The translations under genes and the position numbers were made by a program. From positions 1 to 64,000 of the forward strand of contig NZ_JASBQE010000051.1 of the NCBI RefSeq assembly GCF_029960785.1: a stretch of DNA of 64,000 nt, read 5' to 3'. Under the pieces are notes generated by a model that was not told the DNA's origin, did no database searches, and worked only from the letters and a program-made list of their open reading frames with translations. Shown here one piece after another: positions 1-64,000 of the stretch. Every line of letters begins with the position of its first letter. Position 1 is the stretch's first letter. The DNA is from Polyangium sp. 15x6. Its GTDB lineage: Bacteria > Myxococcota_A > Polyangia > Polyangiales > Polyangiaceae.

Positions 1-138
1 TTCGCTCCGCAGTACGCCGACGTCGACCTCCACATCTCGCCCTGCTTCGGGGTTTGTCCACGGGACATGCCCCCCGCCTTACACCATCGCGCGATGGTTT
101 GGTAGAGAAAAACACCAGCCATCTAGGGTCGCTCACCC
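1..138. other. Window edge, coding status unclear
   Basis: The bases before the first clear gene. On the + strand one frame is open from base 1 to a TAG at 103-105, so this could be the last 34 codons of a gene entering from the left. On the - strand an ATG at base 68, preceded by a purine-rich stretch, opens a frame that runs off the edge and would be divergent from the next gene. Neither translation resembles a family I know, so I cannot choose between them. Confidence 0.25.
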
Positions 139-2478
139 ATGGATCCCAATGCAGCGTTGCACGACGCCCTCGCCGAGTTTTTCGCGGCTTTTTCAGCGAA
201 TTTCCTCCAAGGACCGCGCGAAATCCCCCCGTTCACTGCGAGGCTCGTCGGGACGTCGATCGAAGTGACCCTCCAGGTAGGCGAGGGCGAGCCGACCGTC
301 ATCCGCCAGCGGGGCTCCGCCCTTTACCTCCTCGCCGGGCGGCTCTGGGCCGTGGCCCGCGCGAGCGAGGGGCACGGCCAGCGTTGTCTGCTGCCGACAC
401 TCACCCCCTACCCCCTCAATTTCCCGACGGAATGGAAGAACTGGCAGAATCTCCAGAATGCGGCGCTGCCCGCGGTGGGCCGGATCGCGTTGGCGCTCGA
501 TGACGATGCGCACGACGAGGCGGTCCTCCTCGTCCGACACGTCCTCGACGTCGATTCCGGCTATTGGCTCGAGCTCGAGCGCGCCGTGCCGAACGAGCTC
601 CGGAAGGAGGTGCTCGCGAAGCTGTCCGAGCTCAAGCAGCGGACCAACTCGACCTCCTCCCTCAGCGGCCACTTGAAAGTGCTCGCGTCTCATACCGGGA
701 GCAGCGATCCGCGCGAGCGCCTCTTCGTGGCCAAGCATTATCGATACACCACGAAGCACCTCTCGAGCGACAATCACCTCACGTTCCTAAAAATTATCCA
801 GCCTGCGCTCGAGGCGTGGCTGAAGGAAGAGGACGGCGCCATCTTCGAGACGGCGGTGGGGATCGCCGAGATGCTCGGGTACAAGCTGTTCGAGCGCGGC
901 GCCTACGCCGAGGCCGAGCCATTGCTGTCGGCGGCGCTCGACGCGGGGATTGCCGGCGCGGAGCTGCTCCGCGCCCGCTGGGAATGCCGACTCTATCGCG
1001 GCGACGAACGCGCGGCCGCGGAGGACTGGCGCGCGGCCGAGCCGATCGACGACCCGGCGCAAGGACTCTCGTTCGGCTTCTTTCATCGGGGCGACCGGCA
1101 GGATCGAAAGGCGATGGGGCTCGGGCGGGTGGCGCGATCCCTCGGAAAACTCGCGAGCGGGGAAGACCCCTGCCGCGATCGGCCCAAGACCAAAAAGCCC
1201 AAGGCCATCTCCGCGACGGAGCGTTCGTCGCTCCTCGCGAGGGCGCGCGTATTCGCCGACGAGGCGGTCGCCCTCATCGACGAGCGCGCCCGAGGCGACG
1301 AGGCTCGCGCCCGCGCCGGCCAGGGGGTCACGGATCGCGGCTTCGAGTCGCGCATTTTCGCGGCGCGGGCGTTGGTCCGCGAGGCGTCGGGGGACGCGGC
1401 CGGCGCGCTCGACGATTATCGCCGGGCGCGGACGCTCGGCACCGCCGCCGGGCTCTCCTGGCAAGGTGACCTCCATGGAGAGGACATCCGGCGCCTCGAG
1501 GGTGCGGGCAAGGTAAATGGCGGCGCGATCCCGGAGAGCTTCGACCCCGTCTGGTTCCTTGCGAGCGAGCGCAACGACGACGAACGCAGCCGCGCGGCCG
1601 CCGCCTGGTGCGCACAGCCCTGGCGCGTGGTCCCCGATGCTCGCCAGCGCGGCACATCCATTCCGATCGCGTTCGCCCTGGTCAAGGCCATCGTCGATCA
1701 TTCGGCGGCCCTGTGGAAGCTCGGCGAGGCGGACGGCGTGAAATTGCCCGATCGGCTCGAGTTCGTGCAGCGGGCCCGACCGCTCCTGGATCGCTTCGCC
1801 GACCGGCGCGACGCAGACCGTCTGGAAAGCGTCCTCGACGACGCGCACGAGATCGCGTTCGATGTCTTGCCCCGCAATGAAACGGCCGAGCGCGTGCCTT
1901 TCTTCACTTTCCTGCGAGCGCTCGGCGACGCCGAGACGATCGATGAGGAGCGTGTCCTCTCCGCGCTCGGCGACGACGCGTGGAGCCGCTTGCGGCGGCA
2001 ACTCGAGGCCAAGCTCGACAAGCTCGACCCGCTGCGTGACGTCTTCGACGCGACCGTCCGCGCCGGCGCGCCGATGGCTGCGGTCGCCGCGGCGCTCGCC
2101 GCCTACCGGGAGCTCTTCCGGAACGATTGGGGATCCTTTGCCACGCCGCGGCCGCCCTGGGAGAAGCTCGCCAAGCCGCTCGAACAGGCGGACGGCGCGA
2201 AGCTCGCCCCGGCGCTGATCGAATGCATCCGCCGCGAGCAATCCGTGCCAGATCATTACGGCCTGACGCGCCTGCCGGCGAAGTCCCTCTGGCCGCTCTT
2301 CTACGCATGGCACCCCTCGACCGAGGCATTCCTGCTCGAGGTGCTCAAGGGGAAGCTCGACAATGGAAAGAGCCTCTCCGCGACGCAGCGCAAGACACGC
2401 CACGAATGCCTCTCCTGGTTTGCAGACGAGAAGAAGCTCGCCAAGCTCGGCGCGGCGCTGGCGAAGAGAGGCCGATAG
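139..2478 (+). CDS. Unrecognised large soluble protein with TPR-like helices
   Basis: I do not recognise a family for this 779-residue protein. It has no signal peptide or membrane segment, so it should be cytoplasmic. Residues about 235-300 (for example AEPLLSAALDAG) and about 385-435 (AGALDDYRRARTLG) look like paired amphipathic helices of the TPR kind. A Lys/Pro-rich break near residue 350 separates two helical halves. The ATG at 139 has no good Shine-Dalgarno, so a slightly different start is possible. The long frames on the opposite strand are shadows of its GC-rich third positions. It is followed by 188 bp without a gene, then the lipoprotein gene at 2667, so co-transcription is not obvious. 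Confidence 0.75.
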   Translation: MDPNAALHDALAEFFAAFSANFLQGPREIPPFTARLVGTSIEVTLQVGEGEPTVIRQRGSALYLLAGRLWAVARASEGHGQRCLLPTLTPYPLNFPTEWKNWQNLQNAALPAVGRIALALDDDAHDEAVLLVRHVLDVDSGYWLELERAVPNELRKEVLAKLSELKQRTNSTSSLSGHLKVLASHTGSSDPRERLFVAKHYRYTTKHLSSDNHLTFLKIIQPALEAWLKEEDGAIFETAVGIAEMLGYKLFERGAYAEAEPLLSAALDAGIAGAELLRARWECRLYRGDERAAAEDWRAAEPIDDPAQGLSFGFFHRGDRQDRKAMGLGRVARSLGKLASGEDPCRDRPKTKKPKAISATERSSLLARARVFADEAVALIDERARGDEARARAGQGVTDRGFESRIFAARALVREASGDAAGALDDYRRARTLGTAAGLSWQGDLHGEDIRRLEGAGKVNGGAIPESFDPVWFLASERNDDERSRAAAAWCAQPWRVVPDARQRGTSIPIAFALVKAIVDHSAALWKLGEADGVKLPDRLEFVQRARPLLDRFADRRDADRLESVLDDAHEIAFDVLPRNETAERVPFFTFLRALGDAETIDEERVLSALGDDAWSRLRRQLEAKLDKLDPLRDVFDATVRAGAPMAAVAAALAAYRELFRNDWGSFATPRPPWEKLAKPLEQADGAKLAPALIECIRREQSVPDHYGLTRLPAKSLWPLFYAWHPSTEAFLLEVLKGKLDNGKSLSATQRKTRHECLSWFADEKKLAKLGAALAKRGR

Positions 2479-2666
2479 CAGGGACGGTCGATTTTTCCCG
2501 TGATGGAGGAGGGCTCGGGCCCATTGTCTTCATGGGACCTACGAAAAACGCAAGCGCGATGGACCGTTCTCCGGCAAGGTGCGTGTTTCCAGGCCCCCGG
2601 AGCAGCATGGTTCCTGCGGCTCGGGAAAACGTCTCGATCTTTCACCACGAAACAGAGGTCCTTTTC

Positions 2667-3839
2667 ATGAACTACGTTCATCGAGGAGCGTCCGGCGGAA
2701 TCCTCATCGCCGCGCTGGCGACGCTCGTGGCATGCGGCGGCGGCGGCAGTAACCCCGGCGCCGGTGGCTCGGGTGGCTCGGGCGGCACCGGCGGCACTGG
2801 CGGAATGGCTACAGGGGGCAGCGCCGGCATGGGCGGCGGTGGGGGCGACATGCCCGACGCGGGGCCCGATGCATCGACGGGCGGGGGCACGCCCGGCGGC
2901 ACGGTCGAAGTGCTCGCGGGCGCTGTGGGCGAGGCGGGGCACGTCAATGGCCCCAAGGGCACCTCCCGGCTCCGCGATGTCGGAGGGATGGTCTATATCG
3001 CGCCGACGCTTCATGTCGCCGACCGCCATGCTGCCATCCGCAAAATCGATGTGAACACCGGCGTCACGACCACCGCCCCCAACGACGACGGCCTCGACGC
3101 CGAGTTCTTTCAGCCTATCGCGCTGGCGACCGGCGGCGGGAACTCGCTCTACGTGCTCCAGGGGCTCAAGACCATGATGAATGGCGTCGTAGGGCAGGTC
3201 TCGCGGTACAACGTGGGGAGCGGCGTCATCGAGGCGGAAATCACGCTCGATTCTTACCAGGAGCTGCCTTATGACCTGTTCGACCCGGTGCCCTTCGCGG
3301 TCGAGCCGTCCGGGAACGTCCTCGTCGGGGAGAAGGCGCGCGTCTCACCTTCGACGCTCATGGTCTCGAATATCGGGATCCGGGAGGTCTGGGGCACGAG
3401 CGCATCGCTGACCGCGTGGGTGCCGGCGAATGGCACGATGTACACGGTGCATCGAGCGCCATCGTTCGTGCTCGAGAGCGATCTCGCCGCCAAGACCTGG
3501 AAGCTCGTCGCCGGCACCGACATGAACCAGGCCGAGCCTGCCGTCGACGGCCCCAAGGAAACGGCGCGATTCTCCAATCGCGTCGGCGGAGCGTCCCACG
3601 ACGGCAATGGGCACCTCTACGTCGCCGACACCAACGCGAACGCCGTGCGCAAGGTGGATCTGGCGACGGGAGCGATCACCACCGTCATCGGCGAGCTCTC
3701 GCCCGTCGGGAGCATCGTGACCGGGGACCTGAAGACAGCACGATTGCACCACCCGCAATGGGTGACGTGGCTCGGCGACGGCAAGCTCGCCATCGGCTGC
3801 CCCGAGGATTTCGTCGTACTGATCGCCACCGGCCTTTGA
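2667..3839 (+). CDS. NHL-repeat (beta-propeller) lipoprotein
   Basis: A 390-residue exported lipoprotein. The reading frame is open further upstream, but ATG 2667 has an AGAGG Shine-Dalgarno nine bases away and begins a proper signal peptide ending in the lipobox LVAC (Cys23). A Gly/Ser-rich linker (about 24-75), typical of myxobacterial lipoproteins, leads to a propeller domain. NHL-type repeats are visible, for instance NGHLYVADTNANAVRKVDL followed by a T-G-x-I-T-T-V-I-G turn. NHL propellers usually bind proteins or glycans; no catalytic site is evident. Predicted to sit in the outer membrane or periplasm. The 132 bp up to the AraC gene hold nothing I recognise. Confidence 0.85.
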   Translation: MNYVHRGASGGILIAALATLVACGGGGSNPGAGGSGGSGGTGGTGGMATGGSAGMGGGGGDMPDAGPDASTGGGTPGGTVEVLAGAVGEAGHVNGPKGTSRLRDVGGMVYIAPTLHVADRHAAIRKIDVNTGVTTTAPNDDGLDAEFFQPIALATGGGNSLYVLQGLKTMMNGVVGQVSRYNVGSGVIEAEITLDSYQELPYDLFDPVPFAVEPSGNVLVGEKARVSPSTLMVSNIGIREVWGTSASLTAWVPANGTMYTVHRAPSFVLESDLAAKTWKLVAGTDMNQAEPAVDGPKETARFSNRVGGASHDGNGHLYVADTNANAVRKVDLATGAITTVIGELSPVGSIVTGDLKTARLHHPQWVTWLGDGKLAIGCPEDFVVLIATGL

Positions 3840-3971
3840 CCAAGCGGTCGTACGGGCGCTGCTGCAGACCCGTTTCCCCGACGTACGGCAATTCTCTTTA
3901 CCGTATCACGGGCTGCAGTACGATCGGAGGTTGGGACGGCCATTCCCGTCACGCAGCGCGGAGCCCGATTC

Positions 3972-4856
3972 ATGACGAGCCTCAGCCCCAGCCTGCACGC
4001 CCACCGCCACTTGCGCGCCGCGATGACCCTGTCGAGCTGGGAGGCGGGCTGGCGCTCACTGCTGCTGCGCGGGTATGTCGATCCGCCCGAGGTCGAGGAG
4101 TTCAAGACGCCCGCCACGGCCGATCACCTCATCGTGCTCGTCACGGACGGCGCCTGCGACATCGAGGCGCGCTACCGCGGACGCTGGCAATCGGCCCACT
4201 ACGAGCCGGGTCACATCGGCATGACCGCCCCCGGCCAGGAGGCGACGCTCCGCTGGCGCGGCCAAACCACGCACAGCACGCTGCAACTGCACCTGCCCAC
4301 GCCGACGCTCCAGCGCGTGTTCCGTGATCTCTCCGCCGGCGATCCCGAGCGGCTCGAGATGCCGAGCATGCTGGGGAGCGTCGATCCGCTCGTGCAGCAG
4401 ATCATGCTCGGCCTCGCGCGCGCCCTCTCGGCCGGCGTGCCCGATCTTTACGCGGAATCGGCCGGCGAGCTTCTGGCCGCGCACCTCTTGGTCCACCACG
4501 CATCCCGGCCGGCGCCGCGGCCGGTGAGCGCGCGTGATACGCTGCGGCTGCGCCGGGTCGAGGCGTTCATGCGCGAGCACCTCGGCGAACCGCTCTCCCT
4601 GGAGACGCTCGCGCAGCAGGCGGGCGTGAGCCGCTTCCATTTGCTGCGGCTGTTCAAGCGCGCGAACGGGGAGACGCCGTTCGCTCGCCTGACGCGGCTG
4701 CGCATCGAGGAAGCGCAGTGCCGCCTCGCGCGCGGCCGCCAGTCGGTGACGGAGATCGCGCTCGCCTGCGGCTACCAGAATCCCGCGCACTTCGCCTCCG
4801 CGTTCCGCCGGCTGGTCGGCGTGTCCCCTACGAGCTACCGGCGCGGCGCCCGCTAG
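3972..4856 (+). CDS. AraC-family transcriptional regulator
   Basis: A 294-residue AraC/XylS-type regulator. The N-terminal ~170 residues form the cupin-like sensing domain (AraC_binding_2 style). The C-terminal ~100 residues hold two helix-turn-helix motifs: LETLAQQAGVSRFHLLRLF, then the second with the family hallmark in ALACGYQNPAHFASAFRRL and a final G-x-S-P-T-x-Y-R-R. The ligand is unknown. The SDR dehydrogenase gene lies 177 bp downstream in the same direction, a common arrangement in which the regulator controls the neighbouring oxidoreductase. Start ATG 3972 gives the normal family length. Confidence 0.92.
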   Translation: MTSLSPSLHAHRHLRAAMTLSSWEAGWRSLLLRGYVDPPEVEEFKTPATADHLIVLVTDGACDIEARYRGRWQSAHYEPGHIGMTAPGQEATLRWRGQTTHSTLQLHLPTPTLQRVFRDLSAGDPERLEMPSMLGSVDPLVQQIMLGLARALSAGVPDLYAESAGELLAAHLLVHHASRPAPRPVSARDTLRLRRVEAFMREHLGEPLSLETLAQQAGVSRFHLLRLFKRANGETPFARLTRLRIEEAQCRLARGRQSVTEIALACGYQNPAHFASAFRRLVGVSPTSYRRGAR

Positions 4857-5033
4857 AACATCGAGCGGTTTGCAACCGGTCGATGCTCCAGCTCTCGCGC
4901 CCGTCCGGGCGGCGAGACCGCGCACGGCAATCGCGCGGTGCTCCACGGCAATCCCGCGAATGCCGCGGCGCGCGCGCGGACGCAGGATCCTCTCATCGAG
5001 ACGCGGCAAGCGCTCGATCAGGAGAATGACGAC

Positions 5034-5768
5034 ATGGCAACCGAGAGAGTGGCGATCGTGACCGGTGCGTCCCGCGGCATCGGCGAGGCGGTCGCGAAGC
5101 GTCTGGCGCGCGACGGCTTCAGCGTCGCCGTCAACTACGCGGGCGAGGCGGCAGCCGCCGAGGCGCTTTCGCAATCCATCGAAGCGACGGGCGGCCGCGC
5201 GCGGGCGATCCAGGCGGACGTGAGCGATCCGGCCGCGGTGCGCGCGCTGTTCGACGCGACGGAGGCGGCGTTCGGCGGCGTCGACGTGCTGGTGAACAAC
5301 GCCGGCGTCATGGTGCTCGGCGCCATCGCCGACGTCGATGATGCGACGTTCGCACGGCAGGTGGCGGTCAACCTCCAGGGCACGTTCAACACGCTGCGCG
5401 AAGCTGCGCGGCGCCTGCGCAGCGGCGGCCGCATCATCAACTTCTCCTCGAGCGTGGTCGGCCTGCTCCAGCCGACCTACGGCGTGTACGCGGCGACCAA
5501 GGCGGGCGTGGAGGCGATGACCAGCATTCTGGCCAAGGAGCTGCGCGGCCGCGACATCTGCGTCAACGCGATTGCGCCGGGCCCGACCGCGACGCGGCTG
5601 TTCCTCGACGGCAAGTCCGAGGAGGCGATCGATCGGCTCGCGAAGCTCGCGCCGCTCGAGCGGCTCGGGCAACCGGAGGACATCGCGGCGGTGGTCTCGT
5701 TCCTGGCGGGGCCGGATGGGGCGTGGATCAACGGACAAACGCTGCGCGCGAACGGCGGAATCATCTGA
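5034..5768 (+). CDS. SDR-family NAD(P)-dependent oxidoreductase
   Basis: A classical short-chain dehydrogenase of 244 residues. The cofactor loop TGASRGIG is near residue 10, NNAG in the middle, and the catalytic Ser-Tyr-Lys set is visible (SSS near 140, then YAATK). An open frame extends upstream, but ATG 5034 has AGGAG nine bases before it and starts exactly where SDR folds start. The substrate is unknown; FabG-like and sugar/steroid dehydrogenases share this pattern. It is probably regulated by the AraC protein encoded upstream. Confidence 0.92.
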   Translation: MATERVAIVTGASRGIGEAVAKRLARDGFSVAVNYAGEAAAAEALSQSIEATGGRARAIQADVSDPAAVRALFDATEAAFGGVDVLVNNAGVMVLGAIADVDDATFARQVAVNLQGTFNTLREAARRLRSGGRIINFSSSVVGLLQPTYGVYAATKAGVEAMTSILAKELRGRDICVNAIAPGPTATRLFLDGKSEEAIDRLAKLAPLERLGQPEDIAAVVSFLAGPDGAWINGQTLRANGGII

Positions 5769-6031
5769 CGTGCGCGCGAACGGCCGCCGCTCTTCGGGCA
5801 CCGGCGCCACGACGCAGACGGTGACGTTCGGCGCGCAGGTGGGCGCGCGCCCTCGGCCTCCATGACACGCGTCGGCTTCGAGCGGACGCCGCAGCACGGA
5901 GCCTTCGGTGGAACGGGCTTGAACGGCGCCCGTGGAGATGCGAAGGTCGAACGGACGCGCGAAGCCGCCGCACGGCGCTGATCACCGTCCTCGCGGCGAG
6001 CGTCGACGACCACGGCGAACCGGTGTTGAGC

Positions 6032-7759
6032 ATGGCCCCCAAGCAGCTACGGAGCTTCATCGCGCGCCTTTACGAAGCGAAACATTTCGAGGACGCGGCA
6101 TTCCTGATCCTGCGCGAGGCGCTCGACGTGGCGAAAAGAGCGCTCTCGAAGAGCCCCTTCGTGAAGCACGGCCGCGTCCTGCGCGGCATGGTCCATTTGC
6201 GACCCGCGGACGGATACCAGCGGCTGGTCGTCGTGGACGAGCCGTCGCCGAGGCCCGCAGGCTCCGCTTCGCCCATGCATTTGCCGTCCGCGAGCGCGTG
6301 GCGATGGGTCGCGCGCCGCGTCGCGCCCGTCGCCATCGACGTGCCGCTCGGGCGCGTCCGCGTGTTCGCCGACGGGAACATCGACGTCGTGGCGGAGGGG
6401 GGTTTTCTGGAGAGCGAGAGCATGCAACGGCTGACGAGCCGGGAGGCGAGCCACCTCCTCGCCGTGCCGATACGATCCATGCGCGGCGTGGTCGAGGGAA
6501 TGGCCACGGTAGAGATCGGCTGCCCGCGGGCCGTGGGGGAGGACTTCATCTTCGCGGCCGTGAGCGAGGAGCTTCAAATCCTCGCCGACGTCGCGTCACC
6601 CTACCTGGTGGGCCTACCGCTGCGGCCCGCCTCGACGTGCCCGACGGACGACCTCTTGCCCGTCGTCGGCCCGGCCATGGCGGCGCTCGTGGAGATGCTC
6701 CGGATCTTCGCGCAACAGGAGGAGACGCTCCTCATTGGCGGGCCCACGGGCGCGGGCAAATCACGGCTGGCGCTCTGGTGCCACGCGCAATCGCCGCGGC
6801 GTGATGGTCCGTTCGAGGTCCTCGACCTCATCACGGTCCCCGAGGATCTCCAGATGGCCGAGCTCTGCGGGTGGCGAAAAGGCGCTTTCACGGGTGCGGC
6901 GCGCGACGCGCCCGGCGCCGTCGCGCGCGCCCTCCGGGGCACGCTCTTCATCGACGAGATCGACAAGCTGTCCTTGAAGGCGCAGGCAGGGCTCCTGCGC
7001 CTGCTCGAGACCAGGAAATACCGTACGCTGGGGGATACGGGGCGCGAGCAGAGCGCCGATGTGCGGTTCATCGTCGGGAGCAACGCGAACCTCCTCGAGC
7101 TCGTGGAGCAGGGGCGGTTCCGGGAGGATCTTTATTACCGGGTCAATGTGCTACCTGTGAAGCTGCCTTCCCTCGACGAGCGTCGTGACGAGATATCGCA
7201 ATGGGCGTGCTTCATGGCCCTGCGCCGGCATCGCGAGTCGGTCCCCAATGGGCACATCCGTGTCGCGGCGGGCGTCGATCGGCTCCTCTGCGAGCGAACG
7301 TGGCCCGGCAATCTACGCCAGCTCGATAACGTGGTTCGCCGCGCCTACGCGCTCGCGTTGATGAGCCAGGGGGCCACGGCCACCGAGATCGTCCTCGAAG
7401 AACGCCATTTCATTCGAGCGTTGGGCTACGAGGCCGGCGGCGGACGGCGCTCCCTGCTCGAGAGCATGCGGAGCGCGGCGGCCGCGTTCGTCGAGGAGGC
7501 CGAGCGGCTCGAAGAGCGGGGCCTGGGGCTCGATCTGGATCATGGGGATGCATTCCGGGGTTTCATCCTCGGCACCGCCGTCGAGCGGCTCGGCAACCGG
7601 GAGTCCGCGTTCCGGATGCTGGGCAAGGCGCAGCAGGTACAGAGCCGCAACCACCACAAGATGCTGCGCCGCGAGCTCGAGAAGGTGGACGCGCTCTGCA
7701 AGGCCATCCGCGAGGAAGACACGAAGCTCTTTTCAGCGCTCTCGGACGACGAGTCCTGA
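6032..7759 (+). CDS. Sigma-54-dependent transcriptional activator (GAF-like sensor, AAA+)
   Basis: A bacterial enhancer-binding protein of about 575 residues (ATG 6032; GTG 6023 is an alternative). The N-terminal ~195 residues look GAF-like and should be the sensor; there is no receiver domain. The AAA+ domain has Walker A GGPTGAGKS (236-244), the sigma-54-contacting loop GAFTGA (284-289) intact, Walker B LFIDEID, and the arginine-finger region REDLYYRVNVLPV. The C-terminus ends in a weak Fis-like helix-turn-helix (AVERLGNRESAFRMLG) after an unusual acidic helical insert. It should activate sigma-54 promoters, possibly those of the lipoprotein genes downstream. The 263 bp upstream hold no gene I can support. 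Confidence 0.9.
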   Translation: MAPKQLRSFIARLYEAKHFEDAAFLILREALDVAKRALSKSPFVKHGRVLRGMVHLRPADGYQRLVVVDEPSPRPAGSASPMHLPSASAWRWVARRVAPVAIDVPLGRVRVFADGNIDVVAEGGFLESESMQRLTSREASHLLAVPIRSMRGVVEGMATVEIGCPRAVGEDFIFAAVSEELQILADVASPYLVGLPLRPASTCPTDDLLPVVGPAMAALVEMLRIFAQQEETLLIGGPTGAGKSRLALWCHAQSPRRDGPFEVLDLITVPEDLQMAELCGWRKGAFTGAARDAPGAVARALRGTLFIDEIDKLSLKAQAGLLRLLETRKYRTLGDTGREQSADVRFIVGSNANLLELVEQGRFREDLYYRVNVLPVKLPSLDERRDEISQWACFMALRRHRESVPNGHIRVAAGVDRLLCERTWPGNLRQLDNVVRRAYALALMSQGATATEIVLEERHFIRALGYEAGGGRRSLLESMRSAAAAFVEEAERLEERGLGLDLDHGDAFRGFILGTAVERLGNRESAFRMLGKAQQVQSRNHHKMLRRELEKVDALCKAIREEDTKLFSALSDDES

Positions 7760-7902
7760 GCGAGGAGGGCCCCTTCCCGGCGCCGATGCGGCTTGAGGCT
7801 CACCGGAGGCGCGCCGCCGTATTCGCCGACAGGAGGGCTTGGCGGGGCAGGCGCGGAAGCGCCCCGGAAGACGTGTTGACAGTCGCTTGTCGGATAGGAT
7901 AC

Positions 7903-8823
7903 ATGTTCAAACAAAACATGAACGACATTCTCTCGTCGAACCGTCCCAATCTCCTCGCTCTCTTTTTCGCCTGCCTGAGCCTCTACGGCATGGGTTGTGC
8001 GCTCGACAATGGCGAGAGCCAGGCCGATCCCGAAGATGTTCTGCTCGGCGTCGCGGAGCAGGGCGTTGGAGGGGATCCAAACACGGGTAACCACCTCCGG
8101 CCTGCATGCTTCTGGGATCACGGCGCCCAGCAGACCGCCCGGGACCTCAGCGCCGCCGCGCTCGTGGGAAGCACCGACCAGTTGCCTCCCATGCCCTACC
8201 TGCTCGCGCCTGACACGACGGGTGACCTGGAGAATTGCCGGCAGGACTTCCTGGAGGTCCTCGTTGGGTGCGCTCTTCCTGTGGGGGACCTCGTCGAGGA
8301 TACGAGCGATGACAATGCGGTCAGCGGATACAAAACCTACGCCGGGTACGTCGGGATCGCTCCGGACTGGAAGACGCGAGCGCTCAACGCGACGGAGAAG
8401 GCGTTCATCACGGGCTGCATGCTCGAGCGCATCAATGCTCTTGGAATGCTCAACCCCATTCTCCTCCAGGGTGATCATGACGTGCTCGAACCTGATGACG
8501 AGCTTCTCGACCTTTATCCCATCGTCGAGTCCACCGCGTGGGGAAACCTGTTCGACTCTACGGTCACGCTCAACCCGATGCGTGACCCCGAGGAGCCGAC
8601 GCTCCCGGCGTTCGGCGCATTCGTATGCAGCCACCTGGACACGTGCGCGACCATCCCGACGCTCGGCCGGACCTGCTATGAGGACGGCTGCGGCATGACG
8701 GCGCTTGGCTCGTGCGACGACGTCGACGCCTCGTGCCAGGCGAATCCGAATCAAGCTGCCTGCGCGGGGCGAACGAATGCAGTCAGCACGCGCCTTCTCG
8801 AAAGCGCGGTCGTTTGTGACTGA
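7903..8823 (+). CDS. Cys-rich lipoprotein, paralogue A of a pair
   Basis: A 306-residue protein of no named family. The hydrophobic N-terminus ends in LYGMGC (Cys32), a likely lipobox. The frame is open upstream but signal-peptide logic places the start at ATG 7903 or ATG 7918. A TTGACA at 7876-7881 with a -10-like GATACA 16 bp on would favour 7918. It is clearly related to the protein at 10231-11172: both share NTGN, a C-x-x-DHG-x-QQT stretch, EFLxVLVGCALP-like and VEST-x-WGN-x-FDSTV-x-LNP blocks, and many cysteines at matching places. Exported, function unknown. The two genes enclose a Ser/Thr kinase gene. Confidence 0.8.
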   Translation: MFKQNMNDILSSNRPNLLALFFACLSLYGMGCALDNGESQADPEDVLLGVAEQGVGGDPNTGNHLRPACFWDHGAQQTARDLSAAALVGSTDQLPPMPYLLAPDTTGDLENCRQDFLEVLVGCALPVGDLVEDTSDDNAVSGYKTYAGYVGIAPDWKTRALNATEKAFITGCMLERINALGMLNPILLQGDHDVLEPDDELLDLYPIVESTAWGNLFDSTVTLNPMRDPEEPTLPAFGAFVCSHLDTCATIPTLGRTCYEDGCGMTALGSCDDVDASCQANPNQAACAGRTNAVSTRLLESAVVCD

Positions 8824-8903
8824 GGATCCGTAGGCCATCGAGCGGATCGGCAACCGAGAGGCAGCGACGAGTCTCGAGGGGCCAGGGCCACTCCCCTGCG
8901 CCG

Positions 8904-10064
8904 ATGCGCCTTGATGTCCGCGCGAGGGTCCGTTACGTTCGTCGAAGCATCTTGGATTCCTTGTTGCTCGATAAGTACGAGATCCTGCGCGTCCTCGGGC
9001 AGGGCGGGATGGGGACCGTCTACGAGGCGCGCGAGGCCGGCTCCGGGCGCCGCGTGGCAATCAAGTGGATGCACACGCGTCCGTTCACCCAGGATGATCC
9101 GGACCTCCTGCGGTTCAAGCAAGAGGCGCGCATCGCGGGTACGCTCGACTCGCCGAACGTGACGGCGGTCCTCGAGCTCGCGCGGGACCCGAAGACGGAT
9201 ATCGTTTTTCAGGTGATGGAGCTCCTCGAGGGCGAGGACCTGCGGTCGCTCGTCGAGCGCGTCGGTCCGCTTGCGCCGGACGTCGCGCTCCGTATCACGG
9301 CGCAAGCGTGCTCGGGGCTTGCTGCAGCGCACGCGGCGGACGTGGTGCATCGGGACATCAAGCCGGAGAACCTGTTCCTCGCGCGGAAGGGGGACGGCGA
9401 GGTGGTCGTCAAGCTGCTCGATTTCGGGATCGCGAAGATACGCCGCTCGCACGGGGATGCGAGCGGGTCCGGTGGGAGGTCGGCACCTCCGGTGCCCATG
9501 ACGACGACGGGACAGATGCTCGGGACGCCGCTGTACATGGCGCCGGAGCAGATCGACGCGGCGAAGCACGCGGACGCGCGCAGCGACGTGTATTCGATGG
9601 GCGTGACGCTTTACACGATATTGACGGGGGCGCCGCCGCGCGCGCACATAAAATCGCTCATGCAGCTCGTGCACGCCATCCTCACCGAGCCCGTCCCGCC
9701 ACTCGCGGATCGCGCGCCCTGGGTGCGCCCAGAGGTCGTGGCGATCCTCGAGAAGGCGATGCACGCGGACCGGGAGGCGCGGTACGCGAACGGCGCGGAG
9801 CTTGCGGCGGAGCTCACGCAGCTCCTTCCGGGGGGAACGGCGCTCCGCGAGGAGATGCTCGTGGGGATCGGGGACGAGCAGCGGAAGGTGGCGGCCGCGT
9901 CCGCGGAGACGCAGCGGCGGGCAGAGACGGCGACGGCGCGAGGCAAGCCGGTGGAGGCGGCGCTGAGGGAGAGGCGCTCGCTGCCGCGGTGGGCTCTCTG
10001 GGCGGCGCTGGTCGCGGTGATGGCGGGCGGGATCGTGGCCGGGATGTTCGTCGTCGGGCAGTAG
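8904..10064 (+). CDS. Ser/Thr protein kinase with C-terminal membrane anchor
   Basis: A Hanks-type kinase of 386 residues. Glycine loop LGQGGMGTVYEA, ATP-binding Lys54 in VAIKW, catalytic HRDIKPEN, DFGIAK, and GTPLYMAPEQ are all present, so it should be active. After the kinase domain comes a short charged linker and one hydrophobic helix at 364-383 that ends the protein: a tail anchor with no outer sensory domain. The exact start is uncertain; ATG 8904 is used, TTG codons near 8952 would leave a shorter N-terminus. It sits between two paralogous lipoprotein genes in the same orientation, suggesting a functional link. Confidence 0.9.
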   Translation: MRLDVRARVRYVRRSILDSLLLDKYEILRVLGQGGMGTVYEAREAGSGRRVAIKWMHTRPFTQDDPDLLRFKQEARIAGTLDSPNVTAVLELARDPKTDIVFQVMELLEGEDLRSLVERVGPLAPDVALRITAQACSGLAAAHAADVVHRDIKPENLFLARKGDGEVVVKLLDFGIAKIRRSHGDASGSGGRSAPPVPMTTTGQMLGTPLYMAPEQIDAAKHADARSDVYSMGVTLYTILTGAPPRAHIKSLMQLVHAILTEPVPPLADRAPWVRPEVVAILEKAMHADREARYANGAELAAELTQLLPGGTALREEMLVGIGDEQRKVAAASAETQRRAETATARGKPVEAALRERRSLPRWALWAALVAVMAGGIVAGMFVVGQ

Positions 10065-10091
10065 CGTACCTGAGGGACGCGGGTGGACGCA

Positions 10092-10116
10092 GGCTGCGTA
10101 CCCAGGGGACGCAGCC
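10092..10116 (+). terminator. Hairpin after the kinase gene
   Basis: Perfect 8-bp stem (GGCTGCGT / ACGCAGCC) with a 9-base loop, 27 bases after the kinase stop codon. No T-run follows, so it would be a weak or Rho-assisted terminator. Confidence 0.4.
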
Positions 10117-10230
10117 GACCCGCGTAGCGCTCTTCATGCGGCGAGATGCTCTGGCGCGGCGCGGGTTTCGGGGCTGGCACGCGTCCTGCTCATAGGCCCG
10201 GCCGTGGGGCAACTTCGAGGAGCAATGGCC

Positions 10231-11172
10231 ATGGCACACGCATATTCTTTGCATTTCCGCAATCTGATCAACCTCGGGCTCGTCGGGATGGCGCTTTATG
10301 GAATGGGGTGCGCCCTGGAAGACGCGGCAGTCGACCCCAACCTGTTCGATGATCCGACGCTTCACGGAGCCGGGGGCGAGCCGAACACGGGCAATACCCT
10401 CCTACCTGGATGTCTCAATGATCACGGCGTCCAGCAGACCGTTCGAACCCTCGGCGCTGCCCGGCTCTCGAGCTACCTGCTCGACACCTTGCCCTCCATG
10501 CCGTACATGCCCGCGGGCGACGCGGCGGGCACGCTTGCAGGCTGCCGGCGCGAGTTTTTGAAGGTCCTCGTCGGATGTGCGTTGCCCACGGGCGCGTCGG
10601 TCGTCGACTCGAACGACCCCATCGTGATAGGCACCGGGACGGTCACGAGGAAATACTGGGGACAGATCGGGCTCGCCCCGGACTGGGAGACACGAGCGCT
10701 GACCACGGAGGAGAAGGAGTTCGTCACGGCCTGCGTGATGGCACGCACGAACCGATTCGGGGAAGAGATCGATATCTTGCTCGACGGAGATCACCCGGAG
10801 ATCGAGCCCGACTCGGCCTTACAACTCACTTATCCCTATGTGGAGTCCACGGTATGGGGAAACATGTTCGACTCCACCGTCCCGCTCAATCCGACGCACG
10901 ACCCGAACCACCCCACCCTGCAGCCCTTCAATGCCCACGTGTGCAAGAACTACTCCGACTCGACCTGCCCGGATGCGGCCTTCCGAGTCTGCGACGAGAG
11001 CGACGACTGTGGTTTCATCAATCACGGCCCTTGCAGCTTGATGAATTGCATACCCATCCTGGGTGGCTCCGTCTCCGCCAGTTGCACCGCGTGGCCGAAT
11101 CGCATCACGATCTATTTGACGGACCACGCGACGGTCTGCCCTATCCCGATCGATCCCCCGATCGATCCCTGA
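10231..11172 (+). CDS. Cys-rich lipoprotein, paralogue B of a pair
   Basis: A 313-residue paralogue of the protein at 7903-8823, sharing the lipobox LYGMGC (Cys27 here) and the main sequence blocks. A Shine-Dalgarno GAGGAG at 10217-10222 is eight bases from ATG 10231, which decides this start over the ATG two codons earlier. The C-terminus differs from paralogue A: it is Cys-rich and ends in a Pro/Ile-rich tail. Function unknown; exported and lipid-anchored by prediction. It is convergent with the kinase-TPR gene, with 22 bp between the stops. Confidence 0.82.
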   Translation: MAHAYSLHFRNLINLGLVGMALYGMGCALEDAAVDPNLFDDPTLHGAGGEPNTGNTLLPGCLNDHGVQQTVRTLGAARLSSYLLDTLPSMPYMPAGDAAGTLAGCRREFLKVLVGCALPTGASVVDSNDPIVIGTGTVTRKYWGQIGLAPDWETRALTTEEKEFVTACVMARTNRFGEEIDILLDGDHPEIEPDSALQLTYPYVESTVWGNMFDSTVPLNPTHDPNHPTLQPFNAHVCKNYSDSTCPDAAFRVCDESDDCGFINHGPCSLMNCIPILGGSVSASCTAWPNRITIYLTDHATVCPIPIDPPIDP

Positions 11173-11194
11173 GCGGCCCGGACGCGCCTCGGCG

Positions 11195-14100
11195 TCACTC
11201 CACCAGCGAGGCTTCCTTGGCCTCCCGCGCGTACCTCACGGCGAGCCGCGGGTTTTCCCGAAATGATGCGGCGAATGCCTCGCTCGCCGCGCGCGCGGCC
11301 TCCCGTCGCGCCTCCCCCCGCGCGCTCCTCGCCCGGACGAGCAAGAGCAGGCCGCGCGATGCGAGCGCCATCGGGTGACGAGGGTTGAGCGCCAGCCCCT
11401 TCTCCACCATGCGCAGGCCCGCCTCGACGTCCCCGGCCGGGCTCTTCCTCTGCTCTTCGAGCCAGAGAGCCCGCTGTACATGAATCTCGGCGAGGAGCTG
11501 GTAGAGCCTCGGCTCGTCACGCTTCTTCGACAGGAGCGGCCGGAGGGGCGACATCGCGGCCTCGAAGCTGGCCTCGCTCGCGCGTTTTTCCTTCATGGCC
11601 ACACGGGCCACGTAAAGCTCCATGCGCGCGAGCAACGCGGATCCGTCGATCGCCTCGCCGTCGGTTATGGATCTCCGGACGCTCTCCCGCTCGGTCGAGA
11701 GCTCCGGCAAGGGCGCGCGGCCCATCGCGAACGCGTGCTCCGCCTCGACGAGGCGGATCTCCGCCATCTCGCGGACGAGGAAGCCGCCCTCTTCGGCCTG
11801 ACCCATGAAGGGCCGCAACGCCTCGACCGCCTTCGTGATGGATGGCCCAGGATCCATGCCGGCCGAGAGCTCGTACGTCGCGCGAACACGAAAGGCCTTT
11901 GCACTCCAGAACGCGGTGATCCAACCGCCGAGCTTCTGCCGCTCGAGCTGCGCGACGGCCTCCGACAGGATCACGAGCGCAGCCTCGGCGTCCGCGCCGA
12001 TGTCTCGCTCGTACTCGACGCGATGAAGCCCTGCGCGGACCATCCCGTAGACAGGCAACGAGAAGCTCGGATCCACTACAATGGCACGCTCGAACTCCTT
12101 CGTCGCGCGCTCGAGCATGGGTCGAGGAGCGGTCCCGTACAGACGATCGACGGCCGACTGCAGAAGGTAGGCTTGCCCGAGCTCGTTCAAGGCCCACGAG
12201 AAGCGCGGGTCCACCTCGAGCACCCGCTGGAATGCGTCGATCGCCGCCGCGAACGACGCTCGCCGGCCGCGATCGCTCTGGAGCAGGGATTGCCGCATCA
12301 GCGTCGCCGCGCGCGCATAAAGGGCCATGGGGTCACGCGGGCGGACACGAACGGCGTCCTCCGTGGCGGAGAGCGCCGCGCGCTCGGCTTCGTCGACGTC
12401 GCCCCTCGTGTCGACTGCAACGGAGAAGCGCGCGTTCATCGCTTGCGCGCGCTGCACACGCGCCCGCGCGTCCCTCGAGCTCGAGGTCACCGCGCGGGCG
12501 CACGCCGCGTCGGCGGCCTCGAACTCGCGTAATGCCTTGCTCCCCTTCGCATAAGCCGCCCACCCCATCTTCTCCCAGAGCTCACACTCGGCCCGATACA
12601 CCTCCGGATCGCTGCTCCCGATCTCCCTCGCCACCCTGTACGCCTCGGCCGCGGGCTCGAAGTACGACTTCATCTTCTCGTGATCGAAGGCGGCATCGTG
12701 CCGGTATTTGCTGCCCTCGGCGAAGAGCGCGTCTCCCTCGAGCTTCTTCGGCTCGTGCATCCACGGCGCCTGCTCGAACGCCATCTGCGCCTTCGCGATC
12801 GCCTCCTCGTTCTTTCCCTCGTACAGCGCGACGAGCCCCTCCGCATACGACGGCGATTCGAGCCTCACCCCCGTCGCCGCGCGGAGGTGCGCGAGCGCCG
12901 GATCTCGCAGCGACCGCTCGAGCTTCGCCACCTCCGCCTTTCGCTCCGCCTCGTTCGTGATCCGCTTCGTCTCCTCGACCGCCCGCCGGAAGAGCTCCCC
13001 GAGCGCGTGCCCGAGCGCATATTCGAGATCGGCCGACGAATACCCCGCCGCAATTGCGCGCTCCAGGTGCTCCCGCGCCTGCTCCGGATCCCCCAGCGCG
13101 AGGTGCCCCCGCCCGAGCGCATAATGCCGGGGCCCCTCCCCCACGCTCCCCGCAGAGACCGCGCGCTGCTCGATCTCGCGCAGCCTCGCGCGCACCACGT
13201 CCCGCTCGCGCTCGACATCGTGCACGGGCAGCGCGTACGCGGCGCGCAAGAAGAGCTCCATCTCCTTCACGCTCTCCCCGAGCTCCTGCGCCAGGCGCTC
13301 GCGCGCCGCCGCCTGCCTCTGCGCGCGCGCATAAACGCCCGCGACGGCGAGCGCGCCCAATGCGAGGACGACGAGCAGCGCCGTGAGCAGCTTGTTTTTC
13401 TTGACCTTCTTCAGGAGCACATACCCGAACGAAGCCCGCTTCGCCAGGATGGGCTCGCCGTCGAAGTACCGCTGCAGATCCTCCGCCAGCGCTCGCGCCG
13501 ATTCGTAACGACGCGCAGGATCGCGCTCGAGGCATTTCATCACGATCGTCTCGAGCTCCTCCGGCACCCCCGCCTTCACCTTCCCGAGCGGCGGCGGGTC
13601 GTCATAACCGACCATCAGGAGGAGCCTCAACTGGCTGTCCGCGACGAAGGGAGGACGCCCCGCGATCACGTCGTACAGCGTCGCACCCAGCGAATACACG
13701 TCCGAGCGGCGATCCAGCGCCCGCACGTCCCCGCGCGCCTGCTCCGGCGGCATGAACGCGAGCGTCCCCACCACCGCCCCCGACTGCGTTTGCCCCTCGT
13801 CTTCGATCTGACGCGCCAGCCCGAAATCCATCACGTAAGGTTTCTTCGTCCCGTCCTCGCGCTCCTCGACGAGGATGTTGCCGGGCTTGATGTCGCGGTG
13901 GATCATCCCGACACGGTGGGCTTCGTGCACCGCCAGGCAGACTTCCTTCATCAAATAAACGCACTGCTCCAGGGCCAGCCGCTGGCGCACCACGGAGAGC
14001 GGCTCGCCGTCGATGAATTGCATCGCGATGTACGGCTCGCCGTCTGCCTGGCCGGCCTCGTAGATGGGGCAGATATGCTCGTGCTGAATACGCGCCTGCG

Positions 14101-14344
14101 AGCGCGCCTCGCCGATGAAGCGACGCCAGAGCTCGGGGTCGTCCCCGTGGAGGAGCTTCAGCGCGACCTTCCGACCGAGACGAGGATCCACGGCGCGGTA
14201 CACCGTCCCCATGCCGCCTTCGCCGACGAATTCGATGTCCTCGTAACGCTCGAAGAGCGACTTGGGCACGGCCCGACGCGCAGGGCGTAGCTCGGGAAGG
14301 ACGATAGGGGCCGGGTCTCTCCGCAGGCTCTCGTCGGTGCCCAT
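11195..14344 (-). CDS. Ser/Thr protein kinase with TPR sensor domain
   Basis: A 1049-residue membrane kinase. Kinase domain about 37-300: glycine loop GEGGMGTVYR, Lys63 in VALKL, HRDIKPGN, DFGLARQ, and AFMPPEQARG. One transmembrane helix around 320-340 (LTALLVVLALGALAVAGVYA) separates it from a ~700-residue Ala/Glu/Arg-rich part made of TPR-like repeats and coiled coil, which would face the periplasm. This kinase-TM-TPR layout is common in myxobacteria and usually senses protein partners. The frame is open back to 14563; ATG 14344 is chosen because the extra N-terminal residues look like untranslated leader. Divergent from the ATP-grasp gene. Confidence 0.9.
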   Translation of the reverse strand: MGTDESLRRDPAPIVLPELRPARRAVPKSLFERYEDIEFVGEGGMGTVYRAVDPRLGRKVALKLLHGDDPELWRRFIGEARSQARIQHEHICPIYEAGQADGEPYIAMQFIDGEPLSVVRQRLALEQCVYLMKEVCLAVHEAHRVGMIHRDIKPGNILVEEREDGTKKPYVMDFGLARQIEDEGQTQSGAVVGTLAFMPPEQARGDVRALDRRSDVYSLGATLYDVIAGRPPFVADSQLRLLLMVGYDDPPPLGKVKAGVPEELETIVMKCLERDPARRYESARALAEDLQRYFDGEPILAKRASFGYVLLKKVKKNKLLTALLVVLALGALAVAGVYARAQRQAAARERLAQELGESVKEMELFLRAAYALPVHDVERERDVVRARLREIEQRAVSAGSVGEGPRHYALGRGHLALGDPEQAREHLERAIAAGYSSADLEYALGHALGELFRRAVEETKRITNEAERKAEVAKLERSLRDPALAHLRAATGVRLESPSYAEGLVALYEGKNEEAIAKAQMAFEQAPWMHEPKKLEGDALFAEGSKYRHDAAFDHEKMKSYFEPAAEAYRVAREIGSSDPEVYRAECELWEKMGWAAYAKGSKALREFEAADAACARAVTSSSRDARARVQRAQAMNARFSVAVDTRGDVDEAERAALSATEDAVRVRPRDPMALYARAATLMRQSLLQSDRGRRASFAAAIDAFQRVLEVDPRFSWALNELGQAYLLQSAVDRLYGTAPRPMLERATKEFERAIVVDPSFSLPVYGMVRAGLHRVEYERDIGADAEAALVILSEAVAQLERQKLGGWITAFWSAKAFRVRATYELSAGMDPGPSITKAVEALRPFMGQAEEGGFLVREMAEIRLVEAEHAFAMGRAPLPELSTERESVRRSITDGEAIDGSALLARMELYVARVAMKEKRASEASFEAAMSPLRPLLSKKRDEPRLYQLLAEIHVQRALWLEEQRKSPAGDVEAGLRMVEKGLALNPRHPMALASRGLLLLVRARSARGEARREAARAASEAFAASFRENPRLAVRYAREAKEASLVE

Positions 14345-14659
14345 GTCGCTCACGAAGACGGCATATCGACCCGGACTCGGGTCGTGGACCCTCTGGATCC
14401 AGTTGTGAACGGTAAGCCGGCCGATGTCGAGCGCGGACACGAGCCTCTTTCCCCTCGCGCGCTGTGACGCAAACCAGCAAACGTGGGCTGCCTCGCGTAG
14501 CCACCAGCTCCAGGGGAGCACACGCGGACGACCCGTTGAGCCTATCCTCTCGCAAATCACCAATCTTTACAAGACTGGTTCTTCGCGAACGTGGACCCAC
14601 CTTGGTGAACCTCGCTGCGCCGACCCAGAGTCGGACGCGGCGCCACCCTGGAGGACTTC

Positions 14660-15535
14660 ATGAGCGACGTCACCATCCTCTTCGGAAGACCCCATGTCCC
14701 TCAGTTCGGCGACGATCGTTTCGAGATCGACGTGCTGGCCGCCGAGGAGCTCGGCATCGAGTCGTACGCGATCCCGCTCGATCCCGTCGTGAATGGCGAG
14801 CCGGAGCGCGCATTGCGTCGGCTGCCGAAGCCCCGGTACCGGACGTGGCTTTACCGGGGATGGATGTTGAGCGAAGAAGAATACACCGGCCTGTACGAGG
14901 CCATGCAGGACCGCGGCGAGGAGCTCATCGTCGATCCCGAGAGCTTCGCAGAGACGATGTACATGCCAAACTACGTCCCGCTGCTGGGCGACGACACGGC
15001 GCCCACGCGTTGGACCGAAGACGAAGACATCCGGGAAGCGTGGGAGATAGCCCTGGAGCTCGGGCCTCCGCCGTGGGTGGTGAAGGACCACGTGAAATCG
15101 GTCAAAGAGCTCTGGCACCGCGCGTGCTTCGTGCCCGAGGGCGCCACGTACGATGATTTCGCCGAGGTCTGTGAAAAGATCCTGGAGTACCGCGGCGATC
15201 GCTTCGAGCGGGGGTTCGTCGTGAGAAAGTACCTCGACCTCGCGACGTTGCCCGGCTGGGCGCCAGGCCGCCGCCGCGTCACCGACGAACACCGCCTCGT
15301 GTTCTGGGAGGGGCGACTTGTGGCGCACGCGCCGTATTACGATGTGGAGTCGACACTGGAGGAGCCGGGGCAATTCGCCCATCTCGGGCAAACCATCGGC
15401 TCCCCATTCTTCACGGCGGACGTGGCCCGGCTCGAGCGGGGTGGGTATACCGTGATCGAAATCAACGATGGCGGCTGTTCGGTCTTCCCCGAGCAGATGG
15501 ATCCGCGCGATTTCTACCGGGCGGTGCTGGGTTGA
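14660..15535 (+). CDS. ATP-grasp domain protein (DUF4343-like)
   Basis: A 291-residue cytoplasmic protein that I place in the ATP-grasp superfamily, DUF4343-like. Support: the VVKDHVKS stretch in the nucleotide-binding part, GFVVRKYLDL, and the C-terminal metal-binding pattern VIEINDGG-C-S, where the Glu and Asn coordinate Mg-ATP. Such enzymes join a carboxylate to an amine, but the substrates here are unknown. The start is firm: GGAGG at 14650-14654, five bases before ATG 14660. A second ATP-grasp gene with a related C-terminal signature lies at 54623-55774. Confidence 0.8.
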   Translation: MSDVTILFGRPHVPQFGDDRFEIDVLAAEELGIESYAIPLDPVVNGEPERALRRLPKPRYRTWLYRGWMLSEEEYTGLYEAMQDRGEELIVDPESFAETMYMPNYVPLLGDDTAPTRWTEDEDIREAWEIALELGPPPWVVKDHVKSVKELWHRACFVPEGATYDDFAEVCEKILEYRGDRFERGFVVRKYLDLATLPGWAPGRRRVTDEHRLVFWEGRLVAHAPYYDVESTLEEPGQFAHLGQTIGSPFFTADVARLERGGYTVIEINDGGCSVFPEQMDPRDFYRAVLG

Positions 15536-15732
15536 TCGGTCGCATTCCCCTCGTGCGTTGCCTCGAAGGCCTCCAGCACCTCGCGAACAGGTCGCTCGCC
15601 CGGGCGGCAACGCTCGTTTGGGAAAAGGGCGCGCCGAGGAAGCCGCCCAACGCTCTTCATCGAAGCGCAGAGCCAACGCGACCCGAAGTCGATTGACGTG
15701 GACGTCCACGCGTGGTAACGCGTCTTCCCTTC
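15536..15732. other. Intergenic, no supported gene
   Basis: On the - strand a short frame near 15650-15709 reads DVHVNRLRVAL, which resembles the end of an OmpR-type winged helix, but nothing around it extends the match. It may be a decayed gene remnant. I see no clear promoter or terminator here. Confidence 0.2.
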
Positions 15733-16443
15733 ATGTTACCCGGACTTCGTGACAAAGTCGCCATCGTCACTGGACATCGCAGCGGAATCGGCAAGGCGGT
15801 CGCGTCGTTGCTGAAAGAGCACGGCGCGCGTGTGCACGGTTTCGACCTCCCCGACGTCGACCTGCGTGATCTCGGGGCCATCGACGCCCACGTGAAGCGC
15901 GTCGCCACGCTCGAGGGGCGGATCGACATTCTCGTCAACAATGCCGGCGTCACGCACCTCGGCAATCTCGTGGACACCTCGCTCGAGGCGATCGACGACG
16001 TGCTCACCGTGAACCTCAAGGCGCCCTTCCTGCTCATGCAATCCGTGATTCCTTTCATGTTGCAGAACGGCGGCGGCGCAATCGTCAACAACGCGAGTGA
16101 CCAGGCCTTCATCGGCAAGCGCGACAGCGCGATTTACGGCGCGTCGAAGGCGGCCATCGCGCAGCTCACGAAGAGCGCAGCCCTCGACTGGGGTCCCCGC
16201 GGCATTCGCGTCAACTGCGTCGCGCCGGGCAGCACCGATACCCCGATGCTGCGCCAGGTCCTCTCCGTGCTCTCCGAGCGAATGAAAGTGACGAGCGACG
16301 ACGTCTACAAGGCCGCCGTCCCGCTCGGCCGTTTCGCGGATCCGAGCGAGATCGCCTGGGCCATCACGTTCCTCGCCTCGGACGCGGCGTCTTTCATGAC
16401 GGGCGTCGTCATGCCGGTCGACGGCGGCGGGGTGGCGCAATGA
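15733..16443 (+). CDS. SDR-family oxidoreductase, first of a coupled pair
   Basis: A 236-residue short-chain dehydrogenase. Cofactor loop TGHRSGIG, NNAGVTHLGN, and the Tyr-x3-Lys site in YGASKAAI are present; the catalytic Ser is in NNASD. ATG 15733 starts where the fold should start; a GTG seven codons earlier is possible. Its last codons overlap the start of the next SDR gene (ATGA), so the two are translated together and may act on the same pathway or form a heteromer, as some beta-ketoacyl reductases do. Substrate unknown. Confidence 0.9.
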   Translation: MLPGLRDKVAIVTGHRSGIGKAVASLLKEHGARVHGFDLPDVDLRDLGAIDAHVKRVATLEGRIDILVNNAGVTHLGNLVDTSLEAIDDVLTVNLKAPFLLMQSVIPFMLQNGGGAIVNNASDQAFIGKRDSAIYGASKAAIAQLTKSAALDWGPRGIRVNCVAPGSTDTPMLRQVLSVLSERMKVTSDDVYKAAVPLGRFADPSEIAWAITFLASDAASFMTGVVMPVDGGGVAQ

Positions 16444-17153
16444 GCGCGCGTGTCGCCCTCGTCACGGGCGCGTCGAGGGGGATCGGCGCGGCCCTCGTCG
16501 AGCGATTTCACGAAGGAGGGTTTTCCGTCGCGGCCCTCGCGCGATCCCGCGTGGATTCACCCCACGCGGCGGAGAGCTACGTTTGCGACGTCAGCGACGC
16601 GGGCGCGGTCGCGGAGACCGTACGCGCCATCCTCGCGCGCTTCGGCCGTATCGACGTGCTGGTGAACAACGCGGGGCTCGCCGGGGCGAATTCGCTCGAT
16701 CCCGAGGGCGACGATGCGTTCTGGCACCAGGTCCTCGCGGTCAACCTGAATGGCACGTACTACCTGTGCAAGCACGTGCTTCCTCACCTGCCCGACGGGA
16801 CGGGGCGAATCATCAATATTTCGTCGGTGCTGGGGCTCAAGGGCGCGCCGGATCAGACCGCGTACACTGCGGCCAAACACGGCGTGATCGGCTTCACGCG
16901 GGCCCTCGCGCTGCACGCCGCTCCGCGCCGCATCACCGTCAACGCGATTTGCCCTGGCTGGACACGCACGGCAATGGCCGAAGGCCGCATGCGCGAGCTC
17001 GGCCTGGACGAGGCGGCGCTCGCGAAGAGCGTGCCCCTCGGCCGCATGATCGAGCCACGCGAGGTGGCGAACCTGGCGTTCCATCTGGCGGCGGAAGATT
17101 CCGCCGGCATCACGGGACAGGCCATCACGATTGATGGTGGGGCCCTCGTTTAG
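16440..17153 (+). CDS. SDR-family oxidoreductase, second of a coupled pair
   Basis: A 237-residue short-chain dehydrogenase, FabG-like by length and motifs: TGASRGIG, NNAGLAG, Ser in NISSVLG, YTAAK, and the C-terminal ITIDGG typical of the family. Its ATG overlaps the stop of the preceding SDR gene, giving translational coupling. The 3-oxoacyl or hydroxyacyl class is likely but the sequence does not fix the substrate. Confidence 0.92.
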   Translation: MSARVALVTGASRGIGAALVERFHEGGFSVAALARSRVDSPHAAESYVCDVSDAGAVAETVRAILARFGRIDVLVNNAGLAGANSLDPEGDDAFWHQVLAVNLNGTYYLCKHVLPHLPDGTGRIINISSVLGLKGAPDQTAYTAAKHGVIGFTRALALHAAPRRITVNAICPGWTRTAMAEGRMRELGLDEAALAKSVPLGRMIEPREVANLAFHLAAEDSAGITGQAITIDGGALV

Positions 17154-17220
17154 GTCCTGGGACGAACTCCGTCGACGAATCCGGTTCGAGGTTTACGGGA
17201 AGAGCACACGCGCGCGTCGC

Positions 17221-17264
17221 AGGGGTGATCGAATCGATCACCCCTGCGATCGAGCGGATCGCAG
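17221..17264. terminator. Two overlapping perfect palindromes after the SDR pair
   Basis: Bases 17221-17245 are a 12-bp inverted repeat around one central base (AGGGGTGATCGA / TCGATCACCCCT). It overlaps a second hairpin at 17244-17264 with an 8-bp stem (CTGCGATC / GATCGCAG) and 5-base loop. Lying 67 bases after the SDR stop they may be a terminator. The first, with almost no loop, is shaped more like an operator for a dimeric regulator of the cellulase gene downstream. Confidence 0.45.
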
Positions 17265-17397
17265 GTCCCTCGCGGGGCCGCCGACGCTCCTCGTGAATCC
17301 CCGGTGATCTGGGAGGCTCTGGGCATGGCACGGGAGCTGCTCACGCTCCGCGCCGACGCCGGCCCGGAGCGGGCCGCCCGAGCCCAAGGAGCCTCCC

Positions 17398-19320
17398 ATG
17401 AAGACGAATCGTGCCCTCTTCCACCTCGCGACGTACAGCCTCCTCGCGGCGACCACGGCGATTGGCTGCGGCGATATGGATGCGACCGAGCTCGACGAGG
17501 ACGTGTGGGAGTCCGAGAGCCTGCTCATGGCGCCGAGCCAGGCCGACGCGGACAGCGCGATTAGCAGCGCTTACAGCACGTGGAAGACCCGATACGTGAC
17601 GTCCTCGGGAGCGGGCGGCTTCCTGCGCGTGCAGCGGCCCGAAAATTCGAACGACACCGTGTCGGAGGGCATCGCGTACGGAATGCTCCTCGCAGCATAC
17701 CTGGGCGACAAACCCACGTTCGACGGCCTGTGGGGTTATGCGAAGAGCCACCTCGACGGCAATGGCCTGATGCACTGGCAGATCAACGCGAGCAACTCCG
17801 TCATCGGCTGGAACGCGGCCACCGACTCCGACGAGGACATGGCGCTCGCGCTCATCGTGGCGGAGAAGGCCTGGGGCGCGGCGTACGGGGTCGACGCGAA
17901 GACGCTGCTCGGGCGCATTCTGCAGCACGAGGTGGAGAGCGGGACGAACGTGCTCAAGCCCGGCGACGCGTGGGGCGGCTCCTCCGTGACGAACCCGAGT
18001 TATTTCGCGCCCGGCTATTACAGGGCATTCAAGGCCTACACGGGTGATGCGCGGTGGGAGAGCGTGGCCGCGTCGTGTTATCAGATCATCGCGAACCTGA
18101 ACGCCAACACGGGCGCGGGCACCACGGGCCTCTTGCCCGACTGGACGACCGCGGCGGGCGGTCCGGCCTCGGGAATGGGCTTCGATTACAAGTACGACGC
18201 GGCGCGCGTGCCGTGGCGCCTCGCGGTCGACGCGATCTGGTACGGGACGCCGCAGGCGATCGCGCAGCTCGACAAGATGAACACGTTCTGGAAGGGCGTG
18301 GGTGTCGGGAACATCAAGGACGGGTATACCGTGTCCGGGAACCTCATCGGTCAATGGCACAACGCGACGTTCGTGGGAATGGCGGCGGCCGGGGCGGCCG
18401 TGTCGCCCGACGCGGCCTTCAAGGCGGCGATGTGGAACGAGACGAAGAATTTCCAGGCCGAGAATTATTATAACGACTCACTCCGCGTGCTCGCGCTTCT
18501 CTTCATGGGCGACCGGATGCCGAACCCGGTGGGCGGGAGCACGCCGCCGCCTTCGCAGAACGCCGCGCCCTCGGTGAGCATCACGGCGCCCTCGAACGGG
18601 GGCAGTTTCACGGCGCCCGCGAGCATTTCGATCCAGGCGGCGGCGAGCGACAGCGACGGAACGGTGAGCAAGGTGGAGTTCTTCGCGGGCGCGGTGAAGC
18701 TCGGGGAGGACACGACGGCCCCGTATTCGTATACATGGAGCAACGTCGCGGCGGGCTCGTACGCGATCACGGCGAAAGCGACCGACAATGCGGGCGCGAC
18801 GACGACGTCGAGCGTGGTGGCCGTGACGGTGAACGACCCTGGCCAGCCGCCGCCGGTCGGGGGCGGGTCGCTGTCGGTGCAATACAGGGCGGGCGACACG
18901 AACGCGAGCGATAACCAGATCAGGCCTCACCTCAATATCGTGAACACCGGGGCGAGCAGCGTGCCGCTGAGCGAGCTCAAGATCCGGTACTGGTACACGA
19001 GCGACGGCGCGAACGGGCAGCAGTCGGCGTGCGATTACGCGGTGGTAGGAAGCTCGAACGTGACGCGACAGTTCTCGGCGGTGAGCCCCGCGCGGACCGG
19101 GGCCGATACGTACGTCGAGGTGGGCTTCACGACGGCGGCGGGGAGCGTCCCGGCAGGCGGGCAGAGCGGCGAGATTCAGCTTCGGTTCAACAAGGACAAC
19201 TGGTCCAATTACAACGAGGCGAACGATTACTCGTGCGATCCGGCGAAGACGAGCTTCGCGAATCACACGAAGGTGACCCTCTACAGGAACGGCGCGCTCG
19301 TGTGGGGGACGGAGCCGTAA
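17398..19320 (+). CDS. Secreted endoglucanase: GH8 + Ig-like + CBM3
   Basis: A 640-residue extracellular cellulase. Signal peptide with a possible lipobox AIGC (Cys24). Glycosyl hydrolase family 8 domain about 45-375: the acid Glu lies in SEGIAYGM (Glu90) and the partner Asp in the ATDSDEDMALAL block (143-147), which is the GH8 signature. Then a Pro/Ser linker, an Ig-like (bacterial Big/PKD-like) module about 388-478, and a family 3 cellulose-binding module about 490-640. It would hydrolyse beta-1,4-glucan. Strong Shine-Dalgarno AAGGAG six bases before ATG 17398. Cellulases are typical of the cellulose-degrading Polyangiales. Confidence 0.95.
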   Translation: MKTNRALFHLATYSLLAATTAIGCGDMDATELDEDVWESESLLMAPSQADADSAISSAYSTWKTRYVTSSGAGGFLRVQRPENSNDTVSEGIAYGMLLAAYLGDKPTFDGLWGYAKSHLDGNGLMHWQINASNSVIGWNAATDSDEDMALALIVAEKAWGAAYGVDAKTLLGRILQHEVESGTNVLKPGDAWGGSSVTNPSYFAPGYYRAFKAYTGDARWESVAASCYQIIANLNANTGAGTTGLLPDWTTAAGGPASGMGFDYKYDAARVPWRLAVDAIWYGTPQAIAQLDKMNTFWKGVGVGNIKDGYTVSGNLIGQWHNATFVGMAAAGAAVSPDAAFKAAMWNETKNFQAENYYNDSLRVLALLFMGDRMPNPVGGSTPPPSQNAAPSVSITAPSNGGSFTAPASISIQAAASDSDGTVSKVEFFAGAVKLGEDTTAPYSYTWSNVAAGSYAITAKATDNAGATTTSSVVAVTVNDPGQPPPVGGGSLSVQYRAGDTNASDNQIRPHLNIVNTGASSVPLSELKIRYWYTSDGANGQQSACDYAVVGSSNVTRQFSAVSPARTGADTYVEVGFTTAAGSVPAGGQSGEIQLRFNKDNWSNYNEANDYSCDPAKTSFANHTKVTLYRNGALVWGTEP

Positions 19321-19373
19321 TCACGCGCGTTCCCGTTCCTGTCGTCAGCGAATGCTGCCTCGCTACCGCTCGG

Positions 19374-19412
19374 CGACGAGCAGGGTACGTACCTACGGCC
19401 CCCTGCTCGTCG
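19374..19412 (+). terminator. Hairpin after the cellulase gene
   Basis: A perfect 12-bp stem (CGACGAGCAGGG / CCCTGCTCGTCG) with a 15-base loop, 54 bases after the cellulase stop. No T-tract follows. Most likely the transcription terminator of the cellulase gene. Confidence 0.6.
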
Positions 19413-19463
19413 ATGCCCTCGAGCTCGCGGTACGTCCCCTCCCCGCCAAGCTGAAACACGGCG

Positions 19464-19488
19464 AATCAACGCCCCTCGGGCGTTGATT
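19464..19488. other. Perfect 11-bp inverted repeat upstream of the first CHAT-NACHT gene
   Basis: AATCAACGCCC / GGGCGTTGATT with a 3-base loop. It could be a second terminator element or an operator of the gene starting at 19584; it lies 95 bp before that start. The rest of the 263-bp gap holds nothing I recognise. Confidence 0.45.
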
Positions 19489-19583
19489 GCGCTTCCCTCG
19501 CTCGCGCAGGCTGAGTACGCTTCCGCGATGGCGCGCGGGGAGCCGTCCGAGGTTCGTCGCGAGCCGAGCGAGGCTTCTCCATC

Positions 19584-22500
19584 ATGCCCATCGCCATGCC
19601 CTCGAAGATTCGGATCCTCTTCCTCGGAGCGAACCCTTCCGATACCACACGCTTGGCGCTGGGACGCGAGGTCCGCGAGATCACGGAGCGCCTTCACGCA
19701 ACACCCGAGGGCGAGCGCTTCGAGATCGTGCAGGCGTGGGCCGTTCGCGTCAGCGATCTTCAAGCGGCGCTGCTTCGGCATAGGCCGCAGGTCGTCCACT
19801 TCTCCGGGCACGGACGAGGCGACCGGAGCGGAAGCTCCCCCGATTCGGTCGGCGTCAGCCGGGAGATGTTGCCCGCCGACGAGCCGCGCGCGAAGGATGT
19901 CGATGGCGAGATTCTGGTCGAGGACGATGCGGGGAGAGCCAAGCCGATCCCCGCGTCTGCATTGGCAAACCTGTTCGGCATCGTGGGCGGTGTTCGTTGT
20001 GTCGTGCTGAACGCCTGCCATTCTGCCGTACAGGCGGAGGCGATCCGGCAGCACGTGGATGCCGTGATCGGCATGAGCCGCAACATCGAGGATGCAGCGG
20101 CCATCAACTTCGCGTGGGCGTTCTATCAGGGGCTCGGGTTCGGGGAGTCGCTGAGCAATGCATTCGAGCTGGGCAAGAACCAGATCGAGCTCTCCGGATT
20201 CGGGGATGGTGAGGTGCCGAGGCTCCTGACACGAGAGGTCCTGAGCCGTGCCGGAGTCGTCGTGGCCGACATGCATCCCCGGGCGAGCCGCGACATGGAG
20301 GAGGACCGCGTCGATCCATTCCTCGCGAGTGTCGAGCGCGTGGCACGCTTGCGCCACGCTGGGGCGCGCGTCACGCGTCACGAGGGGCCCGCGCCATGGG
20401 CGGGCACGCTCGACATCGAAGTGCAGGAGGGAGCGATCTTCGAGCTTCGTGTCGTCGGCGCCATCGACAGGCCGATCACGGAAGAGCTCTTGACGCAATA
20501 CATCAAAGAGGTGGTGCAGCCGCTCCGGCAGCGAGATCCCTACGGGGGAAAACCCACGCTGGTTCACGCGGGTGCGCCCGCCGCTTATGCCTTTCAGATC
20601 GAGGCAGCTCGCCGAGGTGTGCTCCTCAAGAGCTTCTCCGAGTACCAGGGTCTCCTCGATTTCACGCGTTACCTCGAACGACAAACGGAGCGCCTGGAGA
20701 GCGACGGCATTTATCCCCCGTGGCTTTACGTCGATCAGCCCGCGCGCGTGAGCCTCGCGGGGGCTCGCGAGGAGAGGCGGGTCGAGAGCGCGCTCGCGAC
20801 GTTGTGGCAGGAGCTCGACACGCCCCTCCATCCGCGGTTTGCCCTCGTGCTGGGCGATTTCGGGGCCGGCAAGACGTTCCTGCTCCACGAGCTCGCGCGC
20901 CGCATGGCGACGGAGAAGCATCCGCTCGTCCCGGTGCTGGTCGAGATGAGCAAGCTCGAAAAGGCGCAGACGCTGAAGACCCTGCTCGCTCAGCATTTCG
21001 CAGCGACGGACATGGCCGGCTTCGATTTCGCGGCGTTCCAGTACATGCTCGCCGAGGGGCGGATCGCGCTGCTGTTCGACGGCTTCGACGAGCTCGCGTT
21101 GCGTCTGCCCTACGACCGAGCGGTCCAGCATTTCGAGACGGTCTTGCAGGCGGCGCACGGCCTCGCGAAGGTGGTCGTGACGAGCAGGCGGCAGCATTTC
21201 TTGACCGACCACGACGTCAAGCGCGCCCTGGCGGAGCACGCCGAGCGGACGCAGGGATACCGGTTTTTCCTCCTGGAACGCTTCGAGGAACCGCAGATCC
21301 GGAGGTTCCTGCAGAACACCTTGCAAGATCCGGCCGAGGCCGACGAGCGTTACCGGCAGCTCGACAACGTGAAGGATCTGCTCGGGCTCTCCCACAACCC
21401 GCGCATGCTGGGGTTCATCGCGAAGATCGACAAAGAGAAGCTCCGGCGGGCCGAGGAGAACGACGAGGAGGTCACGGCGGCGAAGCTCTACGAGTGGCTC
21501 GTCGATCAGTGGCTCGATTTCGAGTACGAGCGGGCGAACCCGCCCGGAGCGCCGCGAGGCGTGTCGCGAAGAGCTTTGCGGTCGGTGATGTCCGACCTCG
21601 CGCTGCTTTTGTGGGATCGGCCCGTCAAGACGGTCGAGATTCACGAGATTCGCGAGTGTGTGGTGTCGAGGATGCGGGCGCTCGGGGAGCCGGCGCTCGA
21701 CGCGGGGATCCTGGAGCATCTCTTCGGGTCAGGGTCGCTCTTCGTACGGGATCGGGACGGCGTGTTCCAGTTTGTGCATCGCTCCGTGCTGGAATGGCTG
21801 GTCGCGGACGTTGCGGCGCGAGAGGTCACGGGGAGAAAAGACTCCAAGGCGCTCGCGCTCGACGAGATGAGCGAACTCATGGCGGATTTCTTCGCCTCGA
21901 TGGTGGGGAAAGATGCCGCGCTGGAGTGGGCGTCGAGCAAGCTGTCCGGCGCGGCCGAGGGGCACGCCAAGAAAAACGCGGCGCTCCTGCTGAAGCGAAT
22001 CGAAAAGACATGGGGACCGCTGCCAGAGGTCCAGGTCCCCGTGACGATGGACCTCGAAGGCCAGGATCTGCGGGGAGGCGATTACTCGGGGGTCGATTGG
22101 AGCGACGCCAACCTCGCGCGGGTGGATCTGCGGGGCGCGACGCTCGTGGGAGCCAATCTGTGGGGGGCTTCGCTGGTTTCGGCCAACCTGTCTCGCGCGA
22201 ATCTGCGAAACGCCAACCTCGCGCGGGTGGATTTGAAGGAGGCCGATCTCTCGTTCGTCCGAGCGGAAGGCACCGACTTTTCAATGATCGGTCCCCTCGA
22301 CCCGGCTCGGTTCCGCGGCGCGAACCTGCTCCGAGCAAAGGGCATTCCGGACGAAACGCAGCACGCCTTGCTCGCCGTAGGTGCCGTTCCGCCCGTGCTG
22401 CGGCATGTCGAGCCGATGTGGACGACAGCTTCGGCATGCCAGAGCGTCGCCTGGAGCGCGGATGGATCCATGCTGGCGACGGCGTACGCGAATGGCACGG

Positions 22501-24359
22501 TTTGGCTTGTGGACCCGGTCGCGTGTAAGGTCCTGCGTGTCCTGTCGGGACACGCAGCCGCGGTCCGCAGCGTGGCGTTTGCCCCGGGCCACGAGACGCT
22601 TGCCTCCGGTTCGGATGACAAGACCGTTCGTCTCTGGGACATCAGAACGGGCCGCGTCCTGGGCATCCTGGAAGGGCATGCGGACACGGTGAGGTGTGTG
22701 GCGCTCGCCCCCGATGGCAAGACGCTCGCCTCTGGTTCGTCCGACAATACCATCTGGCTCTGGGATGTCGTGACGAGGCGCGTCGTGCGTACCTTCGAGG
22801 GACATACGGCTCCGGTGAGGAGCATCGCGTTTGCTCCCGACGGCAAGAGCCTCGTGTCCGGTTCGTCCGACAAAACCGTTCGGCTCTGGGATGTCGTGAT
22901 GGGACGCATGATCGGCGTCCTGAAGGGGCACGCAGGTGCGGTCACGAGTGTTGCGTTTTCTCCCGGCGGCAAGAGAGTCGCCTCGGGCTCGAACGACAGA
23001 ACCGCTCGGCTCTGGGATGTCGCGACGGGACGCGAAATACGCGCCTTCACGGGCCAGGTAGAGCCCGTGAATTGCGTCGCATTCGCGCCGGATGCCAAGA
23101 GCCTCGCCGTCGGCTGCGACGACAAAACGGTTCGGTTGTGCGATGTCGCGGAGAAACGCGCCCGGGTCCTCACGGGTCATTGGAATCCGGTGACGAGTGC
23201 CGCGTTCGCGCCTGATGGCCGAAAACTCGCAACCGGCTCGGATGACAATTACGTTCGGCTCTGGGACGTCACGACGGGACGCGCGACGCATGTCTTCGAT
23301 GGGTGCAGGCACTCCGTGACGAGCATCGTCTTCGCGCCCGATGGCAAGACACTCGCCTCCGGTTCGCATGACAAGACAGTTCGTATCTGGGACGTCACGA
23401 CGGGACGCGTTCTGCGGACCATCAAGCGACATTTGCTGACGGTGACGAGCGTCGCCTTCGCGCCCGATGGCAAGGCACTCGTATCTGGCTCGTACGATAA
23501 CACCGTTCGGTTGTGGGAAATCGCCACGGAGGGTGTTCCGTGCACGTTCACTGGTCAAAAGAGCCTCGTGACGAGCGTCGTCTTCGCACCCGATGGCAAG
23601 ACAATCGCCTCGGGCTCACGTGACGACACCGTGCAGCTGTGGGACATGGGCACCGGACGCCACATATGCACGCTCGAGGGGCATGAAGACTCGGTGACAA
23701 GCGTCGCTTTCGCGCCCGATGGCAAGACCCTCGCCTCGGCTTCGAATGATACGACGATTCTGCTCTGGAATGTCGTCACGAAACGACCCTCGCGTATTTT
23801 GTCGGGCCACGCGAGCATCGTGACGAGCATCGCGTTTGCCCCGGATGGCAAGACCCTCGTCTCTGCTTCCGAGGACACGACGGTTCGGCTGTGGGACATC
23901 ACCACGGGGCGCGAAGATCGGATCTACGAGGGGCACTCGGATTCCGTGACGAGCGTCGCGTTTGCCCCCGACGGCAGCCAGATCGTCTCCGGTTCGGCGG
24001 ACAATACCATTCGGCTGTGGGAACGGTCGACGGGTCGCGCAAGGATGGTTCTCGCGGGGCACTTGTCTCCCGTGAGGAGCGTCGCGTTCTCCCCCGATGG
24101 CCGGACGATCGCCTCCGGCTCGTCCGATAACACCATCCGCCTCTGGGACGTCGCCACGGGCCAATGCCTCGTGCTCCTCCTTGCCGCGCCCGAAGGCTGG
24201 GTCGCCTTCACCCCCGACGGCCGCTACAAGCTCGGCGGCGACATCGCCGGCTCCTTCTGGCACGTCGCCGGCCTCTGCCGATTCGAACCCGGCGAGCTCG
24301 ACGAATACCTCGATCTCCGCCTCCCCGACGACGCGCCCTTGCTCCCTGCCAAACCCTGA
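19584..24359 (+). CDS. NLR-like sensor: CHAT protease - NACHT - pentapeptide - WD40
   Basis: A 1591-residue multidomain protein. (1) CHAT caspase-fold protease, about 8-215, with dyad His76 (HFSGHG) and Cys145 (LNACHS). (2) A linker domain 245-385. (3) NACHT NTPase: Walker A GDFGAGKT (424-431) and Walker B ALLFDGFDEL (495-504). (4) Pentapeptide repeats about 823-915 (A[NDT]L pattern). (5) Fourteen WD40 repeats, about 952-1540. (6) A short tail with WVAFTPDGRYKLGGD and GLCRFEPGELDEYL. In known STAND proteins ligand binding to the repeats drives NTP-dependent oligomerisation and effector activation; by that logic the CHAT domain would be the effector. Bacterial NACHT proteins are known anti-phage factors. 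A close paralogue follows 36 bp downstream, so the two are probably one operon. No clear Shine-Dalgarno; ATG 19596 is an alternative. Confidence 0.92.
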   Translation: MPIAMPSKIRILFLGANPSDTTRLALGREVREITERLHATPEGERFEIVQAWAVRVSDLQAALLRHRPQVVHFSGHGRGDRSGSSPDSVGVSREMLPADEPRAKDVDGEILVEDDAGRAKPIPASALANLFGIVGGVRCVVLNACHSAVQAEAIRQHVDAVIGMSRNIEDAAAINFAWAFYQGLGFGESLSNAFELGKNQIELSGFGDGEVPRLLTREVLSRAGVVVADMHPRASRDMEEDRVDPFLASVERVARLRHAGARVTRHEGPAPWAGTLDIEVQEGAIFELRVVGAIDRPITEELLTQYIKEVVQPLRQRDPYGGKPTLVHAGAPAAYAFQIEAARRGVLLKSFSEYQGLLDFTRYLERQTERLESDGIYPPWLYVDQPARVSLAGAREERRVESALATLWQELDTPLHPRFALVLGDFGAGKTFLLHELARRMATEKHPLVPVLVEMSKLEKAQTLKTLLAQHFAATDMAGFDFAAFQYMLAEGRIALLFDGFDELALRLPYDRAVQHFETVLQAAHGLAKVVVTSRRQHFLTDHDVKRALAEHAERTQGYRFFLLERFEEPQIRRFLQNTLQDPAEADERYRQLDNVKDLLGLSHNPRMLGFIAKIDKEKLRRAEENDEEVTAAKLYEWLVDQWLDFEYERANPPGAPRGVSRRALRSVMSDLALLLWDRPVKTVEIHEIRECVVSRMRALGEPALDAGILEHLFGSGSLFVRDRDGVFQFVHRSVLEWLVADVAAREVTGRKDSKALALDEMSELMADFFASMVGKDAALEWASSKLSGAAEGHAKKNAALLLKRIEKTWGPLPEVQVPVTMDLEGQDLRGGDYSGVDWSDANLARVDLRGATLVGANLWGASLVSANLSRANLRNANLARVDLKEADLSFVRAEGTDFSMIGPLDPARFRGANLLRAKGIPDETQHALLAVGAVPPVLRHVEPMWTTASACQSVAWSADGSMLATAYANGTVWLVDPVACKVLRVLSGHAAAVRSVAFAPGHETLASGSDDKTVRLWDIRTGRVLGILEGHADTVRCVALAPDGKTLASGSSDNTIWLWDVVTRRVVRTFEGHTAPVRSIAFAPDGKSLVSGSSDKTVRLWDVVMGRMIGVLKGHAGAVTSVAFSPGGKRVASGSNDRTARLWDVATGREIRAFTGQVEPVNCVAFAPDAKSLAVGCDDKTVRLCDVAEKRARVLTGHWNPVTSAAFAPDGRKLATGSDDNYVRLWDVTTGRATHVFDGCRHSVTSIVFAPDGKTLASGSHDKTVRIWDVTTGRVLRTIKRHLLTVTSVAFAPDGKALVSGSYDNTVRLWEIATEGVPCTFTGQKSLVTSVVFAPDGKTIASGSRDDTVQLWDMGTGRHICTLEGHEDSVTSVAFAPDGKTLASASNDTTILLWNVVTKRPSRILSGHASIVTSIAFAPDGKTLVSASEDTTVRLWDITTGREDRIYEGHSDSVTSVAFAPDGSQIVSGSADNTIRLWERSTGRARMVLAGHLSPVRSVAFSPDGRTIASGSSDNTIRLWDVATGQCLVLLLAAPEGWVAFTPDGRYKLGGDIAGSFWHVAGLCRFEPGELDEYLDLRLPDDAPLLPAKP
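22437..24197 (+). repeat. 14 tandem WD40 repeats (126-bp units), protein 1
   Basis: Fourteen consecutive units of 42 residues (one of 41), each with the frame V-x-S-V-A-F-A-P-D-G-K-x-L-A-S-G-S, D-x-T-V-R-L-W-D and a closing GH. Fourteen is exactly two seven-bladed propellers. Units are very similar to each other, so the DNA is a long imperfect tandem repeat prone to recombination. Confidence 0.93.
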
Positions 24360-24395
24360 CGGGTCGCCCGTTCCCCGAGTGAGCCTTCTCCCATC

Positions 24396-27300
24396 ATGCC
24401 CATCGCCATGCCCTCGAAGATTCGGATCCTCTTCCTCGGAGCGAACCCTTCCGATACCACACGCTTGGCGCTGGGACGCGAGGTCCGCGAGATCACGGAC
24501 CGCCTTCACGGAACACCCGAGGGCGAGCGCTTCGAGATCGTGCAGGCGTGGGCCGTTCGCGTCAGCGATCTTCAAGCGGCGCTGCTTCGGCACAGGCCGC
24601 AGATCGTCCACTTCTCCGGGCATGGTCGAGGCGACCGGAGCAGTAGCTCCCCCGATTCGATCGTCGTCAGCCGGGAGATGTTGCCCGCCGACGAGCCGCG
24701 CGCGGAGGATCTCGATGGCGAGATCCTGGTCGAGGACGATGCGGGGAGAGCCAAACCGATCCCGGCGTCTGCATTGGCAAACCTGTTCGGGATCGTGGGC
24801 GGTGTTCGTTGTGTCGTGCTGAACGCCTGCCATTCTGCCGCCCAGGCCGAGGCGATCCGGCAGCACGTGGATGCGGTGGTCGGCATGAGGCGATCGATAA
24901 AGGACGCGGCCGCCATCAGTTTTGCATGGGCGTTTTACCAGGGGCTCGGGTTCGGAGTGTCGTTGAGCCAGGCGTTCGAGCTGGGCAAGAACCAGATCGA
25001 GCTCTCCGGATTCGGGGATGGTGAGGTGCCGAGGTTTCTGACCCGCAAGGCCCCGAGCATGGTACGCGATTCCGTCGCCGAAGGCGCCGTGCCGGGCCCA
25101 CCGGTGCAGGACGGGCCGGTTTCGAGGCGTGTCGTGACAGGTCGCGAGGAGGAGGACATCGTCGATCCTTTCCTCGCGCGTGTCGAGCGCATCGCGAAGC
25201 TGCGCCATCCGGGCGCGCGGATCACGCGCGGGGGCGCGCCTCCGCCGTTCGCGGGCGTGCTCGAGGTCGAGGTGGATGCCGGCGGGTTTTTCCGGATGAG
25301 CCTCGTCGCCGCGCTGGACCACGAGATCACGGAGGAGCTCGCGGCGCGTTTTTCCGCGGAGATCGACGGGCCCTTCCGCCGGGGCCATCCGCTGCTCCGC
25401 TCGACGCTGGTGCATCGAGGCCAGGCCGCGTCCGTCGCCCTGCGCGCAGAGCTCGATCGCCAGGGGATCGAGCTCAAGACGTTCGACGGGTACCAGGGGC
25501 TCTTCGACCTCGAACCTTATCTCGCCTGGCAAACGCGCGAGTTCGAGAAAAACCCGGCGTACATCCCGACCGCTTACGTCGATCCGCCGGCGTGGATCAA
25601 GGTCGCGGGCAATCGCGAGCTCCAGCACACCGAGAACGCGCTGCAATCGATGTGGGAGCTGCTCGCGACGCCGACGCAGCGGCGCTTTTTGCTCGTGCTC
25701 GGGGAGTTCGGGGCGGGCAAGACGTTCTTGCTCCGCGAGCTCTGCCGGCAAATGGTCAAGGACAAGCACCCCGTTTTGCCCGTGCTGCTCGAAATGAGCA
25801 AGCTCGAAAAACAGCACAGCCTCGCGGAGCTCCTCGGCGCGCATTTCTCTCGCGCGGACGTGTCCGGGTACAACTACAAGGCATTCGAGTACATGCTCGA
25901 AGAGGGGCGTGTCGCGCTGTTCTTCGACGGGTTCGACGAGCTCGCGGACAAGGTCACGTACGACAGCGCGACCGGGCACCTCGAAACGGTGCTCTCAGCC
26001 GCCCGCGGGCAGGCGAAGGTGGTGCTCTCCAGCCGTCGCCAGCATTTTTTGACGGAGGGCGAGATTCACAAGGCCGTGGAGCGCGAGTTCGCGCGGAAGG
26101 CCGAGAGCGCGGTGCAAGGGGGGTATCGGCTCATCATGCTGGAGCCGTTCGGCGAGCCGCAAATCCGGCGGTATCTGCGCAACGTGCTCACGTCGGCGGA
26201 GGCAGCGGACGCCCGGTATCGGTTGATCGGCGAGGTGAAGGATCTGCTCGGGCTTTCACACAATCCTCGCATGCTCTCGTTCATCGCGGAGATCCCGGAG
26301 GAGTCGCTGCGGGAGGCGAAGAAGGAATGGGGCGAGATCACCTCGGCGAAGCTCTACGAGCTGCTCGTGAAGCAATGGCTCGACTTCGAGCACGAACGCT
26401 CGCGACGTCAAGGCTGGTCGAAGGGTATCTCGCGGGAGGCGCTTTCGCGGGGCGTGGCTTCGCTTGCTCTATCCATGTGGCATGCGCGGGTGAAGACGGT
26501 TTCGGTGGGCGAGATTCACGAAGGGCTCGGGCAAGCACTCGCAGCGCTCGGGGAGCCGGCGTTCGATCCGGCGTTGCTTACACACGTGTTCGGGTCGGGA
26601 TCGCTGCTCGTGCGGGACGAGGAGGGGCGGTTCTCGTTCGTGCATCGGTCGGTGATGGAGTGGCTCGTCGCGAAGCAAGCGGCCGATGAGCTCGTTTGGG
26701 GCCAGGATCCGCCAGCGCTCGTGGTGGACGAGATAAGCGCGCTGATGGCGGATTTCTTCGCAGCGATGGCGGGACGCGAGCACGCCGTGCCGTGGGCGCG
26801 GGAGAAGATGGCCGGCACCGACGAGGGCATCAGTCGGAAAAATGCAGCGCTCTTGCTCACGCGAATGAAAGAGCGGGTCGATCGGGTGAATTTCGAGGGG
26901 CAAGATCTCCGCGGGCGAGACTTCTCCGGGATAGATTGGCGAGGCGCAAACCTTCGCGCGGCGGACCTGCGTGGGGCCATGCTGAAGGGGGCAGACTTGC
27001 AGGGGGCCTCGCTCGTCGGAGCCAACCTGTCTCGCGCGGATCTGCGCGGCGTGAACCTCACGGAAGCAGACCTGGCGGAGGCGGATGTTTCGTTCGTCCG
27101 AGCGGAGGGCGTCGATCTATCCATGGCTGCGCACCTCGACCCGGCTCGGCTCCGCGGCGCGCACTTGCTTTCGGCGAAGGGTATCCCGGATGAACGGCAC
27201 GACGCTTTGCTGGCCGTAGGAGCCGTTCCGCCGGTTTTGCGACACGTCGAGCCGATGTGGACAGCAGCTTCGCCGTGCAAGGGCGTCGCCTGGAGCCCGG

Positions 27301-29201
27301 ATGGATCGATGGTCGCCACGGCGCACGAGGATGGCACCGTTTGGCTCGTGGATACGGTCGCAAACGCGGTTTTGCGGATCTTGCCTGGGCACAAGGGTGG
27401 GGCCAGCAGTGTCGCCTTCGCCCCCGATGGCAAGACGCTCGCCTGTGGTTCGTCCGAGAAGAGCGTGCGGCTCTGGGACGTCGCTACGGGTCGCATGCTG
27501 CGCGCCTTCGAGGGGCACGCGTCAGCGGTGTTGAGCGTCGCTTTCGCCCCCGATGGCAAGACACTCGCCTCTGGTTCTTATGACAACACCGTTCGGCTGT
27601 GGGACGTCGCTACGGGCCGCAAGTTGTACGCCGTCGAGGGGCACGCGTCCCCGGTGTGTAGCGTCGCTTTCGCCCCCAACGGCGAGACGCTCGCCTCGGG
27701 CTCCTATGACAATACCGTTCGGCTATGGGACGTCGCGACGGGCCAGATGCGGGGCACGTTTTTCGGGCATGTGGATCCCGTGTGGACCGTCGCGTTCGCC
27801 TTCGATGGCAAGACCCTCGCTTCAGGTTCGTCGGACAATACGGTTCGCCTGTGGGATGTCGCGACGGGTCGCGAGCTGCGCACCTTCGAGGGGCATACCT
27901 ATCCGGTGCGGTGCATCGCGTTCTCTCCCGATGGCAAGACTGTCGCCTCCGGCTCGGAGGACAATACGATTCGGCATTGGGAGGTCGCAACCGGCCGCGC
28001 GCTGCGCGTCCTCGGGGGGCATACCTATCCGGTGCGGGGCATCGCATTCTCCCCCGATGGCAAGAGGCTCGCCTCTGGTTCGTCGGACAAGAGCGTGCGG
28101 CTATGGGACATCGCGACAGGCCATACCCTACATGCGTTCGAGGAGCATGCATCTCCCGTAAGGAGCATCGCGTTTTCCCCCGACTGCAAGACGCTCGCCT
28201 CGGCTTCGTATGACTCCACGATTCGCCTCTGGGACGTCATGGCGGGACGCGCTCTGTGCGCAATCCGGGGACATGTGTCTCCGCTGTGGAGCGTCGCATT
28301 CGCTCCTGATGGCAAGACGCTCGCCTCAAGCTCGTCCGACAGCACGATTCGTCTCTGGGACGTCGCGACGGGTCGCGAGCTGCGTTCGTTCGGGGGGCAT
28401 GCGGCTGCGGTGTACAGTGTCGCATTCTCCCCCGACGGGAAGAAGATCGCCTCCGCATCGAAGGACAGTATCGTTCGTCTCTGGGACGTCGCGACGGGCC
28501 GCGCCCTGCGTTCCTTCGGTGCGACATCTGTTTCGGTGTACAGCGTCGCATTTGCCCCCGACGGGAAGGCGCTCGTCTCTGGTTCGGACGACGGAACGGT
28601 ACATGTCTGGGACGTCGTGACGAGCCGCCCCCTGCGCGCCATCGAGGCGCATACATCCGCCGTGGCGAGTGTCGCGTTTGCTCCCGGGGGCAAGACACTC
28701 GCCTCCGGTTCGGATGACGATACCGTGAGGCTCTGGGACATCGCGACGGGTCGCGCATTGCGTGCTTTTGAGGGGCATACATCCGGCGTGAGGTGCGTCG
28801 CGTTTGCTCCCAACGGCAAGACGCTCGGGTCCAGCTCCGCGGACAATACCATTCGCCTTTGGGACGTCGGGACAGGGCGTGTTCTGCATACCTTGGAGGG
28901 GCATGGGTCCGAGGTGTTGAGCGTCGCGTTTTCCCCCGATGGCCGGACGCTCGCCTCCGGTTCGTCCGACAACACCATCCGCCTCTGGGACGTCGCCACC
29001 GGCCGCTGCCTCGCCATCCTCCTCGCCACCCGCGAAGGCTGGGTCGCCTTCACCCCCGACGGTCGCTACAAGCTCGGCGGCGACATCGCCGGCTCCTTCT
29101 GGCACGTCGCCGGCCTCTGCCGATTCGACCCCGGCGAGCTCGACGAATACCTCGATCTCCGCCTCCCCGACGACGCGCCCTTCCTCCCAGCAAACCTCTG
29201 A
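24396..29201 (+). CDS. NLR-like sensor, tandem paralogue: CHAT - NACHT - pentapeptide - WD40
   Basis: A 1601-residue paralogue of the preceding gene with the same domain order. CHAT dyad His76 and Cys145; Walker A GEFGAGKT (436-443); Walker B LFFDGFDEL; pentapeptide repeats; 14 WD40 units; the same C-terminal tail. By eye the CHAT domain (residues 1-216) is over 90% identical to the first copy and the tail is nearly identical, while the linker and NACHT domains are only about half identical and the WD40 units differ. This mosaic suggests gene conversion of the ends or domain shuffling, with the ligand-recognition part free to diverge. It is convergent with another caspase-fold gene; the stop codons are 16 bp apart. 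Confidence 0.92.
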   Translation: MPIAMPSKIRILFLGANPSDTTRLALGREVREITDRLHGTPEGERFEIVQAWAVRVSDLQAALLRHRPQIVHFSGHGRGDRSSSSPDSIVVSREMLPADEPRAEDLDGEILVEDDAGRAKPIPASALANLFGIVGGVRCVVLNACHSAAQAEAIRQHVDAVVGMRRSIKDAAAISFAWAFYQGLGFGVSLSQAFELGKNQIELSGFGDGEVPRFLTRKAPSMVRDSVAEGAVPGPPVQDGPVSRRVVTGREEEDIVDPFLARVERIAKLRHPGARITRGGAPPPFAGVLEVEVDAGGFFRMSLVAALDHEITEELAARFSAEIDGPFRRGHPLLRSTLVHRGQAASVALRAELDRQGIELKTFDGYQGLFDLEPYLAWQTREFEKNPAYIPTAYVDPPAWIKVAGNRELQHTENALQSMWELLATPTQRRFLLVLGEFGAGKTFLLRELCRQMVKDKHPVLPVLLEMSKLEKQHSLAELLGAHFSRADVSGYNYKAFEYMLEEGRVALFFDGFDELADKVTYDSATGHLETVLSAARGQAKVVLSSRRQHFLTEGEIHKAVEREFARKAESAVQGGYRLIMLEPFGEPQIRRYLRNVLTSAEAADARYRLIGEVKDLLGLSHNPRMLSFIAEIPEESLREAKKEWGEITSAKLYELLVKQWLDFEHERSRRQGWSKGISREALSRGVASLALSMWHARVKTVSVGEIHEGLGQALAALGEPAFDPALLTHVFGSGSLLVRDEEGRFSFVHRSVMEWLVAKQAADELVWGQDPPALVVDEISALMADFFAAMAGREHAVPWAREKMAGTDEGISRKNAALLLTRMKERVDRVNFEGQDLRGRDFSGIDWRGANLRAADLRGAMLKGADLQGASLVGANLSRADLRGVNLTEADLAEADVSFVRAEGVDLSMAAHLDPARLRGAHLLSAKGIPDERHDALLAVGAVPPVLRHVEPMWTAASPCKGVAWSPDGSMVATAHEDGTVWLVDTVANAVLRILPGHKGGASSVAFAPDGKTLACGSSEKSVRLWDVATGRMLRAFEGHASAVLSVAFAPDGKTLASGSYDNTVRLWDVATGRKLYAVEGHASPVCSVAFAPNGETLASGSYDNTVRLWDVATGQMRGTFFGHVDPVWTVAFAFDGKTLASGSSDNTVRLWDVATGRELRTFEGHTYPVRCIAFSPDGKTVASGSEDNTIRHWEVATGRALRVLGGHTYPVRGIAFSPDGKRLASGSSDKSVRLWDIATGHTLHAFEEHASPVRSIAFSPDCKTLASASYDSTIRLWDVMAGRALCAIRGHVSPLWSVAFAPDGKTLASSSSDSTIRLWDVATGRELRSFGGHAAAVYSVAFSPDGKKIASASKDSIVRLWDVATGRALRSFGATSVSVYSVAFAPDGKALVSGSDDGTVHVWDVVTSRPLRAIEAHTSAVASVAFAPGGKTLASGSDDDTVRLWDIATGRALRAFEGHTSGVRCVAFAPNGKTLGSSSADNTIRLWDVGTGRVLHTLEGHGSEVLSVAFSPDGRTLASGSSDNTIRLWDVATGRCLAILLATREGWVAFTPDGRYKLGGDIAGSFWHVAGLCRFDPGELDEYLDLRLPDDAPFLPANL
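27276..29039 (+). repeat. 14 tandem WD40 repeats (126-bp units), protein 2
   Basis: Fourteen units of exactly 42 residues in register with those of the first paralogue. Many share LASGS-x-D-N-T-V-R-L-W-D-V-A-T-G-R almost unchanged. The variable positions cluster just after the closing GH and before the V-x-S-V-A-F strand. Confidence 0.93.
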
Positions 29202-29217
29202 AGCGCCCGCCTCATCC

Positions 29218-30924
29218 TCACCGCATTCGGGCGAGCGCCGCGCGGCCCGCGTCCACGAAGACCTCCACCCAGCGCTCGACCTCGTCGCGCGAGACGCCCA
29301 TCCGTGAGGCCATCGTCGCCGCGGTCGCCATGCCCCGCAGCACCGCGAGCACGGCGTCTTCCCTGCGAACGCTCTCCTCCGTGCTCGTCGAGGTCACTCG
29401 TCCCGGCGCCGCATGTCGAATGCCCGGGGGGCATCGCGCGATGGGGAGCCGCGCGGCCGGGTCGCCGAGGAGCACGTAGGCCGAAAGATCCTGTCTTTGC
29501 ATCCAAAGGTTGGCACGACGTACCCGGCTCGCCTGGTCCTCCACGAAATCGGAGGAAAGGCTCGCTCGATGGGCGCGCTCCTCGTCGTAGATCGTGACCT
29601 CCGTGCTCACCGAACGAAAGAACCGGGCGAGCTCGTGGTGCGCGACGCCGAACCGATGCCCGTGCACGAGGGCTTGCAAGATCCCCTGGAAGCGCTCGGC
29701 GCGGCTCTTCGGGACGAGGCTTCCGCCCTCGATGTCGTAGTCGAGAAAGCTCCAGGTCCACGCGAGATCCACGTGCCCCACCACGCCGAGCGGCCCGTCG
29801 GGGTTCGCGAGCGCGGCCTGCGGCAGGGCCGCGACGAAGGGCGGATCGCCGCCTCGGGGCAATGCGGCGAGCACTTGGTCCGCCGCGCTCCCGATGACGC
29901 CGAGCTCGTGGAGCCTGCTCAGCCAAGGGAGATACGCGCTGCGCGAAGGGGTGCCGGCGCCATAACAAGCGAACATGAACCAAACGCCGCCGGGCAAAAA
30001 TGGGCCGCGGCGAATGTCGTTCGCCGTGAGGAGGTCCCCCTCGCGGCCGAGGACCATCGCGCCTTGGTGGGCGTATTGCTCCTCGAGGGATCGCCATCCC
30101 GCCTTCGGGATCCCCGCGCCGTGGCTCATGGTGAAGAGCATCCCGGCGCGCGTACGTGCCGCCTCGCGCAGCAAGACGCCGGCGGCGCTCGACGAATCGA
30201 ACGCCGTGCCCGCGGGATCCGTTGGGATCTCGACGATTTCATCGGCGTCGAATGTGCCCGCAGCCTGGCCCTGCCGCGCGATGGCGAGGCTGGGCTGCAC
30301 GAGGTAACGATCTCCCTCCTGCATCGCGCGCGTGCCGTCCAGCACCGCATGATAAAGGACCCGCGCGCGCGGGACCTCCATCACGTCCGCAAAGCGAATC
30401 GCCTTGTCGACGTAGGCCTCGTATCCGCTGTCGTCCCTGAATGCGAGTCGACCGACGAACGCCTCGCCGCCGAGCATCCGTTGGAGGTCCCACGAGATGA
30501 GCTCGGGGCCTCCGAGCAGGAGGAGATACCGAGGCCGCTCCGCCTCGCGCCGACGAACGGCGTCGCGATATTCTTTTTGAATCCAGGCCCCGGCCGCGAC
30601 GGGATCCATTCCGGGATCGACGCGGTACACGATCGCCTCCTCCCCCTGTTCTTCCTCGCGCTTTTTTCGGAGCGGCGCGAGGAGCGAGAGCAGGCGGTCG
30701 CCGGCAAGGCCTTTGGGAGCGACGAGGGCCCAGCGCTGTCCCGGCAGCGCGTCCGGCGACGCCTGGAGGTTTGCCACGCGCCGCAGAGTCTCGGGCGGCG
30801 CGTCGAGCCCCGGCGCATCGAGGGTCGCGGCGAGCGGGAGGCCGCCGTCGAGGACGGGGCGTTGATCGTCGGCGTGAGCGAGGAAGAGCTGCAGTTCGTT
30901 CAAGGGGCCCTCGAATGCAGGCAC
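29218..30924 (-). CDS. Putative caspase-fold (clan CD-like) protease
   Basis: A 568-residue protein without a family name I can assign. Its centre has the layout of a clan CD cysteine protease: a hydrophobic strand and His268 in LFTMSHGAG, then 52 residues on a strand and Cys320 in WFMFACYGAG, the same pattern as gingipain, caspase and CHAT dyads. No signal peptide. The C-terminal ~140 residues are helical, Arg-rich. Start is uncertain: GTG 30924 is used, the frame stays open upstream with no ATG and no Shine-Dalgarno. It converges on the tandem CHAT-NACHT genes, so it could be their partner or substrate. Equally it could belong with the caspase unit to its right. Confidence 0.7.
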   Translation of the reverse strand: MPAFEGPLNELQLFLAHADDQRPVLDGGLPLAATLDAPGLDAPPETLRRVANLQASPDALPGQRWALVAPKGLAGDRLLSLLAPLRKKREEEQGEEAIVYRVDPGMDPVAAGAWIQKEYRDAVRRREAERPRYLLLLGGPELISWDLQRMLGGEAFVGRLAFRDDSGYEAYVDKAIRFADVMEVPRARVLYHAVLDGTRAMQEGDRYLVQPSLAIARQGQAAGTFDADEIVEIPTDPAGTAFDSSSAAGVLLREAARTRAGMLFTMSHGAGIPKAGWRSLEEQYAHQGAMVLGREGDLLTANDIRRGPFLPGGVWFMFACYGAGTPSRSAYLPWLSRLHELGVIGSAADQVLAALPRGGDPPFVAALPQAALANPDGPLGVVGHVDLAWTWSFLDYDIEGGSLVPKSRAERFQGILQALVHGHRFGVAHHELARFFRSVSTEVTIYDEERAHRASLSSDFVEDQASRVRRANLWMQRQDLSAYVLLGDPAARLPIARCPPGIRHAAPGRVTSTSTEESVRREDAVLAVLRGMATAATMASRMGVSRDEVERWVEVFVDAGRAALARMR

Positions 30925-30962
30925 ATCGTCGTCGAGACGGGCGGCGCGCGCAACAGATTCGT

Positions 30963-31005
30963 GGGGGACCGCGGAAGCCCGAACCTCGGGCGCCCGCGGT
31001 CCCCC
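30963..31005 (-). terminator. Strong hairpin between lipoprotein and protease genes
   Basis: A 12-bp perfect outer stem (GGGGGACCGCGG / CCGCGGTCCCCC) enclosing a further 6-bp stem (GCCCGA / TCGGGC) with a 3-base loop. It begins 20 bases after the stop of the lipoprotein gene on the - strand. It should end that transcript, or act as an attenuator ahead of the protease gene. Confidence 0.7.
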
Positions 31006-31024
31006 ATTGCACGGAAGCCGTGCA

Positions 31025-31783
31025 TCAGCCGCAAAAACCGCTCCAGGACGACATGATGCCCGGAGGCGAGACGGACGCCGCGGACGAGCAGCTCGCGCCG
31101 TAGGTGCCGCTCTGCGTCACGCCATAGGTCCACGGGGTCGAGCAGACGAAGCGCGACGAGGAGTAGACCGGCGAGCAGCCGAAGTTCGTGCAGGCTTGCG
31201 CCGAGATCGTGAACATCTCACAGCCGCCGGTGCACGAGACCTGCGCGAGCGCCGCCGCGCCGTAAGAACCCGAAACGGGCGAGCTCGGGCCGGTGTAAAA
31301 CCCGATGTTGCACGAGACCGTCAGCGACGCAGGGGCGGCCGCGATGTTCTTCGCAGTCTCCTGGAGGTTCGCGAGCTGCGCCTGGAGACGCTCGATCGCG
31401 TCGTTCGCGGCAGGATCCTCCTCCGCCTGCGCCTGGAGCTCCGAGAGCTCCTTTTCGGCTTGCTCGATCGCCCATTTGTGCCCCTCGGCGCCGGCGATGA
31501 TGCGGCCCGCGCCTTCCTGCTCCCCGTTCTCCCAGACGCCCGGAGCGAGCTCCTTCCACGCCGCATTGGGCACGAGCGCGAGGGAATCGCCCGTCCGCTC
31601 CAGTTGCATTTCATTCTGCCCGGGGATGGACCGCGCCCCGCTCTCGTCGATGAGCGCCTCCGTGGCGCTGTCGATCGCTTCCTCGGGCTCCGAGGAGGCC
31701 ACACAACCGGCCATCACGAAGCTGCCGGCGACGAGGGCCACGGAGAAGAAACGGACGGCGAAGATCGAATGTGCATTGTTCAT
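31025..31783 (-). CDS. Lipoprotein with coiled coil and Cys-rich C-terminus (sigma-54 regulon)
   Basis: A 252-residue exported lipoprotein of unknown family. Signal peptide with lipobox MAGC (Cys27), then an acidic stretch, a Glu/Gln/Ala-rich coiled coil about 100-150, and a C-terminal half with about eight cysteines, Ser/Gly-rich, probably disulfide-bonded. CAGGAG lies seven bases before the ATG at 31783. A sigma-54 promoter (31838-31855) and the palindrome CTGACGCGTCAG stand upstream, so the activator encoded next door very likely controls it. A strong hairpin follows the stop. Confidence 0.85.
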   Translation of the reverse strand: MNNAHSIFAVRFFSVALVAGSFVMAGCVASSEPEEAIDSATEALIDESGARSIPGQNEMQLERTGDSLALVPNAAWKELAPGVWENGEQEGAGRIIAGAEGHKWAIEQAEKELSELQAQAEEDPAANDAIERLQAQLANLQETAKNIAAAPASLTVSCNIGFYTGPSSPVSGSYGAAALAQVSCTGGCEMFTISAQACTNFGCSPVYSSSRFVCSTPWTYGVTQSGTYGASCSSAASVSPPGIMSSWSGFCG

Positions 31784-31837
31784 GGCTGGACTCCTGTTTT
31801 TTGCTCGGCCGTGGTTGCGACCGCGTGTCCCTCCTAT

Positions 31838-31855
31838 GTGCAGCGACCGTGCCAG
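31838..31855 (-). promoter_or_regulatory. Sigma-54 (-24/-12) promoter for the lipoprotein gene
   Basis: Reading the - strand: CTGGCACGGTCGCTGCAC. GG at 31853-31852 and GC at 31841-31840 are exactly twelve apart, and the -24 block matches TGGCACG in full. The transcript would start near 31829, giving a leader of about 45 bases before ATG 31783. Confidence 0.8.
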
Positions 31856-31913
31856 CCGTGCCGTGGCGCGCCGCCACCGCTTTTCGTGCGCGCGACGGGC
31901 CTGACGCCTGGCG

Positions 31914-31925
31914 CTGACGCGTCAG
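31914..31925. promoter_or_regulatory. Palindromic operator CTGACGCGTCAG, copy 1
   Basis: Perfect 12-bp palindrome about 60 bp upstream of the -24 element of the lipoprotein promoter. A weaker copy (10 of 12 bases) lies at 31955-31966, 41 bp further. It is the likely binding site of the FHA-type activator. Confidence 0.8.
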
Positions 31926-31985
31926 AAGCCGAAATGGGTGTCTGTCGAGGGGGATTGTCGCGTCAGCGCGCGCGGACGCGTGGTG

Positions 31986-33686
31986 TCAGGCGAGGCCGAG
32001 CTCGCGCACGCGGCGCAAGAGCGCCCGCTCGGAGACCTCGAGCCGCTCGGCCATCCGCGCGAGATCGCCGCCGAGCTCACGGTGGCATTGGGCGATCTCT
32101 TGCTCCGTGAGGTCACCCGCGGTGCGAAACCCGGGGAATCGCTCGATGAGCAGGTACAGGGATGCCCGCGAAATGCCGAGTCTCTCCGCCGTGGCGGCGA
32201 GATCCCAGCGACATATGCGCAGGGCCTCGCGGAGCTCGGCCTCGGTGACGTCGGCGGGCCTTCGCCGAGCGACATTCCGTGGAGGAAGAGGCGGCGGCGC
32301 GAGATCGTCGTTCGGGGCCTTGGCTGCGGCCGGCGGCGGATCGGAAACGTGCACGTGCGGCGGTTCCGGCGGCGCCGGTTCGATGGGCCGCGGTTTTTCC
32401 GACTCGCGCGAAGGTTGCCTCACGAGAAGTCGCTCGACGGCGGCCGTGATCTCCGCGCGATTGCGCCCACGATTGCCGACGACGATCTGCCGAACGACGT
32501 TCCGGAGCTGCCGCACGTTGCCGGGCCAGTCGTAGTCGACGAGACGCGCGACGAGGGACGCGGGGAGCCACGGCTTCGCGTCGCTGGCCGGGGACGCGAG
32601 GCGGTGCGATTCCCCGATCTCCGCGAGCTCCTCGCGCAAGAACCGTACGAGCAGGCGCCCGATGTCGTCTCGACGGTCGCGCAGCGGCGGGATCCATATC
32701 TCGTACGCCGCGAGCCGGTTGAGCAGCGGCGCGCGAAACGAGCCCGTCGCGACCTTTCCTTCGAGGTCCGCGTCCGTCGCGGCGACGACACGCACGTCGG
32801 TTTTTTTTAGCTGCGTGGAGCCCACGGTCTGGATTTCGCCCGTCTCCAGCGTGCGCAAGAGCGCGACCTGGAGCTCGACCGGAGCCTCGCCGATCTCGTC
32901 GAGGAAGAGCGTTCCGCCGTGCGCCTGCTCGAAATACCCAATCTGACGCCTGACCGAGCTGGTGAACGCCCCCCTCTCCGCGCCGAAGAGCTCGGCCACG
33001 GCGAGCGATGGCGAAATGGCGCCCAGGTTGACCGGGATGAACGGCTTGTCGCGCCGCAGGCTCGCCCGGTGAATCGCGCGGGCCACGAGCTCCTTGCCGC
33101 TGCCGGTCTCCCCACGAAGCAAGACGGGCAGAGCGAGGTCGGCGACGCTGCGGATGTCCCAGAGTACGCGGCGGAGGCCGTCGCTCGCGCCGACGAGCTC
33201 GCGGGCGTCGTCATTTGCGCCTCCGTCGGGGACGTGCTCGGTCGTGCTCACGTGATGTGCGAGAAGGACAATCCGATGGCCGAGCTCGAGCACGACCCCG
33301 CGGGCGAGCTCCTTGGCGGAGAGCGTGGCACTGCCGAGGACGCGCTGGCCGCGCAGATTCAACGCGGTGCTGCTGTCGCCGATATCGATGCGCAGGCCGC
33401 CGTCGGGGGTGCCCGTGAAGTGGATGGGTTTGCGGCTGAGATGTTCGTCGCCGAGGGGCGCGCCGTCGCCGGGGGTGGCAGGAGGCGCGAACACGGGTTC
33501 GGTGCGGGAGAGGGCGAACGGCCGACCGGAAGAGCCGTCGACGAGGACGCGATCCCCCACGCGGTCGAGGACCGGGTGGTAGAGGATGGTCAACGCGAGG
33601 GCGGGCGTGTCGTCGCCGGATGCGGTGGCGGTGCCGCGGCCCACGAGGGTGGTGCGATGGAACCCGGTTGTCCTGCCAGTAGGCAT
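31986..33686 (-). CDS. FHA-domain sigma-54 activator, likely master regulator of the caspase unit
   Basis: An enhancer-binding protein of 566 residues. FHA domain about 35-145, which in this family binds phosphothreonine peptides. AAA+ domain about 165-400: Walker A GETGSGKE (192-199) and Walker B TLFLDEIGE (259-267). The sigma-54 loop reads GAFTSS (239-244) instead of GAFTGA, but keeps the key Phe-Thr. A Pro-rich linker leads to two Fis-like helix-turn-helix motifs in tandem (TAERLGISRASLYLLIE and MAERLEVSERALLRRV). Start ATG 33686 is preferred over an upstream ATG at 33749 because that one abuts an operator. The kinase at 37385 may phosphorylate its ligand or itself. Confidence 0.92.
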   Translation of the reverse strand: MPTGRTTGFHRTTLVGRGTATASGDDTPALALTILYHPVLDRVGDRVLVDGSSGRPFALSRTEPVFAPPATPGDGAPLGDEHLSRKPIHFTGTPDGGLRIDIGDSSTALNLRGQRVLGSATLSAKELARGVVLELGHRIVLLAHHVSTTEHVPDGGANDDARELVGASDGLRRVLWDIRSVADLALPVLLRGETGSGKELVARAIHRASLRRDKPFIPVNLGAISPSLAVAELFGAERGAFTSSVRRQIGYFEQAHGGTLFLDEIGEAPVELQVALLRTLETGEIQTVGSTQLKKTDVRVVAATDADLEGKVATGSFRAPLLNRLAAYEIWIPPLRDRRDDIGRLLVRFLREELAEIGESHRLASPASDAKPWLPASLVARLVDYDWPGNVRQLRNVVRQIVVGNRGRNRAEITAAVERLLVRQPSRESEKPRPIEPAPPEPPHVHVSDPPPAAAKAPNDDLAPPPLPPRNVARRRPADVTEAELREALRICRWDLAATAERLGISRASLYLLIERFPGFRTAGDLTEQEIAQCHRELGGDLARMAERLEVSERALLRRVRELGLA

Positions 33687-33749
33687 GCACCGCCGATGGT
33701 AAGACGGGGCGTGCGGCGGGGGCAAGGGGAAGAGGAGCCCTCGCGGCAT

Positions 33750-33761
33750 CTGACGCGTCAG
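33750..33761. promoter_or_regulatory. Palindromic operator CTGACGCGTCAG, copy 2
   Basis: Perfect copy in the 231-bp region between the activator gene and the divergent lipoprotein gene. Weaker copies lie at 33790-33801 (10 of 12) and 33809-33820 (9 of 12). The last of these is about 40 bp from the -24 element at 33860. Copy 2 is 64 bp before the activator's start, so self-regulation is plausible. Confidence 0.8.
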
Positions 33762-33856
33762 CCCGCTCCTCCGCTGTCAGGTCCGTCCACGAACGCGTCA
33801 GCAATCGCTTGACGCGCCACCTCACGCGGCTAGGGCGCGAAAACCGTCGTGACCTG

Positions 33857-33874
33857 CCAGGCACGGAACCTGCT
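33857..33874 (+). promoter_or_regulatory. Sigma-54 (-24/-12) promoter for the second lipoprotein gene
   Basis: CCAGGCACGGAACCTGCT: GG at 33860-33861, GC at 33872-33873, ten bases between. Six of seven bases of the -24 block match TGGCACG. Start of transcription near 33885, leader about 33 bases. Confidence 0.78.
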
Positions 33875-33917
33875 CGGGGGAGGACAACAACGACGCCCCC
33901 GTTCTTCGAGAGGTTTT

Positions 33918-34421
33918 ATGCTCCACGACATTCGCAATCCGATGATGCTCCTCTGTGCCGCCTTCGCCGCGCTGGCGACGGGCTGCGGCACGACCGCCAC
34001 CATTTCGCGGTTCAACGAGCCCGCGATCGAGGGAAAGATCATCTCCGCCAACGATGGCATCCTCACGGTCGAGACCCGGGCGGGAAATGATTCCATTGCG
34101 CTTCAGCGCGTGACGGACATCGATCATCCCGGAAACGTCGCCGGCACGATCGGCACCGTGCTCACCGGCTACGGCATCGCGAACATCGCCATCGGCGCAG
34201 AGAATTGCGAAAGGGGCGGGCCCGCGTACTGCCTGGGCGTGTTCCTGCCGGCGGCGATCGGAGTTCCGCTGATGGCGTGGGGCTTCGCGACATGGGGCAG
34301 GTCCGTCTACGCCGCGAGCCCAAGCACGAAGAGCAATGACGTGAGCTTCACCGTGCTGCCGACGGCGGCGATTCAGAAGAATGACAAGTTTTTGGGGGTG
34401 AACGCGACGGTCACGTACTAA
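33918..34421 (+). CDS. Small lipoprotein with hydrophobic segment (sigma-54 regulon)
   Basis: A 167-residue lipoprotein of unknown family. Signal peptide and lipobox ATGC (Cys23). The middle has two hydrophobic stretches: VAGTIGTVLTGYGIANIAIG and, after two cysteines, VFLPAAIGVPLMAWGFATW. These could be membrane hairpins or a glycine-zipper-like element. ATG 33918 has GAGAGG four bases upstream. Driven by the sigma-54 promoter at 33857-33874. It converges on the caspase gene, with 12 bp between stops. Confidence 0.85.
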   Translation: MLHDIRNPMMLLCAAFAALATGCGTTATISRFNEPAIEGKIISANDGILTVETRAGNDSIALQRVTDIDHPGNVAGTIGTVLTGYGIANIAIGAENCERGGPAYCLGVFLPAAIGVPLMAWGFATWGRSVYAASPSTKSNDVSFTVLPTAAIQKNDKFLGVNATVTY

Positions 34422-34433
34422 GCCGCTCTCGGG

Positions 34434-36452
34434 CTACGGCCCTCCAATGCCCCGCACGATCTCCACCGTCACGAGCGTCGCCGTCCACCGCTCCGCGGGC
34501 TCGTCGTCCGGCACCATTTCCCTCCTCGCCACACCGATCGCCTCCGCGAGCGATTCTTCGACCCGCAAGAACCGCAGATCCACCTCCGGCGACGCCGTCC
34601 CCACGACGATCAGCCGATCCACATTGGATTCCCGCCCGGCCGATACCATGCACCGAAACGCCCGCCCAAGGTGCCCCCGGAGCCAGAACGTCTGCCGTCG
34701 CCACGGCGCGATCTCGAGCTGCGTCGTCCCGAGGATCTCCACCCTCCCGCTCGACGGGCAATTGAGCACCTGCGCATACATCGGCTCGCTCGAACGGTTC
34801 TCCACGGAAAAACACACCGGCTGCCCGTCGATCAACCGATATCGATACCGCCCGTGCGGGTCCGGCTCCGCCTCGGGGAGCGGCGGGTCCGCGAGCTCCT
34901 CCGGATCGAGCCTCCCCACATCCCGTGCGTCGAGCACCCGCACGCGCAGCACGCCCGGCCAATCGCGACATCGACGCGCGAGGCGCAGCGGCAAGTTGTA
35001 TCGCGCATGATGCCAGAGCCCTCGGACGAGCGCTGCACGATCCCCTGACGGCACCCAGGCGAGCGGCGCCTGGTCCCCGATTGCACCCGCCCCGAACCCG
35101 TGTACGTCGTCCCCGATCCAGAAACGCCCATCCGGCGAGCGCCCCACGACCGCCTCCACCTCGCGCTCGCCATACGCGGAGACGGGCACGATCGAGAACG
35201 GCGCCTCCGCCTCCAAAAAACGCGAAAGATCGGCGTCGAACGGATCGAGCCCCACGACCAAAGCGTCGCCTTTCCCAGGTGCCACGAGGCGCCCCCGCGC
35301 CCCATCGCCGAGGACGAAATCACCTCCCACGGGCGAGGCCAGCGCCGAGGACGCGGTGGCGCTCTCGACTTGCAGGAGCCCGCGCCGGGCGGCGAACTCT
35401 TCCAGGGAATGAATCGGCGGGAAAAACGCCGGGCTCGGCCCATACACGGCGACCTTGGCCCCCACTCCGAGCCCTACCATCGTGCCCGCGTGGATACGGT
35501 AAAGCCCGCCTTCCCGGGTGATCGCATACCCGGGATCCTGCCTCCGAAATGGGCCCCCGAACAGGCGCCGCTCGGACCGACCGAGGAGGCACGGATGCTG
35601 GCCCGGAAATGCGGACGTGACCCGCGCGCGGAGGTTCTGCCAGAGATCCGCCCATCGCAGGGAGCGGAGCCTCTCGTCGGGCTCCGCGGCGAGCAGGTCG
35701 AGCAGCCCCGCGGTGAATGCGCCGTGACGAACACCGCCCGCGGATTTGCCCTCGCTGGCGGCTTCGCCCGATTGCGCGGATGCGACGACCAAGAAGCCTG
35801 GATCCGAGGGGTCGAGGGACGAAAAAAGCCCGGTGTCGGCCTCGCTGCCGCTCCGCTTGTTGGAGACCGAAGGCAACATCGGCGGATGTTCGATCGAGCA
35901 AAACCGAACCGCGCTCTCGCGCGTACGCAGCGCGCTGCGCGTCGCGCCCGCAGAGCAGCAGCAATCGAGGATGACGGTGAGGTCGTCGGTCCGCGCGGCG
36001 ATGCGACGCAATACGTCGTTGATCCAGTGGTCGAACAAGAGCTCCCCGCCCGCGAGCGCGTCGACCGGGACGAGCGCCTCGCGCGCGGTCCGCGTGCCCC
36101 GCGGGAGCACCTGCGTGCCGTGGCCCGAATAATGAATGAATACCCGATCGCCCGGACGAACCCCCTCCCCTGCGAGCGCTTCGAGCGCGGCGCGGAGGTT
36201 CTCCGACGTCGGTTCGCGTTCCGGCAGGCGCGGTCGCCTCGACGATCCCGGGTGAGGCGCGACGAGCTTCGTGATCGAATCGGCCGGGACCGAGAGGCGG
36301 TCGAGGAGGAGCGCCTCCAGCGCGTCGACATCGTTGACGCAGCCGTAGAGCGGATCGACGCGCGGATAAGCGTCGATGCCGACGAGAAGGACGTGGAAGC
36401 GGGGTGATGCCTCGCTGGAGTCACCCTCTCGCGTTCGGTCGATCACGGTCAT
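34434..36452 (-). CDS. Caspase/metacaspase-family protease (Peptidase C14)
   Basis: A 672-residue protein with an N-terminal caspase p20-like domain (about 18-265). It opens with LLVGIDAYP-x6-L-x-GCVNDVDAL, the typical metacaspase start. The catalytic His is in IHYSGHGTQ (His111) and the Cys in ILDCCCSAGAT (Cys165; usual form DCCHSG). The C-terminal part (from about 430) holds a beta-rich region resembling DUF4384 (GQPVCFSVENRSSEPMYAQV), often found with bacterial caspases. No signal peptide. The transcript faces a sigma-54 promoter and the double operator at 36539-36572, shared with the divergent gene. Bacterial caspases act in regulated cell death and defence; the substrate here is unknown. 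Confidence 0.9.
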   Translation of the reverse strand: MTVIDRTREGDSSEASPRFHVLLVGIDAYPRVDPLYGCVNDVDALEALLLDRLSVPADSITKLVAPHPGSSRRPRLPEREPTSENLRAALEALAGEGVRPGDRVFIHYSGHGTQVLPRGTRTAREALVPVDALAGGELLFDHWINDVLRRIAARTDDLTVILDCCCSAGATRSALRTRESAVRFCSIEHPPMLPSVSNKRSGSEADTGLFSSLDPSDPGFLVVASAQSGEAASEGKSAGGVRHGAFTAGLLDLLAAEPDERLRSLRWADLWQNLRARVTSAFPGQHPCLLGRSERRLFGGPFRRQDPGYAITREGGLYRIHAGTMVGLGVGAKVAVYGPSPAFFPPIHSLEEFAARRGLLQVESATASSALASPVGGDFVLGDGARGRLVAPGKGDALVVGLDPFDADLSRFLEAEAPFSIVPVSAYGEREVEAVVGRSPDGRFWIGDDVHGFGAGAIGDQAPLAWVPSGDRAALVRGLWHHARYNLPLRLARRCRDWPGVLRVRVLDARDVGRLDPEELADPPLPEAEPDPHGRYRYRLIDGQPVCFSVENRSSEPMYAQVLNCPSSGRVEILGTTQLEIAPWRRQTFWLRGHLGRAFRCMVSAGRESNVDRLIVVGTASPEVDLRFLRVEESLAEAIGVARREMVPDDEPAERWTATLVTVEIVRGIGGP

Positions 36453-36465
36453 TTGTGTTCGATGG

Positions 36466-36483
36466 AAGCAAACGACGAGCCTC
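36466..36483 (-). promoter_or_regulatory. Probable sigma-54 promoter for the caspase gene
   Basis: On the - strand AGGCTCGTCGTTTGCT: GG at 36481-36480, GC at 36469-36468, ten bases between, with a good TTTGCT -12 block. It predicts a start of transcription only 4-5 bases before ATG 36452, so the mRNA would be almost leaderless. That makes this call weaker than the other three. Confidence 0.55.
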
Positions 36484-36538
36484 CCGTAAAGAAGGAGGTT
36501 CGGGTCAATCAAGGGTGCGTTGACACACATTGACATCG

Positions 36539-36572
36539 CTGACGCGTCAGACGTCAACCTCTGACGCGTCAG
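36539..36572. promoter_or_regulatory. Double palindromic operator, copies 3 and 4 of CTGACGCGTCAG
   Basis: Two perfect copies at 36539-36550 and 36561-36572, 22 bp apart (two helical turns), in the middle of the 235-bp divergent promoter region. They lie 39 bp from the -24 element of the rightward gene and 58 bp from that of the leftward caspase gene. Confidence 0.85.
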
Positions 36573-36607
36573 CCGGGGCCGCGCAGGCCGCGTTCCTGGG
36601 TGACAAT

Positions 36608-36626
36608 CCAGGCACGAACGCTGCAT
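36608..36626 (+). promoter_or_regulatory. Sigma-54 (-24/-12) promoter for the rightward operon
   Basis: CCAGGCACGAACGCTGCAT: GG at 36611-36612 and GC at 36623-36624, ten bases between. Its -24 block is identical to that at 33857. It starts transcription near 36636, which rules out ATG 36625 as a start codon. Confidence 0.8.
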
Positions 36627-36687
36627 GATGGTCCATTCAGACACGCCACGCGATGCAGGCGTGGACACGTCCGAACAGGAGAAGGAC

Positions 36688-37341
36688 ATGACGACGACGG
36701 GCCTGCTCGATCTCGGTGCTTCCGAGATCGTCGATCGAAACACGGGGGAGCTCCTCGGGTACGCATTCACCGTGGAGAACGGCAAGGGGCAGCTCCAGCG
36801 CTGGCTCTTGTTCCGGAACCCGCAGAACGAGCTCGAGATCCGGCCGCCCGCCCCAGCCATGGCAACCTGGTCCCTCGCGGACTGGCAGGCGAACGTGCCC
36901 AACCTTTGGAGGCCCAACGGATTTTACGTGTGGGCGCAGGCGAACGTGTATCGGCACGGCGAGACGCACAACGGCGTGACCTGGAACCAGATCCCGCCGC
37001 CGGCGCAGCTTCCCAGAGCCACGTTTCCGGAGCGCCCCGGGAGCAACTACCAGCTCGATTACACCGGCGGCAAGGTGATCGACGTGCTCCAGGAGGATTG
37101 GCGTGGCTCGGCGTACGTCGTCCGGGGTCTGTCGGAGGCGTCGAGCATCGAGTACTGGTCCTTGCCTGCACGATACGGCTCCGCGGGGAACAAGCGCGCG
37201 GTCGTCTCCGTCGGGACCGACGAAGTGACGTCGCTCGACGCGTTCGTCCGGCTCGCGAGCGGGTCCTGGGGGCCCGGATGTTCGTTCGTCATCACCGGCT
37301 GCCTCAATCACCACGGCGCCGCGGCTCCCTTCGCTCCCTGA
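36688..37341 (+). CDS. Unrecognised protein co-regulated with the caspase
   Basis: A 217-residue protein I cannot assign to a family. It has no signal peptide; it is rich in Trp, Tyr and Asn with many predicted strands, for example NGFYVWAQANVYRHGETHNG and WRGSAYVVRGL, and could be a beta-sandwich or lectin-like fold. It does not look like a bacterial gasdermin. An upstream ATG lies before the predicted sigma-54 transcription start, so the start is ATG 36688, with AGGAG six bases before it. The kinase gene begins 43 bp after its stop and is probably in the same transcript. Confidence 0.75.
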   Translation: MTTTGLLDLGASEIVDRNTGELLGYAFTVENGKGQLQRWLLFRNPQNELEIRPPAPAMATWSLADWQANVPNLWRPNGFYVWAQANVYRHGETHNGVTWNQIPPPAQLPRATFPERPGSNYQLDYTGGKVIDVLQEDWRGSAYVVRGLSEASSIEYWSLPARYGSAGNKRAVVSVGTDEVTSLDAFVRLASGSWGPGCSFVITGCLNHHGAAAPFAP

Positions 37342-37384
37342 GCTTTCGATTGCCTCTCCGCACGGAGCCCAGTAGCCTCACGGC

Positions 37385-40300
37385 ATGTCGTCGGGGATCG
37401 ACGCTGCCGGGACGCTGGCGGAGAACGAGGAGCTCGCCCGAACCTTCCCCGTCGAAGAACGAGCGCGCGCGAGTGATCCAGCGGTCGCTTCCACCGCCTC
37501 GCTGACCACGAACGTCGAGCCGCCCCCACCCAGCGACACGCAGCCGGGGCGCGTCCTCGAGGACCGCTACACCCTCGTCGAACGTCTCGGCAGCGGCGCG
37601 CACGGCGACGTCTGGGCGGCCGACGATCGTGTCCTCGGCGAGCGCATCGCGCTCAAGTGGATGCGCGTCGCGCACGGGTCGGCGCTGGCCCGGGTTCGCC
37701 GCGAGATCACGACATTACGCATGCTCCGCTTCCCGGGCGTGGTGCGGCTCATCGACGACGGGGTCGCGGACGGAAGGCCCTTCCTCGTCATGGAGTTCGT
37801 CGAAGGCCGACCCTTCCCCGGGGCGGAGCCCGGCGCCTCCACGCCGCGCCTTTCCTGGCAAGCCCTGGCGATCCCGACGCTGGCGCTCCTCGAGACGCTC
37901 TCGCACGTCCACGCGGCCGGCGTCGTGCACAGGGATCTCAAGCCCGAGAATGTCCTCGTTCGCCCCGACGGGCGCCCCGTGGTGCTCGATTTCGGGATTT
38001 CACAGCTCCACGCCCCTGGCTCCGAGCGGCTCACCGGCGCAGGGCAGATCGTCGGCACCCCGCTTTACGTGGCGCCCGAGCAGATTCTCGGGCGAACCGT
38101 CGATGCACGAACGGATCTCTATGCGATCGGCGTGATGCTCTACGAATCCCTCACGGGCCGCGTGCCTCACGAGTCGCCGGACGTCCCTTCGATGCTACGT
38201 GCGCGCCTCGTGAAGCCGGCACGACCTTTGCTCGAGCTCGCGCCGGATCTGCCTCCGGTCGTGGGTACCGTCATCGATCGATTGCTCGCTGCTCGCATCG
38301 AGGATCGATTCGAGTCGGCCGCGGACGTGCTGGCAGCCCTTCGAGGCGAATCGATGTCCGCTTCCGCGACGCTCCCTTGGCTTGGCCCGCGCAACCCCGT
38401 GCTCGAAATCATCGAGGCCGTACGAGCCAGGTGCTCCATCGACATCATCGGACCCCGAGGATCGGGGCGCTCCCGCTGCATGAGCGAGGCAGCGGAAGAG
38501 CTCGCCGCCCGAGGCTTCTCGGCGCTCTGGACACGTCCTTCCCGGGCGCCGCTCGGCAGCCTCCTTTCCATCGTGGGGGAACCACCGGGCGGGGACGAGC
38601 TGCGGCTCGAGGGCGCGCTCGCGCACGCTGAAAGCGCATTGAAGACAGCGCTGGGCGCGGGGACCGTGCTGTTCGCCGACGATGCGGAGCGGCTGGATCT
38701 CTGGTCGGCGGAGATCTTGAACCGGCATCGCAAAGGGTCGGGCGTCGTGATTCGCGCGGTCCTTTCGCCCTCCGCCAGCGCATCGAAGGACGAGAGCGTG
38801 GTTCTACCGCCTCTCGACGAGGCTTCGCTCGCGCCGCTCTTCGCCGGACCGGACAGGCTCTTTCATTTGCGCGAGGATGCCGCGCGTATCTTGTGGGAGC
38901 GAACCGACGGGCTTCCAGCGCGAATCGAGACGGAGCTCGTCATGTGGACGCGCCTCGGCCTCGCTCGCCGCGAAGCCGGGGTCTTCATGGTGGACCGAGA
39001 TGCCCTGGGTCGGCTCCAGGCAGGGCTCGCAATCATCCCGGGCGCGCACACGGCGGCTCACGACCTCGTCGAGGACGACGTCCACGTGGAGGAAACGCAA
39101 TCGTGGCTCTCGATCGCCGGGCGCCCCATGACCATCCTCCAGCTCGCGCGTGTCATGGGCTCTGCGCCCTGGCGCGTCGAGGCAGCTTGCCATGCGCTCC
39201 TGTCCCGCGGAGCCGTGAAGCTCAGCGGCTCCGAGCGATTCGAGGGGCGCGGGCGCATGCATCTGCCCTGGAGCGAGCAGCAACGCGTGGAGGCGCACCG
39301 CGCACTTGCAGCCGTCATGCAGCCCGGGGACGAGAAGCGATTGCATCATCTCCTGGCCGGGGGGTTCGTCCGCGAATCCGCGCGAGAGGCCGTCGATGTC
39401 GCGCAACGTCATGCCGTCGAGGGAGACCTCGGCGCCGCGACGGCAGCGCTCGCCGAAGGATTACGGGCGACACGTGAGCTCGGATCCGGCCCCGAACAAA
39501 GCCGGATCCTGACGGCATGGGCGAAGGTCGCATTTGCAGGGGGCGCGCCGCGCGAGCTCGATCGTGTCCTGTACGAGCTTTCACGGATACGCGATCGTGA
39601 CGCGGCGCTCGATCGGCTCGAGGCCCTTCTCCGAGCGGCGATCGCCGCGCCCGGGGCAGGCGGGCTCAATGCCCTCGAAATGGCCGACGACATCGGGCCT
39701 TTCTCGGATCCGGAGCTCGAGCGGCTACGGCATCGAATCCGCGCGGTCGCGGTCGCGGCCCAGGCGTCGTCGTCGCTCATCGCGAAGGTGCTCGAAGAAA
39801 TCGAGGCATGGGCGGAGAGCAGCGAACATCCGCTCGCCTTGCTCAGCCTCGCGGAGGGGCGCGCGCTCCAGCGATACCACGAAGGGCGCTTCCAGGAGGC
39901 GGCGGCTCTGCACGCGCAGGCCGCGGCGCTCGAACCGTGGACGACGGGGCGCATCGCGGCGATGCTCAACAGCGCCTCGGCATTGCTGGAGGCATTCCAG
40001 CACGAGGAGGCGGCCCTTCGAGCCGCGGAAGCGCAGGCGCTCGCGGCCCAGTGCCGAAACCCCTACTGGGAAGGCCGCGCCGAATGGCTGGCCCGGTCGG
40101 CGAAATACCGTACCGGCCAAACCCGAGGACCCGACCTCGAGCTCGTGGACGCCATTGCACGTGTCGGAGCGCAGGGCCTGGAAGCGCTGGTTTGTCTGAA
40201 CGAGGCAGCAGCGGCCATGCGCGCGGGAATGCTGGGCGAGGGCGCGGCGCTCGCGACGCGGGCGGCCTCGATCTGGCACGGAATGGGGCGGCCCTTCGCG

Positions 40301-40588
40301 ACGATGCTGGCCCGCGCGCTCGCCATCGCGTGCGGCGCGCCCCCGGACGCAGGAGAGGTGGAGGCGCTCGCCGAACGGGCGGTGGCATGCAAAGGCCCGG
40401 GCGTCGGGATCCAGGCGCTCGGCCTGCTCGGTCGAGAGTTCCCTGCGATGAGAGGTCGATGGCAGGATGCCGTCGCGGGGCTCGTGCGGGAGATCCCGAG
40501 GACGAACTGGGATCGGTGGATGGATGTGCTCTCCGTGAACGAGTCGCTGGAGGGAGCGATCGGGAGGTCGGAGGAGATCCTCGATTAA
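37385..40588 (+). CDS. Ser/Thr kinase - NTPase - TPR signalling protein
   Basis: A 1067-residue soluble kinase. After a ~55-residue disordered, Pro-rich N-terminus comes a Hanks kinase domain (about 60-335): LGSGAHGDVWAA, Lys91 in IALKW, HRDLKPEN, DFGIS and GTPLYVAPEQ. Next is a STAND/AAA-like NTPase with Walker A GPRGSGRS (about 356-363) and a Walker-B-like VLFADDAE. The last ~450 residues are TPR-like. The layout recalls PknK/MalT-type proteins. No membrane helix. Lying directly behind a sigma-54-controlled gene it may be part of that operon, and its phosphorylation products could be read by the FHA activator at 31986-33686. Confidence 0.9.
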   Translation: MSSGIDAAGTLAENEELARTFPVEERARASDPAVASTASLTTNVEPPPPSDTQPGRVLEDRYTLVERLGSGAHGDVWAADDRVLGERIALKWMRVAHGSALARVRREITTLRMLRFPGVVRLIDDGVADGRPFLVMEFVEGRPFPGAEPGASTPRLSWQALAIPTLALLETLSHVHAAGVVHRDLKPENVLVRPDGRPVVLDFGISQLHAPGSERLTGAGQIVGTPLYVAPEQILGRTVDARTDLYAIGVMLYESLTGRVPHESPDVPSMLRARLVKPARPLLELAPDLPPVVGTVIDRLLAARIEDRFESAADVLAALRGESMSASATLPWLGPRNPVLEIIEAVRARCSIDIIGPRGSGRSRCMSEAAEELAARGFSALWTRPSRAPLGSLLSIVGEPPGGDELRLEGALAHAESALKTALGAGTVLFADDAERLDLWSAEILNRHRKGSGVVIRAVLSPSASASKDESVVLPPLDEASLAPLFAGPDRLFHLREDAARILWERTDGLPARIETELVMWTRLGLARREAGVFMVDRDALGRLQAGLAIIPGAHTAAHDLVEDDVHVEETQSWLSIAGRPMTILQLARVMGSAPWRVEAACHALLSRGAVKLSGSERFEGRGRMHLPWSEQQRVEAHRALAAVMQPGDEKRLHHLLAGGFVRESAREAVDVAQRHAVEGDLGAATAALAEGLRATRELGSGPEQSRILTAWAKVAFAGGAPRELDRVLYELSRIRDRDAALDRLEALLRAAIAAPGAGGLNALEMADDIGPFSDPELERLRHRIRAVAVAAQASSSLIAKVLEEIEAWAESSEHPLALLSLAEGRALQRYHEGRFQEAAALHAQAAALEPWTTGRIAAMLNSASALLEAFQHEEAALRAAEAQALAAQCRNPYWEGRAEWLARSAKYRTGQTRGPDLELVDAIARVGAQGLEALVCLNEAAAAMRAGMLGEGAALATRAASIWHGMGRPFATMLARALAIACGAPPDAGEVEALAERAVACKGPGVGIQALGLLGREFPAMRGRWQDAVAGLVREIPRTNWDRWMDVLSVNESLEGAIGRSEEILD

Positions 40589-40600
40589 CGTTTGGGTCGA

Positions 40601-41863
40601 TCACGCGTTGACGCCACGCCGAGGCGCGGACGTTCGTCCCTTTCCTCGCACCGCATAAGCGATCCCGTCCTGCAACGACGCGAGCGTCACCACGCCGCCG
40701 AGATCGGCGCCGAGGTCGACGAGTGCCTGCGCCACGGCGGGCCGGATTCCCGTCATGATGACCTCCGCGCCGAGCAGGTTTGCCGCCCGCGCGGCGCGTA
40801 CGAGCACCTCGGCCACGTGCGTGTCGACCGTGCTCACGCCGGTCACGTCGACGACGATGATATGCGCCCCGCGCTCCTCCACCCCGCGCAGCATCGTCTC
40901 CACGAAATGCGCGGCGCGCACCTCGTCGACGGCCCCGATGAGCGGAATGGCCACCGCCTTGTCCGTGAGCGGGACGAGCGGCGTCCCGATCTCCTGGATG
41001 GCCAAGCGCTGCGCCTCGATGACCTGCTCCTGGAGTCGCAACTGCTCCTGGGCAGCGCGCCTCTGTTCGGTCACGTCACGCCCATAAATCGCCAGGCGCG
41101 CGAGCTGTCCGTCCTCGCTCCGCACCGGATACGCGGTCACCTCGAACCAGCGCTCGTCACGCGCGGCGTCGAAGCGCGCAGGAGTATCGGTGCGCCGTAT
41201 CTCCTCCACCAAAGAGGTACGGCGGGCGGGCTCATCGAGCGGGAATACGTCGCGCATCCCGGCCACCTCCGTCGGGATGCATCCAAGCCACCCCGCGGCC
41301 GCCCGGTTGGCCGTGACGACGACGCCCTCGAGGTCCACGAGCAGGAGCAGGTCCGTCGACGCGTCGAGCATGGCCTGCGCGCGCGCCTGGCTCTCGCGCA
41401 GCCGCTCGTCGGCCCGGCGCTCGGCCGTCACGTTCGTCGCGATGCCGCCGATCCAGCGAATGGTCCCCTCGCTGTCGCGTACGGGGAACTTGATGGATCG
41501 GTAGAAGTGGATGCCGTCTTCCCTCGGACCAGATTCCTCCGCCACGATGGCTTCGCCCTTCGCGGCGACGAGGCGATTGTTCTCCCTCCAGGAATCGAAT
41601 ACCTCGGGAGGAAAGAACTCCCTGGCGTTGTGCCCGACAATCTCGGAAATCTTCTCACGGCCCATGAAGAGCGCGCAGGATTGGTTCGTGTGACTGTACG
41701 TGTCCTCGAGATCCATCACGAAGATGAGCGCCGGGATGTGGTCGATGACCGTCTGCATGACCCGATCTCGTTGCCGGACGGTCTCCTCGAGCTCGGCCAC
41801 ACGCTTGCGTAGCGCATCGTTTTCGAGCGTCACCCTCTCGATGGTTTCCATCTCTTTCGTCAT
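40601..41863 (-). CDS. PAS-PAS-STAS protein (RsbR/stressosome-like)
   Basis: A 420-residue cytoplasmic sensor. A short coiled coil (1-35), PAS domain 1 (about 35-150, with a PAC tail IRWIGGIATNVT), PAS domain 2 (about 165-275), and a C-terminal STAS domain (about 295-410) with VDVTGVSTVDTHVAEVLVRA. In RsbR-type proteins Thr residues in this loop are phosphorylated by a partner kinase to release a regulator. GGGAG precedes ATG 41863; GTG one codon earlier is possible. No switch kinase (RsbT) or other stressosome gene is next to it. It converges on the kinase gene, with 12 bp between. Confidence 0.9.
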   Translation of the reverse strand: MTKEMETIERVTLENDALRKRVAELEETVRQRDRVMQTVIDHIPALIFVMDLEDTYSHTNQSCALFMGREKISEIVGHNAREFFPPEVFDSWRENNRLVAAKGEAIVAEESGPREDGIHFYRSIKFPVRDSEGTIRWIGGIATNVTAERRADERLRESQARAQAMLDASTDLLLLVDLEGVVVTANRAAAGWLGCIPTEVAGMRDVFPLDEPARRTSLVEEIRRTDTPARFDAARDERWFEVTAYPVRSEDGQLARLAIYGRDVTEQRRAAQEQLRLQEQVIEAQRLAIQEIGTPLVPLTDKAVAIPLIGAVDEVRAAHFVETMLRGVEERGAHIIVVDVTGVSTVDTHVAEVLVRAARAANLLGAEVIMTGIRPAVAQALVDLGADLGGVVTLASLQDGIAYAVRGKGRTSAPRRGVNA

Positions 41864-41966
41864 CACGTCTCCCGAGATGATGACTTTACCAGGCCCTTCC
41901 CCGACGCAACAGAGCGTAGATCACGATTGCGTTGCTCCTGCGGCCCGTGCGTTGGCGACGCATCCG

Positions 41967-42260
41967 TCATTGGAAGGGAAGGCACAACCAGACCTGCGTG
42001 TCGCATTTCGCCGTGCACGTGCAGTACCCGAAATTGCATTTCAAGCCGACGGGAAAATCGGTGCAGGTGGTCCCGAGGATGAACGGACCCAGGGCCGGGC
42101 ATGGCCCTCGTGCGGCGAGCAGCCCCTGCGTGGTGCAGCAGATGTTCTGGCCCGGGGGGCGGCGACGGACAGGCCGCTTGGCATTGCTCGTGCGTCAGGC
42201 ACGCCGTGCCGAAACCAGAATCCCGAGAATGATTGCGGCAAAGCGAAGACGATGGTTCAT
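41967..42260 (-). pseudogene. Small Cys-rich lipoprotein, broken by two compensating frameshifts
   Basis: Translation from ATG 42260 gives a good lipoprotein signal (NHRLRFAAIILGILVSA) and then a stop. The coding sense continues in a second frame (ACLTHEQCQAACPSPPPG) and returns to the first frame at a run of six C's near 42155. It ends with CNFGYCTCTAKCDTQVWLCL at a TGA at 41967-41969. One base missing near 42195 and one extra in the C-run would restore a ~98-residue lipoprotein with about twelve cysteines. It may be a true pseudogene, or a sequencing error in a homopolymer for one of the two shifts. Confidence 0.6.
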
Positions 42261-42687
42261 GGCGTTCTTGTAAGACTGTGGTTGGGCGCCCCATTGCACT
42301 CCATGCACGGCTGCACCCTTTTTCTGCGTACGAAATCGCCTCGTGAACCGTCGGTGCTTGACGGTACGCATGGCCTACGTATTTACCCTTCATCGGACAC
42401 GTCATCGCCGCGAGAGCTGTGCGCTCTCCGCCGGCTGGGTGGGATCATGTCATCGGTCGCCTGTAGCGCTGGAAATACACGCGGGCGGATGCCGCCGCGA
42501 GATCGAGGATGTTCCCGAACACGAGGAATGGACTATGAAGCACGGTATGACGAACGTGTTCTCGCTCACGGGCCTCCGAGGGGGAGAAGTGGGTACGGGG
42601 CTCCAGGACTTGAAACGCGGGGACACGGACGACGGGTGAAGCCGAAAAAGGCTACCGCTGACCTCGTTGTCCGGGCAGAGGTCAGGT
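42261..42687. other. Intergenic region, no supported gene
   Basis: About 430 bp with lower GC than the neighbourhood. A 34-codon frame at 42534-42639 has an AGGA eight bases before its ATG, but its translation (MKHGMTNVFSLTGLRGG...) shows no recognisable features. I do not call it. No terminator or promoter stands out. Confidence 0.3.
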
Positions 42688-43068
42688 ATGGGCGAGAGCC
42701 GCGACATAGAGCGGAGGCTAGAGGAAGCGAAAGGTATTTACGACGAGCTCGTGGGAATCCCGACGGCCCGTCAGGGGGCAATCTCGGTTGCCTTGCGGAT
42801 GGCTGCGCGGTTCGGGCCAGCCTGCTTGGTCATCGTGATTTCCGTCATCGCCTACGTCATCCTGGGGGTCGCGAGGACGACCTGCTTGTTGCCGTATGGT
42901 GGGATCCTGGCAATGGCGGTGTCCTTCGTGCTCGTCGAGGCCATTGCACGAGGGAGGGGACATGCCGAGAATGGCCAGCAAAGACGAAAAAGTTCGGCTC
43001 AACCTGGAGGTACCGAAGCGCGTGCGAGAGCGGCTCGAGCGCGTGCAGGAAATGAGCGAGGCCGATAG
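42688..43068 (+). CDS. Small membrane protein with two transmembrane helices
   Basis: A 126-residue protein with an N-terminal charged helix (SRDIERRLEEAKGIYDELV) and two hydrophobic helices (CLVIVISVIAYVILGVA and GGILAMAVSFVLVEAI). Family unknown. The last ~35 residues, Arg/Ala/Gln-rich, are translated from DNA that also encodes the RHH protein in another frame. They look like read-on after loss of the original stop. AGAGG lies before ATG 42688. The 107-bp overlap suggests the two genes are translated together. Confidence 0.65.
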   Translation: MGESRDIERRLEEAKGIYDELVGIPTARQGAISVALRMAARFGPACLVIVISVIAYVILGVARTTCLLPYGGILAMAVSFVLVEAIARGRGHAENGQQRRKSSAQPGGTEARARAARARAGNERGR

Positions 43069-43195
43069 CCTCACGGAGGTGATCAGGCGGGCGCTGACCC
43101 TGTATGACGCGCTGCTCATGACGACGCGCGAGGACGGGGGCAAGCTCCTGGTTCGATACGAAGATGGGTCGGAGCGCGAGCTGATGCTCGTCTGA
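42962..43195 (+). CDS. Ribbon-helix-helix (CopG/MetJ-like) DNA-binding protein
   Basis: A 77-residue protein. VRLNLEVPKRVRERLERVQ followed by SLTEVIRRALTLYDALL is the strand-helix-helix pattern of RHH regulators, which bind DNA as dimers with the beta-strand. The C-terminal strand pair (GKLLVRYEDGSERELMLV) may be a sensing or partner-binding extension. GGAGG lies four bases before ATG 42962; ATG 42971 is possible. RHH proteins are often antitoxins, but no toxin partner is visible: the overlapping upstream gene encodes a membrane protein. Confidence 0.8.
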   Translation: MPRMASKDEKVRLNLEVPKRVRERLERVQEMSEADSLTEVIRRALTLYDALLMTTREDGGKLLVRYEDGSERELMLV

Positions 43196-43282
43196 GCGAC
43201 CTCGCCAGCACAGCCGCGACGTCGAGCCCGCGCCGGTCCCCGCCGGTGGCGGGCTCGACGCTTTCGAGCGCTTCCGCGAGGG

Positions 43283-45793
43283 TCAGGACCCGGCTTGCGA
43301 GGGCGGCGCCGCCGAGGGCTCGGACGGGCGTTCGGCGGCGTTCGCGACGCGAGGCAGCGCCTTCCAGGCCGGGAGCAGGGCGAGCAAGGCCGGGAGCAGC
43401 ACCACGCAGGCGACGAGGTTCACGCCGAGGCCGAGCAATGACAGCTTGCCGACGCTGGCGAGGCCCGGGTGCGTCGCGAGCGCGAGCACGCCGAACCCAA
43501 AGCCGTCGGTGAGAATGGCGCCCGTGACGTCCCAACCAGTATGTTGCCACACTTTTTCTAGCGACTCACCCGCGTCCACGCGCGCGAGCAGGTGCGCGCC
43601 GTCGTCCACGCCGATTCCGAGGAGGATCGGCAGCACGATCATGTTCAAGTAATTCAGCTCGGCGCCGAAGACGGGGAGCAGCGCGATCGTCACCGCAAGG
43701 CAGAGCAGGGCCGGCCCGAGCGCGAGCAACGCGAGCCGGAGACGACCAAGCGTGAGGTACAGGACGAGGAAGACGAGGACGCCGGTGGTCACGAGGATGC
43801 GCGGGGCGTCGCGCTCGATCGTCTCGAGCATGTCGGCGAGCACCATCGGCTCGCCGGCGGCCGCGCGCACCTCGCCCCCGGGCAGATCGACGCGGCGGAG
43901 CTGCGCCGCGAGCCGCTTGATCGCAGCGGCGTCGGCCATGCTCACCGTGGGGTAGAGCAGCACGAAGTGCACGGGGTCGGCGCCAGGCTTGGGCTCGAAG
44001 GTGTGCCGCAGCGCGGGCGGGAGGTCGGCCGGGCCGAAGGGCTCGGCCGCGGCCATGCGGCGAAGGCGCTCGAGCCGGCCGCGCGCGTCCTCGTCGAGGC
44101 TCTCGGGGCGGATCCGGGAGGTGATCTTGGCGATCTCGCGCAGGAGCGGGCGCTTCGCCTCCTGGTCTTCCGGGAGCAGGTCGGCGCGCGTGGCGATCAG
44201 GCCGATGGTGGCGCCTTCGCCGAGCGCGGTCATGCGCGCGCGCACGGCGGCGGAGACCTCGCGCGCCTCGGCCTCGCTGCGGGCGAGCACGACGAGCGGA
44301 GTCTGCGAGCGGCCGAGCAGCGCGTTCACCTCACGGTCGCGGCGGAAGCTCGGCAGGTCGGCGTCGTCGAGGTGGGAGAAGTCGGCGTCGAAGCGAGCGT
44401 GGGGGAGTTGCGTGAGCGCGAGGGCGCATGCGACGAGCAGGCCCCCGAAGAGCGCCGGGGCTGCGCGGTGCATGAAGCGCACGCCGGGGAGCGACACGCC
44501 GGCGCGCACGGGCGAGAGGCGCGGGGCGTGGCGCGCGAGCACGCCGAGCAGCGCGGGCAGCAGCGTCAGGTAGGCGAGCAGGACGAGGAGCGTGCCCAGC
44601 GCGGCGAGCAGGCCGAACTCGCGGAAGGCGCGGAAGTCGGTCCAGGTGAGGCAACAGAAGGCCGCGGCGGTGGTGAGCGCGGCGGCGAGCGAGACGCGGC
44701 CCGCCTCGCCGAAGGCGCGACGGATCGCCTCCTCCTCGGCAGCGCCGGCGCGGCGCTCCTCCTCGTAGCGGCCGAGCAGGTGGACGCCGTGGTCCATGCC
44801 GATGCCGACCAGGATGGCGCCGATGAAGGCGGTGAGGATGTTGAGCGTCCCGAAGAGCGCGCCCGCAGCGCCGTACGCCAGCGCGAGGCCCGCGTAGAGC
44901 GGCGCGAGCACCAGGCCGATGGCGAGCAGGCGCCGGAAATGGAAGGCCAGGTAGGCGACGACCAGGCCGAGCGCGAGCGCGGAGGTCAGCGCGAGGTCGC
45001 GCCCGAGCACCGCCTGGAGGTCGACACGCTTCGGGTACCGGCCGGTGAGCTCGACGCGGAGATCCGGCGCGTAGGCCGTGGGCTCGGCCTCGCGGAGCAC
45101 ACGCTCGACGTCGGCGACGACTTGCTTCGCGAAGGTGAGGTCGGAGGCGAGCCGGGTCGGCCGGACGAGGATGGCCAGGGTGCTGCCGGTCTCGTCCTCG
45201 TGGTACGGCCCGCGCCGCGCGCCGCCGCTGTCCTCGAGTCGCTTGCGGTACTTGGCTTCGAGGTCCGCGACGTCGACCGAAGGCGGCGGCTCGTCGTCGA
45301 GGTCGAGGTAGGAGCGCTCGATCTCCCAGCGCTGACGCGCGGCGAGGCGATCCCGGAGCGCCGTGAGGTCGGCCGGGTCCGCGAAGTAGAGGCCGCGGTC
45401 TTCGAAAAACTCCGCCGGGAAGCGGTGGTCGACGTACTGCACCGTCTCGAGCTTCTCGAGGCGGGGCGCGATCTCGTCCGCGAAGCGCCGCCGCGCGGCC
45501 CGATCCCCGCCCTCGACCAGCAAGACCACGTACCCCACCCCGCCGAAGCGCGCTCGCAGCGCCTCGATGCCCTGCACGCTCGGGTAGCTCGGCGGCAGGA
45601 GCTGGGTGATGTCGGGGTCGAGCTTGAGCCTTCCAGCGGACCAGGTGCCCAGCGCGGCGGCGAGGGCCACGAGCACGATGGCGAGGGCGGCATGTCGAAA
45701 GGCAAAGACCGCCACGCGCGCGAGGGCGGCGCGGATGGCGGCGGGCACGGAGCCGAGGCGCGCGTCGCCGTCGTGATCAGGCGCGGCTGACAT
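43283..45793 (-). CDS. MMPL/RND-type lipid transporter
   Basis: An 836-residue inner-membrane transporter of the MMPL (RND superfamily) class. Two blocks of about six helices each follow a large periplasmic loop; HAALAIVLVALAAALGTW is the first helix, and IGMDHGVHLLGRY and LGIGVDDGAHLLARV are the paired charged motifs in the second half of each block. Members export lipids such as hopanoids, mycolates or glycolipids using the proton gradient. Its start overlaps the 3' end of the CDP-alcohol phosphotransferase gene, placing it last in the inositol-lipid operon. I infer that it moves the finished inositol lipid outward. Confidence 0.88.
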   Translation of the reverse strand: MSAAPDHDGDARLGSVPAAIRAALARVAVFAFRHAALAIVLVALAAALGTWSAGRLKLDPDITQLLPPSYPSVQGIEALRARFGGVGYVVLLVEGGDRAARRRFADEIAPRLEKLETVQYVDHRFPAEFFEDRGLYFADPADLTALRDRLAARQRWEIERSYLDLDDEPPPSVDVADLEAKYRKRLEDSGGARRGPYHEDETGSTLAILVRPTRLASDLTFAKQVVADVERVLREAEPTAYAPDLRVELTGRYPKRVDLQAVLGRDLALTSALALGLVVAYLAFHFRRLLAIGLVLAPLYAGLALAYGAAGALFGTLNILTAFIGAILVGIGMDHGVHLLGRYEEERRAGAAEEEAIRRAFGEAGRVSLAAALTTAAAFCCLTWTDFRAFREFGLLAALGTLLVLLAYLTLLPALLGVLARHAPRLSPVRAGVSLPGVRFMHRAAPALFGGLLVACALALTQLPHARFDADFSHLDDADLPSFRRDREVNALLGRSQTPLVVLARSEAEAREVSAAVRARMTALGEGATIGLIATRADLLPEDQEAKRPLLREIAKITSRIRPESLDEDARGRLERLRRMAAAEPFGPADLPPALRHTFEPKPGADPVHFVLLYPTVSMADAAAIKRLAAQLRRVDLPGGEVRAAAGEPMVLADMLETIERDAPRILVTTGVLVFLVLYLTLGRLRLALLALGPALLCLAVTIALLPVFGAELNYLNMIVLPILLGIGVDDGAHLLARVDAGESLEKVWQHTGWDVTGAILTDGFGFGVLALATHPGLASVGKLSLLGLGVNLVACVVLLPALLALLPAWKALPRVANAAERPSEPSAAPPSQAGS

Positions 45794-47045
45794 CACGCTC
45801 CCTCGGGCCGCTCAGGGGGACCGCGTCGTTCGCGTCGTTCACAGCGGGCGCGGCCGGGAACACGTGGTTGCGCAGCAGGGGGTAGTTCCAGGTCGCGAAG
45901 ACGACGAGGCGCGTGAGGGCCCAGGCGAGGCGGTCGTCCATGGCGGGCAAGAGGAGGAGCACGGCGACGCCGCCGGCGTTGAGGGCGGCGCTCGAACCGG
46001 AGACGAACAGGAAGCGCCCGGCCTGGCTGGCCCGCGGGCCGGCGGTGGCCTCGAAGGCCCACGCACGCGAGAGCGTGAAGGCCACGACCCCGCCCGCCAC
46101 GCAGCCCGCGCCCGTGGCGAGCGGCGGCGGCGCGCCGGTCCCGATCACGAGCACCTGCACCACCACGAAGTCGAGCGCCGTGGCAAGCGCGCTCACGGCG
46201 ATGGCGCGCGGCAACGCCCGGCGGTCGTCGCGTGGCAGCTTGCCACTGAGCGCGCGGACCAGGAAAGCGAGCCGCTGGAACGCGGTGGCGTGCGAGGTGA
46301 GCGCGATGAGGGTGACGCCTGCGGCCGCGATCCAGTGCGGCGGGCGCGGGTCCTCCGGCGAGACGATGGCCTCCAGGATGGGGCTCAGCGCGACCGAGAG
46401 GCCGAGCACGAGGATGCGCTCGGCGCGCTGCATGAAGCCCACGTCCTTCATGGTGGCGCCGAGCGCCTCGCCGCGGGCGCGCACGTAGGGGACGAAGAGC
46501 GAGCCGGTGAGCGCGAACAAGCAGGGCAAGAGCACCCAGCTCTCGCGGTAGTACCAGGCGAGGCCCACGAGCACGGCCGACTCGCAGTAACGATCGAGCA
46601 CCGAGTCGAGCGCAGCTCCGCTCGGCGAGGCCTGCCCGGTGGCGCGCGCGACCCGCCCGTCCAGGTAATCGAGCGCGCCCGCGCTGACGTAGAGCCACCC
46701 GCCGAGGGCGAAGCGCCCCGCCGCGATGGCGACCCCCGCGCCCGCCGCGAGGCCCACCGCCAGCGTGGTGATGGCGTTGGGAGGCACGCCGGCGGCGGCG
46801 AGCCCCTGCCAGAGCGGGCGCATCAGCCAGGCGAAGAAGTGGCGCGCGCGCGCGGTGGTGAGCCCGCCGAGCCCGCGGCCGTCGGCCTCCTCGTCGTGGA
46901 AGCGACCGAAGGCCAGGGTGCGCACCGCATAGGCGGCGATGCCGATCAGCACGTACGCGATGAGCAGCAGCGCAGGCGCGGCCGCCGTCCAGATGCGCTG
47001 GGCGGTCGAGAGGCTGCCGGTAAGCAAGTCGGAGAGCGGGTTCAT
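45777..47045 (-). CDS. CDP-alcohol phosphotransferase fused to a GtrA-like domain
   Basis: A 422-residue membrane enzyme. The first ~280 residues are a CDP-alcohol phosphatidyltransferase with the complete active-site motif D126-x2-D129-G-x2-A-R134-x8-G143-x3-D147-x3-D151. It transfers a phosphatidyl group from CDP-diacylglycerol to an alcohol. With inositol-phosphate synthase in the operon the acceptor is probably inositol phosphate. Residues about 290-400 form a GtrA-like four-helix module, which in other systems helps flip lipid-linked sugars. This fusion is uncommon. The ATG at 47045 overlaps the stop of the PAP2 gene (ATGA). Confidence 0.9.
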   Translation of the reverse strand: MNPLSDLLTGSLSTAQRIWTAAAPALLLIAYVLIGIAAYAVRTLAFGRFHDEEADGRGLGGLTTARARHFFAWLMRPLWQGLAAAGVPPNAITTLAVGLAAGAGVAIAAGRFALGGWLYVSAGALDYLDGRVARATGQASPSGAALDSVLDRYCESAVLVGLAWYYRESWVLLPCLFALTGSLFVPYVRARGEALGATMKDVGFMQRAERILVLGLSVALSPILEAIVSPEDPRPPHWIAAAGVTLIALTSHATAFQRLAFLVRALSGKLPRDDRRALPRAIAVSALATALDFVVVQVLVIGTGAPPPLATGAGCVAGGVVAFTLSRAWAFEATAGPRASQAGRFLFVSGSSAALNAGGVAVLLLLPAMDDRLAWALTRLVVFATWNYPLLRNHVFPAAPAVNDANDAVPLSGPRERDVSRA

Positions 47046-47971
47046 ACCGAGACCTCCGGGGAGGCGCCGCCCTTGCGCGGCGCCGGATCGAGCAGCGCGC
47101 GTTGCGCGAAGAGGACCGCGCGATGGGCGGCGAAGGCCACCGCGGCGCCGGCGAGGATGTCGAGGATGTAATGGTGCCGCAGGTACATGGCGGAGAACGC
47201 CATGACCGCGGCCCAGGCCATGGTGAACACGCGCAGACGGCCGCCGAGCGACCACGCGGCGAGCGCGGGCAGCACGGCATACCCCACGTGCAACGAGGGC
47301 ATGGCCCCGAACACGTTGGAGCTGCGGGCATAAAACGCGTGGAAGATGTGGACCCCGAACAGGGCGTCGAAGCGCGCCCCGCCGGCGGGATTCGAGGGCG
47401 CGTCGAGCACGGCCGGACCTGCGCCGTAAAGGTCGACGTACCAGGGCGGCGCCGCCGGCCAGACGATCCAGATGATCCAGCCGAGCAGGCTCGCGGCCGC
47501 GAAGCTCCACGAAAGCTGCTGCATGCGCTCCTGATCGCGGAAGTACAGATACGCCCCGACCGCGAAGACCTGGATCAAGTAGAGGAGGTAAACGACGCCG
47601 GTGAGCGCATCGAGCGCCGGGTGCGTCGCGTGCGCGACGATCTCCGAGATCGGCACCTTTCCCGCGCTCGTGCTCACGCCGAAGAGCGCGCGCTCGGCCT
47701 CGAGGAGATCGGCCACGTGGACCTCCCCGCGCAGGTGGATGAACAGGCGCAGGAAGTCGTAGGCGAGCCCCGTGAGCACGAACGGCGCGGCGATGGCCGC
47801 GAAGCGCCGCGCGCGCGGCCCGGTCCAGGCGAGGACCACGAACATGCCCACGAAAACGAAATGCTCGGGCCGGAGCCCCAGCGTCGTATGGATCACGAGG
47901 AGCAGGAGCGGGGCGCCTCCGAGGGACGCCCACGCCCACGTGCTCCCGTCGCCCGTCGGCCGCAGCTTCAT
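47042..47971 (-). CDS. PAP2-family membrane phosphatase / inositol phosphotransferase
   Basis: A 309-residue multi-span protein of the PAP2 superfamily. Motif 2 MPSLHVGYA (P-S-x-x-H) and motif 3 SAMYLRHHYILDILAG (S-x5-H-x3-D) are complete; motif 1 is degenerate. These motifs occur in lipid-phosphate phosphatases and in inositol-phosphoceramide synthases of the Aur1 type. In this operon it could dephosphorylate phosphatidylinositol phosphate or move phosphoinositol to a ceramide. ATG 47971 is used; GTG 47986 is an alternative. The start lies 28 bp or less from the stop of the synthase gene. Confidence 0.88.
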   Translation of the reverse strand: MKLRPTGDGSTWAWASLGGAPLLLLVIHTTLGLRPEHFVFVGMFVVLAWTGPRARRFAAIAAPFVLTGLAYDFLRLFIHLRGEVHVADLLEAERALFGVSTSAGKVPISEIVAHATHPALDALTGVVYLLYLIQVFAVGAYLYFRDQERMQQLSWSFAAASLLGWIIWIVWPAAPPWYVDLYGAGPAVLDAPSNPAGGARFDALFGVHIFHAFYARSSNVFGAMPSLHVGYAVLPALAAWSLGGRLRVFTMAWAAVMAFSAMYLRHHYILDILAGAAVAFAAHRAVLFAQRALLDPAPRKGGASPEVSV

Positions 47972-47999
47972 CGCTCGCCTCGCCACGTCGCCGATGAAA

Positions 48000-49316
48000 T
48001 CAGTCGTAGTACTCGTTGCCGAGGTGGGTGATGAGCTCCTCGCCGATCATCCACCGCAGCGTGTTCTTGAGCTTCATCGATTGGATGAAGAGGTCGTGCT
48101 CCGGATAGAGCTCCGGCGCCGTCATCGGGCTCTTGAAATAGAAGCTCAGCCACTCCTGCGTCCCGCGCATCGACGCGCGCGCCGCGAGGTCGAGCAAGAG
48201 CGCCAGATCGAGCACGATGGGCGCCGCGAGGATCGAGTCCCGACAGAGGAAGTTGACCTTGATCTGCATCGGGTAGCCGAGCCACCCGAAGATATCGAGG
48301 TTGTCCCAGCCCTCCTTGGCATCGCCGCGCGGCGGGTAAAACTCGATACGGACCTTGTGGTAGATCTGGCCATAAAGGTCCGGATAACGAGGGGGCTCGA
48401 GGATCTGCTCGAGCACGCCGAGCTTGGAGACCTCCTTCGTCTTGAAGCTGTTCGGGTCGTCGAGCACCTCGCCGTCGCGATTGCCGAGGATGTTGGTGGA
48501 GAACCACCCCTGCAATCCCAAGCTGCGGGCCTTGAGCCCCGGGGCGAGGATGGTCTTCATCAGGGTTTGTCCCGTCTTGAAATCCTTGCCCGCGATGGGC
48601 ACGCCCATCTCGCGCGCGAGCTGCCAGGCGGCGGGGAAATCGACGCAGAGGTTCGGCGCCCCGTTGGCGAAGGGGACCCGCTCCTTGAGGCAGGCCCAGG
48701 CATAGATCTGGGAGCTCGAAATGCTCGGATCGTCCGCGGCGAGGCCCGCCTCGAACGCCGCAATGCTCTGGTGCACCGCGCCGGGGGCGATGAAGACCTC
48801 CGTGCTGCCGCACCAGATCGCCACGGCGCGCTCGGCCCCATGGCGTCGAATGAACCCGCGGATGTCTTCGCGGACCTCTTCGACCATCTCCGCCTTGGAC
48901 CGGGCCGCCTTGACGTGCGTGCCGTGGAGGCGGCGCACGTACTCCGGATAGAAGGCGCCGCGCATGGGCTCGATCTGCGCGAGCTCCGCGGCGACTGCGT
49001 CGATGTGCCGCGCCTCGAGCACTTCCGCGTGTCGCGCGACCTCGAGCGCATTGTCGGGGAAGATGTCCCAGGCACCGAACACGAGGTCGTCGAGCGACGC
49101 CAAGGGGACGGCCTCGCGGACGAGCGGGGAGCGGTTCTCGGTGCGCTTGCCGAGGCGAATGGTGCCCATTTGCGTGAGCGAGCCGATCGGCTTTTCGAGC
49201 CCCTTGCGGGCGAGCAGCACACCGGCGATGAAGGTGGTGGCCACGGCGCCGAGGCCGGGAAGCAATACGGCGAGCTTGCCGGTGGCGGGGCGAATCGTTT
49301 GCGGGCGTTCTCTCAC
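48000..49316 (-). CDS. ino1: Myo-inositol-1-phosphate synthase
   Basis: A 438-residue cytoplasmic NAD-dependent enzyme that turns glucose 6-phosphate into inositol 1-phosphate, the first step to inositol lipids. The NAD-binding GLGAVATT loop lies near the N-terminus, and the family blocks KDFKTGQT, LGNRDGEVLDD and SFKTKEVSK are all present. The frame is open further upstream, but GTG 49316 has GAGGAG five bases before it and fits the usual N-terminus. First gene of a four-gene operon. The 282 bp upstream hold no gene. Confidence 0.95.
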   Translation of the reverse strand: MRERPQTIRPATGKLAVLLPGLGAVATTFIAGVLLARKGLEKPIGSLTQMGTIRLGKRTENRSPLVREAVPLASLDDLVFGAWDIFPDNALEVARHAEVLEARHIDAVAAELAQIEPMRGAFYPEYVRRLHGTHVKAARSKAEMVEEVREDIRGFIRRHGAERAVAIWCGSTEVFIAPGAVHQSIAAFEAGLAADDPSISSSQIYAWACLKERVPFANGAPNLCVDFPAAWQLAREMGVPIAGKDFKTGQTLMKTILAPGLKARSLGLQGWFSTNILGNRDGEVLDDPNSFKTKEVSKLGVLEQILEPPRYPDLYGQIYHKVRIEFYPPRGDAKEGWDNLDIFGWLGYPMQIKVNFLCRDSILAAPIVLDLALLLDLAARASMRGTQEWLSFYFKSPMTAPELYPEHDLFIQSMKLKNTLRWMIGEELITHLGNEYYD

Positions 49317-49598
49317 GGCTCTCCTCGATCCTTGGCAGCGGCGCAGCCAGGCACGTTCGATTTCATGGGGGTGGTCCGGCGAGGTTCTCGGCGCGCAAGA
49401 TGCACGCGCGACCGGCGCCCAGGGACTTCGATCCGACGAGCCGTCCGATCCCTCCGACGAGCCCATGCATTTGGACCACGAACCAGCGGGCAGAGTGGAT
49501 GACCTTCAGGGCGCTTGCTCGACATGTGGGTCGCCTCGTCCGTCTCCCCCTGCCACCTCCTTGCCCGCTCCGCGCCCAACCCTTCGCCCAAAGCCGCG

Positions 49599-50795
49599 TC
49601 AGTTTCCTGCCATGCGTTGCGCGTCGGCGCGATGCGCTCCCTTGGGCCGCGTGGCGAGGTATTGCTTGGCGACGGCGACGGCCTCGGCGGTACGGCCGGC
49701 GCGCTGGAGCGCGACGGCTCGCAGATAATCCGCCTCATCGGCCCGCGCATCCGCCGGGTACGTCGAGACGAACCGCTCGAACTTCTCGGCGCCGTCGGCG
49801 TAATCGCCCCGACGAAGTGAATCCATCGCGTCGGCAAACGCGCGCGACGCGGCCGATGGGACACGCGCGGGCGGCGGAGGCACGAAGGTGGGCGCGGAAG
49901 GCGGCGTCGCAGCCTCGGGGCTCTCTTCCGAGGCGGATTCGCTCACGGCTTCCGGGGAGCGCTCGTTCGTCCACCCGTTTCCGCGCACGACCGCGGCGCG
50001 CGACGACGTTTTTTCTTTTGCAGGCGCGCTCGGGACGACCGCGGACGACGTGGTGTCCGGCGCGGCCTTCTCCACGGGTTTTTCCTTTTCGAACGCCTCG
50101 TCCGTCGCCCGCCAGGATCCACCCGCGGGAATCACCGCCGTGAATCCCGCATACTGGACCTCGGCCGTGCCTTGCTCCACGGCCACGCTGCGGATCCGGC
50201 CTTCCTTTGCCTCGACCCGAAATGCGGTCGCGCGGACCTCGATTTGCGCGTCTTTCGTGCGCACGACGAACCGCTCCCCCGCGCCGAGCTGGTTGCGCGC
50301 CACGTCGAGCGCGCCGTCCTCGAGGATCACCTCGTCGAGGCCCGCGCTTCGATTGCGCGTGAAGCGTGCGTCGTCCGATGGGCGCAACTGCGGCTCGGAC
50401 GCGCCTCGAAGGCGCGGCGGCGCGCTCATGTGCTGCGCGACTTCGATCCGGCTCGTCGCGGCGCTCCACTTCCCACCGAAAAAGCCGAGCGCCACCGCGA
50501 TGGTCAGCGTCGCCGCCGCGAGCAGGAGCCGCGCCTTCTCGAACGAGGCACCCGGGGTCGGGAGCGCCGTCGCGCGCTCGAGGAGGCCCACGCGCGCCCG
50601 CTGGTGCGAAAGCGGCGTCGCCCGCTCGCGTGGCGCGCGCACGGCATCTCCGATTCGATGGAGATCGCGCGCGAGGCTCGTGCACACGGCGCAGCCTTTG
50701 AGATGGCGCTCCATCGACGCCGCCTCCTGCGGACCGAGCCGCCCGTCACGCAGGGCCTCCACGAGATTCATCCACGGGCAGCCCGTAGACGTCAT
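49599..50795 (-). CDS. Anti-sigma factor with zinc finger, FecR-like and TPR domains
   Basis: A 398-residue membrane protein. The N-terminal zf-HC2 motif H-x3-C-x2-C (HLKGCAVC) binds zinc in anti-sigma factors. One membrane helix about 90-110 (LLLAAATLTIAVALGFFGGKW region) precedes a FecR-like periplasmic domain about 150-235, a long Pro/Ala/Ser linker, and TPR repeats at the end. Its ATG overlaps the sigma factor's stop (ATGA), so the two are made together. It should hold the ECF sigma factor at the membrane until a signal, possibly sensed with the exported protein of the same operon, releases it. Confidence 0.88.
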   Translation of the reverse strand: MTSTGCPWMNLVEALRDGRLGPQEAASMERHLKGCAVCTSLARDLHRIGDAVRAPRERATPLSHQRARVGLLERATALPTPGASFEKARLLLAAATLTIAVALGFFGGKWSAATSRIEVAQHMSAPPRLRGASEPQLRPSDDARFTRNRSAGLDEVILEDGALDVARNQLGAGERFVVRTKDAQIEVRATAFRVEAKEGRIRSVAVEQGTAEVQYAGFTAVIPAGGSWRATDEAFEKEKPVEKAAPDTTSSAVVPSAPAKEKTSSRAAVVRGNGWTNERSPEAVSESASEESPEAATPPSAPTFVPPPPARVPSAASRAFADAMDSLRRGDYADGAEKFERFVSTYPADARADEADYLRAVALQRAGRTAEAVAVAKQYLATRPKGAHRADAQRMAGN

Positions 50796-51373
50796 CGCAT
50801 CCCCCTTTCCAGCGTTCGCCGAAGCTCGGCCCGCGCCTCGTGCAGGCGCCGCCAGACCGTGCCGACCGGCGTGCCCAGGATCCGCGCCACCTCGGGACCG
50901 GACATGCCATTGTATTCGACCATCACCAGCACGATCCGCTTCTCGTCGGAGAGGCGCGCGATGGCCGCCTGCAGGAGCGCCTCCTCCTCGGCCTGGTTCA
51001 CGTGCTCCTCCGGGCTCGGCCGGGACGCCGTGGGGGCCGCGCAAAACGTATCGTAGAGCGCGCGCAGCCGCGCGAACGTGCGCTTGCGCCGCCGGAGGAG
51101 CTGCACGGCGATGCCCATCAAAAAGGGCAATGCCGAGGCACGCCCGTCGAACGAGGCGGCCGCGCGGGTCGCCGTGAGAAACGTCTCCTGCACGAGATCG
51201 TCGACATCCGAGGCGTTTGGCGCGGCACGCAGGAGGAACTGGCGCACGGGTTCGTGGTAACGATCGAAGAGAATGCCCAGCGGCCCGAGCTCGCCCTGGG
51301 CGATCGCAACGAGCAGCTCCGCGTCGCTGAGAGCGGGGGCATTCGACAAACGCTTGGGGGCGAGCGTCGTCAT
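50792..51373 (-). CDS. ECF-family RNA polymerase sigma factor
   Basis: A 193-residue ECF sigma factor. Region 2 includes DVDDLVQETFLTATR (polymerase and -10 recognition); region 4 ends in GMSGPEVARILGTPVGTVWRRL, the -35-binding helix-turn-helix. The frame is open far upstream but only ATG 51373 fits the fold. It overlaps the stop of the preceding gene and is itself overlapped by the anti-sigma start, so three proteins are coupled. Confidence 0.93.
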   Translation of the reverse strand: MTTLAPKRLSNAPALSDAELLVAIAQGELGPLGILFDRYHEPVRQFLLRAAPNASDVDDLVQETFLTATRAAASFDGRASALPFLMGIAVQLLRRRKRTFARLRALYDTFCAAPTASRPSPEEHVNQAEEEALLQAAIARLSDEKRIVLVMVEYNGMSGPEVARILGTPVGTVWRRLHEARAELRRTLERGMR

Positions 51374-52257
51374 GGAATCGCCACCTCGAGCCCGACCCCG
51401 AGGCCGACCGTGTAGCCCGGGAAAGGCACCGACGCCCACGCCCGCCCGCTCGGCGCGACTTCGCCGTCGACGGCGATCACGGCACGGAACGCGCCGGTGA
51501 TCGGCACGACGACCTGGGCCTCCAGGCCGAGCCGGAAATAGACACGCGTATCCTGGTCGAACTTCTTGTCGCCTTCGAGCTCCTCCTCCGGCACCACGCT
51601 CGACACCACCGCGAGGGAAGGCCGGAGCGCGGGCCTGAGCTCGACGGATCCCACGGTGAAAGTGCGAAATGCCGAGGCGCCGATGCATAACTCCGCCGTC
51701 TGCGGCAGCCCCTCGACCAATGGCATCGAAAAACCATCTTGACGGATCCAAACACCACCCCCCCACGACCGGAAGGGCACCGCTGCCGAGAGGGTCAGCC
51801 CGCCCCAGATCCGGTGCGCCGGCCCCGCGTACCGTGGCCCGACGGCGGCGCTCAAGAGCACACGCGGCTCACGCGGCTGCGGATCCTTCTGCGACGTGGG
51901 AGGTGTCTCGGGGCTCGGAGGAAGCGGCTTGGCGAGGAGCGCCTCGCCGAGCGGCCCGACGTCGTCCGGCGACTCGACCTCGCGCGTGACGGCATGCCCG
52001 TCCGCGTCGACCACGGTGACCTGCGCCACGTCCACGCCGACGACCAGATCGACCTCGCCGCCCACGCAGCTCCAGGGCTGCCCCGGTTCGCCGGTCGCCG
52101 CGACCAGGTCCTCGACCGCGCGTCGCCATGCCTCGGGCTGGGCAGAGACGTTTGCCCCGACGCGCGCCGGCGCACATGGCTGCGGGGGCGCCGCGCTCGC
52201 CGCGGTGGGGAGCATCGCCGAGAGGCTCAGGCCGAGAAACGTCGTGCGCAACGTCAA
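51370..52257 (-). CDS. Exported protein, probable outer-membrane beta-barrel
   Basis: A 295-residue protein with a cleavable signal (LGLSLSAMLPTAASA). A ~100-residue N-terminal domain with two cysteines is followed by about 150 residues of alternating strands (LSAAVGPRYAGPAHRIWGGL, GVGLEVAIP at the end) that look like an outer-membrane barrel. Start appears to be TTG 52257, with GGAG ten bases away; no ATG fits the signal peptide. Its position ahead of the sigma and anti-sigma genes suggests an envelope component monitored by them. Function unknown. Confidence 0.75.
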   Translation of the reverse strand: MTLRTTFLGLSLSAMLPTAASAAPPQPCAPARVGANVSAQPEAWRRAVEDLVAATGEPGQPWSCVGGEVDLVVGVDVAQVTVVDADGHAVTREVESPDDVGPLGEALLAKPLPPSPETPPTSQKDPQPREPRVLLSAAVGPRYAGPAHRIWGGLTLSAAVPFRSWGGGVWIRQDGFSMPLVEGLPQTAELCIGASAFRTFTVGSVELRPALRPSLAVVSSVVPEEELEGDKKFDQDTRVYFRLGLEAQVVVPITGAFRAVIAVDGEVAPSGRAWASVPFPGYTVGLGVGLEVAIP

Positions 52258-52451
52258 GAAGTCAGGACTCCACCCCTCCTTGCCCGCTCGCCGGCGGACC
52301 CTTCGGAGAAAAATTGCACGGGCGTGGGAGCCGGGTCAAGCGAGGTCCCCTCCCATACACATTGGAAAAACCGAGGCATTCGTGTCCCGGCCCTCTCGCG
52401 GGCCGGCCGATCCATGGCTGCATACATGTAGGGAATGGTGTAGACCCGTGC

Positions 52452-53546
52452 ATGCCTGCTGTTTGCCCCCGCGTCCTCGCGACCATTGCCCTGGGCGCCC
52501 TGTTCCCTTCGCTCGGCTGCTCGTCGGCTTTGCCGAATCCCCGCCCGGACGTCGAAACGACCGACGCCCCCCGCCCCGCGCCTCGCTGGGGGCTCGTCAT
52601 TCACGGAGGCGCGGGCGTCCTCGATCGCGCCTCGCTCTCCCCCGAGCGCGAGGCCGAAATGCGCGCGGTCCTCGCGGCGTCGCTCGAGGCGGGGCACGGG
52701 CTCCTCGCGAAGGGGGGCAGCAGCCTGGATGCAGTCACGGCGGCCATCCGCATCCTCGAGGATTCACCTCTCTTCAATGCTGGCAAGGGCGCGGTCTTCA
52801 CGCACGAGGGCACGAACGAGCTCGACGCGGCCCTCATGAACGGCCACACGCGCGAAGCGGGCGCGGTGGCCGGGCTGCGCCACGTGCGAAACCCGATCGC
52901 GCTCGCGCGAGCCGTGATGGGAAAATCGCCGCACGTGATGATGATTGGCGAGGGCGCCGAGCGCTTCGCCGAGCAAGAGGGGCTCGCGCTCGTGCCGGAG
53001 AGTTATTTCTACACGGAGGAGCGATGGCAGGCGCTCCAGCGCGCCCTCGCGGCGGAGAAAAAGGCGCCTCCGCCTCCGCCGCAGGGCAAACCGCAGAGCT
53101 TCTGGGAGAGCCCCGCCGGGCGTGAATACAAATTCGGCACGGTCGGCGCGGTGGCGCTCGATCAGGCGGGCCACCTCGCAGCGGGGACGTCGACGGGCGG
53201 GATGACGAACAAGCGATTCGGGCGCGTCGGGGATTCACCGATCATCGGGGCGGGGACGTACGCGGACGAAGGCTGCGCGGTGTCGGCGACGGGGCACGGG
53301 GAATACTTCATCCGGTACACGGTGGCCCGCGACGTGTGCGCGCGGGTCGAATATTCGGGAATGGGGCTCGGGGCGGCGGCGGATCGGGTGGTGATGGACA
53401 TCCTGGTGAAGGCCGGGGGCGAGGGAGGCATCATCGCCATGGACGCGCAGGGAAACGTGGCCATGCCGTTCAATTCGAAGGGGATGTACCGCGGATACAT
53501 GGGGGCGGACGGGGTCGCGTCGGTGGCGATCTTCCGGGATCGGTGA
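52452..53546 (+). CDS. Isoaspartyl peptidase / type III asparaginase, lipoprotein form
   Basis: A 364-residue Ntn-hydrolase of the T2 family. The N-terminal IHGGAG block, the GAVxxLDxxGHLAAGTSTGG region and the autocleavage site in KFGTVGAVALD are visible; the nucleophile is Thr230, exposed when the chain cuts itself before it. It hydrolyses beta-aspartyl peptides or asparagine. Unlike the usual cytoplasmic enzymes this one has a signal peptide with a lipobox (PSLGC), so it should be periplasmic. Divergent from the exported-protein operon; the 194 bp between hold no clear site. Confidence 0.9.
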   Translation: MPAVCPRVLATIALGALFPSLGCSSALPNPRPDVETTDAPRPAPRWGLVIHGGAGVLDRASLSPEREAEMRAVLAASLEAGHGLLAKGGSSLDAVTAAIRILEDSPLFNAGKGAVFTHEGTNELDAALMNGHTREAGAVAGLRHVRNPIALARAVMGKSPHVMMIGEGAERFAEQEGLALVPESYFYTEERWQALQRALAAEKKAPPPPPQGKPQSFWESPAGREYKFGTVGAVALDQAGHLAAGTSTGGMTNKRFGRVGDSPIIGAGTYADEGCAVSATGHGEYFIRYTVARDVCARVEYSGMGLGAAADRVVMDILVKAGGEGGIIAMDAQGNVAMPFNSKGMYRGYMGADGVASVAIFRDR

Positions 53547-53635
53547 GGTGCGGGCGAAACGTCGCGCCGAGCACCCTCGGTCGCCAGGTGCAGACGCCGC
53601 GTGACGGCTCGTGATTCGTGCCTAGACTTCTCCCC

Positions 53636-54619
53636 ATGAGGCTCGTCGGACAGATCCACGTGACGCTCCGGGGCGAGGTCATCCATCGGGAGCCGAGCAT
53701 CTGGGAGAAAATCAAGCAACGGCTCGGCGGCTCGCCGGACCTCGCCACGGACCGCGTACGCGTGGCGTTCGAGGCGAGCTCGCTCGTCGACGCGATCAAG
53801 CGCGCGCTCGTGAGCCTGGGGTTCGACAACGCCGTGTCGCTCGTGGTCGACGATACCGTCGTTTTCCAGGACACGGACAGCAAAGCAGGAGATTTGCCGG
53901 ATCTCATGATCGCGATGTCGGAACACACATCGCTGTTCGGCAGTGGATTCCGCGAGCTCCGGCTGGCGCTCGAGCACGAGGAGGCGGGCTTGCACCTGCT
54001 CGTGGAGACACGAGCGTTCACCGAGCACCACGCGGGAGAGCCTTCGGCGTACGTCTCGATTGGCGGGCGCATCCAGGAGCTCGAACCCAGGCGCGGCGAG
54101 TCCGCGGAGGAATACCGAAATCGTGTCGCGCCGCTCGTCACGGACAGCACGCGCCTGGAAAGCGCGCGGCTCCAGTTCGAATCGTTCGTCACGCGCCTCG
54201 AAGGCGCCTTGCGGGCCACGATGCCCGAGGCGATCATCTCGCAAAAGCGCGCCGAGGCGCTCGTCGTGCGGCCGTCGCGCGAGCCGGAGCAGGAGGCGAA
54301 GCTCGAACCGTCGAACCCTGCCTACGACCCTTACGCCCGGTATTACCCGAGCCCGATGGGGATGATGCTCGACGTCATGCTGATCTCGTCGTTCATGCAC
54401 ATGATGCACGCGCCGATGATCCACGTGGTGAACCCGTCCGGAGCGCACGTCGGGTCTGCCGCGGACGTCTCGCAAAACCCTGGGCTCGCGGAGGCCAATT
54501 CCACGGATACGGGCGACGGCGGGGACGTTGGCCACGATGACGCCGGAGGCGACGATTTCGGGGGCGGCGACTTCGGGGGCGGCGACTTCGGAGGCGACGA
54601 CTTCGGCGGGTTCGACTGA
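53636..54619 (+). CDS. Unrecognised protein with acidic Gly-rich tail
   Basis: A 327-residue protein I cannot name. Residues 1-190 are mixed alpha/beta. A Met-rich hydrophobic stretch (GMMLDVMLISSFMHMMH, about 245-262) could be one membrane helix. The C-terminus is a low-complexity Gly/Asp/Phe tail (repeats of GGGDF), a feature of some DUF1517-like membrane proteins. GTG 53618 is an alternative start. It converges on the ATP-grasp gene with 3 bp between stops. Confidence 0.75.
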   Translation: MRLVGQIHVTLRGEVIHREPSIWEKIKQRLGGSPDLATDRVRVAFEASSLVDAIKRALVSLGFDNAVSLVVDDTVVFQDTDSKAGDLPDLMIAMSEHTSLFGSGFRELRLALEHEEAGLHLLVETRAFTEHHAGEPSAYVSIGGRIQELEPRRGESAEEYRNRVAPLVTDSTRLESARLQFESFVTRLEGALRATMPEAIISQKRAEALVVRPSREPEQEAKLEPSNPAYDPYARYYPSPMGMMLDVMLISSFMHMMHAPMIHVVNPSGAHVGSAADVSQNPGLAEANSTDTGDGGDVGHDDAGGDDFGGGDFGGGDFGGDDFGGFD

Positions 54620-54622
54620 TTC

Positions 54623-55774
54623 TCACGGGTCATCGAGCAGCCAAACCGCCGGGCTCTGCTCGACACGCGCGCCGACGAGCTCCGCTGCGGTGTCGAGGAT
54701 CTCGGGCCACGTCGACGCGGCGTAGCCAGCACGACGCGCCAGATCGGCGCCCCGTGCCGCGACGACCAAGGCGTGCGCGGCGGGCACGTTGTAGCCCGCG
54801 GCATAAAGCGGGTTGAGCTCGAGCACCACCGGCCCCCCACCTCGGACGAAGGCGAGATCCGCCACGTAGCTCGGCGGAAAATCCGCCGCGAGCAAGGCCG
54901 GCGCGAGCGAACGCACGGCGTCGACAATGATCTCGCGGCGATCGGCGAGCGCGCTTTCGAGGGCGCGCCGTGGTTCGTCGGCGAGGACCTCGAACGGGCC
55001 ATGATAACTGGCCATCAGGACGCGACCGCACAGCACCGTGAGCCGCACCTCGAGGGGTACACGCACGGCATCACGCGCACCCGGGAGCGCAGGCAGCTCG
55101 ATTCGCTCGAGCTCGAGGTGCTCGCGCAATGCGAGGCCGCCGACGTCGAGGGACACGCGCAGGCGGCGGATCACCTCGAACACGGTAGCCTCGATGTCCG
55201 CCTGGTTGCTGCCGAAGTAATGCTCCGGGTTGGTCGACTTGGTCGAAGTGTAGAAGCCACGAATGAAGATGCCTTCATGCGGCTCGATCTCCGCATCGAA
55301 GAGGGCATTGTAGATCGCCTCGGTCAACGAGCTGCGCACGGCCGCCGGCGAATCGATGGCCGCGGCGCACGCGTCGTCCACCGGCAGAAAGGCCGTCCGC
55401 GGCGTGGGAATGCCGGCGCGCACGAGGACCGGGTACGAGCGATCGAGCCCGAGGACGCGCTCCACATCGTCGGGAGGGTCGAGGACACACGCGGGCAGAA
55501 GGGCGAAGGCGCGATCGAAGACGGTCCGGTAGTTCTCGCGCGGCAGCATGGGCAGATCGATCCAGCACACGCTGCCGCGCACGTCGCCCGAGGCATCGTC
55601 CAGCGCGTTCGCGTGACGGATGGCGATGTCCCAGCATCGCAGGCGGGCGAGCTCGGTCCAGAAGGCGTGGCGGCGCTTGATCATGGCCACGTTCCGAGGG
55701 TCGGCGTGGGGGTCGAAGGCGCGGTCGAGATCGGAGATGAGCGCGATGCGAGGCACGGGAGGAGCTTCGCACAT
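54623..55774 (-). CDS. ATP-grasp domain protein
   Basis: A 383-residue cytoplasmic protein. The N-terminal half (PRIALISDLDRAFDPHADPR) resembles the pre-ATP-grasp fold. The C-terminal half carries a basic strand, GIFIRGFYTSTKS, and the metal-binding VVLELNPLYAAGYN, where Glu and Asn fit the ATP-grasp signature. The reaction would be an ATP-dependent ligation with unknown substrates. The frame is open a little upstream; ATG 55774 is chosen because the alpha/beta core begins just after it. Related in type to the protein at 14660. Confidence 0.75.
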   Translation of the reverse strand: MCEAPPVPRIALISDLDRAFDPHADPRNVAMIKRRHAFWTELARLRCWDIAIRHANALDDASGDVRGSVCWIDLPMLPRENYRTVFDRAFALLPACVLDPPDDVERVLGLDRSYPVLVRAGIPTPRTAFLPVDDACAAAIDSPAAVRSSLTEAIYNALFDAEIEPHEGIFIRGFYTSTKSTNPEHYFGSNQADIEATVFEVIRRLRVSLDVGGLALREHLELERIELPALPGARDAVRVPLEVRLTVLCGRVLMASYHGPFEVLADEPRRALESALADRREIIVDAVRSLAPALLAADFPPSYVADLAFVRGGGPVVLELNPLYAAGYNVPAAHALVVAARGADLARRAGYAASTWPEILDTAAELVGARVEQSPAVWLLDDP

Positions 55775-55814
55775 CTCGAGCCAGCCAGGCCGGGGACCTG
55801 TTAACCATTCCGGA

Positions 55815-56173
55815 ATGGCTCCCCTCCCCGACGTGACCATCGAAGATGCGCGCCCTGTCGATCACGCAGACGTAGTGCGTCTCCTCGCACGACAGCTCGC
55901 CGAGCACGACGTCGTTCTCGCGCCGGATCGACTCTCGGGCGCGGTCCACGGCATGCTGACGACGCGCGGCGCGGCCGAATCCTCGTGGCGCGGGATGGCG
56001 CGACCATCATCGGCGTGGCCGTGTTCGCATACACGTGGACGCTCGAGGTTCGTCCGGCCATTACGCTCGGCGAGCCCACCGGTCGTCGCGTCGTCAGGGG
56101 TCATGCCACACGAATGACCCGAGCCGATCGGTGCAAGGGATCCGGTACGCTCCGGCGCCTCTCCATGTCCTGA
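55815..56173 (+). pseudogene. GNAT acetyltransferase remnant
   Basis: The frame from ATG 55815 reads like the start of a GNAT N-acetyltransferase (ARPVDHADVVRLLARQLAEH), then goes off at about 55982. A one-base shift continues the fold: LVARDGATIIGVAVFAYTW, the usual second strand pair. The acetyl-CoA loop (R/Q-x-x-G-x-G/A) that should follow is absent. So the gene is both frameshifted and truncated. Confidence 0.65.
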
Positions 56174-56307
56174 GGCTCTTCCATCCCGACAACATCCACG
56201 CCCCACTGCGTCACCACCTGGTCCGAGGCTCCCGGGATCGGGACGGCGGCACCATAGCCGTCGATGACGGGCCAACGGGGCTCCGTCCATTCTGGAGGGA
56301 TACGGCC

Positions 56308-56415
56308 ATGAACAACGTCCTCGCGTTGCAGAAGATCTCCGTCGACCGCCACGATAACCCCGAAATGTGCTTCTCGGTCATTAGCAGCATCATCGCCTGC
56401 GTCCGCCCCAGCTGA
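56308..56415 (+). CDS. Class III lanthipeptide precursor (labionin-type core)
   Basis: A 35-residue peptide encoded just before the LanKC gene. GGAGG lies at 56294-56298, nine bases before the ATG. The leader begins MNNVLALQKISVDR: V-L-x-L-Q fits the [I/L]-L-x-L-Q motif recognised by class III synthetases (as in labyrinthopeptin precursors). The core, roughly after Glu19, is Met/Cys/Ser-rich and contains Ser23-x2-Ser26-x4-Cys31, the S-x2-S-x(3-5)-C pattern converted to labionin, plus a second Cys at 21 and Ser27. It should be dehydrated and cyclised by the neighbouring enzyme. No transporter or leader peptidase gene is adjacent. Confidence 0.8.
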   Translation: MNNVLALQKISVDRHDNPEMCFSVISSIIACVRPS

Positions 56416-56472
56416 CGTTTCCAGGCTATCGAAGCAAGCTTCCGCAGACACGGCCGAATCGTCTTTTTTAGC

Positions 56473-56524
56473 TTCATGGCGGCCTGCGGCAGCTCTCGTG
56501 TCGCTGCGCGCAGGCCGCCATGAA
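56473..56524 (+). terminator. Long hairpin between lanthipeptide precursor and synthetase genes
   Basis: A perfect 16-bp stem (arms 56473-56488 and 56509-56524) with an inner 5-bp stem (GCAGC / GCTGC). It lies between the precursor stop (56415) and the synthetase start (56553). It is probably a partial terminator that keeps precursor mRNA in excess over the enzyme. An ATG at 56520 inside the right arm is not the synthetase start. Confidence 0.65.
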
Positions 56525-56552
56525 CTCGTGTGTTTCACGAGGAGGGCGGGAC

Positions 56553-59204
56553 ATGTCGGATATCGAGCGGAGAGCGAGACACAATCTGATCCTCTTCACG
56601 TTCAACCACCCGGAGGAGTACTCGAGCCTCGAACGATATCAATCGACGACGGCCGACTTCCAGGCGCTGGTGAAGGAATTGCTGCCGCCCGGCTGGATCC
56701 TGGACGACGGTGTCGGGATCTGGTGCAGGGTCAGGCCGCCGATCGACCGGACGCCGGAGGCGGGTTTCAAGATTCACCTCTCCGCGACGGACGAAAACGC
56801 GAGGGCCCTCCTCGCGACGGTCGTGCCCATCCTCACGGCAGAAGGCGCCGCGTTCAAGTTCCTCGCCGATCGGGCCATGCTCGATCTCAACAACTCCAGC
56901 GGCCGGGACCGAGGATCGTGCGGCAAGTTCATCACGGTATACCCCGCCGACCTCGACCGTTTCCGTACGTTGATGCAGCGCCTTCACGAGGTCACGAAGG
57001 GCTTTGCAGGGCCCTATATCCTCTCCGACAAGCGGTACGAGGGCAGCAAGGTCCTGTTCTATCGCTACGGCGCATTCAGGAGCACGCTCCGCGTGAGCAC
57101 GTACGGCGAGATGGAACCGTTTTTCGCGACGGCGGACGGCCGGCAGATCCGAGATCAGCGGTTGCCCTATTTCTCGCTGCCCGACGGAATCGCCGATCCC
57201 TTCCCGACCTCCGCGAGCGACAGCGCCGAGCCCATCCTCAAAGGCCGCTACCGAGCAACCCACGCGATGAGCGTCTCGAGCAAGGGAGGAGTCTATCGAT
57301 GCACCGACCTCGAGACAGGCGCAGAGGTCGTGGTCAAGGAGGGACGCCCTTTCGTGAACCGCGGCAGGACGAACCCCCACGACGCTGCCGATGGCCTGAA
57401 GAACGAATACGAGATCCTGCGATTGCTGGAGAACACGGGCGTGACGCCGAGGGCGCTCGACTTCTTCATGGAGTGGGAAAATAGCTTCCTGGTCATGGAG
57501 CTCGCGCAGGCGAGGCCTCTGTCTACTCACATGGCATCCAACGAGGGCACCTCGATTTTGCTCACGACGGGGACCACCGTCGCCGACGTGAAGCGGTACT
57601 GCGCGGATTTTCTCGGGATCTCCGAACGGCTCATCGCCGGCGTTCGAGCCATCCATTCGCGGGGTGTCGCGATCCAGGATCTGGCGCGGCAGAATGTCCT
57701 ATTCGATCCGACCGAGCGGACGGTCATGTTCGTGGATTTCGAGAGCGCCTACGCCGAGCGCGGCGGGAACGAGGGCCCCATCATTTACGTGTACACCCCC
57801 GGCTTCGGGGAAGATCAACGACGGTCGGGCAAGCCCCCGACGATCGCTGCCGACCATCGGGCGCTGAGCCGCCTCCTCGGGGATCTGCTTTATCCAGTGA
57901 CCCCCTTCTTCGCGCTCGCGCCCGAGCGCCGGCGGCCCATGCTCGAGCACGTCGCGCACGAGAAAGGGCTCCCCGACCCGATTGTCCAGCTCATCCTCGG
58001 TGTGGGTGAACAGCCCGAGAGGATCGACGCGTTGATGGACGAAGCCAAGCGCAGCCTCGCTGACATCGCAGTGGCGCGACGAGCACCGCATGTCCCGCAG
58101 GACGACGCTCTCCGCCGGATCGTCTCCGACATTGCGAACTACATTGGGGAGAAGATTTCCACAAAGGATCCGCTGGATCTGCCGACGGACTACCGGCGTT
58201 TCACGACGAACGCACTGAGCGCCGCCTACGGCGCGTCCGGCATCGCCTGCGCCCTCCAGCGCGTGACCGGCGAGGTGCCAGCGGAGATGCGCGAGGCGCT
58301 TTCGGCCGAGGCGCAGCGCGTCGATAACGACCACTACCCGTCCGGGCTGTATGTCGGCACGGCGGGGATCGCGTGGGCGTTCCTCGAACTCGGAATGCTC
58401 CGTGAAGGCGAAGCTCTCATGCGCGTCGCCGCGCGCTCCCCGATCCGGTTCGAGAGTGCCGACATGTTTTACGGCGCGGCTGGTCATGGCCTCGCCAACC
58501 TCTTTTTCTTCGAGCGGCTGGGCGACGAGGCGTACCTCGCGAACGCGGTCGACGCGTTCCTTGCCATCGAGCCGAAGCTCCAGCAGGCCTTGGGAGGATA
58601 TTGCTACGTCAACGCGGGCCATGTCTACCACGGCATCGCGCACGGCGCTTCCGGCATCGGCTACTTCCTGCTACGTCTCCACCTCGCGACGAGGCGGGCG
58701 GAGCACCTGGAGTATGCCACAGGGCTCCTGGACTTCGAATTGGCGAGCGCCGAAGAACGACAGGGGCAAATGATGTTTCGCCGTGCTGCCGGGGAGCCGG
58801 TGTTCTCGCCCTACTGGCGGAGCGGCAGCGCGGGAATCGGCAGCGTCGCGCTGCGCTTCCACGAGGTGCTGGGGGACGAGCGGTACCTCTCGGCGGCCCG
58901 CAGGATAGCCCGATACCTGGAAGACAAATACACCGTCTTCCCGGGAAATCTCTGCGGCATGGCGGGGCTCGGGAACTTCTTCGTGGACATGTACCGGGCG
59001 ACGCGTGACGAGGCTTTCCTCGAAGAGGCACGCCGGTTCGTCACCCGGATCATGCTGTTCGCGCTCGAGAGGCCGGGGGGAATCGTCTTTCCTGGCGAGG
59101 AGTTGCTCCGCGTCTCCACCGACTACGGGACGGGCTCCGCTGGAATCGGGGTCTTCATCCACCGGATCCTCACCTCCGCGGGCATTCCCTTCTTCGATTT
59201 CTGA
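56553..59204 (+). CDS. lanKC: Class III lanthionine synthetase LanKC
   Basis: An 883-residue three-domain enzyme: N-terminal phosphoSer/Thr lyase (about 1-220), Ser/Thr kinase (about 230-500) and LanC-like cyclase (about 545-883). In the kinase VVVKEGR carries the ATP-binding Lys, IQDLARQNVLF the catalytic Asp, and FVDFES the metal-binding Asp. The cyclase has the helical toroid repeats (YGASGIACAL, GTAGIAWAFLEL, HGASGIGYFLL, SGSAGIGSVAL) but lacks the Cys-Cys-His zinc site (LCGMAG where LanC has CHG), which defines class III. The frame is open from 56520; GAGGAGGG before ATG 56553 decides the start. It phosphorylates, eliminates and cyclises the peptide encoded at 56308. Confidence 0.93.
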   Translation: MSDIERRARHNLILFTFNHPEEYSSLERYQSTTADFQALVKELLPPGWILDDGVGIWCRVRPPIDRTPEAGFKIHLSATDENARALLATVVPILTAEGAAFKFLADRAMLDLNNSSGRDRGSCGKFITVYPADLDRFRTLMQRLHEVTKGFAGPYILSDKRYEGSKVLFYRYGAFRSTLRVSTYGEMEPFFATADGRQIRDQRLPYFSLPDGIADPFPTSASDSAEPILKGRYRATHAMSVSSKGGVYRCTDLETGAEVVVKEGRPFVNRGRTNPHDAADGLKNEYEILRLLENTGVTPRALDFFMEWENSFLVMELAQARPLSTHMASNEGTSILLTTGTTVADVKRYCADFLGISERLIAGVRAIHSRGVAIQDLARQNVLFDPTERTVMFVDFESAYAERGGNEGPIIYVYTPGFGEDQRRSGKPPTIAADHRALSRLLGDLLYPVTPFFALAPERRRPMLEHVAHEKGLPDPIVQLILGVGEQPERIDALMDEAKRSLADIAVARRAPHVPQDDALRRIVSDIANYIGEKISTKDPLDLPTDYRRFTTNALSAAYGASGIACALQRVTGEVPAEMREALSAEAQRVDNDHYPSGLYVGTAGIAWAFLELGMLREGEALMRVAARSPIRFESADMFYGAAGHGLANLFFFERLGDEAYLANAVDAFLAIEPKLQQALGGYCYVNAGHVYHGIAHGASGIGYFLLRLHLATRRAEHLEYATGLLDFELASAEERQGQMMFRRAAGEPVFSPYWRSGSAGIGSVALRFHEVLGDERYLSAARRIARYLEDKYTVFPGNLCGMAGLGNFFVDMYRATRDEAFLEEARRFVTRIMLFALERPGGIVFPGEELLRVSTDYGTGSAGIGVFIHRILTSAGIPFFDF

Positions 59205-59243
59205 GCCGCGCGCGGGTAGAATCGAGCCAGCTCTCGTCGCGTA

Positions 59244-60218
59244 TCATTTGCAGCTCATGGTGACGCCCGCGCCCACGACCCGGGCGGTCCAGTACACGTG
59301 CGTGGCATCGACCGCCACGTCGTACGCGCTGATCTGCGGGCCGCGCGCCACGTCGGCCACGTCGCCGCCCTCCTTGGGTACACGAATCACGCCGCGCTCG
59401 TCGTCCGAGCCGCCATCCTTGCTGCGCAGCGTGACGTAGACGTGTTTGCCATCCAGCGTGAGGCTCACGGGATCGGCGAGGTCCTTGGCGAGCACGGCCG
59501 GCGCGCCGCCCACCTTGGGGGCCTTCATCAGCGTACCGGCCGAGGGCTCGACCCAGTAGACGTTCGTCCCGTCCACCTCGAGTTCGTGGGAAAAATAGTG
59601 GTATGCGACGGTGGTGGGCGGCGCGATCTCCTCGATCGGGCCTCCTGCCTTGGGCACGCGCACGGTACGGCCCGAGGGATCGTCCACGTTGCCGATGGTG
59701 CGCACGTAGACGTATGCGTCGTCGACCGCAATGGAATCCGGGTTCGAAATCGACGCGAGGGATTCGACCTTGGAGGTATCCTTGGGCGTCCGGAAGAGGC
59801 CTGCCGTGGACGTGAAATAGACACTGCTCTCATCCACCGCGACCGCGCTGATCGCATCCTGCGCGAGGACCACCGCCCCGCTGCCGTCCTTGTTCATTCG
59901 CACGAGCTTCTCGGCGTAATCCACGACGTAGAGCGCCTCGTCATCCATGGCCAGCGTGTAGGCCAGCGTGAACCCCTGCGCGAGGCGCTTCGGCGAGGCG
60001 CCGCCCGGATCCGCTCGCCACACCGAGTCGTCGCGGGTCCAGTAGACGCCGCTCGCATCCGCGACGATACCGTTCACCGCGCTCTCGTCCATGCCCTCGC
60101 CGAACGTGACCAGCGGGCATCCGCCCGGGCCGTAGCTCGTATTCGGTTGATCGTTCGTTGCCTGATCGCTGCACCCGGCGATGAGCAGGGTCACCAGCAT
60201 CCACGAAAATGCACGCAC
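59244..60218 (-). CDS. Beta-propeller lipoprotein
   Basis: A 324-residue lipoprotein. AGGAGG six bases before GTG 60218 fixes the start, and the signal ends in the lipobox LIAGC (Cys16). The rest is a repeated strand pattern of about 45 residues with V-Y-W-T/V-E or V-Y-F-T, and P-K-x-G-G at blade ends, as in the DUF5050 / 6-bladed propellers common in myxobacterial lipoproteins. No catalytic residues are evident. It converges on the LanKC gene with 39 bp between; a link to the lanthipeptide is not shown. Confidence 0.82.
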   Translation of the reverse strand: MRAFSWMLVTLLIAGCSDQATNDQPNTSYGPGGCPLVTFGEGMDESAVNGIVADASGVYWTRDDSVWRADPGGASPKRLAQGFTLAYTLAMDDEALYVVDYAEKLVRMNKDGSGAVVLAQDAISAVAVDESSVYFTSTAGLFRTPKDTSKVESLASISNPDSIAVDDAYVYVRTIGNVDDPSGRTVRVPKAGGPIEEIAPPTTVAYHYFSHELEVDGTNVYWVEPSAGTLMKAPKVGGAPAVLAKDLADPVSLTLDGKHVYVTLRSKDGGSDDERGVIRVPKEGGDVADVARGPQISAYDVAVDATHVYWTARVVGAGVTMSCK

Positions 60219-60352
60219 GTTTATCCTCCTGGAAGGAAGCGGGCCCGGCGCCGTGCATGCAGCGTGCCAACAATCCGTGCCGCGGAGAATGCTCTCCAAC
60301 GATGTCCTACTATGAATGGGGGTTCACGGTGTGCCGGGCGAAAGTGCATCGC

Positions 60353-61573
60353 TCACGCCGTCGCCGTTCGACGTACCATCCGCACGACCAGCGCGGCGGT
60401 CGAAGTCGCCGTCGCCAGCCCGACGACGCCCATCCAGCCCCATTGCGCCAGCGCCAGACTGCCGAGCGCGGCGCCCGCGGCCATGCCAATGAACATCCCG
60501 GTGAACAGCAGCGCGTTCAGGCGGCTGCGCGCGCCGGGCTCGATGCCATAAACCAGGGTCTGGTGTGCGACCAGCGTTGCCTGGACGCCGAAATCGAAGC
60601 CGATCGCGGCGACGACGATCAGGCCCAGTTGCGCCGAGGGCGGCAGCAGGGGTGAAAGCACCATGGTCGCGAACGACACCGCGGTCAGCCCTGCGCCGAG
60701 GCGCGTGACGAGCTCCGGCCCACGTCGGTCGGCCAGACGCCCGGCCAGCGGTGCGGCCAGCGCGCCGGCCGCGCCGGCCAGCCCGAAAGCGCCGGCGGCG
60801 GCGCTGCCCAGGTGAAAGCTACCGTGCAGCATGACCGCCAGCGTCGACCAGAATCCACCAAAACCGAGCGCCAGCAATCCCTGCGCGAGCGTCGCCTGTC
60901 GTAATGCCGGGTAACGGCGCCACAGCGCGACCAGCGAACCCATCAAGGCGCGATAGCCGAGCTGGGTCGTGGGCTGAAAGCGCGGCAATCCCTGCCAGGC
61001 GACCACGCCGATCAACGCAATGGCGCCCGCGGCGGCGATATACACGGCGCGCCAGCCCCAATGCTCGGCCACGAAGCCGCTGACCACGCGCGACAGCAGG
61101 ATGCCCAAAAGCAGGCCGGTCATGACCGTTCCCACGACCTTTCCGCGCTGCGATTCCGGCGCCAGCGTCGCGGCGGCGGGCACGATGTCCTGCGCCAGCG
61201 TCGCGGTCAGCCCGACGGCCAAGCCGGCCCCGAGCAACCAGCCAATCCCCGGGGCGAAGCCGCAGATCAGCAGCGCAAGCGAAAGCAGCGCGGCCTTGAC
61301 CAGGATGATGCTGCGCCGATCATAGCGGTCCCCGAGCGGGGCGAGCAGCCAAATCCCCAGCGCATAACCCAGCTGCGTCGACGTGGGCACCAGGCCCAGA
61401 AGCCGATCGCCGGCGTGAAGGTCCGGGCCGAGCACCCCCAGCATCGGCTGACTGTAGTAGAGCGACGCGACGCTCAGCCCGGCGCCGGTGGCCAGCAGAA
61501 GCACCAGCGAACGGGAGAGCCCGGCCTGGGCGGGGACGGCGGCGGTGACATGCGTGATCTGAATGGTTGCCAT
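60353..61573 (-). CDS. MFS transporter
   Basis: A 406-residue, 12-helix major facilitator protein of the drug/sugar-efflux type (YdcO/YnfM-like by feel). The motif-A loop GDRYDRRSIIL between helices 2 and 3 is present, and GRLADRRGPELV marks the matching loop of the second half. AGAGG stands eight bases before ATG 61573. Divergent from a LysR gene, 95 bp apart, a classical regulated-efflux pair. Codon choice and sequence style are closer to pseudomonadotal genes than to its neighbours, so it may be acquired. Confidence 0.9.
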   Translation of the reverse strand: MATIQITHVTAAVPAQAGLSRSLVLLLATGAGLSVASLYYSQPMLGVLGPDLHAGDRLLGLVPTSTQLGYALGIWLLAPLGDRYDRRSIILVKAALLSLALLICGFAPGIGWLLGAGLAVGLTATLAQDIVPAAATLAPESQRGKVVGTVMTGLLLGILLSRVVSGFVAEHWGWRAVYIAAAGAIALIGVVAWQGLPRFQPTTQLGYRALMGSLVALWRRYPALRQATLAQGLLALGFGGFWSTLAVMLHGSFHLGSAAAGAFGLAGAAGALAAPLAGRLADRRGPELVTRLGAGLTAVSFATMVLSPLLPPSAQLGLIVVAAIGFDFGVQATLVAHQTLVYGIEPGARSRLNALLFTGMFIGMAAGAALGSLALAQWGWMGVVGLATATSTAALVVRMVRRTATA

Positions 61574-61655
61574 GGGGGACGCCTCTTCGGTTGACCTGAG
61601 GCCATCGTACAAGCCGCTCCGAAGACGTGGTAGCTGCCTCGGGCGCAGACTTGAT

Positions 61656-61670
61656 ATACGCTCGATGTAT
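61656..61670. promoter_or_regulatory. LysR-type box overlapping the LysR start codon
   Basis: ATAC-N7-GTAT, a T-N11-A palindrome of the type bound by LysR regulators. It ends in the regulator's own ATG, which suits self-repression, and is 83 bp from the MFS start. Confidence 0.4.
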
Positions 61671-62589
61671 GACCAACCCAGACATGACCGGGATGGACCG
61701 GATCGGCCTGATGCAGACCTTCGTGCGCATCGTCGAAACCGGCAGCCTCTCGGCCGCAGCCGCGCAACTGGGGACCAGCCAGCCCACCGTGAGCCGGCGC
61801 CTGCAGGCGCTCGAGCGCGCCCTGGGCCTCAAGCTGCTGCAGCGCTCCACCCACGTCATGAAACTCACGGACGATGGCGCGCGCTGCTTCGCGCATGCCA
61901 AGACGCTCCTGGATGGCTGGCAGGCGATGACCGCCGACTTGCGCGGAGCCAAGGACGCGCCGGAAGGCCATCTACGGGTCCTGGTCCCGCACGCATTCGG
62001 GCAGCAGCAGCTCATCGCGCCGTTGACGGCGTACCTGAAGCGTCATCCGAGGGTCACGGTCGAATGGCTGCTCCACGATCGGCGTCCCGATTTCATCGCC
62101 GAGGGCATCGATTGCGCCGTGCAAGTCGGCGCGGTGGACGATCCCTCCGTGGTGGCCGTTCGATTGGCCGAGGTGCCGCGCATCGTCGTCGCTGCGCCGG
62201 ACTTGTTCCGCGAGCGGCCGCTTCCACGGCAACCGGACGACCTCGCGGCGCTGCCATGGCTTGCGCTGCAGACCTATTATCGCAACGAAGTGGCGCTGGT
62301 GCGAAAGGCCGACGGCGTCACGCGGCGCTTTGCGATCCGGCCCCGCCTGAGCACCGATAGCCTGTATGCGCTACGCAACGTGCTCCTTTCGGGGCTGGGG
62401 GCCGGAATCGTCTCCGCGTGGATGGTGAACGACGATCTGGAGCAGGGGCGACTTCTGCACCTGGCCCCCGCGTGGGAAGCGCCGCGGCTGCCTGTCCACC
62501 TGGTCTATCCCTACGCGCGCTTCTACCCGGCCCGGCTGCGCGTGTTCCTGGAGGCCATGCGCGAGGCGGTGCCGAACATCGCCGGGTAG
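61669..62589 (+). CDS. LysR-family transcriptional regulator
   Basis: A 306-residue LysR regulator. N-terminal winged helix-turn-helix (TGSLSAAAAQLGTSQPTVSR, LERALGLKLLQRST) and C-terminal substrate-binding domain (from about 95). It is of the subgroup with FVRIVETGSLSAAA that often controls a divergent transporter. ATG 61669 is used; ATGs at 61684 and 61693 are possible. The co-inducer is unknown. It probably regulates the MFS gene and itself. Confidence 0.92.
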   Translation: MTNPDMTGMDRIGLMQTFVRIVETGSLSAAAAQLGTSQPTVSRRLQALERALGLKLLQRSTHVMKLTDDGARCFAHAKTLLDGWQAMTADLRGAKDAPEGHLRVLVPHAFGQQQLIAPLTAYLKRHPRVTVEWLLHDRRPDFIAEGIDCAVQVGAVDDPSVVAVRLAEVPRIVVAAPDLFRERPLPRQPDDLAALPWLALQTYYRNEVALVRKADGVTRRFAIRPRLSTDSLYALRNVLLSGLGAGIVSAWMVNDDLEQGRLLHLAPAWEAPRLPVHLVYPYARFYPARLRVFLEAMREAVPNIAG

Positions 62590-62760
62590 CTCGCGAGAAG
62601 GAGAGCGAATCTCGAAGCCTCTCCGTTCCTGCATTGCCCTGCATGCGTGAGAATCGTGCTGCGGAGCACCCCCACCGCGTGATTCTTGCTCTGATCGCTC
62701 TTTCCGTGTTAGGGTCCCGACTGTGCACGCACAGTGCGGCACATCCTTAATGGTGATATC
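62590..62760. other. Upstream region of traA
   Basis: No gene. A small hairpin (GTGCT-gcgg-AGCAC) lies inside a wider inverted repeat AGAATC / GATTCT in about 62648-62687 and may terminate the LysR transcript. I see no clear promoter or Shine-Dalgarno for the traA start. Confidence 0.3.
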
Positions 62761-64000
62761 ATGCAGGTAAAACGGTTACTTGGTGGGTCCTTGTTCTGTC
62801 TCGCTCTCGCACCGGCCGTGGCCCGCGCGGAGCCCGTCACCGTGCCGGAAGGCGTCGCGGATCCCATCGACGGCGAAGGTACGGGCCTTTGCGCCGCGTC
62901 GGCGATAGCGACGAACCCGGTGACGGACTTCAACCTCGCGAACCCCGGCAACTACACGGAGTCGATCGACACGTTCATCGACGCGCACGCGGCCGATCGC
63001 GTCGAGAACGTGATCCGCTCGGTCTTCGATCTGTCCAACAACAACGCGTCCGGCCTCCAGGTGAGCTACGGCGATTTCATCGACGCCGCGCTGCGGGCAT
63101 GCAAGACGGGCGGGTGCGATTTCTTCGTCAACGACTCGACGACGGCCTTCGCCTCGCGTATGCGCGGCTTCTTCAACGTCACGGCCGACCTCGCGAACAA
63201 GCCCATCCACTTCGGGTTGTACACGGACGACACCGTCAGCCTCACCGTGTACGACAAGGCATTCAACGCCTATCCCGTCGTCGTCCGCCCGGCTCAGATA
63301 GGGGTTGCGACGTGGCGCGTGACGAACCAGGTCACCTTCTCGACCCCGGGGCTCTATCCGATCGAGATCCTCTACACCCAAATCACCGAGCACGCCGCGC
63401 TCGAGGTCTCCTATTTCGTTGGGGATTTCGAGGACTTCGAGCGACCGGCCAACCAGCCGCCCATCGTCAAGCTCAACGACGCGGGATTCACGCTTCTCCC
63501 GCCGACCTCGTTTTTCCAGACGTTGAACGGCAACCCCTCGTACCCGGATCTCGGCGTCTGCAAGCAATGCGAGCGGAAGTTCATCAACCAGGCCGGTGAG
63601 ACCGGTTGCGAGGCCGGGTACCACTGCAATGAAGCGGCGCTCTGCGCGCCTTGCGACACGGACGAGTTCTGCGGATCGACCTGCTCGCCTTGCGGCGGCG
63701 AAACCCCGTTCTGCGCGGACGTGAATGGCAACCTCCAGTGCGCCGGTTGCCGCACGGACGCCGATTGCGCGAGCGGCGACACCTGCGATCCGAGCACGAA
63801 GACCTGCAATGAATCATCGTCGCCCGCGGGCTCGGGTGGAGCCGGCGGCAGCGGCGGCGGCAACGGCGGCGGCGGCAACGGCGGCGGTAACGGCGGCGGC
63901 GGCAGCGGCGGCGGAGGCGACGGCGGTACGGAAAGCGGTTGTGCTTGTCGGGCCGAACCGGGCTCGTCGCCCGGAGCCGCGGGCATTCTGGGTCTCGCGG
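62761..64000 (+). CDS. traA: TraA-type outer-membrane exchange protein (runs off the window)
   Basis: The first 413 residues of a cell-surface protein, cut by the window edge. Signal peptide about 1-22. The N-terminal domain (about 25-265) matches what I remember of TraA: EGTGLC, NPGNYTESIDTFIDAHAADR, HFGLYTDDTVSLTVYD and GLYPIEILYTQITEHAALEV. In TraA this PA14-like domain decides kin recognition. A Cys-rich part follows (about 268-345: CNEAALCAPCDTDEFCG, CSPCGG, CRTDADC), then a Gly/Ser/Asn linker and a CACR tag (Cys394, Cys396) that begins a MYXO-CTERM-like sorting tail. TraA works with TraB, whose gene would be expected to the right. The Cys-rich region is shorter than in Myxococcus TraA as I recall it. 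Confidence 0.85.
   Translation, partial: MQVKRLLGGSLFCLALAPAVARAEPVTVPEGVADPIDGEGTGLCAASAIATNPVTDFNLANPGNYTESIDTFIDAHAADRVENVIRSVFDLSNNNASGLQVSYGDFIDAALRACKTGGCDFFVNDSTTAFASRMRGFFNVTADLANKPIHFGLYTDDTVSLTVYDKAFNAYPVVVRPAQIGVATWRVTNQVTFSTPGLYPIEILYTQITEHAALEVSYFVGDFEDFERPANQPPIVKLNDAGFTLLPPTSFFQTLNGNPSYPDLGVCKQCERKFINQAGETGCEAGYHCNEAALCAPCDTDEFCGSTCSPCGGETPFCADVNGNLQCAGCRTDADCASGDTCDPSTKTCNESSSPAGSGGAGGSGGGNGGGGNGGGNGGGGSGGGGDGGTESGCACRAEPGSSPGAAGILGLA

Follow-up and report, generated by a model that had tools for sequence, protein, structure and literature searches.

Two adjacent genes in the window, the 64-kb stretch of DNA analyzed here, very probably form a minimal class III lanthipeptide operon, for which we propose a pathway with a single ring. 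The first gene encodes a short precursor peptide (LanA) and the second encodes its putative lanthionine synthetase (LanKC). This reading follows from the anatomy of the pair, the domains and catalytic residues of the enzyme, the match of the leader, and the positional conservation of the pair in relatives. The features of the locus are listed below.

56294..56299, + strand: ribosome-binding site of the precursor gene, GGAGGG, read from the sequence.
56308..56415, + strand: precursor peptide gene (LanA), 35 amino acids, MNNVLALQKISVDRHDNPEMCFSVISSIIACVRPS, recognized from the ORF, NF038154, relatives, and a motif scan.
56473..56524, + strand: long GC-rich RNA hairpin between the precursor and LanKC genes, z -4.4.
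56553..59204, + strand: class III lanthionine synthetase LanKC, 883 amino acids, with lyase, kinase, and zinc-site-free cyclase domains, recognized from NCBIfam, Pfam, and comparison with structures and relatives.

The original prediction placed a 35-residue precursor with a strong ribosome site in front of LanKC, and the analysis agrees, with GGAGGG located 8 bases 5' of the precursor ATG. The leader reads M-x-x-V-L-x-L-Q (with L5-A-L7-Q8) and is amphipathic with the (L/I)-x-L-Q motif of class III precursors. The core, FSVISSIIACVRPS, contains only one S-x2-S-x4-C, formed by S23, S26, and C31, which fits the class III core pattern S-x2-S-x2-5-C. The predicted L-x-L-Q leader and Ser-x2-Ser-x4-Cys core are thus both present, and an extra cysteine, Cys21, lies outside the ring motif. 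The residues by which the leader of ThurA contacts ThurKC of the andalusicin system (Met-22, Val-19, Leu-18, Leu-16, and Gln-15) correspond with identical spacing to M1, V4, L5, L7, and Q8 of the window peptide. The precursor scores a borderline 21.9 bits against NCBIfam NF038154 (lanthi_III_a), 0.1 bit below the curated cut-off of 22, and so falls just outside that family. Its leader positions 1-20 match the class III precursors of NF038154, and the match stops before the core. The SapB/AmfS model NF033212, which describes a two-ring core and has a cut-off of 25 bits, does not match the peptide.

Since the reading frame is very short and its score lies just under the curated cut-off, it might be a chance ORF, with LanKC acting on a precursor encoded elsewhere. 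We regard this as extremely improbable. On both strands, ORFs of 25-90 residues were sought in which S-x2-S-x2-5-C follows the leader motif, and exactly one was found in the 64-kb window, the one at 56308-56415. In Markov-simulated sequence 0.2 such ORFs are expected per 64 kb, and 0.025 when an ATG and a ribosome site are included. The scan returned no other precursor candidate in the window or in the next 20 kb. In a genome-wide NF038154 search the window precursor was the best match by far (19.7 bits; next 14.0), and its position and leader are conserved in three relatives.

LanKC begins 137 bases after the precursor stop, at the ATG at 56553 in the context GAGGAGGGCGGGAC-ATG with its own ribosome site, and ends at 59204. 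The start is supported because the relatives begin M-x-x-I-D-R-R. It is the sole LanKC of the genome. It scores 712.8 bits against the NCBIfam class III model NF038151 (cut-off 575) and stays under the class IV cut-off (556.6 vs 650 bits). Pfam finds RamC_N, Pkinase, and LANC_like, so that a lyase, a Ser/Thr kinase, and a LanC-like domain are joined in one protein as is typical of class III. The structurally solved relatives are CurKC (8car) and ThurKC of Bacillus thuringiensis (8sao, 8sap, 8sam), and both share the three-domain architecture and the lyase residues with the window enzyme. Mutation has shown that the ThurKC lyase needs K65, H67, K94, K117, D152, R163, and R191 (PMC10604976). These seven residues correspond to K73, H75, K102, K125, D159, R171, and R203 of the window LanKC, while the counterpart of ThurKC Lys108 is not a lysine. 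The kinase residues K262, D376, N381, and D395 are present, and the catalytic set of a class III lyase and kinase is thereby represented. The NisC zinc ligands Cys284, Cys330, and His331 read R756, C801, and G802, which leaves no canonical zinc site, as had been predicted, and the enzyme lacks the Cys-Cys-His ligand set in the way class III cyclases do. The Sorangium relatives lack even the remaining cysteine. The cyclase residue His697 (GIAHG) is kept as in CurKC, whereas ThurKC has Asp667.

The three LanKC genes closest to that of the window (57-59% identical) are found in Sorangium, which belongs to the same family as the host, whose genome measures 13.4 Mb. Each of the three loci (So ceGT47, NZ_CP012670.1, and two more) encodes a short leader-matched peptide at the same upstream position, with a strong ribosome site before it and a strong hairpin after it. 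Conservation of the peptide beside homologous LanKC genes was the point on which the original prediction had said it could fail, and these peptides bear it out; together with the NF038151 match they uphold the assignment to class III. The Sorangium leaders read MKKILSLQKLS or MKKKILSLQKLS, with LSLQKLS as their common element, and are followed by a Gly-rich stretch and two ring motifs. The peptides score 33.9-51.7 bits against NF033212. The first ring of two of these peptides (SNLSLLATC, SNISLLLPC) has the S-x2-S-x4-C spacing of the window motif SVISSIIAC. The Sorangium loci have two S-x2-S-x3-4-C rings, a Gly-rich spacer in which 6-15 glycines separate the leader from the core, and, next to the precursor, a divergent ABC exporter (about 586 residues) that has no peptidase domain, whereas the window has one ring motif and neither a spacer nor an adjoining exporter. 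The window locus is a pared-down relative of the Sorangium SapB/AmfS-type loci and not a new kind of system. The Sorangium SapB/AmfS-like precursors are located as follows.

L011:9146-9283: precursor.
L012:12151-12282: precursor.
L013:9084-9248: precursor.

One Sorangium-genus genome, G165, has a second LanKC copy (L014, G165:C1:6675000-6694999, 8751-10613, - strand) that matches only over its C-terminal part. No recognizable precursor was found at L014, and this copy is probably a decayed paralogue.

LanKC is rare in the order, occurring in 6 of 184 genomes (host included), and its close form (57-59%) is found in the three Sorangium-genus genomes. At E <= 1e-20, no additional LanKC turned up among 379 genomes drawn from across the phylum. 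Five other genomes of the genus have neither LanKC nor the gene pair. In the congener G150 the two flanking genes lie far apart, at 4.1 and 12.7 Mb, so that they mark no simple insertion site. LanKC enzymes are known mostly from Actinobacteria and Firmicutes (PMC7268733). Neither the window locus nor the Sorangium loci were found described in literature searches. Calling the locus unlisted was nevertheless an overstatement, as LanKC lies far above its NCBIfam cut-off and the precursor narrowly misses an existing family. What is unusual is the host group, the lack of an exporter at the locus, and a one-ring core that is reduced relative to the sister loci. The genome G146 contains two LanKC loci that are more distant, with class III-like precursor candidates downstream of LanKC, one of them of the SapB/AmfS type.

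L015:11342-11479: candidate class III precursor in G146.
L016:8859-8969: candidate class III precursor in G146.

A reduced or lost function of the window pair is possible, because its core is shorter than those of its nearest relatives, a second ring and an exporter are missing, and five congeners lack the pair. Carried to its end, this would make the locus what is left, in decay, of a two-ring SapB/AmfS cluster of the Sorangium type that has lost its exporter and second ring and whose peptide is no longer made. The second ring motif, poly-Gly spacer, and divergent exporter of the relatives are all missing here, L014 illustrates that copies of this lineage do decay, and the five LanKC-less genomes fit the same picture. 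We nevertheless consider decay unlikely, since the LanKC reading frame runs unbroken through 883 residues and retains the catalytic residues that were tested, the genes have good ribosome sites, conservation of the leader is complete, and no second ring can be read in other frames downstream of the peptide.

The hairpin between the two genes recurs in all four loci (window and three Sorangium; z -5.7 to -7.2 in Sorangium). The window hairpin occupies the same position as those of Sorangium and is unrelated to them in sequence. A T-run resembling a terminator follows the hairpin in G165, whereas none was found in the window; scanning the intergenic region for promoters, terminators, and Rfam families yielded no usable result. 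An origin from a local repeat family was rejected, as the exact arm occurs only here in the window. The element is probably an attenuator or an mRNA-processing hairpin that sets precursor over enzyme.

In the functional operon that we favor, LanKC would bind the amphipathic leader and phosphorylate serines of the core (S23, S26, and perhaps S27), and elimination of the phosphate would yield dehydroalanine. Cys31 would then be joined to the dehydroalanines without zinc, giving a short hydrophobic core with one labionin or lanthionine ring, and the hairpin would probably keep precursor mRNA in excess over LanKC mRNA. Labionin had been predicted, and the motif permits it, but cores of the S-x2-S-xn-C type can give plain lanthionine instead (PMC7268733), so either ring may form. 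ThurA1 undergoes 11 dehydrations, whereas the window core offers four serines at most. Judged by the SapB/AmfS-type peptides that its relatives encode, the product may, as a guess, be a surface-active or developmental peptide. With two genes and one predicted ring, the locus offers a simple setting in which to test how rings form without zinc, and whether myxobacteria may use such a peptide at the surface or as a signal.

Removal of the leader and export would fall to proteins encoded elsewhere in the genome. The pair is flanked upstream by an R2K ATP-grasp-like gene and downstream by the gene of a DUF5050-type repeat protein; these immediate neighbors include no transporter, protease, or regulator, as was originally noted. 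Class III leaders are known to be cleaved off by peptidases of families S9 (prolyl-oligopeptidase) and M1, which are often encoded away from the cluster (PMC10885120), and the proteases of the ThurKC system likewise lie outside its cluster. The suggested genome check for such partners returned, above the cut-off, eight matches to S9_N prolyl-oligopeptidase and eleven to M1 peptidase, and Pro18 of the leader would suit a FlaP-like enzyme. The closest match in the genome to the Sorangium cluster exporter is found on contig C202 (G000:C202, 66% identical), and the five same-genus genomes, none of which has LanKC, all contain a homologue that is 93-97% identical to it. As a core gene of the genus that is kept in LanKC-less genomes, it was rejected as a split-off cluster exporter, and it may or may not export the window peptide. 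We entertain, with considerable doubt, that the pair is a streamlined functional one-ring branch of the lineage shared with Sorangium, which gave up its dedicated exporter and whose product is carried by this core ABC exporter.

The same genome contains a second RiPP cluster (L031, G000:C227:40000-59999, 53-12417). Genes for a YcaO protein, a ThcOx/nitroreductase-type oxidase, a LanM (DUF4135, with a LanC-like match), and an ABC exporter lie side by side there, which suggests a combined azoline and lanthipeptide pathway.
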